In this document: positions 1 through 64,000 of the stretch, piece after piece
How the letters are laid out: the number at the start of each line of letters is the position of its first letter
How positions within the stretch are numbered: the first letter of the stretch is position 1
NCBI RefSeq assembly: GCF_900101465.1
Contig: NZ_FMZM01000016.1
Location: 1-64,000 of the forward strand
DNA length: 64,000 bases
Reading direction: 5' to 3'
Origin: Nocardioides lianchengensis
Lineage (GTDB): Bacteria; Actinomycetota; Actinomycetes; Propionibacteriales; Nocardioidaceae
Position numbers and translations under genes: made by a program
Notes under the pieces: generated by a model
What the model was told of the DNA's origin: nothing
Seen by the model: only the letters and a program-made list of their open reading frames with translations
Database searches by the model: none

Positions 1-2328
1 GCTGACGGTGACGGCGACCGGGACGGTCTCCTCACCCGGCGGGTTCAACCGGTGGTCCCGGTTCGACACGTAGACCCGCTGCCGCTCCTCGTCCACCGCG
101 ATCCCGTAGCCGTCCTTGCCGAACTGCGGACCCGGCTTGTCCACCAGCAGCTCACCCTTGGCCGCGTCGTAGACCGAGAACCCACCCGAGGACGCCGACA
201 CCCCGGTGAAGCCGACGTACAGCAGCCCGTTCGTCGAGTCGAAGTCCACCTGCCGGGCCGAGGCCCGCGTCGGCGACTCCCACACCTGCTTGAAGTTCGC
301 GCCCGCATCGAAGACCTCGACGTTCTTCACGTCCGTCAGCTCCTCGAAGTACGCCACCGCCACGTGCCCACCGACCTCGTCGGCCGCCACGTAGTACGCA
401 CCCGTCGTGCCGTTGATCGTGCCCAACGACTCACCCGTCACCGCGTTGAACACCTCCACCCCACGCGCCGGGATCGCCGCATAGACATAACCCAGCTTCG
501 GGTCCACATCGATCGACCGGTTCGACTCACTGATCGGGAACGGACCCCGCACCACCTCACCGAACGACCCGGCCGCGATCGACACCACGACCCAGTTCTT
601 GTTCTGCTGCCCCACGTACAGCAGCTTCCTCGCATCATCGATGCCCAGGTCCCGGATGTTCTCCGGCAACGTCATCGACCGCAGCACCTTGTCCGTCACC
701 GGATCGATCTCCCAGATCGTCCGACCGTTCTGATCACCCAGGAACAACGTGTCCCGCTCCTGCGAGAACACCACCCCCGCCGGCAGCTGCGCCGTCACGT
801 CATCCACCGACACGAGGGACTTCTCGAAGGCGTAGTCGAGGTCACCGACCGGGTCGGTCGGGTCGGTGGGGTCCGTCGGGTCCGTGGGGTCCGTCGGGTT
901 CTCGCAGCCCAGGCACGGGCCGGGGTCGGTCGGGTCGATGACGTCCGGGGCCTCGTCGTCGGTGACGGCCTTGCCGTGCTCGTTCTTCACGATGGTGAAG
1001 CCGTCGTAGTACTGACCGTCGGCCGTGCGCGACTCGTAGCGCAGCCGACCGCTGGAGACGTCGATGGCCTGGTAGAGCTGGAGGCCGCCGCCCATCCGGC
1101 GCAGGTGCGCGTCGTTGTCGTTCCAGACCCGCGGGCCGGCGCGGTACTGCTTGTCACCCACGACCGAGACCGCGAAGACCGGCCCGGAGTAGCTCCGCTC
1201 CTTGTCCCAGCTCGCGGGGTTGCCCACCTCCGCGGCGTCGGTGTTGCCGCGGCCGTAGCCGTGGTCGTGGCCCTGCAGGACCAGGTCGACGTCGTACTTC
1301 TCCATCAGCGGCAGCCAGGACTGGCGCAGCGCCCGGTTGTTGCGGCCCTCGTCGAGGGAGAACAGCGGGTGGTGGAAGTAGACGACCGTCCACTGGTTGG
1401 GGTTGTCCTTCAGGACGCCGTCGAGCCACGCGGTCTGGATCGCGAGCGGCTCGGCCGAGCTCAGGTTGCTGTTGAGCGAGATGAACCGGACGCCCTGGTA
1501 GTCGGTGTAGTGGACCGTCCCCTCCATCGCGTCGTACGCCGGCCCCTGACCCTGCGGCCCGGTGTCGGGGTAGGTGAACTGGGCCTGGAACTGGTCCGAG
1601 ATCGCCTCCCCCTCGTACTCGTGGTTGCCGGGTGCCATCAGGAAGTTGGTGGTGCCGAGCACGTAGTCGGTGGCGTCGTACACCTCGCCCCACTGCTGGT
1701 CGCTCATCGCGTCGTTGACCAGGTCGCCGACCTGCACGACCAGGTCGGCGTCCGGCCGGTCCCGGAAGGCGTTGCGCATGACCCGCGAGGCCTGGGACTT
1801 GATGCCGGTCTGCACGTCGCCGAAGTAGAGGAACGAGAACGGGTCGGCGGTGGCCGACTCGGTGGTGAAGTGCTGCCACTCGCTGAAGTTGGTGCGGTCA
1901 CCGACCCGGTACTGGTACATCGTGCCGGGCTCGAGGCCGGTGAGCCGCGCGCCGTGGAAGGTCTGCCGATAGCCCAGGTCGGCCGTCATCTCGGTCGACC
2001 GCTCGGCCGCGAACGTCGTGTTGTCGTTGCGGTAGGTCAGGCTCGAGGCCTCCCGCAGCTCGACGACGGGCTCGGCCACGCCGGTCGAGGTGCGCCAGGT
2101 GACGTACTGGCTCGTCGACGGGTCGGCCGTCGGCGTCAGCGTGATCCGGTCCGGGACCCGGGAGGGCGCGTAGAACGCCGCGGCGTCCACCGGGGCCGCC
2201 GAGGCGGGAGCCGGTACGACGGCGCCGACGCCGGCCAGCAGCGTGCCGGCCGCGAGGGCCGCGGCGAAGCCGGCGCGGAGCCGGGACCGGCGACCGGACG
2301 GGTGGTCGGACGGGTGGTCGGACTGCAT
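1..2328 (-). CDS. Secreted purple-acid-phosphatase-like metallophosphoesterase with C-terminal beta-propeller-like region (partial, 3' end outside window)
   Basis: An uninterrupted frame of 776 codons starts at the ATG at 2328 and runs off the left edge. Residues 1-44 look like a signal peptide (basic start, hydrophobic stretch, ending PASA). Residues about 55-155 resemble the fibronectin-like N-terminal domain of purple acid phosphatases. The metallophosphoesterase core follows: GDVQ near 170, GDLVND near 201, GNHEYEG near 234, FHHP near 318 and GHDHGYGRG near 353, so all metal-ligand blocks are present. A linker of five Thr-Asp-Pro repeats lies near 478-493. It leads into a YncE-like repeat region (for example FLGDQNGRTIWEIDP, KLLYVGQQN). 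Expected role is extracellular phosphomonoester hydrolysis. It follows its paralogue (2376-4526) on the same strand after 47 nt, so the two are probably co-transcribed. Confidence 0.85.
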   Translation of the reverse strand, partial: MQSDHPSDHPSGRRSRLRAGFAAALAAGTLLAGVGAVVPAPASAAPVDAAAFYAPSRVPDRITLTPTADPSTSQYVTWRTSTGVAEPVVELREASSLTYRNDNTTFAAERSTEMTADLGYRQTFHGARLTGLEPGTMYQYRVGDRTNFSEWQHFTTESATADPFSFLYFGDVQTGIKSQASRVMRNAFRDRPDADLVVQVGDLVNDAMSDQQWGEVYDATDYVLGTTNFLMAPGNHEYEGEAISDQFQAQFTYPDTGPQGQGPAYDAMEGTVHYTDYQGVRFISLNSNLSSAEPLAIQTAWLDGVLKDNPNQWTVVYFHHPLFSLDEGRNNRALRQSWLPLMEKYDVDLVLQGHDHGYGRGNTDAAEVGNPASWDKERSYSGPVFAVSVVGDKQYRAGPRVWNDNDAHLRRMGGGLQLYQAIDVSSGRLRYESRTADGQYYDGFTIVKNEHGKAVTDDEAPDVIDPTDPGPCLGCENPTDPTDPTDPTDPTDPVGDLDYAFEKSLVSVDDVTAQLPAGVVFSQERDTLFLGDQNGRTIWEIDPVTDKVLRSMTLPENIRDLGIDDARKLLYVGQQNKNWVVVSIAAGSFGEVVRGPFPISESNRSIDVDPKLGYVYAAIPARGVEVFNAVTGESLGTINGTTGAYYVAADEVGGHVAVAYFEELTDVKNVEVFDAGANFKQVWESPTRASARQVDFDSTNGLLYVGFTGVSASSGGFSVYDAAKGELLVDKPGPQFGKDGYGIAVDEERQRVYVSNRDHRLNPPGEETVPVAVTVS

Positions 2329-2375
2329 GGAGGTCCCTCTCGGGTCGCGGGGGCGGTCGGGGCGGGGAGCGGTCG

Positions 2376-4526
2376 TCATCGGACCCTCACCACCCGGGCG
2401 GCCGAGGTGGAGCCGGCGACGTTCGCGGTCCCGGCGTAGGCGACCGTGATCCGGTGCTTGCCCGGGGCCAGGCGCGGCAGCCGCACCGTGGCCTTCCCGG
2501 CCTTCAGCACGACCCGGGCCACGACCCGCTTGCCGTCGCGGACCACCAGGGCGGCGTTCGGGGCGGCGATGCCGGGCACGGAGACCCGGACGGTGAGCCG
2601 CCCGCGCTGGCCGGGCCGGACCCGCGCCGGAGCGGTGACCCGGGTGGTCGACCGCGCCTTGGTCACGTTGACCAGGACGGGCGCCGACGTACCACCGCGG
2701 ACGGCGGTGCCGCGAGGCACGAAGGTCACGGTCAGCGCGTGCCGACCCGCGGACAGGGTGCGCGGGAGCACGGCGGTGGCGACCCCGGAGGCGTTGACGC
2801 CGACCCCGGTGGCCACGACGGTGCGGCCGTCGCGGACGACGACGCTGCCGGCCGGGACGACGCCCGCGACCGGGGCGACCCGGGCGGTGACGCGGACCGG
2901 CGTCGAGGTGCCGTAGACCTGGCGTGCGGCCCGGTCGGCGGTGACCGTCGGCGTCACGAGCGTCGGCGTCGGGGTGGTCGGCTCCTCGGGCTCCTCCGTC
3001 GGCTCGTCGGTCGGTACGGCGCCCGGGACGGCCGGCTCGGGCAGGCTCGGCCGGCCGATGTCGCCACGCGTCGAGCCGGGCCCGGAGGCCCGCGCGGTCG
3101 TCTCGGTGGTGACCAGCTTCTTCCCGGCCGACTTGGCGATCGTGAACGCGTCGACCAGGTTGCCGGCGACGTCCCAGGTCTCGACGTGCATCTCGCCGGC
3201 CTTCACGTCGACGAGCTGGTAGAGCTGGGTGTCGCGGCCGACCACGCGCAGGTGGGCGCCGTTGGTGACCCAGTTGTTGGAGTCCGCCGGGTCCGGGACG
3301 TAGTACTTCGGTCCGGCCACGGAGACCAGGTAGACCGGGCCGGTGTGGCTCTTGTCCTTGGTCGCGCCGGCCGGGAGCCCGGCCTCGTTGGCGAGCAGGT
3401 TGCCGCGCCCGTAGGCGTGGTCGTGACCCTGCATGACGATGTCGACGTCGTACTTCTCGAAGAGCGGGAGCCAGGCCTGGCGCAGCGCGGCGTTGTCGCG
3501 GCCCGAGGTCACCGAGAAGACCGGGTGGTGGAAGGTGGCGACGGTCCACTGGTTCGGGTTGTTCTTCAGCACGTCCTCCAGCCACGCGGTCTGCGCGGCC
3601 ATCGCGGCGGTGTCGCCGGGGAAGTTGCTGTTCAGGGCGATGAATCGGACGCCCTGGTAGTCGGTGTAGTAGACGTTCTCGTCGTAGAGCTGGGTGACCC
3701 GCTCGTCGGTCGCGGGACCGTTGCCCGGGTACTCGAACTGCGCGCCCCAGTGCCGCGACAGCGTCGGGCCCGGGTAGTACTCGTGGTTGCCCGCCGCGGC
3801 GATCACGTTCATCCCGCCGTTGGCGTAGCCGGCGGCCTCGAACCACTGGCCCCACTCGGCGTCGGAGATGTCGGTGTCGATGAGGTCGCCGGCGTGCAGG
3901 ACGGCCCGGGCGTACGGCCGCGCCTCGGTCGCCGCGCGGAAGGTGCGCGACACGTACGACTTGATGTCGTTCTGCGCGTCGCCCTGCATGATGAACGAGA
4001 ACGGCTCCGCGGTCGCGGCGGCCGTCGTGAACTCGGCCCACTCGCTCCAGGTGTCGCCGTCGCCCACGCGGTAGACGTAGGTGGTCGCGGCCTTCAGGTC
4101 CGTGATCGTCGCCGAGTGGTGCGCGACGTCGTACCCGAGGTCGGTGCGGAAGGTCGTGGTGGTCGCCTCGACCGTGCGCTCGGCCGTGACGACGCCCGGG
4201 ACGGCGACCGCGAGCTGCAGGCGCGGGGCGCCGGCGGACGTCGAGGTCCGCCAGGACACGCTCTGGGAGACGGCGGGCGTGGCGGTCGGGGTGAGGATCA
4301 CCCGGTCCGGCACGACCTGCGGGTCGTAGATGGTCGCCGGGTTGACGGCCGGCGGCGCGAGCCCGCCGCCTGCGGCCAGGGAGACGACGCCGGTCGTGGC
4401 CACGAGCCCGAGGGCCAGGCTGCCGACGACGAGGCCGGCCCGGGTCGGGCGCCAGCGCGACCGTCCGGGAGTGCGGCCTGGGTCTGCGGGACGGGTGCTG
4501 CTGCTTCCGGGGGTGCCGGTGGACAT
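2376..4526 (-). CDS. Secreted purple-acid-phosphatase-like metallophosphoesterase with Ig-like C-terminal repeats
   Basis: The protein has 716 aa. A basic N-terminus and hydrophobic segment (about 30-55) indicate export. A fibronectin-type N-terminal domain (about 70-170) precedes the metallophosphoesterase core, with GDAQ near 182, GDLID near 213, GNHEYYPG near 246, HHPVF and GHDHAYGRG. After a Pro/Thr-rich linker come two Ig-like repeats rich in Val, Thr and Gly (for example GSVVVRDGRTVVATG), typical of surface adhesion or spacing modules. It is a clear paralogue of the next gene downstream in the catalytic half, but the C-terminal modules differ. The likely substrate is a phosphomonoester outside the cell; the exact substrate is unknown. 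The 242 nt upstream hold a weak PHO-box-like 11-mer repeat (4710-4731). Confidence 0.88.
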   Translation of the reverse strand: MSTGTPGSSSTRPADPGRTPGRSRWRPTRAGLVVGSLALGLVATTGVVSLAAGGGLAPPAVNPATIYDPQVVPDRVILTPTATPAVSQSVSWRTSTSAGAPRLQLAVAVPGVVTAERTVEATTTTFRTDLGYDVAHHSATITDLKAATTYVYRVGDGDTWSEWAEFTTAAATAEPFSFIMQGDAQNDIKSYVSRTFRAATEARPYARAVLHAGDLIDTDISDAEWGQWFEAAGYANGGMNVIAAAGNHEYYPGPTLSRHWGAQFEYPGNGPATDERVTQLYDENVYYTDYQGVRFIALNSNFPGDTAAMAAQTAWLEDVLKNNPNQWTVATFHHPVFSVTSGRDNAALRQAWLPLFEKYDVDIVMQGHDHAYGRGNLLANEAGLPAGATKDKSHTGPVYLVSVAGPKYYVPDPADSNNWVTNGAHLRVVGRDTQLYQLVDVKAGEMHVETWDVAGNLVDAFTIAKSAGKKLVTTETTARASGPGSTRGDIGRPSLPEPAVPGAVPTDEPTEEPEEPTTPTPTLVTPTVTADRAARQVYGTSTPVRVTARVAPVAGVVPAGSVVVRDGRTVVATGVGVNASGVATAVLPRTLSAGRHALTVTFVPRGTAVRGGTSAPVLVNVTKARSTTRVTAPARVRPGQRGRLTVRVSVPGIAAPNAALVVRDGKRVVARVVLKAGKATVRLPRLAPGKHRITVAYAGTANVAGSTSAARVVRVR

Positions 4527-4768
4527 GCCGGGAGGGGCCTCTCGTTCGGGACAGGACGCCGCCCGTCACCGGGCAGCGGGGAGCCTCGGCACCTGCCCGA
4601 GAGGTGCCGCTCCGGAGCGGACGCTAGGGGAGCCCGGACCCCCTGCCGGACCACGTGGACGAGCCCGTTCCGCGTCCCGACGGCATCTCGTCCTCGCCCG
4701 TCGCCGGCTCTTCACCGAGCGTTGTCCGAGCCGTGGGTGAGGCGTCTAGACCGAGCGGCGCGAAGACG

Positions 4769-5272
4769 TCACCGGTCCGACGCGGCGTGTTCATCCGCCG
4801 GCAGCCCACCCGGCCCCGGACGCGGCGCGACGTCGCGCGGGTCGGTGACCCGGTGCCCGTGCTCGCAGACCAGCGCGGCGTGCACGACGCCCCCGCAGTC
4901 GCGGTGGGCGACCTCGACCGGCGGACCGCCGGGGTCGGCGAGGTAACGGTCGCCCCAATCGGCGATCGCCACCAGGACGGGGTAGAGGTCGAAGCCCTTC
5001 GGGGTCAGCCGGTACTCGTGCCGCTCGCGCGCCCCGTCGTCGCGGTACGGCGCCCGCCGCAGGATCTCCTGGTCGACCAGGAGGGCCAGCCGGTTGCTGA
5101 GCACCTGGCGCGGGATGCCGCTGTGGCGGCGGATGTCGTCGAAGCGGCGCACCCCGTTGAACACCTCGCGCAGCACGACGAACGTCCACCGCTCCCCCAG
5201 CACGGCCATCGAGCGACCGACGGTGCAGTTGGCGGTCGACCAGTCGAGAGCGGGCGGGTAGCTCGTGGCCAT
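4769..5272 (-). CDS. HxlR-family winged-helix transcriptional regulator
   Basis: The protein has 167 aa from the ATG at 5272; an in-frame GTG at 5278 would add two residues. The N-terminal Cys (TANCTVGRSMAVLGERW) and the helix-turn-helix stretch FDDIRRHSGIPRQVLSNRL are the HxlR hallmark. Members bind DNA as dimers and sense redox, aldehyde or aromatic signals. It is divergent from a hotdog thioesterase, and the short intergenic space carries an inverted repeat (5291-5313), so local regulation is likely. The C-terminus (about 120-167) extends beyond the minimal HxlR domain and has several His/Cys residues (HRDCGGVVHAALVCEHGH) that could form a metal site; this is inference. Confidence 0.9.
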   Translation of the reverse strand: MATSYPPALDWSTANCTVGRSMAVLGERWTFVVLREVFNGVRRFDDIRRHSGIPRQVLSNRLALLVDQEILRRAPYRDDGARERHEYRLTPKGFDLYPVLVAIADWGDRYLADPGGPPVEVAHRDCGGVVHAALVCEHGHRVTDPRDVAPRPGPGGLPADEHAASDR

Positions 5273-5290
5273 CCTCACAGCCTACCGCTG

Positions 5291-5313
5291 CTGAGTCTCG
5301 TTGACAGACCCAG
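5291..5313. promoter_or_regulatory. Inverted repeat, candidate HxlR operator
   Basis: CTGAGTCT, a 7-nt spacer and AGACCCAG form 8-bp arms with one mismatch. The repeat lies between the divergent HxlR gene and the thioesterase gene and overlaps a TTGACA sequence (5301-5306) that could be a -35 box. Assignment to HxlR rests on position only. Confidence 0.45.
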
Positions 5314-5336
5314 CGCGAGTGCGCTTCCCTGAGTCC

Positions 5337-5801
5337 ATGACCGAGACCCAGACTCCGGCGCCCGAGCTCGACCTGGCCGCGATGAGCGGCCTGGAGGTGC
5401 TGATGGCGATGCGCGACGGGCTGCTGCCGGCGGCTCCGATCGCCCAGACCCTCGGGATGGTGAACTTCGACGGCGAGCACGGCTCCATCTCGGTCGAGCT
5501 CGACCCCGAGCACCGCCACTACAACCCGCTCGGCACGGTCCACGGCGGGGTCATCTCGACCCTGCTCGACACCGCCGCGGGCTGCTCGGTCCACTCCACG
5601 CTCGGCCCCGGCGAGGGCTACACCTCGCTCGACCTGACGGTGAAGTTCCTGCGGCCCGCGACGGTCGACTCCGGGCGGCTGCGCGCGGTCGGCCGGGTCA
5701 TCCAGCGCGGTCGTCGTACGGCGCTGGCGGAGGCGCAGCTGTTCGACGGCCGCGGCAAGCTGGTCGCGCACGCCACGTCGTCCTGCATGATCTTCGCCTG
5801 A
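5337..5801 (+). CDS. PaaI-type hotdog-fold acyl-CoA thioesterase
   Basis: The protein has 154 aa from the ATG at 5337; a TTG at 5301 in the same frame falls inside the candidate operator and is less likely. The hotdog signature [22 protein letters not shown] is present, with the Gly-rich turn and the Asp expected for PaaI/YbgC-like thioesterases. The family hydrolyses acyl- or aryl-CoA thioesters in the cytoplasm, often rescuing CoA during aromatic or fatty acid degradation. It is divergent from an HxlR regulator and 20 nt upstream of ung, with which it may share a transcript. The substrate cannot be read from sequence. Confidence 0.9.
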
Positions 5802-5821
5802 CGCCCCTCTACGGTGGGCGC

Positions 5822-6511
5822 GTGAGCGCACTCGCGGGACTGGTCGACCAGGGTCTGATGGCGCCGGACTGGGCCGAGGCCCTGGCGCCGGTGGACGAGC
5901 AGGTCGCGGCGATGGGGCGGTTCCTGCGCGAGGAGATCGCGGCGCACCGGCCCTACCTGCCGACCGGCGAGAACGTCTTCCGCGCCTTCCGCCGCCCGCT
6001 CGCGGACGTGCGGGTGCTGATCGTGGGCCAGGACCCGTACCCGACGCCCGGCCACCCGATCGGCCTGAGCTTCGCGGTCGAGGCGCACGTGCGGCCGATC
6101 CCCCGGAGCCTGGCCAACATCTACACCGAGCTCGGCGACGACCTGAACCTCGAGATGCCCGCCCACGGCGACCTGACCGCGTGGGCCGACGCGGGCGTGA
6201 TGCTGCTCAACCGGGTCCTCACGGTGCAGCCCGGCGCCTCGGCGTCGCACCGCGGCAAGGGCTGGGAGCAGGTGACCCAGCAGGCCATCGAGGCCCTGGT
6301 CGCACGGGGCGGTCCGCTCGCCGCGATCCTCTGGGGCCGCGACGCCCAGAGCCTCAAGCCGATGCTCGGCAGCACGCCGTACGTCGAGTCGGTGCACCCG
6401 TCCCCGCTCTCCGCCAGCCGGGGATTCTTCGGCTCGCGGCCCTTCAGCCGGGTCAACGCCCTGCTGGTCGAGCAGGGCGGCGAGCCGGTCGACTGGCGGG
6501 TGCCCGCGTGA
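5822..6511 (+). CDS. ung: Uracil-DNA glycosylase, family 1
   Basis: The protein has 229 aa from GTG at 5822, the normal length for Ung. The water-activating loop GQDPYP (about residue 70), the uracil-binding LLNRVLTVQ segment (about 130) and the DNA-intercalation loop [11 protein letters not shown] (about 192) are all present. GQDPYP in place of the E. coli GQDPYH is usual in actinobacterial Ung. It removes uracil from DNA after cytosine deamination or dUTP incorporation, which matters in a high-GC genome. Its stop overlaps the GTG start of the YdcF-type gene (GTGA, 6508-6511), indicating translational coupling. Confidence 0.96.
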
Positions 6512-7170
6512 GCCGGCGTCGCCGCCTCGCGGTCGTCGCGGGCGTCCTGGTGGTCCTGGCCGGCGCCCTCGTCGGTACGGCGAACGCGGTCGTGCTCGCC
6601 CGCACCGACGACCTGGTCCTGACCGACCCCGACGACGTCCCCCACGCCCAGGTGGCGATCGTGCCGGGCTCGATGGTGCGCCCCGACGGCACCCTCGGGA
6701 CGATCGTGCAGGCCCGGGTCGACGCGGCGGTGGCGCTGCACGACGCCGGCACGGTCGACAAGATCCTGCTCTCCGGCGACAACGGCACCCGCGCGTACAA
6801 CGAGCCCGACACCATGCGCGACGCCGTGCTCGCGGCCGGCGTACCGCCCGAGGACGTGTTCACCGACTACGCCGGCTTCAACACCTGGTACACCATGCGC
6901 CGCGCGCGACTGGTCTTCGAGGTCGACTCGGCGGTCGTGGTGACCCAGGCCTTCCACGTCGCCCGCGCGGTCGACCTCGGCCGGGCCGCCGGGCTCGACG
7001 TCCACGGCCTCGCGGTCGACAGCGCCGGGCGGCTGCGGGTGCGGGCGCGGGAGGTGCTCGCGCGGGTGCGCGGCTTCGGCGAGGCGACGGTCCGTCCCGA
7101 CGTCACCCTGGGCCCGACGCTGCCCATCACCGGCGACGGCCGGAGCTCGTGGGCGGAGCCGAAGCCCTGA
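6508..7170 (+). CDS. YdcF/SanA-family membrane-anchored protein (DUF218)
   Basis: The protein has 220 aa and begins at the GTG overlapping the ung stop. A short basic stretch is followed by one hydrophobic segment (about 6-28), then an exported DUF218 domain with [40 protein letters not shown] and [12 protein letters not shown], the order seen in SanA (vancomycin sensitivity/envelope barrier). The fold is nucleotide-binding-like but the reaction is unknown. The link to ung looks like coupling rather than shared function. Confidence 0.88.
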
Positions 7171-7221
7171 CAGGCCGGCCTCCGATGGAATAAAGTTGAA
7201 AGTGAAACCATTGGAGGAGAC

Positions 7222-8004
7222 ATGGCCGCTGTCGACACCCGCATGCCCGCGCTCTACATCGGGCACGGCGCTCCCCCGCTCCTCGACGACGCCCTCTGGT
7301 CCGGGCAGCTCGCCGAGCTGTCCGCGGACCTCCCGCGGCCGACGGCGATCCTGATCGTCAGCGCGCACTGGGAGTCGGCACCGATCAGCCTGAGCGCCAG
7401 CGGGGCGCCGCTCGTCTACGACTTCGGCGGCTTCGACCCGAAGTACTACGAGATGACCTACCGCACCCCGGACGCCTCCGACCTCGCACGCAAGGTGGCG
7501 GCCCTGATGCCGGCCACCCAGCCGGTCCACCAGCACGCGACCCGCGGTCTGGACCACGGAGCGTGGGTGCCGCTGACGATCATGTACCCGGCGGCCGACG
7601 TACCCGTCCTGCAGATGTCGCTGCCCACCGAGGACCCCGGCACCCTGCTCGAGATCGGCCGGCGGCTCCGGCCGCTGCGCGACGAGGGCGTGCTGATCAT
7701 CGGCTCGGGCTTCCTCACCCACGGCCTGCGCTACCTGCGCGAGTTCCGCATCGACGCGCCCGCGCCGGGCTGGTCCACCGAGTTCGACCACTGGGCGTCG
7801 GAGGCGATCGCCCGCGGCGACGTCGACGCCCTCGCCAACTTCCGCGAGCTGGCGCCCGGCATGCCCTACGCGCACCCCACGGTCGAGCACTACACGCCGC
7901 TCTTCGTCACCCTCGGCGCCTCCGTCGACCCCAGCACCCCTGCCGAGCAGATCATCGACGGGTTCTGGATGGGGCTGTCGAAGCGGTCGTTGCTCGTGGC
8001 GTGA
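7222..8004 (+). CDS. DODA-type extradiol ring-cleaving dioxygenase (LigB family)
   Basis: The protein has 260 aa from an ATG with a strong ribosome site (GGAGGA at 7212-7217). LYIGHGAPP (about 12), VSAHWES (about 50) and LDHGAWVPL (about 113) supply the His residues of the metal site in the 4,5-DOPA dioxygenase/YgiD group. Members open catechol rings with O2, although YgiD-like enzymes may also act on bulkier or unknown diols. The upstream region (about 7186-7211) is AT-rich for this genome and contains TTGAAAGTGAAAC, which resembles a sequence in front of the LLM oxidoreductase gene at 19 kb. The gene is convergent with the aldo/keto reductase gene. Confidence 0.92.
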   Translation: MAAVDTRMPALYIGHGAPPLLDDALWSGQLAELSADLPRPTAILIVSAHWESAPISLSASGAPLVYDFGGFDPKYYEMTYRTPDASDLARKVAALMPATQPVHQHATRGLDHGAWVPLTIMYPAADVPVLQMSLPTEDPGTLLEIGRRLRPLRDEGVLIIGSGFLTHGLRYLREFRIDAPAPGWSTEFDHWASEAIARGDVDALANFRELAPGMPYAHPTVEHYTPLFVTLGASVDPSTPAEQIIDGFWMGLSKRSLLVA

Positions 8005-8321
8005 GGTGCTGGCGGGCCGATTGCATGATTCACCGGCCGGCCGGTGACGTTGGCACTGGACGGCCGAGCCATCCACGGGGTCGGCGCCGCACGCGGAGGA
8101 GTGGGAAAGGAGACGCGCCAGCACCGGCCCGCGGCCCGGCCGATCCCTCCGGCCCGTCACTTTCCTCCTCGCCCGTGACCCGGCCCGTCACTTTTCTCAC
8201 GACCCCGCCCGGCAGCACCCAGCTCCTCAGGTACGACGCCCCGCGTCCGATGTGAACGGCACACCGGACGCGGACGCCGTCGCCATGGGGCGGCGGCGTA
8301 CGCGCACGTCGACCACTCGCG
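8005..8321. other. Intergenic region between convergent genes, with palindrome and direct repeat
   Basis: No convincing gene is present in these 317 nt. At 8030-8047 there is a perfect 18-bp palindrome (TCACCGGCCGGCCGGTGA). At 8149-8165 and 8180-8196 a 17-nt unit (CCGGCCCGTCACTTTyC) is repeated directly at 31-nt spacing. GTGAC/GTCAC arms between the copies can also pair. The location between two 3' ends suggests transcript-end structure. Confidence 0.6.
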
Positions 8322-9281
8322 TCAGCCGGCGGTGATCTCGTCCAGCTCGACCAGGTCGGCCTCGGTCGGGTCCCAGCGCAGCGCGGCGGCGTTGCGGCGC
8401 ACCTGGTCGCCGGAGGTCGCACCCGAGATCACCGAGGCGACCGCCGGCTGCGCGGCGAGGCCGGCGATGGCCACGTCGAGGATCTCCAGGTCGCGGGCGG
8501 CGGCGTACGCCTCGAGGGCCTCGATCCGGTCCCAGTCGGCGCCGTCGAGCCAGCCGGACCGAGTGGGGTCGAGCGCGGCCCGGGAGCCCTCGGGGGCGCC
8601 GGCGCCGCGGCGGTACTTGCCGGTCAGCAGGCCGTACTCCAGCGGGAAGAACGGCAGGACGCCGAGGCCGTAGGTCTCGCACGCGGGCACCACCTCGTCC
8701 TCGATGGACCGGTCGAGCAGCGAGTAGCGGTTCTGCACGGAGACGAAGCGCTCCAGGCCGGCCGAGCGGGAGGTCCAGTCGGCATCGGCGACCTGCCAGC
8801 CCGCGAAGTTGGAGCAGCCCAGGTAGCCGATCTTGCCCTCGTGGACCAGGTCGGTCAGCACGGCCAGGGTCTCCTCGACCGGCGTGACCTCGTCCGGGGT
8901 GTGCAGCTGGTAGAGGTCGATGTGGTCGGTCCGCAACCGGCGCAGCGACGCCTCGACGGCACGCCGTACGTAGCGGCGCGACGCGCGTACGCCGTGGTCC
9001 GCCCCAAGGGCGCCACCCATGTCCATGCCGAACTTGGTGGCCAGCACGAACTCGTCGCGCCGGCCCTGCAGCGCCTCGCCGAGCAGCTCCTCGCTGCCGC
9101 CGGCCGGGGCACCATAGATGTCGGCGGTGTCGAGCAGCGTCACGCCGGTGTCGCTCGCCGCGTCCAGGATCCCCCGGACGCCGTCGAGGTCGACGCGGCG
9201 GCTGAACGCGTTGCAGCCGATCCCGACCGCGCTCACCATCAGGCCCGAGTCGCCCAGCGGGCGGTAGGTCATCTCGCTCAT
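8322..9281 (-). CDS. Aldo/keto reductase
   Basis: The protein has 319 aa, standard for the superfamily. The catalytic region is visible: LLDTADIYGAPAGGSEELLG (Asp and Tyr), ATKFGMDM (Lys) and YQLHTPDEVTP (His). The C-terminal cofactor segment SVISGATSGDQVRRN matches NADP(H) binding. It reduces aldehydes or ketones to alcohols. It is the last gene of a three-gene minus-strand operon (GMC oxidoreductase, aldehyde dehydrogenase, aldo/keto reductase; gaps 3 and 25 nt), so it probably acts on intermediates of the same substrate. Confidence 0.93.
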   Translation of the reverse strand: MSEMTYRPLGDSGLMVSAVGIGCNAFSRRVDLDGVRGILDAASDTGVTLLDTADIYGAPAGGSEELLGEALQGRRDEFVLATKFGMDMGGALGADHGVRASRRYVRRAVEASLRRLRTDHIDLYQLHTPDEVTPVEETLAVLTDLVHEGKIGYLGCSNFAGWQVADADWTSRSAGLERFVSVQNRYSLLDRSIEDEVVPACETYGLGVLPFFPLEYGLLTGKYRRGAGAPEGSRAALDPTRSGWLDGADWDRIEALEAYAAARDLEILDVAIAGLAAQPAVASVISGATSGDQVRRNAAALRWDPTEADLVELDEITAG

Positions 9282-9306
9282 CCGTACGACGCTATCCGCC
9301 AGTGGG

Positions 9307-10881
9307 TCAGCGCATCCGGGTCTTCCGCATCATCTTCAGGCCGGACAGCATCGACTTCACGTAGGCGTCGTAGTCCTGGCCGGGCCGCGCGCCCATCACC
9401 TGCTTCTTCAGCACCGCGAGGTTCTGGACGTCGGTGTACTTCAGCAGGCCGTAGTCGCCGTGCCGGGCACCGACGCCGGACTGCTTCACCCCGCCGGACG
9501 GCGTGCCCTTGGAGGCGAAGGCGGTGGCCAGGATGTCGTTGACGTTGACGTTGCCGGACTCGATGCGGCGCGCGACGGCGCCGGCGGCCTCGACGTCACC
9601 ACCCCACACGGAGGCGTTGAGGCCGTAGTCGGTGTCGTTGGCCAGCGCGACGGCCTCGTCGACGGTGCGGTAGCGGTGCAGCGCGACCACCGGCCCGAAG
9701 GTCTCGGTGACGCCGCAGAGCATGTCCTTCGTGACGCCCTCGAGGATGGTCGGCTCGAAGAACGCGGGCCCGAGGTCGGGACGGGCCTTGCCGCCGGTCA
9801 CCACGGTCGCGCCCTTGGCGATCGCGTCGTCGACGTGGGCCTGGACGCGCTCCTTGTGGTCGGGCGAGACCAGCGAGCCCATCTCGGGCCCGAAGTCGTA
9901 CGACGCCCCGACCCGCAGCCTCTCCGCAGCCGCCACGAAGCGGGTCTTGAAGTCGTCGTAGCGCGACTCGGGCAGGTAGATCCGCTCGATGTGCATGCAG
10001 ATCTGGCCGGTGTTGCCGAACACCCCGAAGACCGCGCCCTGCACGGCCTCGTCTAGGTCGGCGTCCTCGAGCACGATCATCGGGTTCTTGCCGCCGAGCT
10101 CGAGGCAGCAGCCGATCAGGTTGCGCCCGGCGCGCTCGCCGATCACCCGCCCGGTGTTCGTCGAGCCGGTGAACATGACGTAGTTGGCGTTGTCGATCAG
10201 GGTCGGTCCGACGTCCGGCCCTTCGCCGCAGACGACCTGGAACAGGCCCTTCGGCAGGCCCGCCTCCTCCAGCATCGAGATGCCCCACAGCGGCGACAGC
10301 GCGGTCTTGTTGTCGGGCTTGAGGACGATCGCATTGCCGGCCATCAGCGCCGAGATGGCATCCGAGATGCCGGTGGCGAAGGGGAAGTTCCAGGGCGCGA
10401 TGATGCCGACGACGCCCTTGGGCTGGCGGATCTCCGTCGACGTGGTCAGGAACGGGACCGGGCCGCCGCGCTTCACCGGGGCGAGCAGCTTGGGCGCCCG
10501 CTTGAGGTAGTGGCTCATCACCATCGGCGGGTCGCAGGTCTCCTCGATCGCCATCCGCCGGTTCTTGCCGCTCTCGACCTGGATCAGGTCGGCGGTCTTC
10601 GCGGCGTTGTCGACGAAGAGGGTGTGCGCCTTCTTGAAGACCTTCAGCCGCTTGGCCAGCGGCCAGGCGGCCCACTCCTGCTGGGCGGCCCGGGCCGCGG
10701 CGAAGGCCCGCTCGATGTCGGCCGGCGTCGACTGTGGGAGCTCGACCAGCACCTCGCCGGTGTAGACCTCGGTCAGCTTCCAGCTGCCGCCGCCGGTCGA
10801 CGGCACCCGCGCGACCAGGCGCTGCAGGAAGGCGTCGGTGACCGACGCGGGGCGGGCGATCCGCTGCGGGGTGAGGGTCAT
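9307..10881 (-). CDS. Succinate-semialdehyde dehydrogenase-type NAD(P)+ aldehyde dehydrogenase
   Basis: The protein has 524 aa. Motifs of the ALDH superfamily are intact: cofactor site GIIAPWNFPF (about 155), catalytic Glu in LELGGKNP (about 260) and nucleophile Cys in GNTGQICMHIERI (about 292). The overall sequence fits the GabD2-like group that oxidises succinate semialdehyde and related aldehydes. Because it is 3 nt from a GMC alcohol oxidoreductase, a step aldehyde to acid following alcohol to aldehyde is likely; the true substrate may not be succinate semialdehyde. Confidence 0.93.
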   Translation of the reverse strand: MTLTPQRIARPASVTDAFLQRLVARVPSTGGGSWKLTEVYTGEVLVELPQSTPADIERAFAAARAAQQEWAAWPLAKRLKVFKKAHTLFVDNAAKTADLIQVESGKNRRMAIEETCDPPMVMSHYLKRAPKLLAPVKRGGPVPFLTTSTEIRQPKGVVGIIAPWNFPFATGISDAISALMAGNAIVLKPDNKTALSPLWGISMLEEAGLPKGLFQVVCGEGPDVGPTLIDNANYVMFTGSTNTGRVIGERAGRNLIGCCLELGGKNPMIVLEDADLDEAVQGAVFGVFGNTGQICMHIERIYLPESRYDDFKTRFVAAAERLRVGASYDFGPEMGSLVSPDHKERVQAHVDDAIAKGATVVTGGKARPDLGPAFFEPTILEGVTKDMLCGVTETFGPVVALHRYRTVDEAVALANDTDYGLNASVWGGDVEAAGAVARRIESGNVNVNDILATAFASKGTPSGGVKQSGVGARHGDYGLLKYTDVQNLAVLKKQVMGARPGQDYDAYVKSMLSGLKMMRKTRMR

Positions 10882-10884
10882 GAC

Positions 10885-12510
10885 TCAGCCCCGCCCCAGG
10901 ACCAGGTCCGCGCCGCGCTCGCCGATCATGATCGCCGGCGCGTTCGTGTTGCCGCCGGTGATCGACGGCATGATCGAGGCGTCGCAGACCCGCAGGCCCT
11001 CGATGCCGCGGACCTTCAGGTCCGGCCCGACGACCGCGAGCTCGTCGACGCCCATCCGGCAGGTGCCGACCCCGTGGTAGACCGACGTCGCACGGTTGAG
11101 GATCGCGTCGCGGAGCGCCTGGCCCTTCAGGTTGGTGCCGGGGTGGATCTCCTCCTTGACCGCGCCGCCGAAGGCCCCGCCGGCCATGATCTCGCGGACC
11201 ATCTCCGAGCCCTCGCCGAGCAGCTCGACGTCGGCCGGGTCGGCGAGGTACTGGAAGTCGATCAGCGGCGCGGCGGTCGGGTCCGACGAGGCGAGCCGCA
11301 GAGTGCCTCGGCTGCGCGGGTAGATGAGGGTCGTCAGCACCGTGAGCGACGGCCGCGGGTCGACGTCGTGGCGGATCGGTGCGTCCTGGTTCGGCGAGAC
11401 GTACGACCAGGGCAGCAGGTGCAGCTGCAGGTCGGGTACGTCGGTCGCCTGCGAGGTCCGGACGAAGCCGACGGCCTCGAAGACCGAGTTGGCCAGGAAC
11501 GTCGTACCGGGACGGAGGACCTCCTTGGCGATCCCCTTGGCGAAGAAGAAGGCGTTGCCGCGCATCTTCGAGGTCGTCGTGTGGAAGGTCATCGCGTGGA
11601 ACATGTGGTCGTGCAGGTTGTCGCCGACCGGCAGGTCCGCGACGACGTCGATGCCGTGGTCCTTGAGGTGCTGCGCGTGGCCGATGCCCGACAGCATCAG
11701 GATCTGGGCCGAGCCGACGAACCCCGCCGAGAGGATGACCTCCTTGCCGGCGCGGATGGTGCGCTGCGAGCCGTCCTTGTCCGTGACCTCGACCCCGGTC
11801 GCGCGGCCGTTCTGCAGGACCACCTTGCGGACCAGCACCTCCGACTGCAGCTGCAGGGTCGGCGGCGCGAGGTGGTGGATGTAGCCGCGCGAGGCGCTGT
11901 AGCGCAGGCCCTCCGCCGCGTTCTGCTGCATCCGGCTGACGCCCTCCTGCGACTCGCCGTTGTAGTCGTCGAGCACCTTGACCCCGAGGGTGTCGGAGGC
12001 GGCCTGGAGGAACTGGAGCGTGCCCTCCTGCGGGGTGGCGTTGCGGGTGACCCGGATCGGCCCGCCGGCGCCGCGGAAGGCGTTCTCGCCGTCCTCGAAG
12101 TCCTCCATCCGCTTGTAGGCCGCGTTGACGGTGTCGGCGTCCCAGCCGGCGTTGCCCTCGGCGGCCCAGGAGTCGAAGTTGGCCCGGTTGCCGCGCACGT
12201 AGACCATGCCGTTGATCGAGCTCGACCCGCCGACGACCTTGCCGCGCGGGACCGGCATCTTGCGGTCGAGGAGGTGCTTCTGCGGGGTGGAGTAGTAGCC
12301 CCAATCGACCCGCTTCTTGATCTCGGGGACCGCGTGCATCGGCCCGATCATCCCGGGCTTCTTCACCAGGAACTGATCGTCGCTCTTGCCCGCCTCGAGG
12401 ACGATGACGCTCGCCCCCGACTCGGCCAGGCGGCCGGCGATCGCGGCGCCGGAGCTCCCGGATCCGACGACCACGTAGTCGGCTTCGCTGCGGTAGGGGG
12501 TCTTGGCCAT
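10885..12510 (-). CDS. GMC-family FAD-dependent alcohol oxidoreductase (choline dehydrogenase-like)
   Basis: The protein has 541 aa. The N-terminal FAD fold is DYVVVGSGSSGAAIAGRLAE (about 8). Further FAD contact occurs in GGSSSINGMVYVRGN (about 94), and the C-terminal active-site region has YHGVGTCRMG (about 485, catalytic His). GMC enzymes oxidise primary or secondary alcohols. It is the first gene of the operon with the aldehyde dehydrogenase and aldo/keto reductase. A KstR-like operator (12572-12585) lies 61 nt upstream, in the space shared with the divergent pdxY. Choline itself is not the best guess, since no betaine genes are nearby. Confidence 0.93.
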   Translation of the reverse strand: MAKTPYRSEADYVVVGSGSSGAAIAGRLAESGASVIVLEAGKSDDQFLVKKPGMIGPMHAVPEIKKRVDWGYYSTPQKHLLDRKMPVPRGKVVGGSSSINGMVYVRGNRANFDSWAAEGNAGWDADTVNAAYKRMEDFEDGENAFRGAGGPIRVTRNATPQEGTLQFLQAASDTLGVKVLDDYNGESQEGVSRMQQNAAEGLRYSASRGYIHHLAPPTLQLQSEVLVRKVVLQNGRATGVEVTDKDGSQRTIRAGKEVILSAGFVGSAQILMLSGIGHAQHLKDHGIDVVADLPVGDNLHDHMFHAMTFHTTTSKMRGNAFFFAKGIAKEVLRPGTTFLANSVFEAVGFVRTSQATDVPDLQLHLLPWSYVSPNQDAPIRHDVDPRPSLTVLTTLIYPRSRGTLRLASSDPTAAPLIDFQYLADPADVELLGEGSEMVREIMAGGAFGGAVKEEIHPGTNLKGQALRDAILNRATSVYHGVGTCRMGVDELAVVGPDLKVRGIEGLRVCDASIMPSITGGNTNAPAIMIGERGADLVLGRG

Positions 12511-12571
12511 GTCTCAACCTCGGCGTTCACATACTCCGGGAATGTGTCAGCGCTCACCCTACGACATCAAC

Positions 12572-12585
12572 TGCAACCTGTTCTA
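12572..12585. promoter_or_regulatory. KstR-like operator between GMC oxidoreductase and pdxY
   Basis: TGCAACCTGTTCTA fits the published KstR pattern TnnAACnnGTTnnA exactly. It lies 61 nt upstream of the GMC oxidoreductase ATG and 26 nt upstream of the pdxY GTG, so either or both could be controlled. KstR is the TetR-type repressor of the sterol regulon in mycobacteria and rhodococci; no kstR gene is in the window. Confidence 0.5.
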
Positions 12586-12611
12586 GTTCTGTCGGGGTCC
12601 ATGATGGGGCC

Positions 12612-13463
12612 GTGCAGATCCTGTCCATCCAGTCCTCGGTGGCCTACGGCCACGTCGGCAACTCCGCCGCCACCTTCCCGCTGCAGCGGATCGGCCACGA
12701 GGTCTGGCCGGTCCTGACCGTCCACTTCTCCAACCACACCGGGTACGGCGCCTGGCGCGGCCCGCTCCTCGCGCCCGCCGACGTGGCCGACGTGATCGCC
12801 GGCATCGAGGACCGGGGGGTCCTCGGCCAGGCCGACGCGGTGCTGTCCGGCTACCAGGGCGACCCGGCGGTCGGGGCGGTGATCCTGGACGCGGTCGCCC
12901 GCGTGAAGGCGCTCAACCCGTCGGCCGTCTACTGCTGCGACCCGGTGATGGGCGACGTCGGCCGCGGCATGTTCGTGCGTCCCGGGATCCCCGAGTTCAT
13001 GCGGGACACGGTCGTCCCGCAGGCCGACATCGTGACGCCGAACCACTTCGAGCTCGACTTCCTGGCCGGCCGCACGACCACCACGCTCGACGAGGTCCTG
13101 GACGCGGTGGACGCCGTACGGGACCGCGGGCCGCGGGACGTGCTGGTGACCAGCGTGCTGACCACCGAGGGGCTGGCCGACCACCTCGACGTCGTCGCCG
13201 TCTCCGACGCCGGCGCCTGGGTCGTCACGACCCCCCTGCTCCCGATCAGCCCCAACGGCTGCGGCGACGTCACCGCCGCGCTCTACCTCGCCCACCTGCG
13301 CACGACGGGCTCCCCCGCCACCGCCCTGGAGCGGACCACGTCGTCGGTCTTCGCCATCCTCGAGGCGACCATCGCCGCCGGCACCCGCGAGATCCAGCTG
13401 GTCGCCGCCCAGGACGCCATCGCCGACCCGCCGGCGACGTTCACGGCGCGGCAGCTGCGCTGA
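12612..13463 (+). CDS. pdxY: Pyridoxal/pyridoxamine kinase
   Basis: The protein has 283 aa from GTG at 12612. The N-terminus ILSIQSSVAYGHVGNSA is diagnostic of PdxY, as is the substrate and ATP region (YQGD, YCCDPVMGD, TPNHFELDFLAG, NGCGDVTAALYLAH with the catalytic Asp in GCGD). It phosphorylates pyridoxal to pyridoxal 5'-phosphate in salvage. It is divergent from the GMC/aldehyde dehydrogenase operon, shares its upstream region with the KstR-like site, and ends in a strong hairpin. Confidence 0.95.
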   Translation: MQILSIQSSVAYGHVGNSAATFPLQRIGHEVWPVLTVHFSNHTGYGAWRGPLLAPADVADVIAGIEDRGVLGQADAVLSGYQGDPAVGAVILDAVARVKALNPSAVYCCDPVMGDVGRGMFVRPGIPEFMRDTVVPQADIVTPNHFELDFLAGRTTTTLDEVLDAVDAVRDRGPRDVLVTSVLTTEGLADHLDVVAVSDAGAWVVTTPLLPISPNGCGDVTAALYLAHLRTTGSPATALERTTSSVFAILEATIAAGTREIQLVAAQDAIADPPATFTARQLR

Positions 13464-13469
13464 GGCGGT

Positions 13470-13505
13470 CGTCCTCCTGACCCGGATCACCGGGGAAGGA
13501 GGACG
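13470..13505 (+). terminator. Hairpin terminator after pdxY
   Basis: The outer stem CGTCCTCCT/AGGAGGACG (9 bp) encloses CCCGG/CCGGG (5 bp), with two-nt bulges between the stems and an ATCA loop. It starts 7 nt after the pdxY stop. There is no long T run, as is common for actinobacterial terminators. Confidence 0.65.
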
Positions 13506-13559
13506 TTCCCGGGCAGAACATCGGCCCAGAACGTCGAGGAAGGGCTGAGAAACCCTCCG

Positions 13560-13635
13560 TGGAGCCGGTGACAGGAGTCGAACCCGCGACATCCTCTTTA
13601 CAAGAGAGGCGCTCTACCTACTGAGCTACACCGGC
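13560..13635 (-). tRNA. tRNA-Thr (anticodon TGT)
   Basis: Read on the minus strand, a 7-bp acceptor stem GCCGGTG/CACCGGC encloses a D arm (GCTCAGTAGGTAGAGC), an anticodon stem CCTCT/AGAGG with loop CTTGTAA (anticodon TGT, reads ACA) and a T arm containing GGTTCGACTCC. The discriminator is T and the CCA end is encoded. The gene stands alone between pdxY and the SDR pair. Confidence 0.95.
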
Positions 13636-13790
13636 GCGGCCCCGCGGGGCCGGCCGCTCATGCTAGTGGCCGGGCCTCGCCCGCGCCGCAGCCGAGGGGG
13701 AGAAGAACTGACGGCCCAGCACTGCTGGACCGGCCTCCCGCGGGCGCCGACGCGTCAGTTTCCCGGGCGACAGCCCGGCCACCGACCACC

Positions 13791-14564
13791 TCAGCTGAAG
13801 AAGCTCCCGCCACCGTCGACGCTCAGCGTCACCCCCGTGACGTACGACGAGTCGGGGCCGGCGAGGTAGACCGCGGCCCGGCCGACGTCGGACTCGGCGT
13901 CGCCGAGCCGCGGGACGGAGAGCGACTTCAGCACGATCTTCTCCAGCTCCTCGGGGCGCTCGTCGAAGTAGGACCGGGCGCCGTCGCTCAGCACGAAGGG
14001 CGCCAGGTTGTTGACCGTGATGCCGTGGCGACCCCACTCGCGGGCGGCGACCCGGGTGAGGCCGCCGACGGCGGCCTTCGAGGCGACGTACGCGCCGAAG
14101 CCGGCCATCCCCTGCGGCTCGGAGCCGGAGCGCAGGTTGATCACCCGACCGCCGCCGGCGGAGTCGCGCAGGTGCGGGAAGCAGGCGCGCATGAAGTAGA
14201 GGGTCGCCTTCGGGCCGGTGTCGAGGACCCGGTCCAGCTCGTCGTCCGTGGTGTCCTCGAAGCGCCCGGAGGTCGCGTCGATGGCGTTGTTGACCAGCAC
14301 GTCGACCGAGCCGAACCGCTCCACGACGGCCGCCACGCAGGCGTCCACCTGGGCGGAGTCGCGGATGTCGCAGGCGTACGACGCGGCCGCGCCGTACGAC
14401 GACAGCTCGGTGACGACGCGCTCCGCACCCTCGGTGTCGAGGTCGACGACCGCGACGTGCGCGCCCTCCTTGGCGAACGCCCGGGCGATGCCGGCGCCGA
14501 CGCCGCGGGCCGCGCCGGTGACGATCGCGACGCGCCCCTCCAGGACCCTCCCGACGCCGGCCAT
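13791..14564 (-). CDS. Short-chain dehydrogenase/reductase (SDR)
   Basis: The protein has 257 aa. Cofactor motif TGAARGVGAGIARAF (about 16), LVNNAID (variant of NNAG, about 92), catalytic YVASKAAVGG (about 158) and C-terminal VTGVTLSVDGG are present. The oxidoreductase acts on an alcohol or ketone with NAD(P)(H). Its start follows the stop of the upstream SDR (14567-15295) by 2 nt, so the pair is one transcript driven from the region with the KstR-like site. Two SDRs in tandem suggest successive steps on a hydroxylated, possibly polycyclic or fatty, substrate. Confidence 0.9.
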   Translation of the reverse strand: MAGVGRVLEGRVAIVTGAARGVGAGIARAFAKEGAHVAVVDLDTEGAERVVTELSSYGAAASYACDIRDSAQVDACVAAVVERFGSVDVLVNNAIDATSGRFEDTTDDELDRVLDTGPKATLYFMRACFPHLRDSAGGGRVINLRSGSEPQGMAGFGAYVASKAAVGGLTRVAAREWGRHGITVNNLAPFVLSDGARSYFDERPEELEKIVLKSLSVPRLGDAESDVGRAAVYLAGPDSSYVTGVTLSVDGGGSFFS

Positions 14565-14566
14565 GC

Positions 14567-15295
14567 TCAGCTCATCAGCCCGTCGATGGCCAGCACCGTG
14601 CCGGTGACGTACGCCGCGGCCGGCGAGGCGAGGTAGCCGATCGCCGCCGCGATGTCGCCGGGCGGGATCGCGCCGGGCATCTGCATGAACAGCCGCTCGG
14701 AGATCCGCGGCTCGAGGTCGGTCGGGTAGGACTCCGCGACCTTCGAGACCATCGGGGTGTCGATGGTGCCCGGGCAGATCGCGTTCACCCGGACCCCGGT
14801 CGGCACCAGCTCGAGCGCGAGGTTCTTGGTGAGCTGGGTCAGCCCACCCTTCGAGGCGCCGTACGCCGCGGCGTACGGCTGCGGGACCCGGCCCGCGACC
14901 GACGACACGTTCACGACGCAGCCCTTGGCCGCCTTCAGGTGGGGCAGCGCCGCCTGGGTCAGCAGGAACGGGCCCTTCAGGTTCACCGCCAGCACCCGGT
15001 CGTACTCGGCCTCGTCGATCTGCTCGAAGCGCCCGAACTGGACGATGCCGGCGACGTTGGCGAGCACGTCGATGCGGCCGTACTGGGCGCAGACCGCGAT
15101 CGCCGCGTCCACGGACGCCTTGATGGCCACGTTGGTCTCGACGTAGGTGACGCCGTCGGGGACGGTCGGGTTCACGTCGAGGGCGAACACGACATCGCCG
15201 GCGTCGCGGAACATCGTGGCGGTCGCGTGACCGACGCCGGAGGCGGCGCCGGTGACGACGACGACGCGCTGGTTCTCACTCGGGGTGCTGGTCAT
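14567..15295 (-). CDS. Short-chain dehydrogenase/reductase (SDR)
   Basis: The protein has 242 aa. Cofactor motif TGAASGVGHATATMF (about 16), ANVAG (about 83), Ser in VNVSSVAGR (about 132), catalytic YGASKGGL (about 147) and the PG motif CPGTIDTP are intact, so it is a classical SDR. It is first of the two-gene SDR operon. A near-perfect KstR-type operator (15317-15330) lies 21 nt upstream of the ATG, close enough to overlap the promoter. Regulated oxidation of a steroid-like or lipid-like alcohol is the best-supported role, by inference. Confidence 0.92.
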   Translation of the reverse strand: MTSTPSENQRVVVVTGAASGVGHATATMFRDAGDVVFALDVNPTVPDGVTYVETNVAIKASVDAAIAVCAQYGRIDVLANVAGIVQFGRFEQIDEAEYDRVLAVNLKGPFLLTQAALPHLKAAKGCVVNVSSVAGRVPQPYAAAYGASKGGLTQLTKNLALELVPTGVRVNAICPGTIDTPMVSKVAESYPTDLEPRISERLFMQMPGAIPPGDIAAAIGYLASPAAAYVTGTVLAIDGLMS

Positions 15296-15316
15296 GGCCG
15301 GACGCTAGCGCAGAAC

Positions 15317-15330
15317 TAGAACTCGTTCTA
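15317..15330. promoter_or_regulatory. KstR-like operator in front of the SDR pair
   Basis: TAGAACTCGTTCTA matches TnnAACnnGTTnnA, and the outer arms TAGAAC/GTTCTA are perfectly palindromic. It lies 21 nt upstream of the SDR ATG at 15295. Confidence 0.6.
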
Positions 15331-15517
15331 GGTCTCGATACACCTCGCTCGTCCCTCGCGAGGCACTCGACCACCGACCCCCACACCTAGCTCGCCCCAC
15401 GCGAGGCACTCGACCACCGACCCCCACACCTGGCTCGCCCCCACGCGAGGCACTGGACCACCGACCCGGCCTCGTCGGTCGAGTAGCCCGCGAGGAACGA
15501 GTGGGCGTATCGCGACC
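15331..15517. repeat. Tandem and inverted copies of a 44-nt dispersed repeat
   Basis: Three tandem units of about 43 nt (15343-15385, 15386-15428, 15429-15472) share CGCGAGGCACTsGACCACCGACCC. An oppositely oriented copy follows at 15474-15517 (GTCGGTCGAGTAGCCCGCGA and continuing to TATCGCGACC). The same family occurs at 34901-34944 and, degenerate, at 49516-49629. No coding potential was seen. The block separates the SDR promoter from soxR. Confidence 0.75.
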
Positions 15518-15549
15518 CCCGCAGCACCTGCCCTGTGCGCAAGGTCAAC

Positions 15550-15565
15550 TTGAAGCAGGCTTGAA
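15550..15565. promoter_or_regulatory. Candidate SoxR box
   Basis: TTGAAGC, a 2-nt spacer and GCTTGAA form 7-bp arms with one mismatch, resembling the CAAGCnnGCTTG core of actinobacterial SoxR sites. It lies 19 nt upstream of the soxR GTG, consistent with autoregulation. Confidence 0.5.
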
Positions 15566-15584
15566 CCTCCGCGAGGCTGGGCGG

Positions 15585-16031
15585 GTGACCCAGCTGACGA
15601 TCGGACACCTGGCCGAGCGGGCCGGGGTGGCGACCTCGGCGATCCGGTTCTACGAGTCGCGCGGGCTGATCCACTCGGTGCGCACGGCCGGCAACCAACG
15701 GCGCTACGAGCAGCACACCCTGCGCCGGATCGGCTTCATCCGCACCGCCCAGCGGATCGGGCTCACCCTCGACGAGATCGCCGAGGCGCTCGCGACGCTG
15801 CCCGACAACCGCACCCCGACGAAGTCCGACTGGCACCGGCTCAGCAAGTCCTGGCGCCCGCGCCTCGACGAGCAGATCCGGCGCATCGAGCTGCTGCGCG
15901 ACCGGCTCGACGGCTGCATCGGCTGCGGCTGCCTGAGCATGAAGAGCTGTGCCCTGACCAACCCCGGCGACGAGGCCGCGGCGTACGGCACCGGCGCCGT
16001 CTGGCTCGACCCACGAGGAGGATCCCGATGA
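15585..16031 (+). CDS. soxR: SoxR-type redox-sensing MerR-family activator
   Basis: The protein has 148 aa from GTG at 15585. The MerR helix-turn-helix is ERAGVATSAIRFYESRGLI (about 9-30). The [2Fe-2S] cluster motif C-x2-C-x-C-x5-C is complete (Cys111, 114, 116, 122). SoxR responds to redox-active compounds by activating promoters with long spacers. Its stop overlaps the start of a GH13 glycosidase (ATGA, 16028-16031), an unexpected partner; in many actinobacteria SoxR targets are oxidoreductases or monooxygenases. A candidate SoxR box lies upstream. Confidence 0.94.
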   Translation: MTQLTIGHLAERAGVATSAIRFYESRGLIHSVRTAGNQRRYEQHTLRRIGFIRTAQRIGLTLDEIAEALATLPDNRTPTKSDWHRLSKSWRPRLDEQIRRIELLRDRLDGCIGCGCLSMKSCALTNPGDEAAAYGTGAVWLDPRGGSR

Positions 16032-17869
16032 CCCACCTGCTGCACGAGCCCCACCACGACGGCTCCCCGACGTACCTCTCCGACGAGGCGCCGGCCCTCG
16101 GCTGGCCGGTGAAGGTGCGGCTGCGCACCTGGTCCGGCGACCCGGTCGAGTCGGTCTGGATCCGGACGACGTACGACGCCGAGCCGACCTTCCACGCCTG
16201 CGCCGTGGTCGAGCGCGACGAGCACGCGACCTGGTGGGAGGGCGACCTGCCGGTGCACAACCCGGTGACCCACTACCGCTTCCTGCTCGCCGACGCCGCC
16301 GGCGACCAGCGCTGGCTGACCGCCGCCGGCGTGGTCGACCACGACGGTCCGGACACCTTCGACTTCCGAGTGACCGTGCACGAGCCGGCGCCGGACTGGG
16401 GCCGCGACGGCGTGGTCTATCAGGTGTTCCCCGACCGCTTCGCCCGCTCGGCCGCGGCGGCCGACCGACCCACGCCCGACTGGGCGGTGCCGGCGGAGTG
16501 GGACGACGAGGTGGTCTTCGAGGGCAGTGACCCGCGCACGCCGTTGCAGTACTTCGGCGGCGACCTCGACGGCGTCGTCGAGCACCTCGACCACGTCGCC
16601 GAGGCGGGCGCGACGATCCTCTACACGACCCCGGTCTTCCCGGGCGAGAGCAACCACCGCTACAACGCGTCCACCTTCCTGCGTGTCGACCCGCTGCTGG
16701 GCGGGGACGAGGCGTTCGCGCGACTCAGCACCGCCGTGCACGAGCGCGGCTGGCGGCTGCTCGGCGACCTGACCACCAACCACACCGGCGACACCCACGA
16801 GTGGTTCGCCCGGGCCTCCTCGGACCCGGCCTCGCCGACCCGGGGCTGGTACTACTTCAACCACGACGGCAGCTACGAGTGCTGGATGGGCCACGGCACG
16901 CTGCCCAAGCTCAACTTGGCCGACGCCTCGCTGCGGGCCGCGATGGTCGAGGGGCCGGACTCGGTGGTGGCCCGCTGGCTGCGGCCGCCGTACGACGTGG
17001 ACGGCTGGCGCATCGACGTCGCCAACATGACGGGCCGGCTCGGCGCGCTCGACGTCAACCACGACACCGCCCGTGCGGTCCGTCGTACGGCGGCCGCGGA
17101 GCGGGCCGACCCGCTGGTCATCGGCGAGCACAACCACGACGCGTCGGGCGACCTCGACGGCGACGGCTGGCACGGGACGATGAACTACTCCGGCTTCTCG
17201 TGGCCGGTCTGGTCGTGGCTGCGCGACCCCGCCTCCCCCGCGCGGGCCTTCGGCCGGCCGCTGCCCGTGCCGGTGCGGCCGGGGCCGCTGGTGGTGCAGA
17301 CCCTGCGGGAGTGGTCGGCGCGCTACGGCTGGCTCGCCGCGGCGACCTCGTGGAACATCCTCGGCTCCCACGACAGCGCGCGCATCCGCACCGTCACCGG
17401 GTCCGGCCCGCTCCACCGGGTCGCCGCCGGGCTGCAGTTCACGCTGCCCGGCGTCCCGATGATCTTCGCGGGCGACGAGATCGGCCTCGAGGGTGTGCTC
17501 GGCGAGGACTCCCGCCGCCCGATGCCCTGGGACCGCCCGGAGACCTGGGACCGCGCCACCCTCACGGCGTACGGCGCCCTCGCGGCGGCCCGCCGCGACC
17601 ACGAGGCGCTGCGCCGCGGCGGCCTGCGCTGGGCCCACGTCGACGACGACGCCCTGGTCTTCCTGCGCGAGCACCCGACCGGCTCGGTCCTGGTCGCCGC
17701 GCGCCGCGCCGCCGGCCCGGCGATCGACCTGCCCGCCGGCCCGCTGGGCCTCACCGACGGGTCGCTGCTGCTCACCACCGCCGACGGGCGGGTGGGTGAG
17801 CTGAAGGAGAAGCGGGGCGTCGTACGGCTGGCCGCCGGCGGGCCGGGGCTGTCGGTCTGGCGGGTGTGA
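16028..17869 (+). CDS. Glycoside hydrolase family 13 (cyclomaltodextrinase/maltodextrin glucosidase type)
   Basis: The protein has 613 aa. An N-terminal beta domain (about 1-115) precedes the barrel. Barrel landmarks are VVYQVFPDRF (about 130), YFGGDLDGV (about 177), region I DLTTNHTG, region II DGWRIDVAN with nucleophile Asp330, region III VIGEHNH with acid Glu367, and region IV LGSHDSAR with Asp449. All catalytic residues are present. No signal peptide was seen, so intracellular breakdown of maltodextrins or similar alpha-glucans is likely. It is translationally coupled to soxR by a 4-nt overlap. Downstream lies a palindromic repeat element before the convergent LLM gene. Confidence 0.93.
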   Translation: MTHLLHEPHHDGSPTYLSDEAPALGWPVKVRLRTWSGDPVESVWIRTTYDAEPTFHACAVVERDEHATWWEGDLPVHNPVTHYRFLLADAAGDQRWLTAAGVVDHDGPDTFDFRVTVHEPAPDWGRDGVVYQVFPDRFARSAAAADRPTPDWAVPAEWDDEVVFEGSDPRTPLQYFGGDLDGVVEHLDHVAEAGATILYTTPVFPGESNHRYNASTFLRVDPLLGGDEAFARLSTAVHERGWRLLGDLTTNHTGDTHEWFARASSDPASPTRGWYYFNHDGSYECWMGHGTLPKLNLADASLRAAMVEGPDSVVARWLRPPYDVDGWRIDVANMTGRLGALDVNHDTARAVRRTAAAERADPLVIGEHNHDASGDLDGDGWHGTMNYSGFSWPVWSWLRDPASPARAFGRPLPVPVRPGPLVVQTLREWSARYGWLAAATSWNILGSHDSARIRTVTGSGPLHRVAAGLQFTLPGVPMIFAGDEIGLEGVLGEDSRRPMPWDRPETWDRATLTAYGALAAARRDHEALRRGGLRWAHVDDDALVFLREHPTGSVLVAARRAAGPAIDLPAGPLGLTDGSLLLTTADGRVGELKEKRGVVRLAAGGPGLSVWRV

Positions 17870-17877
17870 GGGCGGCC

Positions 17878-17966
17878 GCAAAGGTTCATCGGCCAGCCGA
17901 TGAAACTCACGCCTGGACGACAAAGGTTCATCGTCCCGCCGGGAGGTTCATCGGCCAGCCGATGAA
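17878..17966. repeat. Compound palindromic element (REPIN-like) between convergent genes
   Basis: Two copies of TTCATCGGCCAGCCGATGAA (17885-17904 and 17947-17966; 9-bp arms around a 2-nt centre) flank a hairpin GGACGA (17915-17920), CAAAGGTTCA, TCGTCC (17931-17936). Both outer copies are in the same orientation here (AGGTTCATCGG and continuing). A related element lies at 46761-46856. It may serve as a bidirectional terminator for the GH13 and LLM genes. Confidence 0.8.
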
Positions 17967-18003
17967 ACTCTCACCGGCCGCCCCGCAGCACCTCCACCAG
18001 CAT

Positions 18004-19023
18004 TCACCGCCAGCCCAGCGCCGGCGCGACGTGGGTGAGCAGCGCCTCGAGGACGTGGGCGTTGTAGTCGACGCCCAGCTGGTTGGGCACGGTCAGCAGC
18101 AGGGTGTCGGCGGCGGCGATGGCCTCGTCCTCGGCGAGCTGCTGGACGAGCTTGTCCGGCTCGGCGGCGTAGGTCTTGCCGAAGCGGGCGGTGGTGCCGT
18201 CGATGATCCCGACCTGGTCCTGACTGCCGCCGTCGCGACCGAAGTACATCCGGTCGCGGTCGTCGACGATCGGGAAGATGCTGCGGCTGACCGACGTGCG
18301 CGGCGTCCGCTCGTGGCCGGCGGCCTTCCAGGCCTCGTGGAACAGGGCGATCTGCTCGGCCTGCAGCTGGTGGAAGGGGACGCCGGTGTCCTCGGTGAGC
18401 AGGGTCGAGGACATCAGGTTCATGCCCTGCTCGGCGGTCCACTGCGCGGTCGCCCGCGAGCCGGCGCCCCACCAGATCCGGTCGCGCAGTCCCTCCGAGT
18501 GGGGCTCGACGCGCAGCAGCCCGGGCGGGTTCGGGAACATCGGGCGCGGGTTGGGCTCGGCGAAGCCCTCGCCCTTCAGCACCTCGAGCAGGACCCGGGT
18601 GTGCTCGCGCGCCATGTCGGCGTGATCGGTGCCGGGAGCCGGCTCGTAGCCGAAGTAGCGGTAGCCGTCGATGACCTGCTCCGGTGACCCCCGGCTGATG
18701 CCGAGCTGCAGTCGCCCACCGGAGATGAGGTCGGCGGAGCCGGCGTCCTCGGCCATGTAGAGCGGGTTCTCGTAGCGCATGTCGATGATGCCGGTGCCGA
18801 TCTCGATCCGGCTGGTGCGCGCACCGACGGCGGCGAGCAGCGGGAACGGCGACGCGAGCTGCCGGGCGAAGTGGTGGACGCGGAAGTACGCGCCGTCGAC
18901 GCCCAGCTCCTCGGCCGCGACCGCGAGGTCGATCGACTGCAGCAGCGCGTCGGACGCGGACCGCGTCGCCGACTGCGGCGACGGCGTCCAGTGCCCGAAG
19001 GACAGGAACCCGATGTTCTTCAT
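18004..19023 (-). CDS. LLM-class (bacterial luciferase-like) flavin-dependent oxidoreductase
   Basis: The protein has 339 aa. Luciferase-like monooxygenase features include the start KNIGFLSFGHW, AEELGVDGAYFRVHHF (about 37), TSRIEIGTGI (about 72) and ISGGRLQLGISRGSPEQV (about 104). The barrel enzyme uses FMNH2 or F420; sequence alone does not separate these. The substrate is unknown. It is divergent from the DUF4032 gene across 56 nt that contain GGTTGAAAGGTGAA, similar to the region upstream of the extradiol dioxygenase. Confidence 0.9.
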   Translation of the reverse strand: MKNIGFLSFGHWTPSPQSATRSASDALLQSIDLAVAAEELGVDGAYFRVHHFARQLASPFPLLAAVGARTSRIEIGTGIIDMRYENPLYMAEDAGSADLISGGRLQLGISRGSPEQVIDGYRYFGYEPAPGTDHADMAREHTRVLLEVLKGEGFAEPNPRPMFPNPPGLLRVEPHSEGLRDRIWWGAGSRATAQWTAEQGMNLMSSTLLTEDTGVPFHQLQAEQIALFHEAWKAAGHERTPRTSVSRSIFPIVDDRDRMYFGRDGGSQDQVGIIDGTTARFGKTYAAEPDKLVQQLAEDEAIAAADTLLLTVPNQLGVDYNAHVLEALLTHVAPALGWR

Positions 19024-19079
19024 ACCGCCCCAACATTGGTTGAAAGGTGAATCTTCCCGACAGGTCTAGGGTGACACGC

Positions 19080-20294
19080 ATGGCGCTGCGCATCGTCGCC
19101 AGCCGACCGGACCCCGCGATCATCACGCTCCCGTGGTCCCAGCCGCTGGAGGAGTGGGACGACCGGTACGTCGTACCCCTGCCGCGTGGCCTCTCGCGCC
19201 ACGTCGTGCGGATCGTCCGGCTCCGCGAGCGCACCTACGCGGTGAAGGAGACGGTCGAGGAGATCGCCTTCCGCGAGTACCGGCTGCTGCGCGACCTGCA
19301 GCGGATGGGCCTGCCGGCCGTCGTCCCGCAGGGGGTCGTGACCGGCCGGGTCGATGCCGACGGGGAGGAGCTGCCGGCGGCGCTGCTCACCCAGCACCTG
19401 CAGTTCTCGCTGCCCTACCGCAGCCTCTTCGCCCACGGCATGAGCGCCGAGGCCCTGCCGTCCCTGGTCGACGCGCTGGTCGTGCTGCTGGTGAGGCTGC
19501 ACCTGGCCGACTTCTACTGGGGCGACGTCTCGCTCTCGAACGTGCTCTTCCGCCGCAACGCGGGCGGCTTCGCGGCGTACCTCGTCGACGCCGAGACCGG
19601 GGAGCTGCGCCCAACACTGTCGCGGCAGATGCGCGAGTACGACCTGACCATCGCCACCGAGAACGTCTTCGCCGAGCTGCTCGACCTGCAGGCCAGCCAC
19701 TCCCTCGACACCGAGGTGCAGGCGCACGCGATCGTGGTCCTCCTCCAGGAGCGGTACGACGCGCTCTGGGCCGAGCTGACCGACGTCGAGGAGTTCTCCG
19801 CCGAGGAGATGTGGCGCATCGAGCAGCGCATCGAGCGGCTCAACGACCTCGGCTTCGACGTCGACGAGCTCGACATCGTCACCGACTTCGACGGCGACGA
19901 GGTGCGGATCCAGCCCAAGGTCGTCGAGCTCGGCCACCACCGCCGCGAGCTGCAGGCGCTCACCGGGCTCAACGTCGAGGACGGCCAGGCCCGGCGGCTG
20001 CTCAACGACATCGCCGCGTTCACCGCCCACCACGACCTGGGCCGCGAGGACCGCAGCCTGGTCGCCAACCGCTGGCTGACCCGGATCTACGAGCCGCTGG
20101 TCGAGATGATCCCGCCCGACCTGCGCGGCAAGCTGGAGCCGGCGGAGTTCTTCCACGAGGTGCTGGTGCACCGGTGGTACCTCTCCGAGCGGGCCGGTCA
20201 CGAGGTCGGCATCTTCGACACCGCCCGCGACTACATCGACACCGTGCTCGTGACCAAGCCGGACGAGGTCGTCGCCGCGAGCGACGACGAGTGA
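19080..20294 (+). CDS. DUF4032 protein with kinase-like fold signature
   Basis: The protein has 404 aa from ATG at 19080 (a GTG at 19071 is in frame). The N-terminal half shows the order of an atypical kinase: Lys/Glu stretch YAVKETVEEIAFREYRLL (about 55), hinge-like LLTQHLQFSLPY, catalytic-loop-like HLADFYWGDVSLSNVLF (about 140-156; Asp and Asn as in HGDxxxxN) and YLVDAETGEL (DFG-like Asp). The C-terminal half is helical and acidic and includes a family-specific region (FHEVLVHRWYLSERAGHEVG). Function is unknown; a small-molecule or glycan kinase is an inference. No signal peptide or membrane segment. Confidence 0.88.
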   Translation: MALRIVASRPDPAIITLPWSQPLEEWDDRYVVPLPRGLSRHVVRIVRLRERTYAVKETVEEIAFREYRLLRDLQRMGLPAVVPQGVVTGRVDADGEELPAALLTQHLQFSLPYRSLFAHGMSAEALPSLVDALVVLLVRLHLADFYWGDVSLSNVLFRRNAGGFAAYLVDAETGELRPTLSRQMREYDLTIATENVFAELLDLQASHSLDTEVQAHAIVVLLQERYDALWAELTDVEEFSAEEMWRIEQRIERLNDLGFDVDELDIVTDFDGDEVRIQPKVVELGHHRRELQALTGLNVEDGQARRLLNDIAAFTAHHDLGREDRSLVANRWLTRIYEPLVEMIPPDLRGKLEPAEFFHEVLVHRWYLSERAGHEVGIFDTARDYIDTVLVTKPDEVVAASDDE

Positions 20295-20377
20295 CCTCGG
20301 CCCGGGCGCGCGGCCCCCGGTCTAGTCCGGCGACCGGGCGCCCGTAACCCCGGGGCTCGGGCCCCCGTTGGTCCCCC

Positions 20378-20599
20378 ATGGCGATCATGCCGATGCCGGG
20401 ACTGGGGCCGGCGAGGGCGCGGAGCACCCGCCGCGCCTGGCGGCGCGCCAGCTCACGCGCGGAGGCGATCAGCCTCACGCCGACCGAGGAGGCGCAGCTG
20501 ACGGCGCTCTTCGCCGACGAGCTGGCCCGGGGGTGGATCCCGAAGGAGTCGGACATCCGGGACGCGCTCGGCGCCCTGCGCGCGGCGATCGACGACTGA
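20378..20599 (+). CDS. Small hypothetical protein
   Basis: The frame has 73 aa from ATG at 20378. The N-terminal half is strongly basic with many Arg; the C-terminal half (LTPTEEAQLTALFADELARG through the end) is a regular amphipathic helical stretch of normal composition, which favours a real product. No recognised domain. It sits between the DUF4032 gene and the third phosphatase gene. A shorter start is possible. Confidence 0.5.
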   Translation: MAIMPMPGLGPARARSTRRAWRRASSRAEAISLTPTEEAQLTALFADELARGWIPKESDIRDALGALRAAIDD

Positions 20600-20716
20600 A
20601 CCAGCCGGCGACTGAGGCGACCGTCACCGTCGTACGGCGAGCCGGCCGCCCATCGGCCCACCCGCGGTCGTCGTCCGTTCACCGACCGGTGTCGGTCGCT
20701 TCCTAGCGTCACCGGC

Positions 20717-23182
20717 ATGACCCCCTCCCCGTCCTGGTCCCGCCGCGCCGTCGTCACGGTCGGCGCCGCGTCCGCGGGCGCGCTGGCCCTCGCCCCCGCG
20801 CTCCTCTCCGGCTCCGCCTCGGCCCGGACGGCGCGGGTGCTGTCGACCGCCCGCGCGGGCACCCTCGGCCTGCTGACCGACCCGTTCCTGCAGGCGCCGA
20901 CCGCCGACGGCGTCTCGGTCGTCTGGATGACCGAGTACGCCGGCGCCCGCCACACGCTGCTCGTGGGCGAGGCCGTCGAGGCCCTCACCGACGCGCAGCT
21001 CGTCAGCGCGGCGACCGGCACCCCGCCGGCCGGGATCCGGGCCTTCGCCGCGACCTCGTTCCGGCTCTCCCGGGTGGTCGAGGACGCCGCGTCCAACGTG
21101 GCCGACAAGCCGACGACGATGACGCCCCGGGAGGTGCACCGGCACGAGGCGGTCGCGACCGGACTGGGCGCGCGGACGCCGTACCGGATCGTCAGCACCG
21201 ACGGCGGCGCGTTCGCGGCCTCGGGGACCTTCGAGCTGGCGCCGGCGCCGAAGCCGGGCCAGGACCTCACGATCATGCTGACCAGCGACCACCAGGCGAT
21301 GGTCAACACCCCGGCCAACCTGGCGCTGGCCAAGGCCACCCTCGGCACCATCGACGCGGTGTTCCTCGCCGGCGACCTGGTCAACGTCCCCGACCGGGCC
21401 TCGGAGTGGTTCGACGACACCCGGGGCAGCGGCTTCTTCCCCGCTCTCCAGGGCCGCGGCGGCCGGGTCTCCACCGGCGGCCGCTCGTACGCCGGCGGCG
21501 AGATCGTCCAGTCGGCCGTGCTCTACCCCTCGATCGGCAACCACGAGGTCCAGGGCCGGGTCGACGGCCTGACCGCGCTCAACCTCAACAACTGCGTGCC
21601 CGTCGAGATCGCCGAGCGCCGCTACGAGCAGGTGAAGGCGAGCGTCAACCCGGGCGGCGACCCCGCGATCAAGGCGCAGTGGCTCGAGGACAACTCGTGG
21701 AGCACCACGACGTACGAGGAGATCTTCTCGCTGCCGGAGGACTCGCCGGGCGGCAAGCGCTACTACGCGACCACCGTCGGCGACGTCCGGCTGGTCAGCC
21801 TGTTCTCGACCCGGATCTGGCGCGGGACCAACGCCAACACGCTGCCCGCCGACCGCACGGTCGTGAGCCGCTACCAGGAGTCGGCGGCGGCCCTCCCCGA
21901 CCCGATGGCCCAGGGGTACGGCGAGTTCGTGTTCGAGTCGCTCGCGGCCGGGAGCGAGCAGTACGAGTGGCTGAAGGAGGAGCTCGCGAGCGAGGCCTTC
22001 CAGGGCGCCGCGATCAAGGTCGTGGTCCTGCACGAGGGGCCGCAGGGCCTCGGCGACAACGTGATGCCGGTCTTCGCCGAGCCCGACCGGATCGAGACCC
22101 GCGACGCCGCCGGCGCGCTCACCTCGGTGCGCTACGAGTACCACCCGCGCGACAACATGCTGCTCCACGACCTGCAGCCGCTGCTGGAGGAGGCCGGCAC
22201 CGACCTGGTGCTCAACGGCCACAGCCACCTGTGGAACCGGTTCCGCTCCGCGAGCGGCACCAACTGGCTGGAGACGTCGAACACCGGCAACACCTACGGC
22301 GCCTTCGACAGCCTCTCGAGCCGGACCCGCCCGCTGCCGCCCGCGCCGTGGAACGCGGACAACTACCTCGCGCTCGGCAACCCCGGCGGACTCGAGCCGA
22401 TCCTGCCGACCGTCGCCCCGTTCCTGAACCCCGACGGCGTGCCGCTGCCCTTCGTGCAGAGCAACGACCTGTGCGTCTTCACCGCGCTCGACACCGGTAC
22501 GCGCACCGTCACCAGCTGGGTGTACGACGTCCGCCAGCCCGACACCGCCCCGTGGGTCCTCGACGAGTTCACGATCGGTCGCGGCGCCACCAACCTGACC
22601 GCGCACGCCGTGATCACCGGCACCGACGGTGTCCGCATCGCCGGCACGGTGCGCTCCGAGACCGCGGCGACCGGCACCGTCGTCCTCACCGCGGAGGGTC
22701 GCGAGCTGGCCCGCGCCACGGTCACCGGCGGCGTCTTCTCGGTCACCCTGCCGGCGGGCCTGCTCGACGTCGGGACGCACGCCGTCGGGCTGGCTTTCCC
22801 CCGCACCCGCACCCACCTCGCGACCTCGATGACCCTCGCGGTCACCGTGCCCGACCCCGACGCGGTCGTCGTACCCCCTGCCCCGGCCGCGCCGGCCCGG
22901 GCCGTGGTCACCGCGCGCGTGCTGAAGGTGCTACGCTCGCGGGTCCGGGTCGCGATCCGCGTGGACGTGCCGCGCGGGCACGCCACCGGCCGGGTGGAGA
23001 TCCGGCGCGGCGACGGCACCCTGGTCCGCCGGGCGACGCTGCGGCGCGGCCGGGCCACCGTGAACGTCCCCCGCCGCAAGCTCCGCGCCGCCGGCCAGAC
23101 CACGCTCCGCGTCGTCTACCCCGGTACGGCGTCGGTCGCGCGCTCGGTGGGGACCGTCACGTTCCGGCTCGGGCGGCGCTGA
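20717..23182 (+). CDS. Secreted (Tat-type) purple-acid-phosphatase-like metallophosphoesterase with Ig-like repeats
   Basis: The protein has 821 aa. The N-terminus SWSRRAVVTVGAASAGALAL is a twin-arginine signal ending near SASA. After a fibronectin-like domain come metallophosphoesterase blocks: TSDHQ (about 194), AGDLVNV (about 220), IGNHEVQG (about 273), VVLHEGPQG (about 437) and LNGHSHLWNRF (about 496). The first block departs from the usual GDxQ, so one metal ligand environment differs. The C-terminal 180 residues form Ig-like repeats similar to those of the 2376-4526 enzyme. Exported by Tat, it probably folds with its metals in the cytoplasm. A GTTCACC half PHO box lies at 20677-20683. 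Confidence 0.9.
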   Translation: MTPSPSWSRRAVVTVGAASAGALALAPALLSGSASARTARVLSTARAGTLGLLTDPFLQAPTADGVSVVWMTEYAGARHTLLVGEAVEALTDAQLVSAATGTPPAGIRAFAATSFRLSRVVEDAASNVADKPTTMTPREVHRHEAVATGLGARTPYRIVSTDGGAFAASGTFELAPAPKPGQDLTIMLTSDHQAMVNTPANLALAKATLGTIDAVFLAGDLVNVPDRASEWFDDTRGSGFFPALQGRGGRVSTGGRSYAGGEIVQSAVLYPSIGNHEVQGRVDGLTALNLNNCVPVEIAERRYEQVKASVNPGGDPAIKAQWLEDNSWSTTTYEEIFSLPEDSPGGKRYYATTVGDVRLVSLFSTRIWRGTNANTLPADRTVVSRYQESAAALPDPMAQGYGEFVFESLAAGSEQYEWLKEELASEAFQGAAIKVVVLHEGPQGLGDNVMPVFAEPDRIETRDAAGALTSVRYEYHPRDNMLLHDLQPLLEEAGTDLVLNGHSHLWNRFRSASGTNWLETSNTGNTYGAFDSLSSRTRPLPPAPWNADNYLALGNPGGLEPILPTVAPFLNPDGVPLPFVQSNDLCVFTALDTGTRTVTSWVYDVRQPDTAPWVLDEFTIGRGATNLTAHAVITGTDGVRIAGTVRSETAATGTVVLTAEGRELARATVTGGVFSVTLPAGLLDVGTHAVGLAFPRTRTHLATSMTLAVTVPDPDAVVVPPAPAAPARAVVTARVLKVLRSRVRVAIRVDVPRGHATGRVEIRRGDGTLVRRATLRRGRATVNVPRRKLRAAGQTTLRVVYPGTASVARSVGTVTFRLGRR

Positions 23183-23246
23183 GGCCGTCGTCCCGCTGAT
23201 CGGGGACAGCGCCGCCGCGGCCGCGACCTCGTTCTAGATTCGCGCC

Positions 23247-23684
23247 GTGACCGACAGCGCGCGCGAGATCGAGGACCTGCTGCTCAGCTACGCCGAGCGC
23301 ATCGACGCGGGTGACTTCGCCGGCGTGGGCGCGCTGTTCGCGCACGGGACGCTCGCCGGCCAGCGCGGCAGCGAGCGGGTGCAGGCGCTCTACGAGGCGA
23401 CCACGCGGCGCTACGACGACGGCACCCCGTTGACCCACCACGCGGTCACGAACCTGCGCGTGCGGGTCGACGAGGAGGCCGGGACGGCCGTCGCGTCGTC
23501 GTACTTCACGGTGACGCAGGCGACCCCCACCCTGCCGCTGCAGGTGGTGGTGACCGGTCGCTACGCCGACACCTTCCGACGCCGGGACGACGGGTGGTGG
23601 TTCGACGAGCGGGTCATGCACGTCGACCAGGTCGGCGACGTCTCCCAGCACCTGCTGATCGACCCCGCCCTCCTCCGCGCCTGA
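23247..23684 (+). CDS. NTF2-like/SnoaL-type small protein
   Basis: The protein has 145 aa from GTG at 23247. It begins with the helix EIEDLLLSYAERIDAGDFAGVGALF and continues with LTHHAVTNLRVRV and a curved-sheet C-terminus (GRYADTFRRRDDGWWFDERV), the pattern of SnoaL_4/NTF2-fold proteins. The fold is used by dehydratases, isomerases and non-catalytic binders; function is not determined. It is convergent with the end of the ABC operon (36 nt gap). Confidence 0.85.
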   Translation: MTDSAREIEDLLLSYAERIDAGDFAGVGALFAHGTLAGQRGSERVQALYEATTRRYDDGTPLTHHAVTNLRVRVDEEAGTAVASSYFTVTQATPTLPLQVVVTGRYADTFRRRDDGWWFDERVMHVDQVGDVSQHLLIDPALLRA

Positions 23685-23720
23685 CCCTGCCCCCGCCCTG
23701 CGTCGGCCGGGGAGAGGGGC

Positions 23721-24284
23721 TCAGGGGCGGCAGACGCGGCAGGGGGTGAGGCTCGGGTTGTCGCCGGCCGGGCGGAGGTCGTCGCGGTGGGCGACCAGGG
23801 CGCAGTCACGGCGGTGCAGGGTGGTGCCCTCGCCGGCGGTGACCGGGATGGCGGCGACGTCGACGCCCTGGTCGTTGATCGCGGCCGAGCGCGAGGTCAC
23901 GTCGGCGAGCACGAGCAGGGTGTCGGCCAGCCGCTTGGAGGACTCGCGGCCGTCGTCGGCGATCCGGGCCAGCCAGGCCCCGAAGTAGAGGAACCCGCCG
24001 ACGAAGGTCAGGCCGAGGCCGAGCAGGCCGCCGGAGACCAGGTAGGACAGCTGGTCGTACTGGTACGGCGTGTTGGCGGCGCCGTACCAGCCGAGCACGA
24101 TCACCACGAGCCCGAGCGGCAGCAGGATCGCCCCGGCCCAGAACAGCACGACCTGGAGCAGCTGGTAGTGGTTGTTCTTCAGCGGGGCCGCGCCGCCGGA
24201 GGACGGCCGGGCGCCGGCCCGCGGGAGGGCCGCGCGGGTGCCGGGCAGGCTGGTGGGCTGCGAGGTGGGGTGCAGCGTCGTCAT
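23721..24284 (-). CDS. Membrane protein with C-terminal His/Cys (Ada-like zinc) motif, last gene of the ABC operon
   Basis: The protein has 187 aa from ATG at 24284 (GAAAGG ribosome site 7 nt upstream; a GTG at 24290 overlapping the previous stop is the alternative). A Pro/Ala-rich N-terminus is followed by two membrane segments (about 45-67 and 83-108), then a cytosolic tail. The tail ends HRRDC and continuing to PCRVCRP: one His, one Cys and a terminal CxxC, a spacing reminiscent of the small metal-binding module of Ada-type proteins. No known function. Overlap with the anchored-protein gene and the operon ending here tie it to the ABC importer. Confidence 0.82.
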   Translation of the reverse strand: MTTLHPTSQPTSLPGTRAALPRAGARPSSGGAAPLKNNHYQLLQVVLFWAGAILLPLGLVVIVLGWYGAANTPYQYDQLSYLVSGGLLGLGLTFVGGFLYFGAWLARIADDGRESSKRLADTLLVLADVTSRSAAINDQGVDVAAIPVTAGEGTTLHRRDCALVAHRDDLRPAGDNPSLTPCRVCRP

Positions 24285-24286
24285 GG

Positions 24287-25992
24287 TCACGCCTTTCGGA
24301 GGTCGGGCAGGCCGCTGTCGAGGCCGTGCGAGCAGGAGGCGCCGCCGCCGAGGGCGGCCGCGCCGAGCCGGCGCAGGTAGCTGCCGGCGACGGCGGCCAG
24401 GGCGATGCCCCCGAGGAGCAGCAGGCCGGGGATGGAGAAGAGCGGGGGCAGCCCGGCGGCGGCCGGGGCCGAGGGCGGCAGGTCGCCGGCCGCGGACGCG
24501 TCGGCGTCGGTCGGGGTCGTCGGCGCCCCCGTCCCACCCGGAGGTACGGCGGACCCGCCGCCGGCTCCGGCTCCCGACCCGGCGCCGGCCGCGGGCTGGT
24601 CGGCCCCCTCGCCGCCGGGGGCCGCCGGCGTCTCGGGCGTGGTGGCCGGGACGTCCGGCGGGACGATGCCCTGGACGGTGTCGACCTCGCTCTCGGCCGA
24701 CCCGAGGGTCAGCACGACGCGCGGCGCCAGGTTGGGCAGGGCACCGAGCAGGCTCTTCAGGACGGCCGCCTCGGGCGGGAACGGCACGTTGGCCAGGATC
24801 GTCGCGAGCGGGAGCTGGCGGAGCACCGGCGAGAGGACCGCCGTGTCGATCTCGACCTGCAGGGCGGCCAGCGCGGTGGACGCCTTGTCGCCCTCGACGA
24901 CCTTCTCGGGCGTCGGCAGGGTGAGGGTGATGCCGAGCATCTTCAGCGCCTTGGCCGCGTCGTCGGGCAGCCCGGGGATCGTCCCCGACCGACCCACCGC
25001 GGTGTAGCCGTCGGGACCGAAGGCGAACTCCTGGCCGGCGATCGTGATGGTGCCGAACCGGGCCGCGCCCGCGGGCACGCCCAACTTCCCGTCACTGGAG
25101 GACGTCGCGGTGGCGTGGATGCCGGAGATGGTCACGATGCCGCCGAGCAGCCGGACGTCGCCCAGCGAGGCGCGCGACGTGGTGACGACCTGACCGTCGG
25201 CGACCTCCGACTTCGAGCTCGAGACGTAGCCGCCGAGGTCGACCAGCGCGCTCAGCGCGGGCGGAATCTGGCAGGCCGCCGTCTCCTCCGCGACCGGCTC
25301 GTCGGCCGCGGCCGGCTCGGAGGCCTGCGCCGCGGGCGGCTGGTTGGTGGTGGCGCTGCTGGTGCTCAGGCCGGGCAGCGCCGCGGTCAGGGCGCCGAGA
25401 CCGCCCGGGAGCTCGGGCAGCGGCAGCGCCGGGAGCCCGGGCAGCGCCGGGAGGCCCGGAAGACCCGGCAGGCCCGGTGCGCCTCCCCCGCCCGATGCCG
25501 GCGCCGAGACGTCGCAGTCGGACGAGAACCCGGTGGAGGCGCTGACCGCGCCGTCGCCGGAGGTGGTGCGCATGACGGTGCCGGGGAACGGCTCGTCGGT
25601 CTCGCTCTCGGGCCCGGCCGGGAACTGCGAGTTGACCTGCACCGGGTAGCCCTGGGCCGCGATCGGGCCGGCCAGCTCCGGCGGCAGGCCGAGCTGCTCG
25701 ACGATGGTCTTGAGCCCCTCGCCGACCGGGTCGCCCGGCCAGAGGTAGCTCGACCGGCCCTGCGAGCTGCTCGAGTCGGCCTCGACGGTGCTGTAGCCGA
25801 ACGACAGCTCCAGCTGGGGCGTGGCCGGCACCGGGATGGTCGGCTCGTAGATCTCGAGCTTCACCGGCGTCGCCTTCGCGGAGGTGCTGTAGCCGCTGAA
25901 CGGCTTCTTCTCCTCGGCGGCCGCGGGACCGGCGCCCCACGGGAGAACGGCGGCCACGAGGCCGGCGGCCAGGAACGGTACGACGAACGGCT

Positions 25993-25996
<4 letters not shown>
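24287..25996 (-). CDS. Secreted protein with C-terminal membrane anchor, coupled to the ABC importer
   Basis: The protein has 569 aa. A signal peptide (1-27, ending GPAAA) is followed by a secreted region with KKPFSGYSTSAKATPVKLEIYEP and a Ser-rich segment. A low-complexity Gly-Leu-Pro repeat (about 168-200) and a repeated beta-type domain with Cys residues (CDVS, ACQIPP) come next. The C-terminus has a Pro/Ala/Gly linker, one hydrophobic helix (PGLLLLGGIALAAVAGS) and basic residues. This is the layout of a surface-anchored protein. I recognise no catalytic motif. Its ATG overlaps the LivF stop (ATGA), so it is made with the transporter; it may act as a surface receptor or scaffold, which is inference. 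Confidence 0.85.
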
Positions 25997-26699
<703 letters not shown>

Positions 26700-26703
<4 letters not shown>

Positions 26704-27521
26704 CGGACCTCCTCGTGGACCACGGGCAGCACCTGGGTGACGGTGGCGGGATCGTCGGCGCTGTCAGCGCTGTCAGCGCTGTCAGCGGCGTCCTCGACGT
26801 CGGAGTAGCCGAGGTAGGCCTGCTGCACGGCCGGGTCGGAGCGGATCAGCGACGGCGGGCCGGAGGCGATCACCGAGCCGAAGTCGAGCACGTGGATGTC
26901 GTCGCAGACGCCCATCACCAGGTCCATGTCGTGCTCGACCATCAGGATCGCCCGCCCCTCGGCGGCGAGCTCCTGCAGGAGCTCGCCGAAGGCGTCGGTC
27001 TCGGTCTCGTCGAGGCCCGACGACGGCTCGTCGAGGAGCAGCAGCTTGGGCTGGCCGGCCAGGCAGCGGGCCAGCTCGAGGAGCCGGGCGGTGCCGGTGG
27101 GGATCGAGTCGGCGCGCTCGCCGGCGTACGACGCGATGCCGACCCGCTCCAGCAGGGCGTCCACGTCGGCGGACGACGGGCGGATCCAGCCGATCGGCCC
27201 ACGGTGGATGTCGAAGGCGACCCGGACGTTCTCGCGCACCGACAGCGACCCGAACGCCTCGAGGCGCTGGAAGGTGCGGCCCATGCCGCGCTTGGAGCGG
27301 CGGTGCACCGGCAGCCGGGTGACGCCGCGGCCGTCGAAGCGCACCTTCCCGCGGGTCGGGCGCTGCAGACCGCTGATCACGTTGAAGCAGGTGGTCTTGC
27401 CGGCGCCGTTCGGCCCGATCAGGCCGGTGATCCGGCCCGCGTGCGCGGCGAAGCTCGCGTGGTTGACCGCGGTCACCCCGCCGAACTGGACGACGACGTC
27501 GTCGACCTCAAGGAGCGACAT
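26700..27521 (-). CDS. livG: Branched-chain-type ABC transporter ATPase (LivG-like) with atypical signature loop
   Basis: The protein has 273 aa. Walker A GLIGPNGAGKTTCF (about 34) and Walker B KLLLLDEPSSGLDE (about 166) are intact. The usual LSGGQ-type signature is replaced by DSIPTGTARLLELARCLA, losing both signature glycines in their normal place. An Asp-Ser-Ala tripeptide repeat near the C-terminus comes from three 9-bp repeats (26758-26784). Its start lies inside the permease gene end (14-nt overlap). One normal and one degenerate signature implies asymmetric ATP sites in the LivF/LivG pair. Confidence 0.93.
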
Positions 27522-29493
27522 GGGCGGGCACCTTCCTGCTGTCGGGCCGGGAGTCGGGACGCTGGTCGGCCAGGCCGGGTACGACGGCCTCCGCGGGCGC
27601 GTCGACCTCCCCGCGCTCCGGGAGCCGCGGCAGCCGCTCCCGGACCTGCGGGAGCAACCGGGTCTCGGCGAGCCGCCCGACCCGGAACAGCTGGTTGGCC
27701 AGCCCGTTCGGGTCGCGGCCGGCGGCGACCGCGCCGAAGCCGATGACGGCGAAGATCAGCCCGGCGATGCCCGGGTGGTCGCTCTGCATGACCGGGAGCA
27801 GCATCAGGCCGATGCCGCCGAGCGTCGCGCCGGTCACCGAGGTGACGCCGAAGACGACCGCCAGCAGGAGCAGCGGCAGGCTGTTGAAGAACTGGAAGTC
27901 GGCCGCGCCGATGGTCTGCCGCAGCCCGGCGTACAGGGCCCCGGCGAGGCCGGCCATGCCGGCGGAGAGCCCGAAGAGCGCGACCCGGAACCAGCGCAGG
28001 TCGAGGCCGAGGGTGCCGCACGCGGCCGGGCTGTCGCGCATCGCGATGAGCAGCCGGCCGACCGGGCCGCGGCGCAGCAGGAGCAGCGCCAGCGCGGTCA
28101 GCACGAAGAAGACGGCCATCAGCATGACGTAGCCGCCGGTGCTGGTGATCGAGGTGCCGAGCACCGACATCCGCTCGGCCGGCAGGGTGCCGTTGAAGCC
28201 GAACGCGAATTCGGCCTGGAAGACCATCTTGTCCATCAGGTAGGCGAAGGCCATCGTCGACAGCGCGAGGTAGAGCCCCGTCAGCCGCAGCACCGGCAGC
28301 GCCACCAGCGCCCCGACGCCGGCCGCGATCAGGGCCGAGAGGGCCAGGCCGTAGAGGTTGGGCTCGTCGAGCTTGGCGTAGGCCAGCGCCCCCACCCCGG
28401 CGAAGGTGAGCTGGGCCAGCGAGACGTGGCCGCCGTACCCGGTGAGCAGGACCAGCGAGAGCATCACCATCGCGTACGTCGCCGCGGTGCCCACCAGCAG
28501 CAGGTCGGAGTCGGCGAACGAGCCGGCGAGCAGCGCCACCACGAGCAGCAGCGCAGCGCCCCAGCCGACCGACTTGGTCATCGACGGCAGCGGCGCGGAG
28601 ACGATGCCCTTGACCTGGCCGATCCGCAGCTGGGCCTGCGGCATCAGCACGATCACCAGGAACAGGAACAGCGCCGGGATGACGTTGCGGACGCTGTTGA
28701 GCAGCCCGTCGGTCGGCAGGTAGCCCGAGGCGTACGACGTCGCCAGCCCGAGCGCCATCGCGCCGGCGAAGGTCATCGGCAGGCTCTTCAGCCGACCCAG
28801 CATCGCGGCGGCGTACGCGTTGATGACCAGCAGCGTCAGTGCGTAGTAGTCGAGGCCGACCTGGGAGACGAGCAGTACGCCGGCCAGCGCGGCCAGCGCG
28901 ACCCCGATCGCCCAGGAGAGCGCGGCCGCGGTGTCGGGCTTGCCGCCGAAGAGGCGCAGCAGCTCGGGGTTGTCGACCGAGGCCCGCATGGCCGTGCCGA
29001 TGCGGGTGCGGTTGAGCAGCAGGTAGAGGCCGAGCGCGGTCGCGGCCGAGAGCACGATGGTGAGCAGCTGGTGGCCGGTGATGATCACCCCGCCGACCTC
29101 GAAGGACGTGGTCGGGAAGAACGGGAGGACCGAGCGCGCCTCCGGCGGCCAGATCTGGGTGGCGAAGCCGATGCACCCGACCAGCAGCCCGACCGTCACG
29201 ACCAGCGCCACGCTGACCGGGCCCTCGCCCAGCCCGCGGGTGACGAAGCGCTGCAGCAGCCAGCCGGTCGCCGGGGCGACGACCAGCAGCACCAGCACCA
29301 GGGCCAGCCAGGTCGGCAGTCCCTGCCGGACGCTGAAGTCCCAGAAGACGAAGGACATCACCATGCCGAGCGCGCCGTGGGCGATGTTGAAGACCCGGGT
29401 CGTGGTGTAGGTCAGCACCAGCCCGCTGGCCGCGATGGCGTACGCCGCGCCGCTGAACAGGCCGAACACGGTGAAGGCCAGGAACGTGGTCAC
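27508..29493 (-). CDS. Fused LivH-LivM branched-chain-type ABC permease
   Basis: The protein has 661 aa, about twice a single Liv permease. Residues 1-290 match LivH, with TTTRVFNIAHGALGMV near 30 and a series of membrane helices. Residues about 305-640 match LivM, with YGGHVSLAQLTFAGVGALAY and MRDSPAACGTLGLDL. Both halves of the permease dimer are thus one polypeptide. The soluble tail (about 625-661) is charged. It is 1 nt from the binding-protein gene and overlaps livG. The substrate class (branched amino acids, amides, urea or hydrophobic carboxylates) cannot be fixed by sequence. Confidence 0.94.
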   Translation of the reverse strand: MTTFLAFTVFGLFSGAAYAIAASGLVLTYTTTRVFNIAHGALGMVMSFVFWDFSVRQGLPTWLALVLVLLVVAPATGWLLQRFVTRGLGEGPVSVALVVTVGLLVGCIGFATQIWPPEARSVLPFFPTTSFEVGGVIITGHQLLTIVLSAATALGLYLLLNRTRIGTAMRASVDNPELLRLFGGKPDTAAALSWAIGVALAALAGVLLVSQVGLDYYALTLLVINAYAAAMLGRLKSLPMTFAGAMALGLATSYASGYLPTDGLLNSVRNVIPALFLFLVIVLMPQAQLRIGQVKGIVSAPLPSMTKSVGWGAALLLVVALLAGSFADSDLLLVGTAATYAMVMLSLVLLTGYGGHVSLAQLTFAGVGALAYAKLDEPNLYGLALSALIAAGVGALVALPVLRLTGLYLALSTMAFAYLMDKMVFQAEFAFGFNGTLPAERMSVLGTSITSTGGYVMLMAVFFVLTALALLLLRRGPVGRLLIAMRDSPAACGTLGLDLRWFRVALFGLSAGMAGLAGALYAGLRQTIGAADFQFFNSLPLLLLAVVFGVTSVTGATLGGIGLMLLPVMQSDHPGIAGLIFAVIGFGAVAAGRDPNGLANQLFRVGRLAETRLLPQVRERLPRLPERGEVDAPAEAVVPGLADQRPDSRPDSRKVPAHVAP

Positions 29494-29494
29494 A

Positions 29495-31021
29495 TCAGCC
29501 TCCCAGGCCGGTGTCGGTGAGCGGTCCGCAGAGGTACTTGCCGGGGGAGACCTTCTTCCAGGCGCCGCCCTGCTGCCGGATGATCGAGACGCAGTTGGTA
29601 GTGGTCTCCGCGCCGACCTGCTGGGGCGCGTGGATGCCGTTGCCGGTCCAGTCCTTGACCTTGGCCAGCGACTGCACCAGCGTCTGCCGGTTCAGCCGCC
29701 CGCCGAGCGCGACGGCCTGCTGGACGAACAGCCGGGCGGCCGACCAGGCGTAGACGCCGTAGGTGTTGGGCTCGGCGTCCGGGTCGACCTGCGCCAGCCA
29801 GGCCCGGTAGAGCTCCATCTCCTTGTTGCTGAAGTCGTCGAACAGCCCGGTCTGCGAGTAGACGTAGACGCCGTCGGCGTACTCCCCCGCCTCGTCGACG
29901 TAGCGCTGGTCGTGGATGGTCGCGTCCTGCAGGAAGATCTGCGGCTCGAACCCCTGCTGGGCCATCGCCTGCTGCAGGCGCACGGTGAACTGGTAGGGGC
30001 CGGTGTAGTTGACCAGCTTCACGCCCTTGTCCTTCAACTGCTGGACGTAGGGGGCGTAGTTGAACTCCGAGGTGTCGATGCCCTGGAAGACGGTGACGTT
30101 CCAGCCGTTCTTCTTCCACGCGGCCCGGAAGTTCTCCGCGTTGTCGGGGGCCGCCCCGGCGTTGACGTAGAGCATGCCGACGCTCTTCACGGCGTCGGGC
30201 GCGGTCTTCTTGAAGTACTGCGGCATCGCCGAGGGCACCTGGTTGGGCTTGACGGCGTACGCCGCGAAGCAGGTGCGGCAGGCCGTGCGCTCGGCGGAGA
30301 CGGAGTAGGAGCGGACGTCGGGCAGGCCACACTTCTCGGCCGCCGCCGCGCCGCCGTAGTCGAAGGCCGACTGGGACCCGACCGCGGCGAACGACTTCTC
30401 GCAGGCGGTGGTGTACGCCTGGTTGTCGGCGCCGGCGTCCGCGCGACTGTCGAGTGCGGCCACCTTCAGCTTGCGCCCGCAGATGTCGCCGGTGCTGTTG
30501 AAGTAGGCGACGTAGGCGCGGGTCGCCTGCTGGGCGGACTCGAAGATGCCGGGCACCGGGCCGGAGATGTCCGAGGCGTTCGCGATCGTGATCGTGTCGG
30601 CGGTGATGCCGGTCTGGTTCTTGAAGCCCGCGCAGCCGCCGGCCTTGGTGCCGCCGTCCGCCGCGTTCTCGCCGGATCCGCTCGTGCCGCCGCCGCCCGG
30701 GGCGGCGGCCTGGCCACCACCGCCGGAACCAGCACCGCCGGCCGGCGCGGAACCGGACCCGGACCCGGCGGGCGCCGAGGCCGCCGGATCGGCACCCGGG
30801 ACCGGGGCCTCGACGCCCTCCGGGACCGTGCCGTCCGCGGCGGCCCCGCCGGAGCCGGTGGCCCCGGTGTCGGCGCCGGTGCGGGCCACCGTGTCGGGAT
30901 CCAGCCGGGAGCCGCAGGCCGCGAGGGCGAGCGAGAGGGTGAGCGCGAGCAGGGTGGCGCCGACGGCGGCCCGGCGGGCCCTCGTCGTACGCCCATGTGA
31001 CCGTCCGAGACCGGTCGTCAT
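29495..31021 (-). CDS. ABC substrate-binding lipoprotein, Leu/Ile/Val-binding fold (copy 1)
   Basis: The protein has 508 aa from ATG at 31021 with GGAGG upstream; an in-frame upstream start would run through the promoter motif. A lipobox (LALAAC, Cys36) anchors it to the membrane, and a long Gly/Ala/Pro linker (about 40-140) lifts the domain through the wall. The periplasmic-binding-fold (Peripla_BP_6) part begins near TIANASDISGPVPGIFESAQQ. Copy 2 (31124-32614) is a close paralogue. A KstR-like site (31038-31051) lies 16 nt upstream. It is first gene of the transcript leading into the permease. Confidence 0.94.
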   Translation of the reverse strand: MTTGLGRSHGRTTRARRAAVGATLLALTLSLALAACGSRLDPDTVARTGADTGATGSGGAAADGTVPEGVEAPVPGADPAASAPAGSGSGSAPAGGAGSGGGGQAAAPGGGGTSGSGENAADGGTKAGGCAGFKNQTGITADTITIANASDISGPVPGIFESAQQATRAYVAYFNSTGDICGRKLKVAALDSRADAGADNQAYTTACEKSFAAVGSQSAFDYGGAAAAEKCGLPDVRSYSVSAERTACRTCFAAYAVKPNQVPSAMPQYFKKTAPDAVKSVGMLYVNAGAAPDNAENFRAAWKKNGWNVTVFQGIDTSEFNYAPYVQQLKDKGVKLVNYTGPYQFTVRLQQAMAQQGFEPQIFLQDATIHDQRYVDEAGEYADGVYVYSQTGLFDDFSNKEMELYRAWLAQVDPDAEPNTYGVYAWSAARLFVQQAVALGGRLNRQTLVQSLAKVKDWTGNGIHAPQQVGAETTTNCVSIIRQQGGAWKKVSPGKYLCGPLTDTGLGG

Positions 31022-31037
31022 GGCGTCCTCCAGGAAG

Positions 31038-31051
31038 TAGAACACGTACCA
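31038..31051. promoter_or_regulatory. KstR-like operator in front of binding protein copy 1
   Basis: Plus strand TAGAACACGTACCA (minus TGGTACGTGTTCTA) differs from TnnAACnnGTTnnA by one core base. The minus-strand flanks ACTGGTACGTGTTCTACTT resemble the longer KstR consensus. The same element precedes copy 2. Confidence 0.45.
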
Positions 31052-31123
31052 GTAACGAGTCACGGTGCCAAAGGTGACGGGGGCCACACAAGGATTTCGG
31101 ACGAGAAACGTCCGATCACTGGC

Positions 31124-32614
31124 TCAGCCCACGGAGGTGATGCCGGAGCACTGGTACTTCGTGCCGCCGACCGGCTTCCAGGCGCTGCCCTTGAGCTGGA
31201 TGAAGCGCCAGCACTCGCCGGTCTGCTTGGCGCCGACCTGCTGCGGGGAGTGCAGGTCGTTGGCGGTCCAGTTCTTCACGCCCTTGACCTGGGCGATCAG
31301 CCCGGCCCGGTTCAGCTTGCCGCCGAGGGCGATCGACCGCTCGACGAAGAGCCGGGCCGCCGACCACGAGAACAGGCCGAAGAACGACGGCGTCGCGCCG
31401 GGCTTCACCTGGTCCAGCCAGCCGAGGTAGAGCGCGAGCTCCTTGTTCTTCGCGGCCTCCTCGAACGGCGTGAAGTTCGTGAACACCACGGTGCCGTCGA
31501 CGGCGTCGCCACCCTCGGAGACGTACGCCGGGTTGTAGTCGGTCGGGTCGCGCAGGTAGAGCTTCGGCTGGTAGCCCTGCTGCTGCATGGCCTGCCGGAG
31601 CCGGACCGACTGCTGGTAGGCGCCGGTCCAGAAGACGACCTCGACCTTCTTGTCCTTCAGCTGCTGGACGTACGGCGCGTAGTTGAACTCGGTGATGTCG
31701 ATGCCCTGGACGACGTCGAACTTCATCCCGCGCTTGCCCATCGCCTTGGCCTGGACCACGGAGTTCTGGGCGGCCGCGCCGGCGTTGATGTAGAGGAACC
31801 CGGCGTGCTGGCCGGCCGAGCCGTAGTTCTTCAGCACGAAGTCGGCCACGGCGTTCTGGTGCTGGCCGGTGTTCGTCGACTGGGCGCCGAAGCAGGTGCT
31901 GCAGGCGCTCCGCTCGCGGGTCACGGCGGCCGAGCGGAGGTCCGGCAGGCCGCACTTCTCCGCGGTGGCGGCACCGCCGGAGTCGAAGGCCGACATCGAG
32001 CCGACCATCGCGAAGGTCTCCTCGCAGGCCTTGGCGTAGGCCTGCTGGTCGGCGCCGGCGTCGGCGCGGGTGTCGTAGGTCTTGAGCGCGAGCTTGCGAC
32101 CGCAGACGTCGCCGGTGCTGTTGAAGTAGGCGACGTAGGCGCGCACCGCGTCCTGGCTGGCCTCGAAGATGCCGGGCACCGGCCCGGAGATGTCGGAGGC
32201 GTTGCCGATGGTGATGGTCTTGTCGGTGATCCCGGGGCCGTTCTTGAAGCCGTCGCAGGTCGCCCCCTTGACCCCGCCGCTGGCGCTGTTGGCGCCCTTG
32301 CCGCCGTCGGTGCTGCCGGCCTTGCCGCCGCCGCCGGCCGCACCCGCGCCCCCGGACCCGCCGGCGGCCGCACCGCCGCCCCCGGACGCGCCGGCACCCC
32401 CGGCCGCGGCCTCGCCGCCGCCCGCGGTCGCCGCCCCGGGCACCTCGCCCGCCGGGACCTCGCCGGCGGCGGGCACGCCACCGTCGGCCGTCGTACCGGC
32501 TCCCCCGGCGCCGCCGTTGACCTGGGACACGGTCTGGGGATCGAGCTGCGAGCCGCACGCCGCGAGGAGCAGGGCGAGCAGGCTGACGAGCAGGGCCGAA
32601 CAGCGTCGGGACAC
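31124..32614 (-). CDS. ABC substrate-binding lipoprotein, Leu/Ile/Val-binding fold (copy 2)
   Basis: The protein has 496 aa from GTG at 32614. Lipobox LLLAAC (Cys20) is followed by GSQLDPQTV, a Gly/Ala-rich linker (about 30-115), then the binding fold with TITIGNASDISGPVPGIFEAS, shared almost word for word with copy 1. The paralogues differ mainly in the linker and in the ligand-facing C-terminal half, so they probably present different or overlapping ligands to one permease. The promoter region was duplicated too: both have GTCACCTTTG and the KstR-like motif at similar distances. Confidence 0.94.
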   Translation of the reverse strand: MSRRCSALLVSLLALLLAACGSQLDPQTVSQVNGGAGGAGTTADGGVPAAGEVPAGEVPGAATAGGGEAAAGGAGASGGGGAAAGGSGGAGAAGGGGKAGSTDGGKGANSASGGVKGATCDGFKNGPGITDKTITIGNASDISGPVPGIFEASQDAVRAYVAYFNSTGDVCGRKLALKTYDTRADAGADQQAYAKACEETFAMVGSMSAFDSGGAATAEKCGLPDLRSAAVTRERSACSTCFGAQSTNTGQHQNAVADFVLKNYGSAGQHAGFLYINAGAAAQNSVVQAKAMGKRGMKFDVVQGIDITEFNYAPYVQQLKDKKVEVVFWTGAYQQSVRLRQAMQQQGYQPKLYLRDPTDYNPAYVSEGGDAVDGTVVFTNFTPFEEAAKNKELALYLGWLDQVKPGATPSFFGLFSWSAARLFVERSIALGGKLNRAGLIAQVKGVKNWTANDLHSPQQVGAKQTGECWRFIQLKGSAWKPVGGTKYQCSGITSVG

Positions 32615-32631
32615 GACGATCTCCCTCGAAG

Positions 32632-32645
32632 TAGAACAGGTACCA
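32632..32645. promoter_or_regulatory. KstR-like operator in front of binding protein copy 2
   Basis: Plus strand TAGAACAGGTACCA (minus TGGTACCTGTTCTA) lies 17 nt upstream of the GTG at 32614. It is the same near-match to TnnAACnnGTTnnA as at 31038-31051. Confidence 0.45.
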
Positions 32646-32716
32646 GTTCTTCAACGAGGTCCCGCGGCAAAGGTGACGGCGGCCACACGTGGGCGGCGGG
32701 CCGTAGGTTGCTGCCC

Positions 32717-33913
32717 ATGGCTGAGCGCGTGACCCGACCGGTGACCGTCGAGGACTTCGAGCCGTCCGTGACCCTGGGCCTGGAGGCCTTCGGGACCCCG
32801 CCGGCGGGGACGTCGGTCCCGACGGCCGCGGAGTTCCCCTACCCCGGCCGGCACAGCTTCGGGACCTTCGAGGACGACCGACTGCTGGCCCGGCTGATCG
32901 GCCGGGAGTACCACTCGTGGTTCCGCGGCGTCGAGGTGCCGACCTGTGGGATCGCCGGGGTGACGGTGGCGGCCGAGCACCGCGGCGAGGGCCTCCTCGG
33001 TGACCTGCTCGGAGCCGTGCTGGCGGACGGGCGCACCCGCGGCGAGGTGATCTCGACGCTCTACCCGACCGCGCCCGGCATCTACCGGCCGTTCGGCTAC
33101 GAGGTCGTCGGCTCCTACGACACCGTCGAGGTCCCGACCGCCGGCTTGGCCCAGGTGCGCCCGCCCGTCGACGTCACGGCCCGTCGCGCGACCCTGGACG
33201 ACCTGCACGCCGTCCGGGAGGTGTACGACGCCTGGGCCGCGCAGCAGAACGGTCCGCTGACCCGCCGCGGCCCGTCGTTCCCCACGACCGACGAGGAGCT
33301 GCTCGCCGGCTTCACCGGCATCACCGTGGCCGTCGACGCGGACGGGGCGGTCGTCGGCTACGCGTCCTGGGACCGCGGTCAGGGGTACGGCGCCGCCGCG
33401 CGACTGGAGGTCTTCGACCTGATCGGCCTGACCCCGGACGCGTGCCGCGCCCTGTGGCGGGTGCTCGGCAGCTTCGCCACCGTCGTCCCGGCCGCCCGGG
33501 TCCGCACCTCGGGCGCCGACCTGGCCCGGCTGGTGCTGCCCTTCCTCACGTGGAGCGTGGTCGAGACGCACCCCTACATGCTCCGCGTCGACAACGTCTG
33601 TCGGGCGTTCGAGGCACTGCCGCTGGCGGGCGCGGCCGTCGTACCGCTGCGGGTGGTGGGTGACCGGCTGAGCGTCCTGGACGGCGACTACCGGCTGGAG
33701 GTCGGCCCGGACGGCGTCCGCTGCACGCCGTCCGCCGCCGACCCGGCCGCGACCGTGCTGACCCCGCACGGCCTGGCCCTGCTCTGGTCGGGCGCCCAGT
33801 CCTGCGGCAACCTCCGCCTGGCCGGCCACCTCACCGACGGCTCACCCGCGGACGACGCCGCACTGGACGCCCTCCTGGGCGGCCGCCAGCTGCACGTGCG
33901 GGACTACTTCTAG
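32717..33913 (+). CDS. Eis-like GNAT N-acetyltransferase
   Basis: The protein has 398 aa from ATG at 32717, the full Eis length. The N-terminal GNAT domain carries the acetyl-CoA motif VTVAAEHRGEGLLGDLL (about 84). A second GNAT-like region and a C-terminal sterol-carrier-like segment follow. The protein ends VRDYF, matching the C-terminal Phe carboxylate used as catalytic base in Eis enzymes. Members acetylate amines, including aminoglycosides and lysines; the native substrate is unknown. It is divergent from the binding-protein gene. Confidence 0.9.
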   Translation: MAERVTRPVTVEDFEPSVTLGLEAFGTPPAGTSVPTAAEFPYPGRHSFGTFEDDRLLARLIGREYHSWFRGVEVPTCGIAGVTVAAEHRGEGLLGDLLGAVLADGRTRGEVISTLYPTAPGIYRPFGYEVVGSYDTVEVPTAGLAQVRPPVDVTARRATLDDLHAVREVYDAWAAQQNGPLTRRGPSFPTTDEELLAGFTGITVAVDADGAVVGYASWDRGQGYGAAARLEVFDLIGLTPDACRALWRVLGSFATVVPAARVRTSGADLARLVLPFLTWSVVETHPYMLRVDNVCRAFEALPLAGAAVVPLRVVGDRLSVLDGDYRLEVGPDGVRCTPSAADPAATVLTPHGLALLWSGAQSCGNLRLAGHLTDGSPADDAALDALLGGRQLHVRDYF

Positions 33914-33922
33914 AGGCCCCAC

Positions 33923-34882
33923 CTATCTCCGGGCGCGCGCCTCGGAGATCGCGTAGAGGGTGACGCTGGCGGCGACTCCGGCGTTGAGCGACTCCAGTTG
34001 GTTGGCCATCGGGATGGAGACCAGCTGGTCGCAGGTCTCGGCCACCAGGCGCGAGAGGCCGCCGCCCTCGGCGCCGACCACGACCACGAGCGGGCCGTCG
34101 CCGAGTCCCTCGGGCGCGACCAGCTCGGGCAGCGTGACGTCGCCGTCGGCGGCCAGGCCGACGACCATCAGGCCGGCGTCCTGGAAGGCCTTCAGCTGCC
34201 GGACCAGGTTGACGGTCTGGGCGACCGGGATCCGGGCGGCGGCGCCGGCGCTGGTCTTCCAGGCCGAGGCGGTCATGCTCGCGGCCCGGCGCTCGGGGAT
34301 GACGACGCCGTGGGCGCCGAAGCCGGCCGCGCTCCGGACGATGGCCCCCAGGTTGCGGGGGTCGGTCACCTGGTCGAGGGCCACGATCAGCGGCGCCTCG
34401 GCGTTGGCCGCGGCGGCGTCGACGAGGTCGTCGGGGTGGGCGTACTCGTACGGCGGGATCTTGGCCGCGAGCCCCTGGTGGACCGCGCCGTTGGTCAGCC
34501 GGTCGAGCTCGTTCTTGCTGACCTCGAGCAGGCTGATCCCGGCGTCGGCGGCCAGCGCGAACGCCTCGCGCAGCCGGCCGTCGCGCTCGGCGCCGGCGGC
34601 GACGTACACGCCGGTGACCGGCACGCCCTCGCGGAGCGCTTCGACCACGGAGTTGCGGCCGGCGATCCACTCGATGTCGCTGCTGGAGCGCTTCCGCGGA
34701 CGGGTCGCCGCGGCCTTCTCGGCGCGCTTCACCGCCTTGTGGGCCTGGTGGTAGGGCCGGTCCTTGGCCTTCGGCGTCGGGCCCTTGCCCTCCAGGCCGC
34801 GCTTCACGCGGCCGCCCGACCCGGCGGTCGGCTTCTTGGCGGTCTTGCGGATGGCGCCCTTGCGGCTGGAGTTGCCTGGCAC
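33923..34882 (-). CDS. rlmB: 23S rRNA (guanosine-2'-O-)-methyltransferase RlmB family
   Basis: The protein has 319 aa. A basic N-terminal extension (about 1-65) precedes the SpoU substrate-binding domain ([15 protein letters not shown] near 72). The knotted SPOUT methyltransferase follows: [30 protein letters not shown] and [17 protein letters not shown], with the S-adenosylmethionine knot motifs intact. It methylates a 23S rRNA ribose in RlmB. It keeps the conserved position next to cysS. Confidence 0.94.
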
Positions 34883-34900
34883 GTCAGTGCTCCTTGGATC

Positions 34901-34944
34901 GGTGGTCGAGTGGCTCGCGAGGGACGAGCGGGCGTGTCGAGACC
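34901..34944. repeat. Dispersed 44-nt repeat copy between rlmB and cysS
   Basis: This copy begins GGTGGTCGAGTGGCTCGCGA and ends GTGTCGAGACC, the same unit as the inverted copy at 15474-15517. It fills most of the 70 nt between the cysS stop and the rlmB start, both on the minus strand. Confidence 0.75.
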
Positions 34945-34952
34945 CCTGGCAT

Positions 34953-36329
34953 CTAGATCAGCGTCCACTTCGGTCCGGTGGGGGTGTCCTCGACCTCGAT
35001 GCCGGCCGCCTTGATCCGGTCGCGGATCGCGTCGGCGGCGGCGAAGTCCTTGGCGGCGCGCGCGTCGGCACGGGCCTCGAGGAGGCCGGCGACGAGGGCG
35101 TCGACGGCACTGGTCAGCTTGGCGTCGTCGCTCGACGCGGCGCCCCAGGCGGGGTCGGCCGGGTGCAGGCCGAGCACGTCGAGCATGGCGAGCACCTGCC
35201 CGGCGTACGGCGTGGGGTCGTCGGCCTTGTTGCCCTCGCGCACGGTGTCGTGCAGGACGGCGACGGCCGCGGGCGTGCCGAGGTCGTCGTCCATCGCGGC
35301 GACGAACGCCGCCGGCAGCTCACCGGGCTCGACGTCGCCGGCCCGCTCGAGGAAGCCCTCGATGCGCCGGAACCCGACGGCGGCCTCCTCGAGCGCCTCG
35401 AAGCTGAACTCGACGTGGCTGCGGTAGTGGGCGGCGACGAGGTAGAACCGCAGCTCGATCCCCCGCACCCGCTTCAGGACCTCAGGGATGAGCAGCGAGT
35501 TGCCGAGCGACTTGCTCATCTTCTCGCCGGCGGTGGTGATCCAGGCGTTGTGGAACCAGTACGACGCGAACGCGTGCCCGGCCGCCCGCGACTGGGCCTG
35601 CTCGTTCTCGTGGTGGGGGAAGCGCAGGTCGACGCCGCCGCCGTGGATGTCGAAGGCGGTGCCGAGGTACTTGCCGGCCATGGCGGAGCACTCGATGTGC
35701 CACCCGGGCCGCCCCGGGCCCCACGGGCTCGGCCAGGACGCGGTCTCCGGCTCGGACTCCTTGCGGCCCTTCCAGAGGGCGAAGTCGCGCGGGTCGCGCT
35801 TGCCGCGCGGGTCGGCGTCCTCGGCCGCCTCCATGTCGTCGAGGCGCTGGCGCGTGAGCTCGCCGTACGACGACCAGCTCCGGACGTCGAAGTAGACGTC
35901 GCCGGAGCCGTCCTCGGCGGCGTAGGCGTGCCCGCGCGAGATCAGCCGCTCGATGAGCGCCAGCATCTCCGGGACGTGGCCGGTCGCGAGCGGCTCGTAG
36001 GTCGGCGGGTCGACGTTGAGCGAGGCGTACGCCGCGTCGAGCTCGCGCTTCATGGCCGCGGCGAGGTTGTACCAGGGCCGGCCCTGGGCGGCGGCCTTGG
36101 TGATGATCTTGTCGTCGATGTCGGTCACGTTGCGGATGAACGTGACGTCGTGGCCGGTGTGCCGCAGCCAGCGCTGCAGGACGTCGAAGTTGACCGCCGA
36201 CCGGACGTGCCCGACGTGCGGCTCGGACTGCACCGTCAGGCCGCAGAGATAGAGGCCGACCTTCCCCTCCTCGAGGGGGACGAAGTCACGGACGTCGCGC
36301 GTGGCGGTGTCGTAGAGCCGGAGGGTCAC
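34953..36329 (-). CDS. cysS: Cysteinyl-tRNA synthetase
   Basis: The protein has 458 aa, typical length. Zinc/ATP region [18 protein letters not shown] (HIGH variant HVGH, about 28-42), [33 protein letters not shown] and KMSKSLGN (about 267) are in order. It charges tRNA-Cys; in actinomycetes a paralogue, MshC, makes mycothiol, but the full C-terminal domain and context with rlmB and ispF support CysS. Confidence 0.96.
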
Positions 36330-36422
36330 CCCCCGAGTCTAGAGATCGCGGGCCCGCGCGGCGGCATCCGCGGATCCTGTGACTGCTGGGACGGATGGGA
36401 CTCACCGGCGTATCGTGGCCGG

Positions 36423-37673
36423 GTGCGTCTTCCCCTCGCCGTCGTGCTGACCTCCGCTGCCCTGCTCGCTGCTCCGCTGACCGCCGTACCGACGGCCTCG
36501 GCGGCGCCCGCCCGGGCCACCGCCCGCACCGTCCTCCACACCGGCTGGGACACCACCGCCGAGCTGCGCAAGGGCACGGTCAAGGGGGCCAAGGTGCGCG
36601 CCGGCCGGGTGGTGCTGACCAAGCCGACCGCCACCCGCCGCTACGCCGGCAAGACGTACGACGCCGCCAGTTGGACCTCGCCGTGGGTGAAGCCGCGCTT
36701 CGGGCTGACCCAGCTGATCCCCTCGTGGTCGGCCACCACCCCCGGCGACTCGTGGATCGAGGTCAAGGTGCGCGGGAAGGCCGCTGACGGCGCCCGGTCG
36801 AGCTGGGACGTGCTCGGACGCTGGACCTCCGGCGACCGCTACCTCAAGCGCACCAGCGTCTCCGGCCAGGACGACGACCTGGCCGACGTCAACGTCGACA
36901 CCTGGGTGGCCTCGAAGGCGGCCGGCCTGACCTCCTGGCAGGTGCAGGTCGTCCTGCTGCGCAAGACGGGCACCACCAAGGCGCCCTCCCTCGACGCGGT
37001 CGGGGCGGTCGCGTCGCGGCTGCCCGGCACCGCCCCGGCGACGTCCAAGCCGGGCGTCGCGCGCGGCATCGTGCTCGACGTCCCCCGCTACTCGCAGATG
37101 ATCCACGACGGTCACTCCCCTCAGTGGGGCGGCGGCGGCGAGGCCTGGTGCTCGCCGACCTCGACCTCGATGGTGCTCGGTTACTACAAGTCGCTGCCGC
37201 GGGCCAAGGCCTACTCCTGGGTGCCCCAGCGGCACACCGACCCGTTCGTCGACCACGCCGCGCGCTCGACGTACGACCGCGACTACCGCGGCACCGGCAA
37301 CTGGCCGTTCAACACCGCGTACGCCGCTCCGCTGGCCGGCCACGCCTTCGTCACCCGGCTCACCTCGCTGCGCCAGGCCGAGCGGCTGATCAAGGCCGGC
37401 ATCCCGGTCGTCGCATCGATCTCGTTCCCCCGCGGCGGGCTGTCCGGCGCGCCGATCTCGTCGACCAACGGGCACCTGCTGGTGATCGTCGGCTTCACGG
37501 CCACCGGCGACGTGGTGGTCAACGACCCGGCCGCCTCGACCCGGGCCGGCGTGCGTCGTACCTATGACCGCGGCCAGTTCGAGAAGGCCTGGCTGCCGAC
37601 CTCCGGCGGTCTGGTCTACGTCATCCACGACGACGAGCACCCGCTGCCGGCGGGTGGCGCGGGGGCCTGGTAG
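36423..37673 (+). CDS. Secreted C39-family cysteine peptidase
   Basis: The protein has 416 aa from GTG at 36423. A signal peptide (about 1-27, ending ASAAP) leads into a beta-rich N-terminal domain (about 30-210) with TSPWVKPRFGLTQLIPSW. The papain-like C39 domain begins at VPRYSQMIHDG; the catalytic Cys is in EAWCSPTSTSMVLGYY (about 240) and His in NGHLLVIVGF, with Asp in VVNDPAAS. Secreted members cut peptides, unlike bacteriocin-exporter C39 domains; the substrate is unknown. Not in an operon. Confidence 0.92.
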   Translation: MRLPLAVVLTSAALLAAPLTAVPTASAAPARATARTVLHTGWDTTAELRKGTVKGAKVRAGRVVLTKPTATRRYAGKTYDAASWTSPWVKPRFGLTQLIPSWSATTPGDSWIEVKVRGKAADGARSSWDVLGRWTSGDRYLKRTSVSGQDDDLADVNVDTWVASKAAGLTSWQVQVVLLRKTGTTKAPSLDAVGAVASRLPGTAPATSKPGVARGIVLDVPRYSQMIHDGHSPQWGGGGEAWCSPTSTSMVLGYYKSLPRAKAYSWVPQRHTDPFVDHAARSTYDRDYRGTGNWPFNTAYAAPLAGHAFVTRLTSLRQAERLIKAGIPVVASISFPRGGLSGAPISSTNGHLLVIVGFTATGDVVVNDPAASTRAGVRRTYDRGQFEKAWLPTSGGLVYVIHDDEHPLPAGGAGAW

Positions 37674-37680
37674 CCGCCGC

Positions 37681-38427
37681 TCAGACGCCGTAGCCGCCGT
37701 CGACGTCCAGCTTCTGCCCGGTCACGAAGCCGGCCCGGTCGGAGGCGAGGAAGCAGACGGCCTCGGCGACGTCGGCCGCGGTGCCGAAGCGGCGCAGCGG
37801 GATGTTGCGGCGGGTGATCGCGAGGGCCTCGTCCGACAGCTCGCCGTCCGCGATCAGCCGGGCGGCCATGCCGTCGGTGAGCATGCCGGGGCCGACCGCG
37901 TTGACGCGGACGCCGTACCGGCCCTCCTCGGCGGCGAGGGCGCGGACCATCGCCTCGACGGCGGCCTTGGGGGCCGAGGACAGTCCGTCGCGGACGGGGA
38001 AGCGCGCGGTGGCGGCGGTGGTGACCGCGACGACCGAGCCCCGCGAGGTCCGCAGGTGCGGGAGGGCGGGCTGGACGGCGGCGAAGAACCCCGCCGCGTC
38101 GGCGGCCAGCTGGGCGGCCATCGCGGCCGGTGGTACGGCGGACAGGTGGGTCATCGGGACGTGCGGCCCGGCCGCGTAGACCAGCGTGTGCAGCCCGCCG
38201 AGGTCGGCGACGACGGCCTCGATCACGGCGGCCGCGTCGGCGGCGACGCTCGGCGCCCCCAGGTCCAGCCCGTACGACGGCCCCGGCGCCTCGGTCGGTC
38301 GGTTCGAGCGGTAGGTCAGCGCGACGGCCGAGCCCCGGTCCGCGAGCATCCGGACGATCGCCAGCCCCAGCCCGCCGCTGCCCCCGACGACCAGGGCGCC
38401 CCCGGTCCGGCCCGCGAAGTCGCTCAC
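37681..38427 (-). CDS. Short-chain dehydrogenase/reductase coupled to a molybdopterin oxidoreductase
   Basis: The protein has 248 aa from GTG at 38427, overlapping the upstream stop (GTGA). The cofactor motif is GGSGGLGLAIV (about 14). The usual Tyr-x3-Lys is replaced by a Ser-Ala-Pro-Lys stretch in GLSSAPKAAVEAMV, so the catalytic Tyr is missing at its usual place. The C-terminus VTGQKLDVDGGYGV is classical. Loss of the active Tyr raises doubt about dehydrogenase activity; it may be a reductase variant with another acid or a binding protein. Confidence 0.87.
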   Translation of the reverse strand: MSDFAGRTGGALVVGGSGGLGLAIVRMLADRGSAVALTYRSNRPTEAPGPSYGLDLGAPSVAADAAAVIEAVVADLGGLHTLVYAAGPHVPMTHLSAVPPAAMAAQLAADAAGFFAAVQPALPHLRTSRGSVVAVTTAATARFPVRDGLSSAPKAAVEAMVRALAAEEGRYGVRVNAVGPGMLTDGMAARLIADGELSDEALAITRRNIPLRRFGTAADVAEAVCFLASDRAGFVTGQKLDVDGGYGV

Positions 38428-39974
38428 TCGTCGCTCACCGAGATCTGGATCTCGTGCCAGCCGGTGGCGCCGTCCGGGACGGGCTGCGCGACCACGCCGG
38501 TCTGCACGGTCCCGTCGCGATCGGTCGCCCGGACCCGCAGCACGTGGTCGCCAGGCTCGAGGTCGACGTGGGCGACCCACTGGACCCAGGTGTCGACGCC
38601 GGGGGTCGGGGCCAGCTCGGCCTCCTGCCACGCCTCGCCGTCGACCGCGACCTCGACCGTGCGGATGCCGGTGTGCTGGGCCCAGGCGACGCCGGCGACC
38701 GCGACGTCGCCCGCGGGGACGTCGTCGCCCGAGGACGGCACGTCGATCCGTGACGAGAGTTTGATCGGCCCCAGCTCGGACCAGCCCTTCTCGGTCCAGA
38801 AGGCCTCGAAGTCGTCGAAGCGGGTGACCTCGAGGTCGACGACCCACTTGGTGGCCGACACGTAGCCGTAGAGCCCCGGGACCACGGTCCGGACCGGGAA
38901 GCCGTGGTCGATGGGCAGCGGCCGCCCGTTCATCGCGACGGCCAGCAGCGCGTTGCGGTCGTCGGTCAGCGCCTCCAGCGGCGTCCCGCAGGTCCAGCCG
39001 TCGTGGGAGGTCTGCTTGACCGCGTCCGCCCCCGCCCGTACGCCGGCCTCGGCGAGCAGGTCCGCGACCCGGACGCCGCTCCACCAGGCGTTGCCGATCA
39101 GCTCGCCGCCGACCTCGTTGGACACGCAGGCCAGGGTCACCCAGCCCTCGGTGAACTCGCGCGAGACGAGGTCCTCGTAGGTCAGGACGAGCTCGCGGTC
39201 GACCATCCCGTGGATGCGCAGCGACCAGTCGTGAGGCTCGATCGCCGGCACGCTGATGCCGGCGTGGATCAGGTAGAAGTCGTCGCTGTGGGTCTGCCAG
39301 GGAGTCACTCCCTTGACGCCGATCCGGGCGCCGTCGGGCACCGCGGGCGAGGTGACGCCGTTCAGCTTCAGCAGCTGGCGGGTCTGCTCGACCTGGCGGC
39401 GGCCGCGGCCGACCACCCGCCCCAGCAGGCCGACGGCCATCGCGCCGCCGGCGACCAGGCCGGCCCGGATCAGGAAGGTACGACGGTGGTGGCCGCCGCT
39501 GGGCGCGACCTCCTCGGGGTGCCCCGCGAAGGTCCGCAGCGGGTCGGTCACCAGCGACAGGCAGACCAGCCAGGTGACCAGCCCGACCGCGACCGGCACG
39601 AAGTCGACCAGCTGCTGGTTGCGGAGCGCGGCGACCGCGCCCGCCCCGGCTGCCGCCAGCGCGCCGAAGACGATCGTCGGCGCCCACCAGCTGCGCCGGG
39701 CCAGGCGACCGGCCCAGGCGAAGACCAGCGCGAGCACGACGATGACGCCCAGCACCAGCAGCGGCTTGTCGGCGCGGCCGAGCCGCTGGATGGCCGCCTC
39801 CGCGATGACGCCGGGGGTGAACCGGATGACCAGGTCGGCCACGGCCACCAGCGGGGAGGACTTCACGTGCAGCGCGTTGGCCGCGGCATAGCTCGTGGCG
39901 AGGCCGGCCAGGCCGGCCGCGAGGCCGGCCAACGACCACGAGCGCGAGGTGTCCACGCGCTGATTGTCGCGCAC
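38424..39974 (-). CDS. Membrane-anchored sulfite-oxidase-type molybdopterin oxidoreductase
   Basis: The protein has 516 aa. The first 175 residues contain several membrane helices, and a further hydrophobic stretch follows ([18 protein letters not shown]). The Moco domain then has [13 protein letters not shown], the molybdenum-ligand Cys in [12 protein letters not shown] (about 290) and [24 protein letters not shown]. The C-terminal part is the Mo-co dimerisation domain ([15 protein letters not shown]). It resembles YedY/sulfite oxidases with a membrane anchor, likely acting outside the membrane on sulfite, methionine sulfoxide or similar. The GTG at 39974 is the longest start; GTG at 39956 is an option. 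Confidence 0.92.
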
Positions 39975-39988
39975 GGCATGATCGGCAC

Positions 39989-40492
39989 GTGGCCACCGTC
40001 CCTCCCGCCGTCAGTCCCGTCCCGTTCCGCACCGGCATCGGCACCGACGTGCACCGCCTCGTCCCGGGTGTCCCGATGCACCTGGCCGGGCTCTCCTGGC
40101 CCGACGAGCCCGCCGGGCTGGAGGGCCACTCCGACGCCGACGTCGCCGCCCACGCGGCCTGCGACGCGCTCCTGTCGGCCGCCGGCCTGGGCGACCTCGG
40201 CTCGAACTTCGGTACGGCGGAGCCGCAGTGGGCCGGCGCCTCCGGGGCGACCCTGCTGGCCGAGACCGCCCGCCGGGTCCGCGAGGCGGGCTACGAGATC
40301 GGCAACGTCGCCGTCCAGGTCCTCGGCAACCGCCCGAAGGTCGGCCCGCGCCGCGCCGAGGCCGAGGCGGCCCTCTCCACGGCGATCGACGCGCCGGTGA
40401 GCGTCTCGGCCACCACCACCGACGGCCTCGGGCTGACCGGGCGCGGGGACGGCGTCGCCGCGGTCGCGACCGCCCTGGTGGTCCTGCGGTGA
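39989..40492 (+). CDS. ispF: 2-C-methyl-D-erythritol 2,4-cyclodiphosphate synthase
   Basis: The protein has 167 aa from GTG at 39989. Metal ligands are in GIGTDVHRL (about 17) and the [16 protein letters not shown] motif (about 47); the hydrophobic cavity and Thr in [14 protein letters not shown] are present. It cyclises CDP-methylerythritol 2-phosphate in the non-mevalonate isoprenoid pathway. It is separated from ispD by 2.1 kb and oriented away from cysS, unlike the usual carD-ispD-ispF-cysS order. Its stop overlaps the hydrolase start (GTGA). Confidence 0.96.
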
Positions 40493-41373
40493 GGACCTTC
40501 GACGGCCTGCGGCTGCACGTGGCGCCGTACGGCCCGGTCGAGGCGCCGGTGACCGTCGTCCTGGCCCACTGCTGGACCTCGGACGCCGAGGACTGGCACT
40601 ACCAGGTGCGCGACCTGCTGGCCCGGTTCGGGCCCGGCGTCCGGATCCTGACCTGGGACCTGCGCGGGCACGGGCGCTCGGACGCCGCCCCCGAGAGCGC
40701 CTGCACGATCGAGAACCTGGCCCGCGACCTCGGCGACCTGGTCGACGTCCATGCCCCGCACGGCCGCCTCGTGGTCGCCGGGCACTCGATCGGCGGGATG
40801 ACCATGACCGCCCTGCCTCGGGTGCGGCCCGACCTGGTGGAGCGGATCGCCGGACTGCTGTTCGTCGCGACGTCCTCCGGCCGGCTCGACACGGTCACCC
40901 TGGGCCTGCCCGAGGTCGGCCCGGCCGTCCGCAACCGGCTGCCCGTCGTGCTCGCGACCCGCGCTCGACTGCTCAACCGGCGTACCCGGCGCCGCTCCCC
41001 CAGCATCGAGCGCGCCGTGGTCAACCGGTTCCTCTTCGGCGAGCCGCTCCGGCTCCGCGACGCCGGTCTGGTCGTCGACCAATTGATCTGCTGCCCGCCG
41101 GCGACCATGTCGGGCTTCTACCGCGACTTCATGCGCCACGAGCGCACCGCCGACCTGGCGGCGTACGACGGCATCCCCACCCGGGTGCTGGTCGGCGACC
41201 GTGACCTGCTCACCCCGCCCGAGCACGCCCGCCGGATCGCCGGCGCCATCCGCGGCGCTCGGCTCCTGGTCGCGCCCGGCGCCGGCCACATGCTGCCGCT
41301 GGAGCGCGACAAGCTGGTCTCGGGGCAGCTGGTGGAGCTGGTCGAGGAGGCGCTGGTCCCCTCAGGCCGCTGA
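40489..41373 (+). CDS. Alpha/beta hydrolase
   Basis: The protein has 294 aa. The oxyanion region [12 protein letters not shown] (about 23), nucleophile elbow [10 protein letters not shown] (about 98, Ser), acid in [13 protein letters not shown] (about 242) and His in GAGHMLPLE (about 265) form a complete triad. It is translationally coupled to ispF. Typical esterase, lipase or thioesterase substrates cannot be distinguished. Its 3' end overlaps that of the convergent chelatase-like gene by 12 nt. Confidence 0.92.
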
Positions 41374-42027
41374 GGCCTGGGCGGAGATCCGGAACCGCCG
41401 CGCGACCAGGTCGGCGACGAACCGGTGCGCGCCTATCACGTCGGCCACCACCGCGGCGCCGGCGGCCAGCGACTGCTCCCGGACCCGGGTCGCGTCCGAC
41501 CCCGGCGTGAGCAGGTACGGCGAGACCACCACGCCCCGCCGTACGACGTCCTCCGGTCGGGCCCCACGACCCTCGAGCGTCGCGAGCTCGACCGGGCCGG
41601 TCCAGCTGTCGGCCAGCAGCAGCGCCGCCCGCTCGAGGTGCCGGTCGACCGACGGGTCGCTCGACCCGAGGGCCACCATCACCACGGGCTGGCCCGGCCG
41701 GGCACCCGCGGCGATCAGCCGCGAGGCCTGCGCGGCGGCGACCAGCGGGTGCGGGCCGAGGGCCGGCGTGACCGACACGTGGTGGACCGACGAGGCCGCG
41801 ACCAGCGGCAGGTCGTGCAGCAGGTGGTGGGCGGTCGAGAGCAGCAGCGGCACCACCACGCTCGACTCGCGGGCCGCGTCCACGACCGCCTGGAGCGACG
41901 GCGCGCGGTCCTCGACGTACGAGACGATGCCGGGCACGCCCAGCGTGGACGCCGCCCGGTCGGTGATCTCCTGGGCGACCTCCGTGGCCCGGCCGGCTCC
42001 ACGTGCGACGGTGACGAGACAGCTCAT
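41362..42027 (-). CDS. CbiX/sirohydrochlorin-chelatase-like protein
   Basis: The protein has 221 aa from ATG at 42027. Repeated half-domains are visible: ARGAGRATEVAQEIT, SSVVVPLLLSTAHHLLHDLP and VVMVALGSSDPSVDRH, VVVSPYLLTPGSDATRVRE. His in TAHHLLHDLP could serve metal insertion. Chelatases of this group insert Fe2+ or Co2+ into sirohydrochlorin, giving siroheme for nitrite/sulfite reductases. It lies 17 nt downstream of nirD in the same orientation, which supports a siroheme role. Confidence 0.85.
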   Translation of the reverse strand: MSCLVTVARGAGRATEVAQEITDRAASTLGVPGIVSYVEDRAPSLQAVVDAARESSVVVPLLLSTAHHLLHDLPLVAASSVHHVSVTPALGPHPLVAAAQASRLIAAGARPGQPVVMVALGSSDPSVDRHLERAALLLADSWTGPVELATLEGRGARPEDVVRRGVVVSPYLLTPGSDATRVREQSLAAGAAVVADVIGAHRFVADLVARRFRISAQASAA

Positions 42028-42044
42028 GGCGGGGTCTCCCAGGC

Positions 42045-42428
42045 TCAGGCGGCGGTGTCCTGCTTGCGGTGACCGACGAGGACGACGCCCTCGACGACCT
42101 TGACGTCGTACGCCGGGACCGACACGTGGCCGTCGTCCAGGCACTTCCCGGTGCGCAGGTCGAACGCGTGCTTGTGGGCCGGCGACGCCACGAACGGGAC
42201 CTCGCCCCGACGACCCACGATCCCGCGGGCGATGAACGACCCCTTGGCGAACGGGTCGTGGTTGCCGAGCGCGTAGACCGTGTCGTCCGGCGTGCGGAAG
42301 ATGGCGATCGCCTGGCCGTGCACGAGAGCGGTGGCGCCGCGCTCGACCTCGAGCTCCGCCACCCGGCAGACCGGCTGCCATTCCTCCGTGCTGGCCGGAC
42401 GCGGTGTCGTCCGCGTCGTCCGGGTCAT
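42045..42428 (-). CDS. nirD: Nitrite reductase small subunit, Rieske-like (orphan)
   Basis: The protein has 127 aa. The Rieske-type fold is apparent (VCRVAELEVERG, VYALGNHDPFAKGSFIARGIVG, SPAHKHAFDLRTGKCLDD), but the two Cys-x-His/Cys-x2-His cluster motifs are replaced, as is normal in NirD. It partners NirB in assimilatory NAD(P)H nitrite reductase. No nirB is in the window, so this copy is separated from its large subunit. The upstream region holds a candidate nitrogen-type regulatory repeat (42529-42557). Confidence 0.9.
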   Translation of the reverse strand: MTRTTRTTPRPASTEEWQPVCRVAELEVERGATALVHGQAIAIFRTPDDTVYALGNHDPFAKGSFIARGIVGRRGEVPFVASPAHKHAFDLRTGKCLDDGHVSVPAYDVKVVEGVVLVGHRKQDTAA

Positions 42429-42528
42429 CGACGATCCTGCGACGACCGGTTGAGCGACTTCACGTGGGACCCCGTCATCCCGCGCCTCCTCTCGGCACCT
42501 GTGACGCTAGGTGTCGCGTGTTCGAGGC

Positions 42529-42557
42529 CTGTTTCGGGATGTAACAGCCAGGAAAAC
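42529..42557. promoter_or_regulatory. Inverted repeat with GlnR-like half-sites upstream of nirD
   Basis: CTGTT (42529-42533) and AACAG (42543-42547) are perfect inverted arms nine nt apart. On the plus strand GTAAC, 6 nt and GAAAA follow from 42541, close to GTnAC-n6-GAAAC of GlnR. On the minus strand GTTAC and GAAAC are 5 nt apart. Weak, but nirD genes are known GlnR targets in actinomycetes. Confidence 0.3.
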
Positions 42558-42603
42558 GTTCCCTCTCCGCGGCGCCGGTCCCGGCGGTCGGTAGCGTGCC
42601 CGG

Positions 42604-43284
42604 GTGACCCCTCCCGCCACCGCCGTCGTCGTGCTCGCCGCGGGCTCCGGGTCCCGGGTCGGCGCGGACCGCAACAAGGTGCTGCTGCCGCTCGGCGACC
42701 GGCCGGTGCTGGCCTGGTCGCTGACCGACGTGCTGGCGCTGCCCGCCGTACGACGCGTGATGCTGGTGGTCCGGCCGGGCGAGGCCGACGCCGTGGGGGC
42801 CGCCGTGGCGCCGTACCTGGGGGACCGGGAGGTGCACGTGGTCGACGGCGGCCCGACCCGGCATGCCTCGGAGTGGCAGGCGGTCCGGGTCCTCGCGCCC
42901 GCCATCGACGCCGGCGAGCTCGACCTGGTCGCGATCCACGACGGGGCCCGCCCGCTCGCCGGCGCCCCCTTGTGGGGGTCGGTCCTGGCGGCGGCGGCCG
43001 AGCACGGGGGTGCGATCCCGGTCGCACCCCTGGCCGGGCTGGTCACCACCGGGCTGCGGGCGGTCCCGGGCGAGCTGGCAGGGGTGCAGACCCCGCAGGC
43101 CTTCGCCGCCCGGGAACTCCTGGCCGCCTACCGGGCCGCCGACGCGGACGGGTTCGAGGCCACCGACACCGCCGGCTGCCTGGCGCGCTACACCGACGTG
43201 CGGATCGCCGCGGTGCCCAGCGGACCGGGCAACCTGAAGATCACCTTCGCCGAGGACCTCGGGCTAGCGACCGCTCTGGTCTAG
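42604..43284 (+). CDS. ispD: 2-C-methyl-D-erythritol 4-phosphate cytidylyltransferase
   Basis: The protein has 226 aa from GTG at 42604. Nucleotide-binding [15 protein letters not shown] (about 11; Lys25 in place of the usual PK context), [15 protein letters not shown] (about 82), [10 protein letters not shown] (about 113), [17 protein letters not shown] (about 160) and LKITFAEDL complete the IspD pattern. It makes CDP-methylerythritol. It is convergent with, and overlaps by 21 nt, an IspD-like paralogue next to carD. The intact copy here is the probable functional enzyme. Confidence 0.94.
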
Positions 43285-43830
43285 CGCCTCGAGGAGCCGT
43301 ACGTCGTCGACCGAGCCGACCCGGCGCCCCGCGGGCGGGGCCTCGACGGTGCGGACGGCGAAGCGCTCGGCGAGCGCGGCGACCAGGGTGGCGAAGTCGT
43401 TGCTCGGCAGGTCCTCGAGCGCCGTGACGACACTGGCGGGCAGCACGACCGGCGAGGCCACGGCCAGCAGGTCCGCGCGGTCGACGGTCGCGCCGACGTA
43501 CCCGCCCTCGACGTGCTTGACCGTGTCGGTGACCGGCCGGACGCCGACGACCACCGCGTCGTGCTCGACCGCCTCCTCCAGGCACGCCCGCAGGAACGCC
43601 GGCGGGGTCAGCGGGCAGAGCGCGTCGTGCAGCACCACCGGCTCGCCGGCATCGACCAGCCCGGCCCAGGCGGTGCCGAGGTCGAACGGGGTCACCCCCG
43701 ACTCCCCCAGGGCCCACGAGGCGCAGGCGACCAGCGCCTCCCCGTGCAGCAGCGCGAAGGGCAGCGACCCGCGGTCCTGCTCCACCACCGCGCCCAGGGC
43801 GGCCACCGGCTCGTCGTACTCCACGGGCAC
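43264..43830 (-). CDS. Degenerate IspD-like paralogue downstream of carD
   Basis: The protein has 188 aa from GTG at 43830. It retains the second half of the IspD fold ([20 protein letters not shown] matching HDGARPL, then [17 protein letters not shown] and [20 protein letters not shown]). It lacks the N-terminal LAAGxGxR nucleotide loop and the Arg of HDxARPL. Catalysis as a cytidylyltransferase is therefore unlikely. It holds the place ispD has after carD in mycobacteria, but a strong terminator separates it from carD. Confidence 0.82.
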
Positions 43831-43847
43831 GACCCTACAAATGCAAC

Positions 43848-43878
43848 GAGGCCCCCGGACGCTGGGTCCGGGGGCCTC
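43848..43878 (-). terminator. Strong terminator hairpin after carD
   Basis: GAGGCCCCCGGAC and GTCCGGGGGCCTC form a perfect 13-bp stem with a 5-nt loop, 9 nt after the carD stop, followed on the minus strand by GTTGCATTTGT. This is a rho-independent terminator that cuts carD from the IspD-like gene. Confidence 0.85.
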
Positions 43879-43887
43879 GATCGCTGA

Positions 43888-44373
43888 TCAGGAGGCGAGC
43901 ACCTCGTCGAGGAGGGCCTCGGCCTTGTCCTCGTTGGTGCGCTCGGCGAGCGCCAGCTCGGAGACCAGGATCTGGCGGGCCTTGGCGAGCATCCGCTTCT
44001 CACCGGCCGACAGGCCGCGGTCACGCTCGCGGCGCCACAGGTCGCGCACGACCTCGGCGACCTTCATGACGTCGCCGCTGTGCAGCTTCTCCAGGTTGGC
44101 CTTGTAGCGGCGCGACCAGTTCGTGGGCTCCTCGACGTGTGCGGCTCGCAGCACGTCGAACACGCGGTCGAGACCCTCCTTGTCGACGACGTCACGCACG
44201 CCGACCAGGTCGAGGTTCATGGCCGGCACGCGCACGACCAGGTCCTGCTGGGCGACGATCCGCAGGACGAGGTACTGCCGGTCCTCTCCCTTGATGGTCC
44301 GCATCTCGATGTCCTCGATGACAGCGGCCCCGTGATTCGGGTAAACAACCGTTTCGCCGACGGTGAAAGTCAT
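43888..44373 (-). CDS. carD: CarD-family RNA polymerase-binding transcription regulator
   Basis: The protein has 161 aa. N-terminal RNA polymerase-interaction domain [21 protein letters not shown] (about 3-24) and the C-terminal helical DNA-binding part with [27 protein letters not shown] (about 108-136), including the conserved Trp that wedges into promoter DNA, are present. CarD stabilises open complexes at rRNA and other promoters and is usually essential. Its promoter region contains a near-palindrome (44402-44419) overlapping a TAGACT -10 on the minus strand. Confidence 0.96.
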
Positions 44374-44401
44374 ATGTCAGGTACCCCTTCCTAGGGAGCC
44401 A

Positions 44402-44419
44402 GTCTAACACGTGTCAGAC
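44402..44419 (-). promoter_or_regulatory. carD promoter region with near-palindrome
   Basis: GTCTAACAC and GTGTCAGAC form 9-bp arms with one mismatch. Read on the minus strand the sequence contains TTAGACT, a plausible extended -10 (TAGACT), 29 nt upstream of the ATG. A regulator is unknown. Confidence 0.45.
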
Positions 44420-44586
44420 CGACTCAGAACGACGTTTCCGCAGGTCAGCGCCACAATGGGGTATTGACAGATGCCGCGAGGCCGTGCTGGAGCCGGGTCG
44501 CGAAGGACCCTCCCGACGCGGAAAACCGCTGGTGAACGGGGGTGTTCGGGCCGTTCGGGACGGCCCCGTGGTCGATACTGCACCGC

Positions 44587-45420
44587 ATGCCGACCGAGCC
44601 CGCGAGCAGCGCTGCCGACGAGCCCGTGACCACCGTGGAGCAGGTCCCGACGCCCGATCCGGCCCCCGAGTCGACGACCGGCGCGGCTCCCGCGGAGACG
44701 CCCGGGCCGAACGCGGCCCCGTCGTACCTCACGCCCGTCCTGCTGCTCCGCGCCGCCCATCCGCGCCAGGCCCTGCTGACCGCGGTCGGCGTGGCCGCGG
44801 CCGCCGCACTGGCCGGCCGGCCGACCCGGGAGGTGCTGGTCGTGCTCGCGACCGTGCTGGTGGGCCAGACGATCCTGGGCTGGCACAACGACATCGTCGA
44901 CCGCGAGCGCGACCGGCGGCACGACCTGCCCGGCAAGCCGATCGCCCAGGGCCGGCTCGACCCCGGCACGGTCTGGTTCGCCCTGATCTGTGGCGTGCTG
45001 CTCCTCGTCCCGCTCTCGATCGCGACCGGCATCACCGCGGGCTGCCTCTACCTCGCGTCGGTGGCCATCGGGCTGCTCGGCAACCTGGTGCTCCGCGAGG
45101 GCGTCCTGTCCTGGCTGCCCTGGGCGGCGTCGTACGCCCTGCTCCCGGGCTACCTCTCGTACGGCGGCTGGGGCGGCGAGGCCGTCGGCGACCCGCCCGA
45201 GCCGGCGATGGTCGCGCTGGCGGCCCTGCTCGGCGTCGGGATCCACTTCCTGCGGGCGCTGTGGGGCCTCGTCCCCGACCACGCCGACGGCTGGACCTAC
45301 CTGCCGCTGCGGCTGGGACTGCGACTCGGCGCGAGCCGGCTGCTCGCGGTCGCCTCGGTCTACACCGCGCTGGTCGTCGTCGGCCTGGCCGTGACCGGCA
45401 CCTACGTGGGGCTCAGCTGA
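44587..45420 (+). CDS. UbiA-family membrane prenyltransferase
   Basis: The protein has 277 aa from ATG at 44587. After a Pro/Thr-rich N-terminus (about 1-45) come eight or so membrane helices. The first Asp-rich motif NDIVDRERDRRHDLPGKPIAQG (about 98) is intact. The second Asp-rich motif of typical UbiA enzymes is not clear; only the loop VPDHADGWTYLPLRLG remains. It transfers or reduces an isoprenoid chain to an acceptor, or is an SCO3242-like member of unknown acceptor. It stands near isoprenoid genes. Confidence 0.87.
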   Translation: MPTEPASSAADEPVTTVEQVPTPDPAPESTTGAAPAETPGPNAAPSYLTPVLLLRAAHPRQALLTAVGVAAAAALAGRPTREVLVVLATVLVGQTILGWHNDIVDRERDRRHDLPGKPIAQGRLDPGTVWFALICGVLLLVPLSIATGITAGCLYLASVAIGLLGNLVLREGVLSWLPWAASYALLPGYLSYGGWGGEAVGDPPEPAMVALAALLGVGIHFLRALWGLVPDHADGWTYLPLRLGLRLGASRLLAVASVYTALVVVGLAVTGTYVGLS

Positions 45421-45473
45421 GGCTCGACGCTAGGCTGTGGCCGTTCGTGCCGCTCTCCCGTGAGGCCTCCCAG

Positions 45474-45998
45474 ATGCTGCTCCGCCGCAAGATCGCGCTC
45501 GCCGTGTGCGCCACGGCGATCACCGCCCCCGTCCTGAGCTCCTGCGGCTTCAACTACGCCACGGACCAGCCCTACGACCCGGCCGCGGGCACGAACAACC
45601 GCGACGCGCGGGTCGACGTACTCGCCGCCGTCGTGGTGGCCGGGCAGGACGACCGCGGCACGCTCGTCGCCGGTCTGGCCAACAACGACGACGAGCCGAT
45701 CTCGCTGACCAGCGTCGTGGGCGAGGGCCTCACGGCCGAGTTCGACCCGATCGAGGTCCCGGCGTCCGGCTACGTCAACCTGGCCGACGAGGAGGTCCAC
45801 GTCGAGGGCAGCTTCGCCGCCGGCGACGTCCTGAAGCTCAGCCTCGACCTCGACAACGGCGAGTCGGTGGCCCTCGAGGTCCCGGTCGTCACCAACTGCG
45901 ACGAGTTCGCGGGCTTCGACACCTCCACCGGGGAGGGCGCCGAGTCCGAGGACCCGGCGTACAGCTGCGAGTACGCCGAGCACGAGGGTGGTCACTGA
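45474..45998 (+). CDS. Putative lipoprotein of unknown function
   Basis: The protein has 174 aa from ATG at 45474 (GAGG 9 nt upstream; GTG at 45447 is an alternative). The lipobox VLSSC (Cys near 24) follows a short signal. The mature domain is acidic, with [26 protein letters not shown] and [21 protein letters not shown], a beta-sandwich-like pattern. Two C-terminal Cys ([21 protein letters not shown]) could form a disulfide. Its stop overlaps the gpmA start by one nt (TGATG). Confidence 0.85.
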
Positions 45999-46741
45999 TG
46001 ACGTCGACGCTGATCCTGCTCCGCCACGGCGAGAGCGAGTGGAACGCCAAGAACCTCTTCACCGGCTGGGTCGACGTGGCCCTGACCGACAAGGGTCGGG
46101 CCGAGGCCGCCCGCGGCGGTGAGCTGTTGAAGGCGGCCGACCTGCTCCCGGACGTCGTCCACACCTCCCTGCAGCGACGGGCGATCAACACGGCCGCCCT
46201 CGCGCTCGACGCCGCCGACCGCCACTGGATCCCGGTCAAGCGCTCCTGGCGCCTCAACGAGCGCCACTACGGCGCCCTGCAGGGCAAGGACAAGAAGCAG
46301 ACGCTGGAGCAGTACGGCGAGGAGCAGTTCATGCTCTGGCGCCGCTCCTTCGACGTACCCCCGCCGCCGCTGGCCGACGACGACGAGTTCTCCCAGGCCG
46401 GGTTCCCGCAGTACGCCGACCTCGGCGACGAGCTGCCCCGCACCGAGTGCCTCAAGGACGTCATCGCGCGCTTCCTGCCGTACTGGGAGTCCGACATCGT
46501 CCCCGACCTGCGCGCCGGCAAGGTGGTGCTCGTCGCCGCCCACGGCAACAGCCTCCGCGCGCTCGTCAAGCACCTCGACGGCATCAGCGACGAGGACATC
46601 GCCGGCCTGAACATCCCCACCGGCATGCCGCTGCGCTACGAGCTCGACGACGAGCTGGTCCCGGTCGTCAAGGGCGGGACCTACCTCGACCCCGAGGCCG
46701 CTGCCGCCGCCGCCGCGGCGGTGGCCAACCAGGGTCGCTGA
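45998..46741 (+). CDS. gpmA: 2,3-bisphosphoglycerate-dependent phosphoglycerate mutase
   Basis: The protein has 247 aa. The phosphohistidine motif [18 protein letters not shown] (about 7), [20 protein letters not shown] (about 87) and the second His in [10 protein letters not shown] (about 183) define GpmA. It interconverts 3- and 2-phosphoglycerate in glycolysis. It is coupled to the lipoprotein gene. The linkage to phoU, senX3, regX3 and (in mycobacteria) mshA is conserved among actinobacteria. Confidence 0.96.
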
Positions 46742-46760
46742 GCGGGCTCGGCGGGGCGCC

Positions 46761-46856
46761 GCAAAGGTTTATCGGCTAGCCGATGAAACTCACGCCTGGA
46801 CGATGAACCTTTGTCGTCCGGGGATGAGGTTCATCGGCTAGCCGATAAACCTTTGC
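46761..46856. repeat. Compound palindromic element with perfect 27-bp inverted arms
   Basis: Arms at 46761-46787 and 46830-46856 are perfect inverted complements over 27 nt, with a 42-nt spacer. Each arm contains its own palindrome (ATCGGCTAGCCGAT). The spacer has a hairpin GGACGA (46798-46803), TGAACCTTTG, TCGTCC (46814-46819). It lies between convergent gpmA and phoU. Relative to the element at 17.9 kb, the loop is the reverse complement. Confidence 0.85.
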
Positions 46857-46888
46857 GGGCCGCATCGGCGACCCCGGACCAGCCCGGA

Positions 46889-47545
46889 TCAGGCCCCGAC
46901 GGCCCGCGGGTTCTCGCCGGTGACGACGAAGACGACCCGGTTGGCGACCGACACGGCGTGGTCGGCGATGCGCTCGTAGTAGCGGCCGAGCAGGGCGACG
47001 TCGACTGCGGCCTCGACGCCGTGGGTCCAGTCGTCGGCGAGCAGCTCCGCGAAGGAGGTACGACGGAGCCGGTCCATCTCCTCGTCGGCGCGACCGAGGG
47101 CGATCGCGGCCTGGACGTCGCGGCCGGTGATGATCCGGGAGACCTTGGAGACCATCTCCTCGGCGACCTCGGCCATCCGGGAGACGGTGGGCCGGACCTC
47201 GTCGGGGACGGCCACGAACGGCGTCCGGAGGCGGGCGATCTTGGCGACGTGGACGGACAGGTCGCCCATCCGCTCCAGCTCGGTCACCATCCGCAGCGTG
47301 GCGACCACGACCCGCAGGTCGCCGGCCACCGGCTGCTGGAGGGAGAGCAGCTCGAACGCGGTCTCCTCGACCCGCTCGCGGGCCCGGTCGATCTCGACGT
47401 CGGCGCTGATCACCCGCTCGGCGATCTCGGCGTCGCCGGTCAGGAGGGCTTCGGTCGCGAGCCGGACCGCCTGCTCGACCTCGCCGCAGATGGTGGCGAG
47501 GTCGCCGAAGACGGAGTCGAGCTGCTCATGGAACACATCACGCAT
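46889..47545 (-). CDS. phoU: Phosphate signalling protein PhoU
   Basis: The protein has 218 aa and two three-helix PhoU repeats. Metal-cluster-type acidic motifs ETAFELLSLQQPVAGDLRVV (first repeat) and ELLADDWTHGVEAAVDVALLGRYYERIADHAV (second repeat) are present. PhoU links the Pst phosphate importer with the sensor kinase and silences the response when phosphate is ample. It is divergent from senX3 across a PHO-box-like repeat. Confidence 0.95.
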   Translation of the reverse strand: MRDVFHEQLDSVFGDLATICGEVEQAVRLATEALLTGDAEIAERVISADVEIDRARERVEETAFELLSLQQPVAGDLRVVVATLRMVTELERMGDLSVHVAKIARLRTPFVAVPDEVRPTVSRMAEVAEEMVSKVSRIITGRDVQAAIALGRADEEMDRLRRTSFAELLADDWTHGVEAAVDVALLGRYYERIADHAVSVANRVVFVVTGENPRAVGA

Positions 47546-47589
47546 GACCAGGACCCTACGGGGCCCGAGTGACCACACGGGGTGGACGC

Positions 47590-47611
47590 GTGAACGGGTG
47601 GTGAACACTCG
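47590..47611. promoter_or_regulatory. PHO-box-like direct repeat between phoU and senX3
   Basis: GTGAACGGGTG and GTGAACACTCG are contiguous 11-mers; on the minus strand they read GTTCACxnnnn twice. This matches the 11-nt direct repeats bound by actinobacterial PhoP/RegX3. Position in the divergent phoU/senX3 space supports autoregulation. Confidence 0.7.
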
Positions 47612-47666
47612 GAAGCCGGTGCCCAGGAGGCGAACTCCAGGTGAATCCCGCCGTACTCTTGCCGCC

Positions 47667-48824
47667 GTGGACCCGACGATGCAGGCGTTCCTCGCCGCGG
47701 TCATCGGAGCCGTGGTGGCAGGGGGAGCCGTGCTTGCGTGGGCCGTCAGCGACCGCCAGCAGCACCAGCTCCCGGTCCACGAGGAGCCGGTCGTGCCGGC
47801 CGGGGTCGCCACGGTGCTGTCGGTGCTGCGCAGCAGCGCGGTCGTGGTCGACGACGCCGACGTGGTGCTGAAGGCCTCGGCGCCGGCGTACGCCCTGGGC
47901 CTGGTGCGCGGCACCCGCCTGGTGGCCGACGACCTCGCCGAGCTGGTCCGCCAGGTCCGCCGCGACGGCCAGATCCGCGAGACCGAGCTGGTCATGTCGC
48001 GCCCCGGCGTCCCCTCGCGCCACGTCACCGCCCGCGTCGCCCCGCTGGGCTCGCGCCTGGTCCTGGCCCTGGTCGAGGACCGCACCCGCGAGCGCCGCGT
48101 CGAGGCCGTACGACGCGACTTCGTGGCCAACGTGAGTCACGAGCTGAAGACGCCGGTCGGCGCGATCCGGCTGCTCGCGGAGGCCATGCACGACGCGTCC
48201 GAGGACCCGGAGGCGGTCAAGCGGTTCGCCGACCGGATGCACATCGAGAGCGACCGGCTCGCCCAGCTGGTCCAGCAGATCATCGAGCTGTCCCGACTGC
48301 AGGCCGACGACCCGCTGGAGACGCCGGCGGCGGTCGCCCTCGACGACGTCATCGCGGTCGCGGTCGACACCAGCGCCATCGACGCCGGCTCCAAGCGCAT
48401 CGAGATCCTCACCGGCGGTACGCCGGGCCTGCAGGTCTACGGCAACGAGGAGCAGGTGACCGCGGCGGTCAGCAACCTGGTCGCGAACGCGGTGTCGTAC
48501 TCCGAGAGCGACTCCACGGTCCTGGTCACCACCAAGGTCGACGAGGGCTCGGTCGAGATCTCGGTCGTCGACCAGGGCATCGGCATCCCGTCCGACGAGA
48601 TCGACCGGATCTTCGAGCGCTTCTACCGCGTCGACCCGGCCCGACACCGCTCCACGGGTGGCACCGGGCTCGGCCTGTCCATCGTCAAGCACGTCGCGGC
48701 CACGCACGGCGGAGAAGTCCGGGTGTGGTCAGTCGAGGGCCAGGGGTCTACGTTCACCCTGACCCTCCCCCAGTACTTCGGGGCAACCCCGAGAGAAGAC
48801 ACGAAGCAGGAGGACCGCCCGTGA
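47667..48824 (+). CDS. senX3: SenX3/PhoR-type sensor histidine kinase
   Basis: The protein has 385 aa from GTG at 47667. One N-terminal membrane segment (about 5-28) leads into a PAS-like domain (about 50-140). The HisKA box is DFVANVSHELKTPVGAIRLL (about 151) and the ATPase boxes are NLVANAVSYS, VVDQGIGIP and GGTGLGLSIVKHVA. It phosphorylates RegX3 in response to phosphate limitation. Its stop overlaps the regX3 start (GTGA). Confidence 0.94.
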   Translation: MDPTMQAFLAAVIGAVVAGGAVLAWAVSDRQQHQLPVHEEPVVPAGVATVLSVLRSSAVVVDDADVVLKASAPAYALGLVRGTRLVADDLAELVRQVRRDGQIRETELVMSRPGVPSRHVTARVAPLGSRLVLALVEDRTRERRVEAVRRDFVANVSHELKTPVGAIRLLAEAMHDASEDPEAVKRFADRMHIESDRLAQLVQQIIELSRLQADDPLETPAAVALDDVIAVAVDTSAIDAGSKRIEILTGGTPGLQVYGNEEQVTAAVSNLVANAVSYSESDSTVLVTTKVDEGSVEISVVDQGIGIPSDEIDRIFERFYRVDPARHRSTGGTGLGLSIVKHVAATHGGEVRVWSVEGQGSTFTLTLPQYFGATPREDTKQEDRP

Positions 48825-49498
48825 CCCGGGTACTCGTCGTCGAGGACGAAGAGAGCTACAGCGAGGCACTCGCCTACATGCTGCGCAAGGAGGGGTTCGA
48901 GGTCGCCATCGCGGCCGACGGCAACTCCGCACTGACCGAGTTCGACCGCAACGGTGCCGACATCGTGCTGCTCGACCTGATGCTGCCCGGGCTGCCCGGC
49001 ACCGAGGTGTGCCGGCAGATCCGGCAGACGTCGAGCGTGCCGGTGATCATGGTCAGCGCCAAGGACGACGAGGTCGACAAGGTGGTCGGCCTCGAGCTGG
49101 GCGCCGACGACTACGTCACCAAGCCCTACTCCCCGCGCGAGCTGGTCGCCCGGATCCGCGCCGTGCTCCGGCGCGGGACCGAGCCCGACCTGGCCCCGGC
49201 CACCCTCGAGGCGGGTCCGGTGCGGATGGACGTCGAGCGGCACGTCGTGACGGTCGACGGGAACGAGCAGCGGCTGCCGCTCAAGGAGTTCGAGCTGCTG
49301 GAGATGTTCCTGCGCAACCCCGGCCGGGTGCTGACGCGGGGCCAGCTGATCGACCGGGTCTGGGGCTCCGACTACGTCGGCGACACCAAGACCCTCGACG
49401 TCCACGTGAAGCGGCTCCGGGCCAAGCTCGAGCCGGACCCGGGCGAGCCCAAGTTCCTGGTCACCGTCCGTGGCCTGGGCTACAAGCTCGACCTCTGA
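48821..49498 (+). CDS. regX3: RegX3/PhoP-type response regulator
   Basis: The protein has 225 aa from GTG at 48821. The receiver domain has VVEDEES (about 6), phospho-acceptor Asp in VLLDLMLPG (about 51), MVSAKDDE and YVTKPYSP. The OmpR/PhoB winged helix has LPLKEFELLEMFLRNPGRVLTR and VDVHVKRLRAKLE-type recognition helix. It binds PHO-box direct repeats and activates phosphate-scavenging genes. A 14-bp hairpin overlaps its stop. Confidence 0.95.
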   Translation: MTRVLVVEDEESYSEALAYMLRKEGFEVAIAADGNSALTEFDRNGADIVLLDLMLPGLPGTEVCRQIRQTSSVPVIMVSAKDDEVDKVVGLELGADDYVTKPYSPRELVARIRAVLRRGTEPDLAPATLEAGPVRMDVERHVVTVDGNEQRLPLKEFELLEMFLRNPGRVLTRGQLIDRVWGSDYVGDTKTLDVHVKRLRAKLEPDPGEPKFLVTVRGLGYKLDL

Positions 49499-49522
49499 CG
49501 ACGCAGGAGTCAGAGGTCGAGC
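49486..49522 (+). terminator. Terminator hairpin after regX3
   Basis: GCTCGACCTCTGAC and GTCAGAGGTCGAGC form a perfect 14-bp stem with a 9-nt loop. The left arm includes the regX3 stop codon. No T run follows. Confidence 0.7.
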
Positions 49523-49629
49523 GCGCCGGCGGCCCAGCCGCGCGCGAGGAACGAGCGCGTGGCGTGGGGGCCGCCGGATCGAGCAGCCCCGCCGATGAGG
49601 AACGAAGCGGCGACGGGCATGTCGAGATC
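49516..49629. repeat. Degenerate copies of the dispersed repeat
   Basis: Two segments (about 49516-49565 and 49576-49629) keep the order GGTCGAG or GATCGAG, a GC-rich middle, GAGGAACGA and, in the second, CGGGCATGTCGAGAT, like the units at 15474 and 34901 but more diverged. They occupy most of the 154 nt between regX3 and the DinB-like gene. Confidence 0.45.
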
Positions 49630-49652
49630 TCGAACCGGGGTTGCGTGCCCAC

Positions 49653-50267
49653 TCACCCCAGCACCGGCAGCCGCGAGTCGTCGCTCGGCAGCCGCCCCGT
49701 GCCCCGCAGCACCGCCTCGACGTCGTCCCACGCCGCCGGCAGCGGCCCGCCGTACGACGCCTCGAGGACGCCGCGGGTGTGCGCGAGCGCTCCCGGCGGC
49801 GGGGTCGCGCCGACGTCCAGGTCGAGCAGGTGGACCGTGGCCTCGACGACCAGCGTGGAGACCAGGTCGGCGACCGTGAGCACGTGGCCCTGCGTGGTGA
49901 CCAGTGCCCCGGGGTCGGCGGCCGCGGCCGCCCGCGCCGCCGCGGCCGAGGTGCTGCTCCACTGGTCGACCAGGCCGGTCGCGCCGTCGTACGCCGCAGC
50001 CGCGCGCTGCACGAACCGCGCGTGCGCCGTACCGCCGTCGCCGCGGTCGGGGTGGAACGACGCCCAGTAGCTCACTGCGTCGACGTCGGCCGGTCCGGCG
50101 GCCGGGGACGCCAGCGCCACCAGGGCGCGCTGGGCGTCGAGCAACTGGTGGAACAGCAGCTCCCGGACGTCCCACTCGGCGGTGCGGGTACGACGCCCGA
50201 ACGCCGCCTCGTCGAGCCCGGTCAGCGCGGTCGTGACCGCGGCCCAGCAGCCGGTGAGCAGGTCCAT
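49653..50267 (-). CDS. DinB-like/maleylpyruvate isomerase N-terminal domain protein
   Basis: The protein has 204 aa from ATG at 50267. It begins MDLLTGCWAAVTTALTGLDE and carries WDVRELLFHQLLDAQRAL (first metal-type His) and LVVEATVHLLDLDVG (second His), the layout of the MDMPI_N/DinB four-helix fold. Mycothiol-dependent isomerases and transferases have this domain, and mshA is in the window. Substrate unknown. Confidence 0.82.
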   Translation of the reverse strand: MDLLTGCWAAVTTALTGLDEAAFGRRTRTAEWDVRELLFHQLLDAQRALVALASPAAGPADVDAVSYWASFHPDRGDGGTAHARFVQRAAAAYDGATGLVDQWSSTSAAAARAAAAADPGALVTTQGHVLTVADLVSTLVVEATVHLLDLDVGATPPPGALAHTRGVLEASYGGPLPAAWDDVEAVLRGTGRLPSDDSRLPVLG

Positions 50268-50359
50268 GGGCAGGCCCGTACCCACCCGTGGCGGGATCTC
50301 GCGCAACGGCGTCCGAAAACCGCGTGTCGACCGTCGGTGGGCGTCCCTACGCTGGGCCG

Positions 50360-51301
50360 GTGACGAGCACCGTGCCCTCCCCGACCCCCACCTCTCCCTC
50401 GGCGCCCAGCGCTCCGCCCACCTGGCTCCCGGTGGCGGCGGTCGCGGTGACGCTGGTCTTCTGGGCCTCGGCCTTCGTCGCGATCCGCCACCTCGGCCAG
50501 GACTTCTCGGCCGGCGCCCTCTCGCTGGGGCGGTTGCTGGTCGGCTCACTGTGCCTGGCCGCGGTGGCGCTGCCGCGCGGCCTGCCCCGCCCGACCGGGC
50601 GGCAGTGGGTGACGATCGTGACCATCGGGGTGCTCTGGTTCGGGATCTACAACGTCGCCCTCAACGAGGGCGAGCGACGGGTGGACGCCGGCACGGCCGC
50701 GATGCTGATCCAGGTCTCCCCGGTACTGATCGCGCTGCTCGCGACCCTCTTCCTGGGCGAGCGGTTCACGGTCTGGGTGGGCCTCGGGCTGGCCCTCGCG
50801 TTCGGGGGCGTCGCGCTGATCGGGCTGTCGACCTCCGACGGCAGCGACCGCGACCTGCTCGGCGTCGTGCTCTGCCTGGTCTCGGCGGTGGTCTACTCGG
50901 TCAGCGTGGTGCTGCAGAAGCCCCTGGTCGCGCGGCTGCCCGCGGTCCAGATCACCTGGCTGGCCTGCACCGTCGGCGCGATCGTCTGCCTGCCCTTCAC
51001 GGGCCAGCTCCTCGACCAGGCCGCCGACGCTCCCACGTCGTCGATCCTGTGGGTGGTCTACCTCGGGGTGTTCCCGACGGCGATCGCCTTCACGACGTAC
51101 GCCTACGCGCTGCGCCACATGAGCGCCAGCAGCCTCGGGATCACCACCTACCTGGTGCCGCCGCTGACCATCGTGCTCGGCCTGCTGCTCCTCGACGAGG
51201 CACCGCCGACGATGGCGTACGCCGGCGGCGTGCTCGCCCTGGTCGGGGTCGCGGTCGCGCGCCGCAAGCCGCGCCCGGTCGACCGGCCCGCGCCGGCGTA
51301 G
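50360..51301 (+). CDS. EamA/RhaT-family (DMT) transporter
   Basis: The protein has 313 aa from GTG at 50360 and ten predicted membrane helices in two EamA repeats. Typical patterns include FWASAFVAIRHLG (about 35), LIQVSPVLIALLATLFLGERFT (first repeat) and YLVPPLTIVLGLLLLDEAPP (second repeat). It exports or imports small metabolites such as amino acids. It is followed immediately (0 nt) by the convergent orphan kinase gene. Confidence 0.92.
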   Translation: MTSTVPSPTPTSPSAPSAPPTWLPVAAVAVTLVFWASAFVAIRHLGQDFSAGALSLGRLLVGSLCLAAVALPRGLPRPTGRQWVTIVTIGVLWFGIYNVALNEGERRVDAGTAAMLIQVSPVLIALLATLFLGERFTVWVGLGLALAFGGVALIGLSTSDGSDRDLLGVVLCLVSAVVYSVSVVLQKPLVARLPAVQITWLACTVGAIVCLPFTGQLLDQAADAPTSSILWVVYLGVFPTAIAFTTYAYALRHMSASSLGITTYLVPPLTIVLGLLLLDEAPPTMAYAGGVLALVGVAVARRKPRPVDRPAPA

Positions 51302-52960
51302 CTACGCCTCGCCGAGGGCCGGCGCGCCGCCGCCCGCCGGGATCCGCACGGTGACCGTCGTGCCGGCCGCGCGGTCGGAGGTGAGGACGCACTCGCCGCC
51401 GTGGGCCTCGACGACGGCGCGGACGATGGTCAGCCCCAGACCCACGCCCTGGACCGCGTTCCGGCGTGCGGAGGCGGCCCGGTAGAACGCGTCGAAGGCC
51501 CGTTCTCGCTCGTGGCCGCGCATGCCCGACCCGGTGTCGCTGACGATCAGCTCGACCCCGCCGACGGCCCGCAGCTCGACCCGGGTGGTTCCGCCCGGCG
51601 GCGTGTGCTTGAGCGCGTTGGAGAGCAGGTTCTGGACCACCAGCCCGAACAGGTGCGGGTCCAGCGAGGCGATCACCGGGTCCAGCCGGCCCTCGAGGAG
51701 CACGCCCCGGTTCTCGGCGTGCGGGGCCTGCCGCGCCAGCTCGGCGCCGACGAGGTCGGCCACCTGGACCTCGTTGCGCTCGACGACCATCCGGCCCGCC
51801 GAGCTGGCCATGAGCAGCTGGCTGATCCGCTCGGAGAGCCGGAGCGCGCTGTCGCGCACGGTGCGCACCGCGTTGCCGTGCGTCGGGTCGCCGCCCAGGT
51901 CCTCGACGAGCATGTCGAGGAAGCCGAGCATGCCGTTCAGGGGGGTCCGCAGCTCGTGGGAGAGGGTCGCGAGGAACTCCTCACGAATTCGCACCGCCTC
52001 GACCAGCTCGGTGACCTCGTCGGAGACGACGACGACGCCCAGCCGCTCGCCGTGCTCGGTCGTCACCTGACGCGCTGACATCAACGATGCGACGCGTTCG
52101 TCCTCCGGACCGGTCCACAGGAGCTCGGGGGCGAACTCCTCGCCGCGCAGAGCCAACCTCAGGGGCTGCTCCTCGTACGGGACCGCCAGCATGCCGTCGG
52201 CCCGCCAGACCAGGCTCGCCCGGTACGACGGACCGCGGACATCCACGCCGGCGTGTGAGGCGGCTTCGACGGCCGGACGATTGGCGAAGAGCAGCTTCCC
52301 CTCGGGAGTGAAGAAGGCCACGGCGACGTGGACGCTGTCGAGGACCGCCTGGCGGATGTCGAGCTCGCGGCGTACCTGGCGCAGCAGCGCGTCCCGGTCG
52401 GCGGCCTGCTGGTCGAGCGCCTGGCGCTGACGATCCATCAGGCTGGACGACGCGAACCCGATGAAGCCCAGCGCGAGCGCGATCGCCGGCAACGCCAGGA
52501 GGGAGATCCATTCGGTGCCGGCCTCGGGCAGCGTCCCGGTCCGCAGGTACCACGAGCTCGACACCAGGCAGGCGCCCAGGACGGCGCCGACCAGGCCGGC
52601 CCGGCCGAAGCAGAATCCGAGGCAGATGATCGGCACCAGGGCCGAGGTGTTGGTGCCGGCGATCCGGTCGGCGGTCTCGGAGCGGGTGGAGGCGATCGCC
52701 ACGATGTCGAGGACCGGCACCAGGTACAGCCAACGGACCGGCATCCACAGCGCGACCACCGAGACCACGAGGACCAGACCAGAGCCGAGCAGCACGCCGG
52801 CGCTGAGGAGCACGTCCGGAGCGGCGAGCGCCAGGGAGACGTCGAGCGCGATCGTGAGCACGAGGACCGGGACCTGCCAGGCCAGGCACCACGATCGTCG
52901 TTCAGCCAGGCTCAGGTCGAACAGCCGGTCCACGCGGTCATCTCCTGCTGGCTCGCTCAC
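51302..52960 (-). CDS. Orphan membrane sensor histidine kinase with PAS-like domain
   Basis: The protein has 552 aa. Five or six membrane helices (about 25-175) precede a coiled-coil (SLMDRQRQALDQQAADRDALLRQ) and a PAS-like domain (about 200-320). HisKA EFLATLSHELRTPLNGMLGF (about 331) and HATPase boxes QNLLSNALKHTPP, DTGSGM and GVGLGLTIV are complete. No response regulator is adjacent. The ligand is unknown. The region upstream (52961-53117) is less GC-rich and shared with a DUF1304 gene. Confidence 0.92.
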   Translation of the reverse strand: MSEPAGDDRVDRLFDLSLAERRSWCLAWQVPVLVLTIALDVSLALAAPDVLLSAGVLLGSGLVLVVSVVALWMPVRWLYLVPVLDIVAIASTRSETADRIAGTNTSALVPIICLGFCFGRAGLVGAVLGACLVSSSWYLRTGTLPEAGTEWISLLALPAIALALGFIGFASSSLMDRQRQALDQQAADRDALLRQVRRELDIRQAVLDSVHVAVAFFTPEGKLLFANRPAVEAASHAGVDVRGPSYRASLVWRADGMLAVPYEEQPLRLALRGEEFAPELLWTGPEDERVASLMSARQVTTEHGERLGVVVVSDEVTELVEAVRIREEFLATLSHELRTPLNGMLGFLDMLVEDLGGDPTHGNAVRTVRDSALRLSERISQLLMASSAGRMVVERNEVQVADLVGAELARQAPHAENRGVLLEGRLDPVIASLDPHLFGLVVQNLLSNALKHTPPGGTTRVELRAVGGVELIVSDTGSGMRGHERERAFDAFYRAASARRNAVQGVGLGLTIVRAVVEAHGGECVLTSDRAAGTTVTVRIPAGGGAPALGEA

Positions 52961-53042
52961 GAGGTCGTCGATCCCGGGCGCCTCGAGCGGCCCTTCCGAT
53001 ACGGGACGAAACGATAATTTGGTCAGCCCCCTCTTTTCCCGG

Positions 53043-53110
53043 GCATGGCAGATTCCATCCAGCCGTCTAGATCGGTTTCTGGTCCGATCGGACCGGGAGA
53101 CCTGCCATGC
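53043..53110. promoter_or_regulatory. Nested inverted repeats upstream of DUF1304 gene
   Basis: GCATGGCAG (53043-53051) and CTGCCATGC (53102-53110) are perfect 9-bp arms. Between them is a perfect 14-bp palindrome GGTCCGATCGGACC (53081-53094). The structure ends 7 nt before the DUF1304 start and could be a repressor site or a leader hairpin. Confidence 0.5.
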
Positions 53111-53117
53111 TCAGCGG

Positions 53118-53471
53118 GTGAACGTCGTCGCGAGCGTCCTGGTCGGCCTGGTGGCCGCGCTGCACCTCTACTTCCTGGTCCTTGAGATGTTCCTGTGGAC
53201 CAAGCCCCTGGGTCGTCGTACCTTCGGCAACGACGTGGAGTTCGCCGAGGCGAGCAAGGTGCTGGCCGCCAACCAGGGCCTCTACAACGGCTTCCTGGTC
53301 GCCGGCCTGGTCTGGGGCCTGGTCGCGGACCGCACGGACGTCCAGGTGTTCTTCCTGGGCTGCGTCGTCGTCGCCGGGGTGTACGGCGCCCTCACGGTCA
53401 GCGCTCGCATCCTGCTGGTGCAGGCGCTACCGGCCGCCGTCGCTCTCCTAGCCGTGGCGATCGACTCCTAG
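53118..53471 (+). CDS. DUF1304 small membrane protein
   Basis: The protein has 117 aa from GTG at 53118. Four membrane helices are present with the family motifs ALHLYFLVLEMFLW (about 14), FGNDVEFAEASKVLAANQGLYNGFLVAG and VAGVYGALTVSARILLVQALPA. DUF1304 proteins have no established role. Upstream nested palindromes suggest tight control. Downstream 138 nt to the ybjN stop hold no feature I can support. Confidence 0.9.
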   Translation: MNVVASVLVGLVAALHLYFLVLEMFLWTKPLGRRTFGNDVEFAEASKVLAANQGLYNGFLVAGLVWGLVADRTDVQVFFLGCVVVAGVYGALTVSARILLVQALPAAVALLAVAIDS

Positions 53472-53609
53472 CCGGCTGAGCGACACCAGGCACGCACGCC
53501 GGCTGCGTTGCCGCCGCTCGTCAGACGACCCCGGTATGCCTTCGCGACGGCGCCTTGCCTGCGCACGCGCCTGATGACGCTCAGCTCGACCAGGTCTCGA
53601 CCGACACGG

Positions 53610-54110
53610 CTAGCCGTCGGGCTCGCCGCCTGACTCCAGCCAGCCGCGGAACGCCTCGAGGTTCTTCGTGGGCTCGCCGCGCAGCTTGCGCCACTCCCAC
53701 TCCTTGCGGATCGAGGAGGCGAAGCCGAGCTCGAGGATCGCGTTGAACGACTCATCGGCGTAGGTGAGCACCGAGCCGAGGATCCGGTCGAGCTCGTCGG
53801 GCGTGACCGCCGCGAGCGGCAGCCGCGCGTCGAGGTAGATGTCGCCGAGCCGGTCGACCGCGAAGGAGACGGCGTACATCCTCAGGTTGCGCTCGAGGAG
53901 CCAGCGGTAGACGCGCTCGTGGTTCTCGTCGGGCTTGCGGCAGACGAACGCGTGCACCCCGAGGGCGTGCTCCCCCAGGTCGAGGCGTACGGCGGTCTGC
54001 AGCTTCTTCTCACCCGGCAGCGAGAGCGAGAAGAGGCCGGGGGCGGTCTCCTCGTGCTCGATCCCCGCGTCGGTGAGGTGGTCGCGGACGACCTGCGCCA
54101 GGTCCGTCAT
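53610..54110 (-). CDS. YbjN-domain protein coupled to mshA
   Basis: The protein has 166 aa from ATG at 54110, overlapping the mshA stop (ATGA). The YbjN/type III chaperone-like fold is suggested by [47 protein letters not shown] and [25 protein letters not shown]. The gene next to mshA is of this family in mycobacteria (Rv0487), and the role is unknown there too. A chaperone or regulator for MshA is inference. Confidence 0.9.
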
Positions 54111-55366
54111 CCGACCGACTCGCGCATCGCGAGCCGGGCGCGCTCGTAGACCTCGAGCGTCCGCGCGGCGGTGGCCTCCCACGAGAACTGGCGGGCCTGC
54201 TCCAGCGCGCCCGCCTCCAGGCGCACGCGCAGCCCGGGGTCGTCGACGATCCGACCCAGGGCGCTGGCCCAGTCCTCGGCGTCGTGGCCGTCGACCAGGA
54301 GCCCGCTGTGCCGGTCGCGGACGACGGTGGTCAGGCCGCCGACGGCCGCCGCGACGACGGGGGTCCCGGTGGCCTGCGCCTCGGCGGCCACCAGCCCAAA
54401 CGACTCGTTGTACGACGGGACGGCGACCGCGGTGGCCGCGGCGTACCAGCGGGCCAGGTCGGCCTGGCTCACCGGCGGCACGAACCGGACGACGTCGTCC
54501 AGGCCCAGCTCGCCGGCCAGCGCGGCCAGCGACTCGGGCCGGTCCAGGCCGCTGCCGGACGGCCCACCGACGACGGGTACGACGAGCCGGCCGCGCAGGC
54601 CCGGCGAGCGCTCCAGCAGCACCGCCACGGCCCGCAGCAGCACGTCGGGCCCCTTCAGCGGCTGGATCCGCCCGGCGAAGAGCAGCACGTCGGCGTCGGC
54701 GGGCAGGCCCAGCTCCGCCCGGGTCGCGGCCCGGTCGAGCGGGCGGAAGAGCCCCAGGTCGACGCCGGGGTGCACGACCTCGACGCGGGCCGGGTCGGCG
54801 TCGTACAGCCCGACGAGCTGGCGGGCCTCGAGGTCGGTGTTGGCGATCAGCATGTCGGCGGCCTCGACGACCTGCTCCTCGCCGATGATCCGTGCGGACG
54901 GCTCGGGGGTGTCGCCGTCGGCGAGTGCGGCGTTCTTGACCTTGGCCATCGTGTGCATCGAGTGCACGAGCGGCACGCCCCAGCGGTCGCGGGCCAACGC
55001 GCCCACCTGGCCCGAGAGCCAGTAGTGGGAGTGCACGGCGTCGTAGTAGCCGACCGGGCGGGAGGCCTCGGCGCGCAGCACCTCGCGGGCGAAGACGCAC
55101 AGCTGGCCCGGCAGCTCGGCCTTGGTCAGGCCCTCGAACGGGCCCGCGTGCACGTGGTGGACGGCGACGCCGTCGACGGCCGACACCACCGGCTCCAGCG
55201 CCGAGCTGGTGGCCCGGGTGAAGATGTCGATCTCGATGCCCTGCGCGGCCAGCCGCTTGGCCAGCTCGATGACGTAGACGTTCATGCCGCCCGCGTCGCC
55301 CGTGCCGGGCTGGTCGAGCGGGGAGGTGTGCAGGCTGATCATGGCCAGTCGCCGGACCTGTCCCAC
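54107..55366 (-). CDS. mshA: D-inositol-3-phosphate glycosyltransferase
   Basis: The protein has 419 aa from GTG at 55366. The GT4 N-terminal domain has [21 protein letters not shown] (about 11), with the glycine loop for UDP-GlcNAc. The C-terminal domain has [17 protein letters not shown] and [20 protein letters not shown] (E-x7-E). It catalyses the first step of mycothiol synthesis. The sequence matches MshA more closely than other GT4 enzymes, and its ybjN neighbour agrees with this. Confidence 0.94.
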
Positions 55367-55445
55367 GTCGTCCCCCTCTCCTGCTGATGCTCCACGACCG
55401 CAACCACGCCGGGTCCCCGTCGATTCCCCGTCGATTCCCTGACGC

Positions 55446-55808
55446 TCAGGCGGCGTGCGTCCCGAGCCGGGACCGGCGCCGCGCGCGCCTCAGCAGGGGT
55501 ACCCAGACCAGCACCGCCAGCACGCCCAGGATCCCGTCGACCCGGACCTCGTCGCCCGCCTCGTGCAGCACCATCAGCACGGCCCACGCCAGCACCGGGA
55601 AGCACACCGCCACCAGCGCCCGCAGCCAGGCCGCCCCGGCCAGCCCCGCCCCGGCACCGGCGAGCCCGATCGCCAGCAGCGCCAGGCCCGCGCCGTACGT
55701 CGACCCGACGACGGTCTCGCTCGCCCCCTGTGCGTCGAGGACCCAGCGCAGCACCCAGGCCAGCCCGCCCAGCGTCCCGCAGAGACGGGCGAGGGTGCGC
55801 GGGTCCAT
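55446..55808 (-). CDS. Small membrane protein of unknown function
   Basis: The protein has 120 aa from ATG at 55808. Four hydrophobic helices (about 8-24, 36-60, 62-80 and 90-105) and a basic C-terminus ([14 protein letters not shown]). No family recognised. It is 77 nt upstream of the convergent-strand-unrelated SDR start on the other side, sharing a short divergent promoter region, and precedes mshA by 79 nt on the same strand. Confidence 0.72.
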
Positions 55809-55885
55809 GCAGGGTCCTCCGATCGGGTGGTGCGCGACGACGGGCCAGTGTGCCACCGGCCGGCGCGGGCGACCAGAATGACGCC

Positions 55886-56632
55886 ATGACCTCTCGTCGT
55901 ACCGCCGTCGTGACCGGGGCCAGCAGCGGGATCGGGGCGGCCACCGCGCGTGCCCTGGCCGCCCAGGGCTTCCACGTCTACTGCGCCGCCCGCCGCGAGG
56001 ACCGGGTGACCGGGCTGGCCGCCGAGATCGGGGGGACGCCGGTCGTGTGCGACGTGACGTCCGAGGAGTCGGTCGCCGCGCTCGCCGCGACCGTCGGCGA
56101 CCGCCTCGACGTCCTGGTCAACAACGCCGGCGGCGCGTTCGGCGGGTCGCCGGTGGCGGCGGCCGACAGCGACGAGTGGCGCCGGATGTACGAGGTCAAC
56201 GTGATCGGGCTGATGCAGGTCACCCGGGCGTTGCTGCCCGCCCTGCTCGCCAGCGGCGCCGGCGCGATCCTGAACGTCGGCTCCACCGCCGGCCGGATCG
56301 CCTACGAGGGCGGCGCCGGCTACACCGCGGCCAAGCACGGCACCCAGGTCGTCACCGAGACCCTGCGCCTGGAGCTGTGGGACCAGCCGGTGCGGGTCAT
56401 GGAGATCGCGCCGGGGATGGTGAGGACCGACGAGTTCGCCCTGGTCCGGTTCGAGGGTGACCAGGAGAAGGCCGACGCGGTGTACGCCGGCGTCGCCGAG
56501 CCGCTCACCGCCGAGGACGTCGCCGACGCGATCTCCTGGATGGTGACCCGCCCCCCGCACGTGAACATCGACGAGCTCGTGCTCCGTCCCCGCGCCCAGG
56601 CCGCCCAGCACAAGGTGCACCGGGTCCTCTGA
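55886..56632 (+). CDS. Short-chain dehydrogenase (YdfG-like SDR)
   Basis: The protein has 248 aa from ATG at 55886. TGASSGIGAATARAL (about 10), LVNNAGGAFG (about 79), Ser in LNVGSTAGR (about 130), catalytic YTAAKHGTQ (about 146) and the RPPHVNIDELVLRPRAQA C-terminus place it with YdfG-type 3-hydroxy acid dehydrogenases. It ends close to an inverted repeat that reaches into the convergent PAP2 gene. Confidence 0.93.
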   Translation: MTSRRTAVVTGASSGIGAATARALAAQGFHVYCAARREDRVTGLAAEIGGTPVVCDVTSEESVAALAATVGDRLDVLVNNAGGAFGGSPVAAADSDEWRRMYEVNVIGLMQVTRALLPALLASGAGAILNVGSTAGRIAYEGGAGYTAAKHGTQVVTETLRLELWDQPVRVMEIAPGMVRTDEFALVRFEGDQEKADAVYAGVAEPLTAEDVADAISWMVTRPPHVNIDELVLRPRAQAAQHKVHRVL

Positions 56633-56639
56633 GCGGCCG

Positions 56640-56704
56640 GGAAAGTCCGTCACGAGTTGGTATGTCAAGAGCCCTCTTAGGTGCCAGAGCGTGACGGACT
56701 TTCC
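56640..56704. repeat. 15-bp perfect inverted repeat spanning SDR and PAP2 3' ends
   Basis: GGAAAGTCCGTCACG (56640-56654) and CGTGACGGACTTTCC (56690-56704) are perfect inverted arms around a 35-nt spacer with its own AAGAG/CTCTT hairpin. The right arm lies in the last codons of PAP2 and encodes part of its C-terminus. It may act as a bidirectional terminator or be a dispersed repeat. Confidence 0.75.
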
Positions 56705-57438
56705 TCGGCGGGGCACCTGACCCGGGCCATCAGGGCGAGCGCGCCGAGCGCGATCGCCGTACCTGCGGCGGCGTCGAGCCAGTAGTGGTTGGCGGTCACC
56801 ACGACGACCAGCAGGGTGACGAGCGGGTGCAGCACCCACAGCCAGCGCAGGCGGGACCGCCCGGTGCGCACCAGGACGACGGCCAGCAGCACGGCCCAGC
56901 CGACGTGCAGGCTGGGCATGGCGGCGTACTCGTTGGCGAGCTCGGAGACCGGGGAGCCGCCGTACGCGCTGTTGCCGCCGACCGCTCCGGTGTCGACCAT
57001 GCCGAGGCCGGCGAGCAGTCGGGGCGGCGTCATCGGGACCCAGATGTGCACGAGCATCGCGACGGCGGTCGCGAGCACCAGCGAACGGCGGGCCCAGCGG
57101 TAGCCCGGTCGGTGGCGCGCGTAGAGCCAGACCAGGACGCCGACGGTGATCGGGAAGTGCAGCAGGTAGTAGCGGTCGGCCAGGCCGACGAGGTGCGGGA
57201 CGCCGAGCGCCCACTGCTGGAGCGCCTCCTCGGCCGGCAGCCGGAGCGCACCCTCGGCGTCGAGCAGCGAGCGGGCGTGGTCGTCGGCGGTGTGCAGGCG
57301 GCCCTTCGCGACGAGGCGGCCGAGGTTGTAGAGGCCGAAGAGGGCCAGGACCAGGACCGTCTCCGCGACCGCGGGCAGCAGGGCCGAGCGGATCCCTCGC
57401 CCCGGGGCCGCCACCGGTCGCATCGGGACGTTGAGCAC
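56677..57438 (-). CDS. PAP2-superfamily membrane phosphatase/phosphotransferase
   Basis: The protein has 253 aa with six membrane helices. Active-site motifs are MPSLHVGW (about 173, second conserved block) and TANHYWLDAAAG (about 217, His and Asp of the third block); PMTPPRLL (about 136) is the inositol-phosphorylceramide-synthase-like signature. It acts on a lipid phosphate or transfers a phospho-head group. Divergent from a TetR regulator with a 21-bp operator between them. The last residues come from a repeat arm. Confidence 0.92.
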   Translation of the reverse strand: MLNVPMRPVAAPGRGIRSALLPAVAETVLVLALFGLYNLGRLVAKGRLHTADDHARSLLDAEGALRLPAEEALQQWALGVPHLVGLADRYYLLHFPITVGVLVWLYARHRPGYRWARRSLVLATAVAMLVHIWVPMTPPRLLAGLGMVDTGAVGGNSAYGGSPVSELANEYAAMPSLHVGWAVLLAVVLVRTGRSRLRWLWVLHPLVTLLVVVVTANHYWLDAAAGTAIALGALALMARVRCPAEESPSRSGT

Positions 57439-57441
57439 GGC

Positions 57442-57462
57442 ACTTATACTACATGTGTAAGT
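57442..57462. promoter_or_regulatory. Candidate TetR operator in PAP2/tetR divergent promoter
   Basis: ACTTATAC, 5 nt and GTGTAAGT form 8-bp arms with one mismatch. It is an AT-rich patch in otherwise GC-rich DNA, directly between divergent starts at 57438 and 57490. Confidence 0.65.
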
Positions 57463-57489
57463 TATTATCGCTCATGGGGGCGTGAGAGG

Positions 57490-58041
57490 GTGAGGCCCGT
57501 GGGGACCCCGAGCACCGACGCGCGCGTGACCCGCAGCCGGGCCGCCCTGGTCGAGGCCGTCGAGGACGTCCTCGACGAGGGCCTCTGGGGCGAGCTGACG
57601 ATCCGGGGCCTGTGCACCCGGGCCGGGATCAGCCGGCCGACCTTCTACCAGCACTTCTCCTCCCCGGAGGACCTGCTCGGCGCGACCATCCGGCACCGGC
57701 TCGACCAGGCCCGCGCGGGGGTGTGCAGCACCGCCGACGTGCCCGAGGTGCTCGCGGCCGCGCTGGCCCGGCTCGACGGCGAGCGGCAGGAGTACGCCTG
57801 CCTCGCCGCGCACCCGACCGTCTACGCCCAGGTCCAGGCCGCCTTCCAGGACTGGCTCGAAGGCCGGCTGCAGGAGCGCTACCCCGACGCCGGCGAGGTC
57901 GCCGTCTCGTACGTCGTGGGCGGAGTCGCCCGGGTGACGGGTCAGTGGCTCGCCGCCGAGTCCGGCCGCCCCTCCCCCGAGGACCTGGCCCACACCCTCT
58001 GGATCCTCAACCGCACCGTGCTCGAGATGACAGACTGCTGA
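57490..58041 (+). CDS. TetR-family transcriptional regulator
   Basis: The protein has 183 aa from GTG at 57490 (GTG at 57499 is an alternative with a better ribosome site). The N-terminal helix-turn-helix includes ELTIRGLCTRAGISRPTFYQHFSSPEDLLG (about 35-64). The C-terminal ligand domain is typical in length but not recognisable. The adjacent operator and divergent PAP2 gene suggest control of PAP2 and itself. The racemase-family gene starts 2 nt after its stop, so it may be in the same transcript. Confidence 0.92.
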   Translation: MRPVGTPSTDARVTRSRAALVEAVEDVLDEGLWGELTIRGLCTRAGISRPTFYQHFSSPEDLLGATIRHRLDQARAGVCSTADVPEVLAAALARLDGERQEYACLAAHPTVYAQVQAAFQDWLEGRLQERYPDAGEVAVSYVVGGVARVTGQWLAAESGRPSPEDLAHTLWILNRTVLEMTDC

Positions 58042-58043
58042 CC

Positions 58044-58739
58044 GTGCAGACCATCGGACTCGTGGGCGGGCTGAGCTGGGAGAGCTCGGCGGCCTACTAC
58101 GAAGCCCTCAACCGTGGCGTCGAGCAGCGGGTGAGCCCGCTGAGCTCGGCCCGGACGGTCCTCTCCTCCGTGGACTTCGCGGAGGTGACCGCCCTGCAGG
58201 AGGCCGAACGCTGGGACGACGTCGCCGCCCTGCTCACCGCCGCCGCCCAGGGGGTCGAGCGCGCCGGCGCCGACTTCCTGCTGCTGTGCACCACGACCTT
58301 CCACCTGGTCGCCGACCAGGTGGCCGAGGCGGTCGGGATCCCGCTGCTCCACCTCGCCGACGTGCTCGCCGACGCCGCCGACGAGGCGGGCGTCCGGTCG
58401 ATCGGCTTCGTCGGCACCACCTTCGCCATGTCACGACCGTTCTTCACCGACCGGCTGGCGGCCCGCGGGCTGACCGTGCACGTGCCGGACCCGGCCCGCC
58501 ACGACGAGGTCAACCGGATCATCTACGACGAGCTCGTCCACGGGCGGGTCGAGACCGCGTCGCGGCGCACCGCCGTCTCGGTGATCGAGGAGCTGTGGGA
58601 CGCCGGTGCCGGCGGGGTCGTGCTCGGCTGCACCGAGCTGGAGCTGCTCATCCGGCAGGCGGACGTCGACGTCCCCGTCTTCCCGGCGACCACCCTGCAC
58701 GTCGCGGCCGCCCTCGACCGGGCGCTGGGCGCGGACTAG
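58044..58739 (+). CDS. Aspartate/glutamate racemase-family protein
   Basis: The protein has 231 aa from GTG at 58044. IGLVGGLSWESSAAYYEALN (about 4) is the start typical of YgeA-like amino acid racemases. The first catalytic Cys is in LLLCTTTFHLVAD (CTTT instead of CNT, about 78) and the second in VVLGCTELELLI (about 190). PLP-independent racemisation of Asp, Glu or other amino acids is likely. It is 2 nt downstream of tetR. The stop overlaps that of the M4 peptidase as CTAG (58736-58739). Confidence 0.9.
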   Translation: MQTIGLVGGLSWESSAAYYEALNRGVEQRVSPLSSARTVLSSVDFAEVTALQEAERWDDVAALLTAAAQGVERAGADFLLLCTTTFHLVADQVAEAVGIPLLHLADVLADAADEAGVRSIGFVGTTFAMSRPFFTDRLAARGLTVHVPDPARHDEVNRIIYDELVHGRVETASRRTAVSVIEELWDAGAGGVVLGCTELELLIRQADVDVPVFPATTLHVAAALDRALGAD

Positions 58740-59983
58740 ACGTCCAGCAGGAGCTGGGCCAGGCGGCGCAGCTCGGGGGTGAGCCCCTGCTCCGGCACCC
58801 GTGCGGTGCCGCCGGGGAGGTCGAACTCGTAGACGAACATGTCGGGCCGCGGCGCGCCGCCGGGGACCGCCCCCAGGTCGACCCGGCCGAGCAGGTCGCG
58901 CACCTCGGCGCACCGCGCGTCGGACGAGTCCAGGTCGAGCCGGCCGGCGGCCGTCCGCCCCGTGAACCCGCCGGTACGACGGACCGCGGCGACCGGTCCC
59001 GAGGCCGTCACCCCGACCCCGGCCCAGGCCGCGCGGACCGCGTCGGCGTGCTCGCCCGCAGCGGCGACGGTGGCCGCCGCGAAGGAGGCGAAGTCGGCCC
59101 GCGGATCGACCCGGCCGCCGGTGAGCGCGTCGTACCAGATCCGGCCGGCGCCCTCCCAGGTGCGACCGCCGATCGCGGTCGCGGCCAGCTGGAAGGCCCG
59201 GTTGGGGATCCCGGAGTTCACGTGCACGCCGCCGTTGTCGTCGGTCGTCTCGACGTAGTCGTCGAGATGGCCCGGCTGGGGGTCCTGCCCGAGCAGCGGA
59301 TCGTCGTAGGCGGTGCCGGGGGCGGCCATGTCGCGCAGCCCCCGGGCGGCCACCCCCGGGAGGAAGAGCCCGACCCCGATCAGCCAGTCGGCCCGGTCGG
59401 CGGTCTGGTCGAGCAGCCGCTGGCGCAGGCAGGCGGCGAAGACGTCGGAGACCGACTCGTTGAGCGCCCCCGACTGGCCCTCGTAGACCAGGCCGGCCGT
59501 GTGCTCGGTGACCGCGTGGGCGAGCTCGTGGCCGAGCACGTCGACCGGCTTGGTGAACCGATCGAAGACCCGGCCGTCGCCGTCGCCGAAGACCAGCTGG
59601 CGGCCGTCCCAGAACGCGTTGGCGTAGCCCTCGCCGTAGTGGACGGTCAGCGAGACCGGCGCCCCCTCCCCGTCGTACGACGACCGCCCGTAGACCTCGG
59701 CGAAGAGCCCGAGCGCCGCCGCCACCCCGTCCGCCGCCTCGTCGACCGCCGCGTCGCCCGTGGCGGCCTGCCCGGCCGCGCGCACCGGGTCGCCCGGGAG
59801 CGCGGTGGCCCCGCCGGCGTCGTGCACCGTCCAGGGCGCTGCGCCGGCGTCCGCGGGGAACGGCGCGGCGGCCCGCAACGAGCGGATCCGCCCGTCCTCC
59901 ACCAGGGTCAGCCGGTAGGGCGCCGGGCCGACGGTGTCGGCGAGCCGGCGGAGTAGGTAGGGCGGCAGGAAGGAGCACCTCAT
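58736..59983 (-). CDS. Protealysin-like M4 metallopeptidase with fused emfourin-type C-terminal domain
   Basis: The protein has 415 aa from ATG at 59983; a GTG further out (60019) adds 12 residues, but MRCSFLPPYLLRRLA is the usual start of protealysin-like precursors. The short propeptide carries the PPY motif. The zinc site is HELAHAVTEH (about 152) with the third ligand Glu in ALNESVSD (about 176) and the active His in GGVHVNSGIPN. There is no signal peptide. The last 85 residues (58739-58993) read RRTGGFTGRTAAG, DMFVYEFDLPGGTARV and LTPELRRLAQLLLD, the pattern of emfourin, the inhibitor usually encoded as a separate neighbour gene. Confidence 0.9.
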   Translation of the reverse strand: MRCSFLPPYLLRRLADTVGPAPYRLTLVEDGRIRSLRAAAPFPADAGAAPWTVHDAGGATALPGDPVRAAGQAATGDAAVDEAADGVAAALGLFAEVYGRSSYDGEGAPVSLTVHYGEGYANAFWDGRQLVFGDGDGRVFDRFTKPVDVLGHELAHAVTEHTAGLVYEGQSGALNESVSDVFAACLRQRLLDQTADRADWLIGVGLFLPGVAARGLRDMAAPGTAYDDPLLGQDPQPGHLDDYVETTDDNGGVHVNSGIPNRAFQLAATAIGGRTWEGAGRIWYDALTGGRVDPRADFASFAAATVAAAGEHADAVRAAWAGVGVTASGPVAAVRRTGGFTGRTAAGRLDLDSSDARCAEVRDLLGRVDLGAVPGGAPRPDMFVYEFDLPGGTARVPEQGLTPELRRLAQLLLDV

Positions 59984-60032
59984 GCCCCCCACCCTCCGCT
60001 CGACCACCGACAGCGGCAAGGCCGTCGACGGC

Positions 60033-60968
60033 TCAGGACAGGAAGCGGACCCGCACCCAGCCGCTGCGGTTGCCGAGCCGGTCGGTGAACCGGACCCGCT
60101 CCAGGACCGACCGGTCCCAGCTGACGACCGTGCGGCCCAGGCGGTGGGCCCGACGGACCGTGCCGTTGCGCCGGGCGGTCTCGAACGAGGCGACGCCGGC
60201 CCCCACGTCGCGCGCCCGGGTCCGCAGCACCCAGCCGCCGCGGCGGTTGCTCCAGCGCGCGTGCGCCTTGGTCACCCAGGGCGGGCTGACGTCGTACCGG
60301 AGGACGTCGGAGACGGTGATCGGCGCGGTGGCGCCGGGGAAGCGCACGTAGATGCGCTGCGGCGTGCCGTCCGGGAGGTCGGCGAGCGTCCAGCGATAGG
60401 TGCAGCGCGCGTCGAGCCGGCGCCGCTGGGCGCCCCAGAACTCGGGGTTGCCCGCGATCTCGACCGCGGTGGTGCCGGCCGGCGTCGCGACCCGGATCGC
60501 GACGGTGCGGCGCCGGGTCCACAGGACACCCCCGGCCGCCTGCACGTACGGCGCGCCGGTGCAGGCGGTGCTCGGCGCCGGCGGAGCGGACGGGGTCCGC
60601 GGCGCGGCGGTGACGGTGACCGGCGAGGAGCTGGCGGTCGACACGCCCACCGAGTTCTCCGCGCGCACGGTGCAGACGACGACGGCACCGACGTCCGCGC
60701 TCCGCACGACGTACGACGCGCCCTCGCCGAGCGGGGTCGATCCGGTCCGCCAGGCGGTGGTCAGGGTCGGCTCGTCGAGCCAGGTCCCGGGTGAGCAGCG
60801 CAGCGTCCCGCCCGGTCGGGCCGGGCCGGTGATGGCGGGCGGGAGGACGTTCTCGGGCGGGTCGGTCTCCGGGTCGGCCTGCGCCGCGGGCGCGACGAGG
60901 AGGGCAGCGGCCACCAGGCCCGCCGCAGCCGCGCCGACCGCGCGGCGGATCCCCCCGAATCCGAACAC
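60033..60968 (-). CDS. Secreted protein with Ig-like N-terminal domain, unknown function
   Basis: The protein has 311 aa from GTG at 60968 (a GTG at 60992 would add eight). A signal peptide (about 1-30, ending AAQA) is followed by an Ig-like stretch with ITGPARPGGTLRCSPGTWLDEPTLTTAWR and VVVCTVRAENSVG, a common repeat in actinobacterial surface proteins. The C-terminal half has WTRRRTVAIRVATPAGTTAVEIAG and VSDVLRYDVSPPWV, several Arg and no catalytic motif. It is 49 nt upstream of the M4 peptidase on the same strand and may be co-transcribed. Confidence 0.82.
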   Translation of the reverse strand: MFGFGGIRRAVGAAAAGLVAAALLVAPAAQADPETDPPENVLPPAITGPARPGGTLRCSPGTWLDEPTLTTAWRTGSTPLGEGASYVVRSADVGAVVVCTVRAENSVGVSTASSSPVTVTAAPRTPSAPPAPSTACTGAPYVQAAGGVLWTRRRTVAIRVATPAGTTAVEIAGNPEFWGAQRRRLDARCTYRWTLADLPDGTPQRIYVRFPGATAPITVSDVLRYDVSPPWVTKAHARWSNRRGGWVLRTRARDVGAGVASFETARRNGTVRRAHRLGRTVVSWDRSVLERVRFTDRLGNRSGWVRVRFLS

Positions 60969-61011
60969 CGATCCAGGGTAAGCCGGGCGCACCGACCGCG
61001 AGGGCTGCTGT

Positions 61012-61482
61012 CTAGGCCGGGGCGCGGTCCGGCGGGAAGCCGCCGGTGGCGATCGGGCCCCACGACTCGACCGAGATCCGCAGCAGGGACTTGCCCTGGC
61101 GACGCATCGCCGCGCGGTAGTCGTCCCAGTCGGGGTGCTCGCCGGAGATGCAGCGGAAGTACTCGACCAGCCCGTCCTCGGCGGCCGGGTCCGGCATGTC
61201 GAGCACCTCGGCGGTGCCGTCGAGCTGCACCCAGGCGTCGTCCCACTCGTCGGAGAGGACCAGCACGGTGGCGGCCGGTCGGCGGCGCAGGTTGGTCACC
61301 TTGGCGCGGTCGGGGTACGTCGACACGACGACCCGCCCGTCGGCGTCGACCCCGCCGGTGACCGGCGAGACCTGCGGCGAGCCGTCCTGCTTGGTGGTCA
61401 CCAGCAGCATCCGGTGCCGGGGCCGGACGAACTCCAGCAGCTGGTCGCGGTCGACGCGGTCCTTCGTGGCGATCCGGGGCAT
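61012..61482 (-). CDS. PPOX-class (F420- or flavin-dependent) oxidoreductase
   Basis: The protein has 156 aa from ATG at 61482 (GGAGG just upstream; ATG at 61494 would add four residues). The split-barrel PNPOx fold has FVRPRHRMLLVTTKQDGSPQVSPVTGG, VVVSTYPDRAKVTNLRRRP and ISGEHPDWDDYRAAM. Actinobacterial members of this group use F420 to reduce varied substrates. The divergent gene starts at 61501, so the promoters must overlap the coding ends. Confidence 0.9.
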   Translation of the reverse strand: MPRIATKDRVDRDQLLEFVRPRHRMLLVTTKQDGSPQVSPVTGGVDADGRVVVSTYPDRAKVTNLRRRPAATVLVLSDEWDDAWVQLDGTAEVLDMPDPAAEDGLVEYFRCISGEHPDWDDYRAAMRRQGKSLLRISVESWGPIATGGFPPDRAPA

Positions 61483-61500
61483 GTCCTCCACCATAGGAGC

Positions 61501-62379
61501 GTGAAGGTGACGGTGGACCGGGACAGCGTGGCCATGGGCGACGACACGGAGTCGCACGAGCGCACGCTCGACGTCCCCGGCGAGACGACGCTGGGCGCCT
61601 TCCTGGCGCACCTCACGCCCGAGGTCTCCGTGGCCGGGTCGGCCACCTGGGTGGTGCGCCTCGGCGGCCGCGACGGCGAGTGGGTCGGCATGTACGACGG
61701 CCAGATGCGCGTGCTGCGCGAGGCCGAGCGGACGCTGACCGACCTCGGTGTGACCGGGATCCACTTCGACTACTGGGCCGGGGCGCCCGCCGAGCTGCTG
61801 CTGGAGTCGCTGGCGGCGGGCCGGCTGCCGGCGAAGGACGCGCTGCAGCGCGAGGGCTGGCGCCGCGGCTGGCAGGTCGAGGACGACCGGGCCCGCGCGA
61901 AGGCCGCGACCACCACCCGGCGGCTGCTCAGCGCGGAGGCGGTCGCGGCCGTGGCCGCGCTGGGCGGGCGGATCGAGGTGCACGCGCCGTCGTACTGCCG
62001 GCTGGTGGGGGCGGACGGCACGACGTACGTCGTCACCGCCGACCAGCACTGGTCGCGCGTCTCGACGGTCGACGAGGCCGGCGACCGGCAGGGGCTGGGC
62101 ACCTTCCGACCGCCGGGACCGCTCGCGGAGACCACCCTGGTCGCCCGCCTGGGCGCGACCTGGCGGGCGACCCGGGGGCTGGACCCGGTCGAGCCGCCAC
62201 GGCACCGCACCACCGTGAGCCGCTCCGGTGGGATCTGGCGCTGGACGTTCACCGACGGCGGGGTCGAGCACGAGGGCCGCTACTGGCCGGACGGGACGCT
62301 GGCGGCGGCCTTCGCGCCGTACGCGCGGCTCGAGGTGCCGGAGATCACGGCGCTGTTCACCGTCGGCGACGCTCGCTGA
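61501..62379 (+). CDS. Actinobacterial protein of unknown function
   Basis: The protein has 292 aa from GTG at 61501. The first 95 residues ([23 protein letters not shown] through [12 protein letters not shown]) resemble a conserved actinobacterial domain of unknown function with a beta-grasp-like pattern. The rest has a charged helical part ([20 protein letters not shown]) and a beta-rich C-terminus with several Trp ([21 protein letters not shown]). No signal or membrane segment. Divergent from the PPOX gene; followed by a 7-bp hairpin before typA. Confidence 0.82.
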
Positions 62380-62381
62380 AT

Positions 62382-62402
62382 CGGCGGGAGCGACCCCCGC
62401 CG
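62382..62402 (+). terminator. Hairpin after the unknown gene, before typA
   Basis: CGGCGGG and CCCGCCG form a perfect 7-bp stem with a 7-nt loop 3 nt after the stop at 62379. A TAGACT -10-like hexamer (62404-62409) follows and may drive typA. Confidence 0.5.
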
Positions 62403-62462
62403 GTAGACTCGACGAGGCCCGTTCGGGTCCTCGTACCCCACCGGAAGTGACGTCGTACCGCC

Positions 62463-64000
62463 ATGTCTGGAAACACCCAGCGCACTGACCTCCGCAACGT
62501 CGCCATCGTCGCGCACGTCGACCACGGCAAGACCACCCTCGTCGACGCGATGCTGCGCCAGGCCGGCGCGTTCACCGCGCACCAGGCCGAGAGCGTCGCC
62601 GAGCGCGTGATGGACTCCGGTGACCTCGAGCGCGAGAAGGGCATCACGATCCTCGCGAAGAACACCGCGGTCCACTACGAGGGCCCCGCCGGCGGCGGCC
62701 AGCCGATGGTCATCAACATCATCGACACCCCCGGCCACGCCGACTTCGGTGGCGAGGTCGAGCGCGGCCTGTCCATGGTCGACGGCATCGTCCTCCTGGT
62801 CGACGCGTCCGAGGGACCGCTCCCCCAGACCCGCTTCGTGCTGCGCAAGGCGCTCAACGCCGACATGCCGGTGATCCTGGTCGTCAACAAGACCGACCGC
62901 GGCGACGCCCGGATCTCCGAGGTCGTCGACGAGACCTACGAGCTGTTCATGGACCTGCTCGACGAGTCGCACAGCCAGGACGCGCTCGACTTCCCGGTCG
63001 TCTACGCCTCGGGTCGCGCCGGCATCGCCAGCCTGACCGCGCCCGAGAACGGCACCATGCCGGAGGGCAGCGACCTCGAGCCGCTGTTCAAGACGATCCT
63101 CGAGACGATCCCCGCGCCGACGTACGACGAGGGCGCGCCGCTGCAGGCCCACGTCACCAACCTCGACTCCTCGCCGTTCCTCGGTCGCCTGGCGCTGCTG
63201 CGCATCAAGCAGGGCAACCTGAAGAAGGGCCAGACGGTCGCCTGGATCCGCCGCGACGGCGAGGTCAAGAACGTCCGGATCACCGAGCTCCTCGTCACCG
63301 AGGGACTCGAGCGCAAGCCCGGCGAGTCGGCCGGCCCCGGCGACATCGTCGCCATCGCCGGCATCCCCGACATCACCATCGGCGAGACCCTCGCCGACGT
63401 CGAGAACCCGGTCGCGCTGCCGCTCATCCACGTCGACGAGCCGGCCATCTCCATGACCATCGGCACCAACACCTCGCCGCTGGTCGGCAAGGTCAAGGGC
63501 GGCAAGGTCACGGCCCGCCTGGTCAAGGACCGCCTCGACAGCGAGCTGATCGGCAACGTCTCGCTGCGCATCCTCCCGACCGAGCGCCCCGACGCCTGGG
63601 AGGTGCAGGGCCGCGGCGAGCTGGCGCTGGCCATCCTGGTCGAGCAGATGCGCCGCGAGGGCTTCGAGCTGACCGTCGGCAAGCCGCAGGTGGTCACCAA
63701 GGAGGTGAACGGCAAGGTCCACGAGCCGTTCGAGCGCCTGACCATCGACGCCCCCGAGGAGTACCTCGGCACCATCACCGAGCTGCTCGCCTCCCGCAAG
63801 GGCCGCATGGAGCAGATGACCAACCACGGCACCGGCTGGGTGCGCATGGAGTTCCTGGTCCCCGCCCGCGGCCTGATCGGCTTCCGCACCCAGTTCCTCA
63901 CCGACACCCGCGGCACCGGCATCGCGCACGGCATCTCCGAGGGCTACGAGCCGTGGGCCGGCGAGATCCGCTCGCGGACCAACGGCTCCCTGGTCGCGGA
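62463..64000 (+). CDS. typA: Ribosome-associated GTPase TypA/BipA (partial, 3' end outside window)
   Basis: The first 512 codons are present from ATG at 62463. The GTPase domain has G1 AHVDHGKTT (about 17), switch G2 REKGITI (about 60), G3 [13 protein letters not shown] (about 83) and G4 NKTD (about 142). Translation-factor domains II and III follow ([52 protein letters not shown]) and the BipA C-terminal region begins ([26 protein letters not shown]). It acts on the ribosome under stress and cold. The leader has a hairpin (62412-62433). Confidence 0.96.

Follow-up and report, generated by a model that had tools for sequence, protein, structure and literature searches.

The stretch of DNA analysed here (the window; 64,000 nucleotides of a Nocardioides lianchengensis contig) carries on its minus strand one open reading frame, 58736-59983, in which an M4 metallopeptidase is joined to emfourin. 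This arrangement had been put forward by a first-pass annotation of the sequence, and Pfam matched all three families involved (Peptidase_M4, Peptidase_M4_C and Emfourin) within the single chain. The features of the frame are listed below.

58736..59983, minus strand: whole fused frame, protealysin-like M4 protease and emfourin (ATG at 59983, 415 residues, no internal stop)
59834..59983, minus strand: short N-terminal propeptide, residues 1 to about 50 (PLN_propep 12.1 bits; alignment of the model with 2vqx)
59975..59977, minus strand: Cys3, which lies four residues ahead of the first Pro and is a candidate ligand of zinc in the latent form
59957..59965, minus strand: PPY of the PPL-type propeptide motif, residues 7-9 (conservation in 67 fused proteins)
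59504..59755, minus strand: Peptidase_M4 match, residues 77-160 (Pfam, E 3.8e-24)
59516..59530, minus strand: HELAH zinc motif (H152, E153, H156), invariant in 67/67 fused proteins
59009..59497, minus strand: Peptidase_M4_C match, residues 163-325 (Pfam, E 5.1e-45)
59456-59458, minus strand: E176, third zinc ligand, within Peptidase_M4_C, invariant in 67/67
59222-59224, minus strand: H254, catalytic His, within Peptidase_M4_C, invariant in 67/67
58991..59008, minus strand: short tether TASGPV, residues 326-331, among the three shortest of 86
58751..58984, minus strand: Emfourin domain, residues 334-411 (PF20242, 30.4 bits; AlphaFold2 model of the tail alone)
58958..58972, minus strand: GGFTG loop, residues 338-342 (conservation across 86 fused tails)
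58841..58843, minus strand: D381, invariant Asp preceding the third strand and a candidate for binding zinc in the inhibitor

Both M4 families were matched by all 67 aligned fused proteins, the window's included, and Emfourin by 63 of them at E <= 0.01. The catalytic domain is complete, as annotated, with H152, E153, H156, E176 and H254 invariant in 67/67; the roles of E176 as zinc ligand and of H254 as catalytic residue are assigned by homology with thermolysin. The emfourin part makes up the last ~82 residues of the 415. Against PF20242, with a curated cut-off of 27 bits, the whole protein scores 30.4 bits (E 5.5e-7) and the 87-residue tail by itself reaches 34.2 bits (E 3.3e-8), and the landmarks from which emfourin had originally been recognised are all present in the tail: RRTGGF (335-340), DMFVYEFDL (381-389), TARVPEQ and the LTPELRRLAQLL helix. 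A signal peptide had been reported absent and none is apparent by eye; the N-terminus is instead a short protealysin-type propeptide with PPYLL at residues 7-11.

Upstream on the same strand lies a gene (window 60036-60992) for a 319-residue protein, which ends about 50 bases before the start of the protease; by eye the protein seems to carry a signal peptide, and Pfam gave no match for it at E <= 0.01. On the downstream side, an Asp/Glu racemase-family gene converges on the protease. A search of the N. lianchengensis genome with the PF20242 family returned no emfourin, which we take as a failure of sensitivity because the known window copy was missed too; a profile built from relatives recovers that copy at E 4e-29, as the single convincing emfourin of the genome. 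A second, weak half-match resembling emfourin is found at G000:C1:189070-189195 (E 0.0099). The genome also holds two further M4-type matches, the one listed having 33% identity.

Amongst the 86 distinct fused tails collected in this study (see below), R336, G338, G339, G342 and D381 are identical throughout, and their equivalents are kept in 46 or 47 of 47 emfourins encoded by a separate adjoining frame (split emfourins), the exceptions being gaps; for D381 the Asp is present in 86/86 fused tails and 47/47 split emfourins. Y385 occurs in 86/86 and 41/47 respectively, and F340 is kept in 71 of the 86 fused tails. When the two inhibitor groups were compared by profile alignment (E 1.5e-4, at a probability of only 52), D381 aligned with the Asp of GDQRY, and RRTGGF with REGGF, in Serratia-type emfourin. 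All eight of the stand-alone emfourins tested match PF20242. On the Pfam score, the profile alignment and the invariant residues, the tail of the window protease belongs to the emfourin family. An NMR paper on emfourin (J Biol Chem 2023) reportedly describes inhibition through an Asp placed on the catalytic zinc together with a nearby hydrophobic loop. In the window protein, such contacts would most naturally be made by D381 and the GGF loop.

The window protein was modelled by AlphaFold2 using 66 fused relatives, giving a mean pLDDT of 91.9 and a pTM of 0.86 at full length. Strands of the tail are predicted at 331-338, 345-350, 383-389 and 392-397 and helices at 357-367 and 403-413; folded alone, the tail reaches a pLDDT of 94.1 and a pTM of 0.83, with the order beta-beta-alpha-beta-beta-alpha. 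The nearest solved structure to the window protein is the protealysin precursor 2vqx (E 4.3e-103), to which residues 2-326 of the model align with the propeptide included (Z 45.8, 1.4 A over 310 residues). Since the propeptide aligns as in that precursor, the emfourin tail of the full-length model probably does not occupy the cleft. A pTM of 0.86 exceeds what would be expected of the protease alone, only about 78% of the residues, with a randomly placed tail, and hints indirectly that the model gives the tail a defined place.

The tail model is weakly similar in structure to Serratia emfourin 6zyg (Z 4.7, 5.2 A over 73 residues, 16% identity), which ranks below eight Mago entries. Foldseek with the tail model gave no match at E <= 0.001, 6zyg being absent among the best 50 rows, and neither the tail nor its profile retrieved emfourin when the PDB was searched by sequence; 6zyg was reached there only through the Serratia-type protein of locus L079. 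Other weak matches of the domain model are to Mago nashi (Z 6.4) and to protease inhibitors of the SSI/sermetstatin type (Z 4.4).

The distribution of the fusion was surveyed in 98 Nocardioides genomes, with a protease called at E <= 1e-100 and emfourin at E <= 1e-4. The protease was found in 60, and the identical 60 carry emfourin (lists compared by eye). Single-chain fusions account for 57 of these, 40 recognised from the loci read and 17 from a single match that continued unbroken at least as far as residue 411, or from loci L128-L130. The other three (G049, G060 and G067) have gene pairs in which the start codon overlaps the stop by 4 bases. Neither protease nor emfourin was detected at these thresholds in the remaining 38 genomes, in one of which (G020) a more distantly related protease (E 5.6e-68) is present without emfourin. 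A second, weak emfourin (E 2.1e-5) lies beside a second protease in G043.

A profile search of 130 fetched loci gave 72 distinct fused proteins, 39 emfourins in separate frames and 10 proteases with none detected; nine loci duplicate fused proteins, and two genes appear twice among the 39 split loci. A further 60 loci from the order were added, mainly picked because the match stopped short of the tail. The combined set holds 175 distinct proteases, 86 fused, 47 split and 42 without a detected adjoining emfourin, numbers which owing to this selective choice of loci are not frequencies. Fused loci with names come from Nocardioides, Marmoricola, Pimelobacter, Nocardioidaceae, Propionibacteriaceae, one unplaced actinobacterial assembly, Antribacter and Myceligenerans. 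Amongst 246 class-wide genomes, 77 match the fused profile at E <= 1e-60, and outside the window's order only two (G393 and G512) run full length without a stop; many class-wide pairs lie in one frame with a single intervening stop. Read-through of the stop codon in such one-frame pairs was considered and set aside, only 5 of the 39 split loci being in frame, which is no more than chance.

The 42 proteases without an adjoining emfourin are of several kinds. A single clade of family f3 (genomes of about 7.5-9.5 Mb, probably Kribbella) contributes 27. To regard this clade as having a protease without emfourin would be wrong, as each of the 27 genomes has kept emfourin as an unlinked gene well away from the protease (best E no higher than 5e-14); in five of these emfourin loci that were read, no protease was found within about 3.5 kb. 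A weaker second emfourin match occurs in 18 of the 27 genomes. In place of emfourin, the f3 proteases (27 loci within L135-L171) bear a tail of 27-144 residues, for the most part rich in Pro/Ser/Thr, and in it a motif like LMRAAxTxL..TPP matched as a pattern in 24 of the 27 and similar by eye in two more. Five others are enterobacterial, with an emfourin beyond the reach of the profile; Pfam identified it in the next gene in 3/3 cases put to it. The last ten are L102, L125-L127, L132, L164 and L173-L176. Protease L132 is nested among fused ones, and no emfourin was found in its genome (G294) at E <= 0.01. L125-L127 and L174-L176 form a second protealysin-like clade, with a HEXXH motif and no adjoining emfourin, and four of its six genomes (G021, G090, G304 and G320) also carry a fused protein.

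Two trees were used for the history of the fusion, one of 60 rows rooted on Streptomyces relatives and Actinomadura and one of 175 rows built with a simpler model. The three states are strongly clustered on the larger tree (8 changes vs 75 in shuffles) and the smaller requires 5 changes between fused and not fused (bootstrap 5-95% range 5-5), although counts of this kind cannot tell fusion from fission. In the 60-row tree the clade of 46 rows which would hold the fusion at its base has support of 93/83 and is not starred. The three split Nocardioides (100/99) are sister to the fused L008 and L178 inside a 100/99 clade, and this nested re-split was recovered in both trees. Support is 91/73 for the re-split of L131 and 100/99 for the grouping of L132 with the fused L181. 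Family f3 is placed inside the fused clade in the 60-row tree (98/94); in the 175-row tree it falls outside, and a clade of 17 split proteins lies inside the group holding the fused ones (89). The simplest history read from these trees would be one old fusion, split again twice, with loss of emfourin in L132 and its unlinking in f3; the single fusion and the descent of f3 from a fused ancestor are tentative, the deepest steps being uncertain, because the two trees disagree on the placement of f3 and on that of the clade of 17 split proteins. Fused genes of Antribacter and Myceligenerans (L045, L056 and L067) nest within those of Nocardioides in the 175-row tree (joining fork 88), which suggests horizontal transfer.

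The N-terminal propeptide scores 12.1 bits against PLN_propep in the window protein, under the cut-off of 28.1, and the family reaches E <= 0.01 in only 4 of 67 fused proteins; P7 is nevertheless invariant and P8 at least 90% conserved among the 67. Among the six residues that precede the PP motif there is a Cys in 76 of 86 fused proteins. Across the 175 proteases the count is 118 (in 99 of them the Cys is four before the first Pro), His takes its place in 35, and the Serratia protein of L079 has neither ahead of the motif. The Cys or His could possibly be a zinc ligand. In protealysin the first self-cut falls just upstream of the PPL motif, within the cell, and activation of the precursor follows lysis (PMC6778150). 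The equivalent first cut is expected here between S4 and F5, which would put Cys3 at P2, possibly in a contact with zinc resembling a cysteine switch.

Taken together, these observations favour, at a probability of roughly 0.6, a latent cytoplasmic protealysin-type metalloprotease which carries its own emfourin inhibitor as a tethered C-terminal domain acting in cis. The enzyme would be made with the propeptide blocking its cleft, and the first self-cut would fall just before the PPL motif. The tethered emfourin could then enter the vacated cleft, D381 contacting the catalytic zinc while the GGF loop sits in the substrate pocket. Fusion would fix a 1:1 ratio and a high local concentration of inhibitor, so that on lysis the inhibitor would be undilutable, unlike in the two-gene form, and activity would need the tail to be removed or displaced by something else. 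That the tail inhibits its own catalytic domain is plausible from the occurrence of protease and emfourin in the same 60 genomes, 57 of them with the fusion; against it stand the probable position of the tail outside the cleft in the model, the short tether of the window protein, the faster evolution of fused tails (quantified below), the weak structural match to 6zyg, the HEXXH relatives that lack an adjoining emfourin and the lack of any emfourin hit in G294. Serratia emfourin forms a 1:1 complex with protealysin at the region of the active site, and substrates are cut by protealysin only when emfourin is absent (PMC9505478). Given the conserved propeptide motif, both blocks would be expected to use a single cleft, one after the other. 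The fuller scheme, with two successive locks (the propeptide, possibly through Cys or His on zinc, and then the tethered emfourin) and one old fusion followed by splits and relocations, is offered tentatively.

The tether between the two domains bears on how long the chain would stay intact. Across the 86 fused proteins its length is unconserved, spanning 5-86 residues (median 20), and it consists to 84% of G/A/S/P/T/D/E. L/I/F/M make up 2.4% of it, vs 17% in emfourin and 14% in the catalytic domains, and are absent altogether from 53 of the 86 tethers. M4 enzymes cut before hydrophobic residues, and tethers so poor in L/I/F/M therefore look like poor sites of self-cleavage. The S1' subsite is indeed described as the main determinant of specificity (PMC6778150). 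The release of the tail by self-cleavage, which the first-pass annotation had suggested, is thus unsupported, although the tether argues against it only mildly, its make-up being usual also for flexible linkers. The fusion might alternatively serve mere co-production, the tether being cut soon by host or self proteolysis and the products acting as an ordinary pair. The same lineages do switch between fusion and genes overlapping by 4 bases, as if the forms were interchangeable, and the sequence of the tether is unconserved; but the depletion of L/I/F/M in tethers whose length is free to vary, and the retention of the fused state in nearly all protease-bearing Nocardioides genomes, make this explanation rather unlikely.

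Tether length also bears on whether the tail might act in trans, on a neighbouring molecule or another M4 enzyme. With about 6 residues, the window tether may be too short to reach its own active site; such tethers of 5-6 residues occur in three proteins, the window's included, two further M4-type proteins are indicated in its genome, and thermolysin too is inhibited by Serratia emfourin (PMC9505478). In the other 83 of 86 fused proteins, on the other hand, the tether has at least 14 residues, and emfourin and the attached protease diverge in step (Mantel r 0.77 over 86 fused proteins, 0 of 999 permutations as high), a correlation partly expected as shared descent alone would also give it. We consider action in trans improbable.

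The tethered tail also appears to be maintained as an inhibitor. Its median dN/dS is 0.31 (50 close pairs with catalytic identity over 83%) against 0.13 for the more slowly evolving split emfourins (34 pairs), with similar values for the catalytic domain of the fused and split forms (0.20 and 0.23); by these ratios the fused tail is under purifying selection, weaker than that on split emfourins. This faster evolution, and the resemblance of the domain model to unrelated folds besides emfourin, could be expected if the tail had become a folding or targeting domain with inhibition lost, but the R, GG, G and Asp of separate emfourins are invariant in the fused ones, which renders such a loss very unlikely. 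Because the inhibitor residues are invariant and selection is purifying, the fused tail most probably still functions as an inhibitor, one physically tied to its target. An artefact of frameshift, assembly or gene calling is hardly conceivable: genes that overlap by 4 bases might be joined through a small indel, yet the fusion is in frame in 57 of 60 genomes and in 86 distinct proteins with tethers alike in make-up.

The fusion is good evidence that the emfourins of these actinobacteria target the adjoining protealysin. It also offers a fixed 1:1 chain of enzyme and inhibitor for structure work, and its fused, overlapping and unlinked relatives allow the effect of tethering on protease control to be studied. 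The authors of the Serratia work suggest for protealysin and emfourin a possible role as an attack-and-immunity pair (PMC9505478); this role is disfavoured here, because a fused inhibitor would travel with the weapon. No report of a protease–emfourin fusion was found in the titles and opening lines of abstracts from the open literature searched; the main emfourin papers (2021, 2023) may hold a prior mention.

Amongst known systems the closest is the pair of protealysin (2vqx) and emfourin M4in (6zyg) of Serratia proteamaculans, which shares with the window fusion the protease subfamily with its short PPL propeptide (51% identity in the Foldseek alignment), the inhibitor family by Pfam and the gene order. 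It differs in consisting of two proteins from neighbouring genes, whereas the window has one chain; among enterobacterial gene pairs, those of L079 (Serratia) and L107 (Erwinia) share an overlap of 4 bases, and that of L085 (Rahnella) is adjoining. In Streptomyces, Actinomadura, Frigoribacterium, Arthrobacter and others, emfourins that stand alone next to M4 genes have the same invariant R, GG, G and D, but are encoded in a separate frame, with possible starts from 4 bases of overlap to about 250 bases downstream. Thermolysin-type M4 proteases have the catalytic fold and zinc site in common with the window protease and differ in having a long propeptide and in being secreted; they are not known to carry an emfourin domain. 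The window protein is thus a conserved single-chain version of the known protealysin/emfourin pair, as judged from its sequence, and in the sampled Nocardioides the fused arrangement is the rule.
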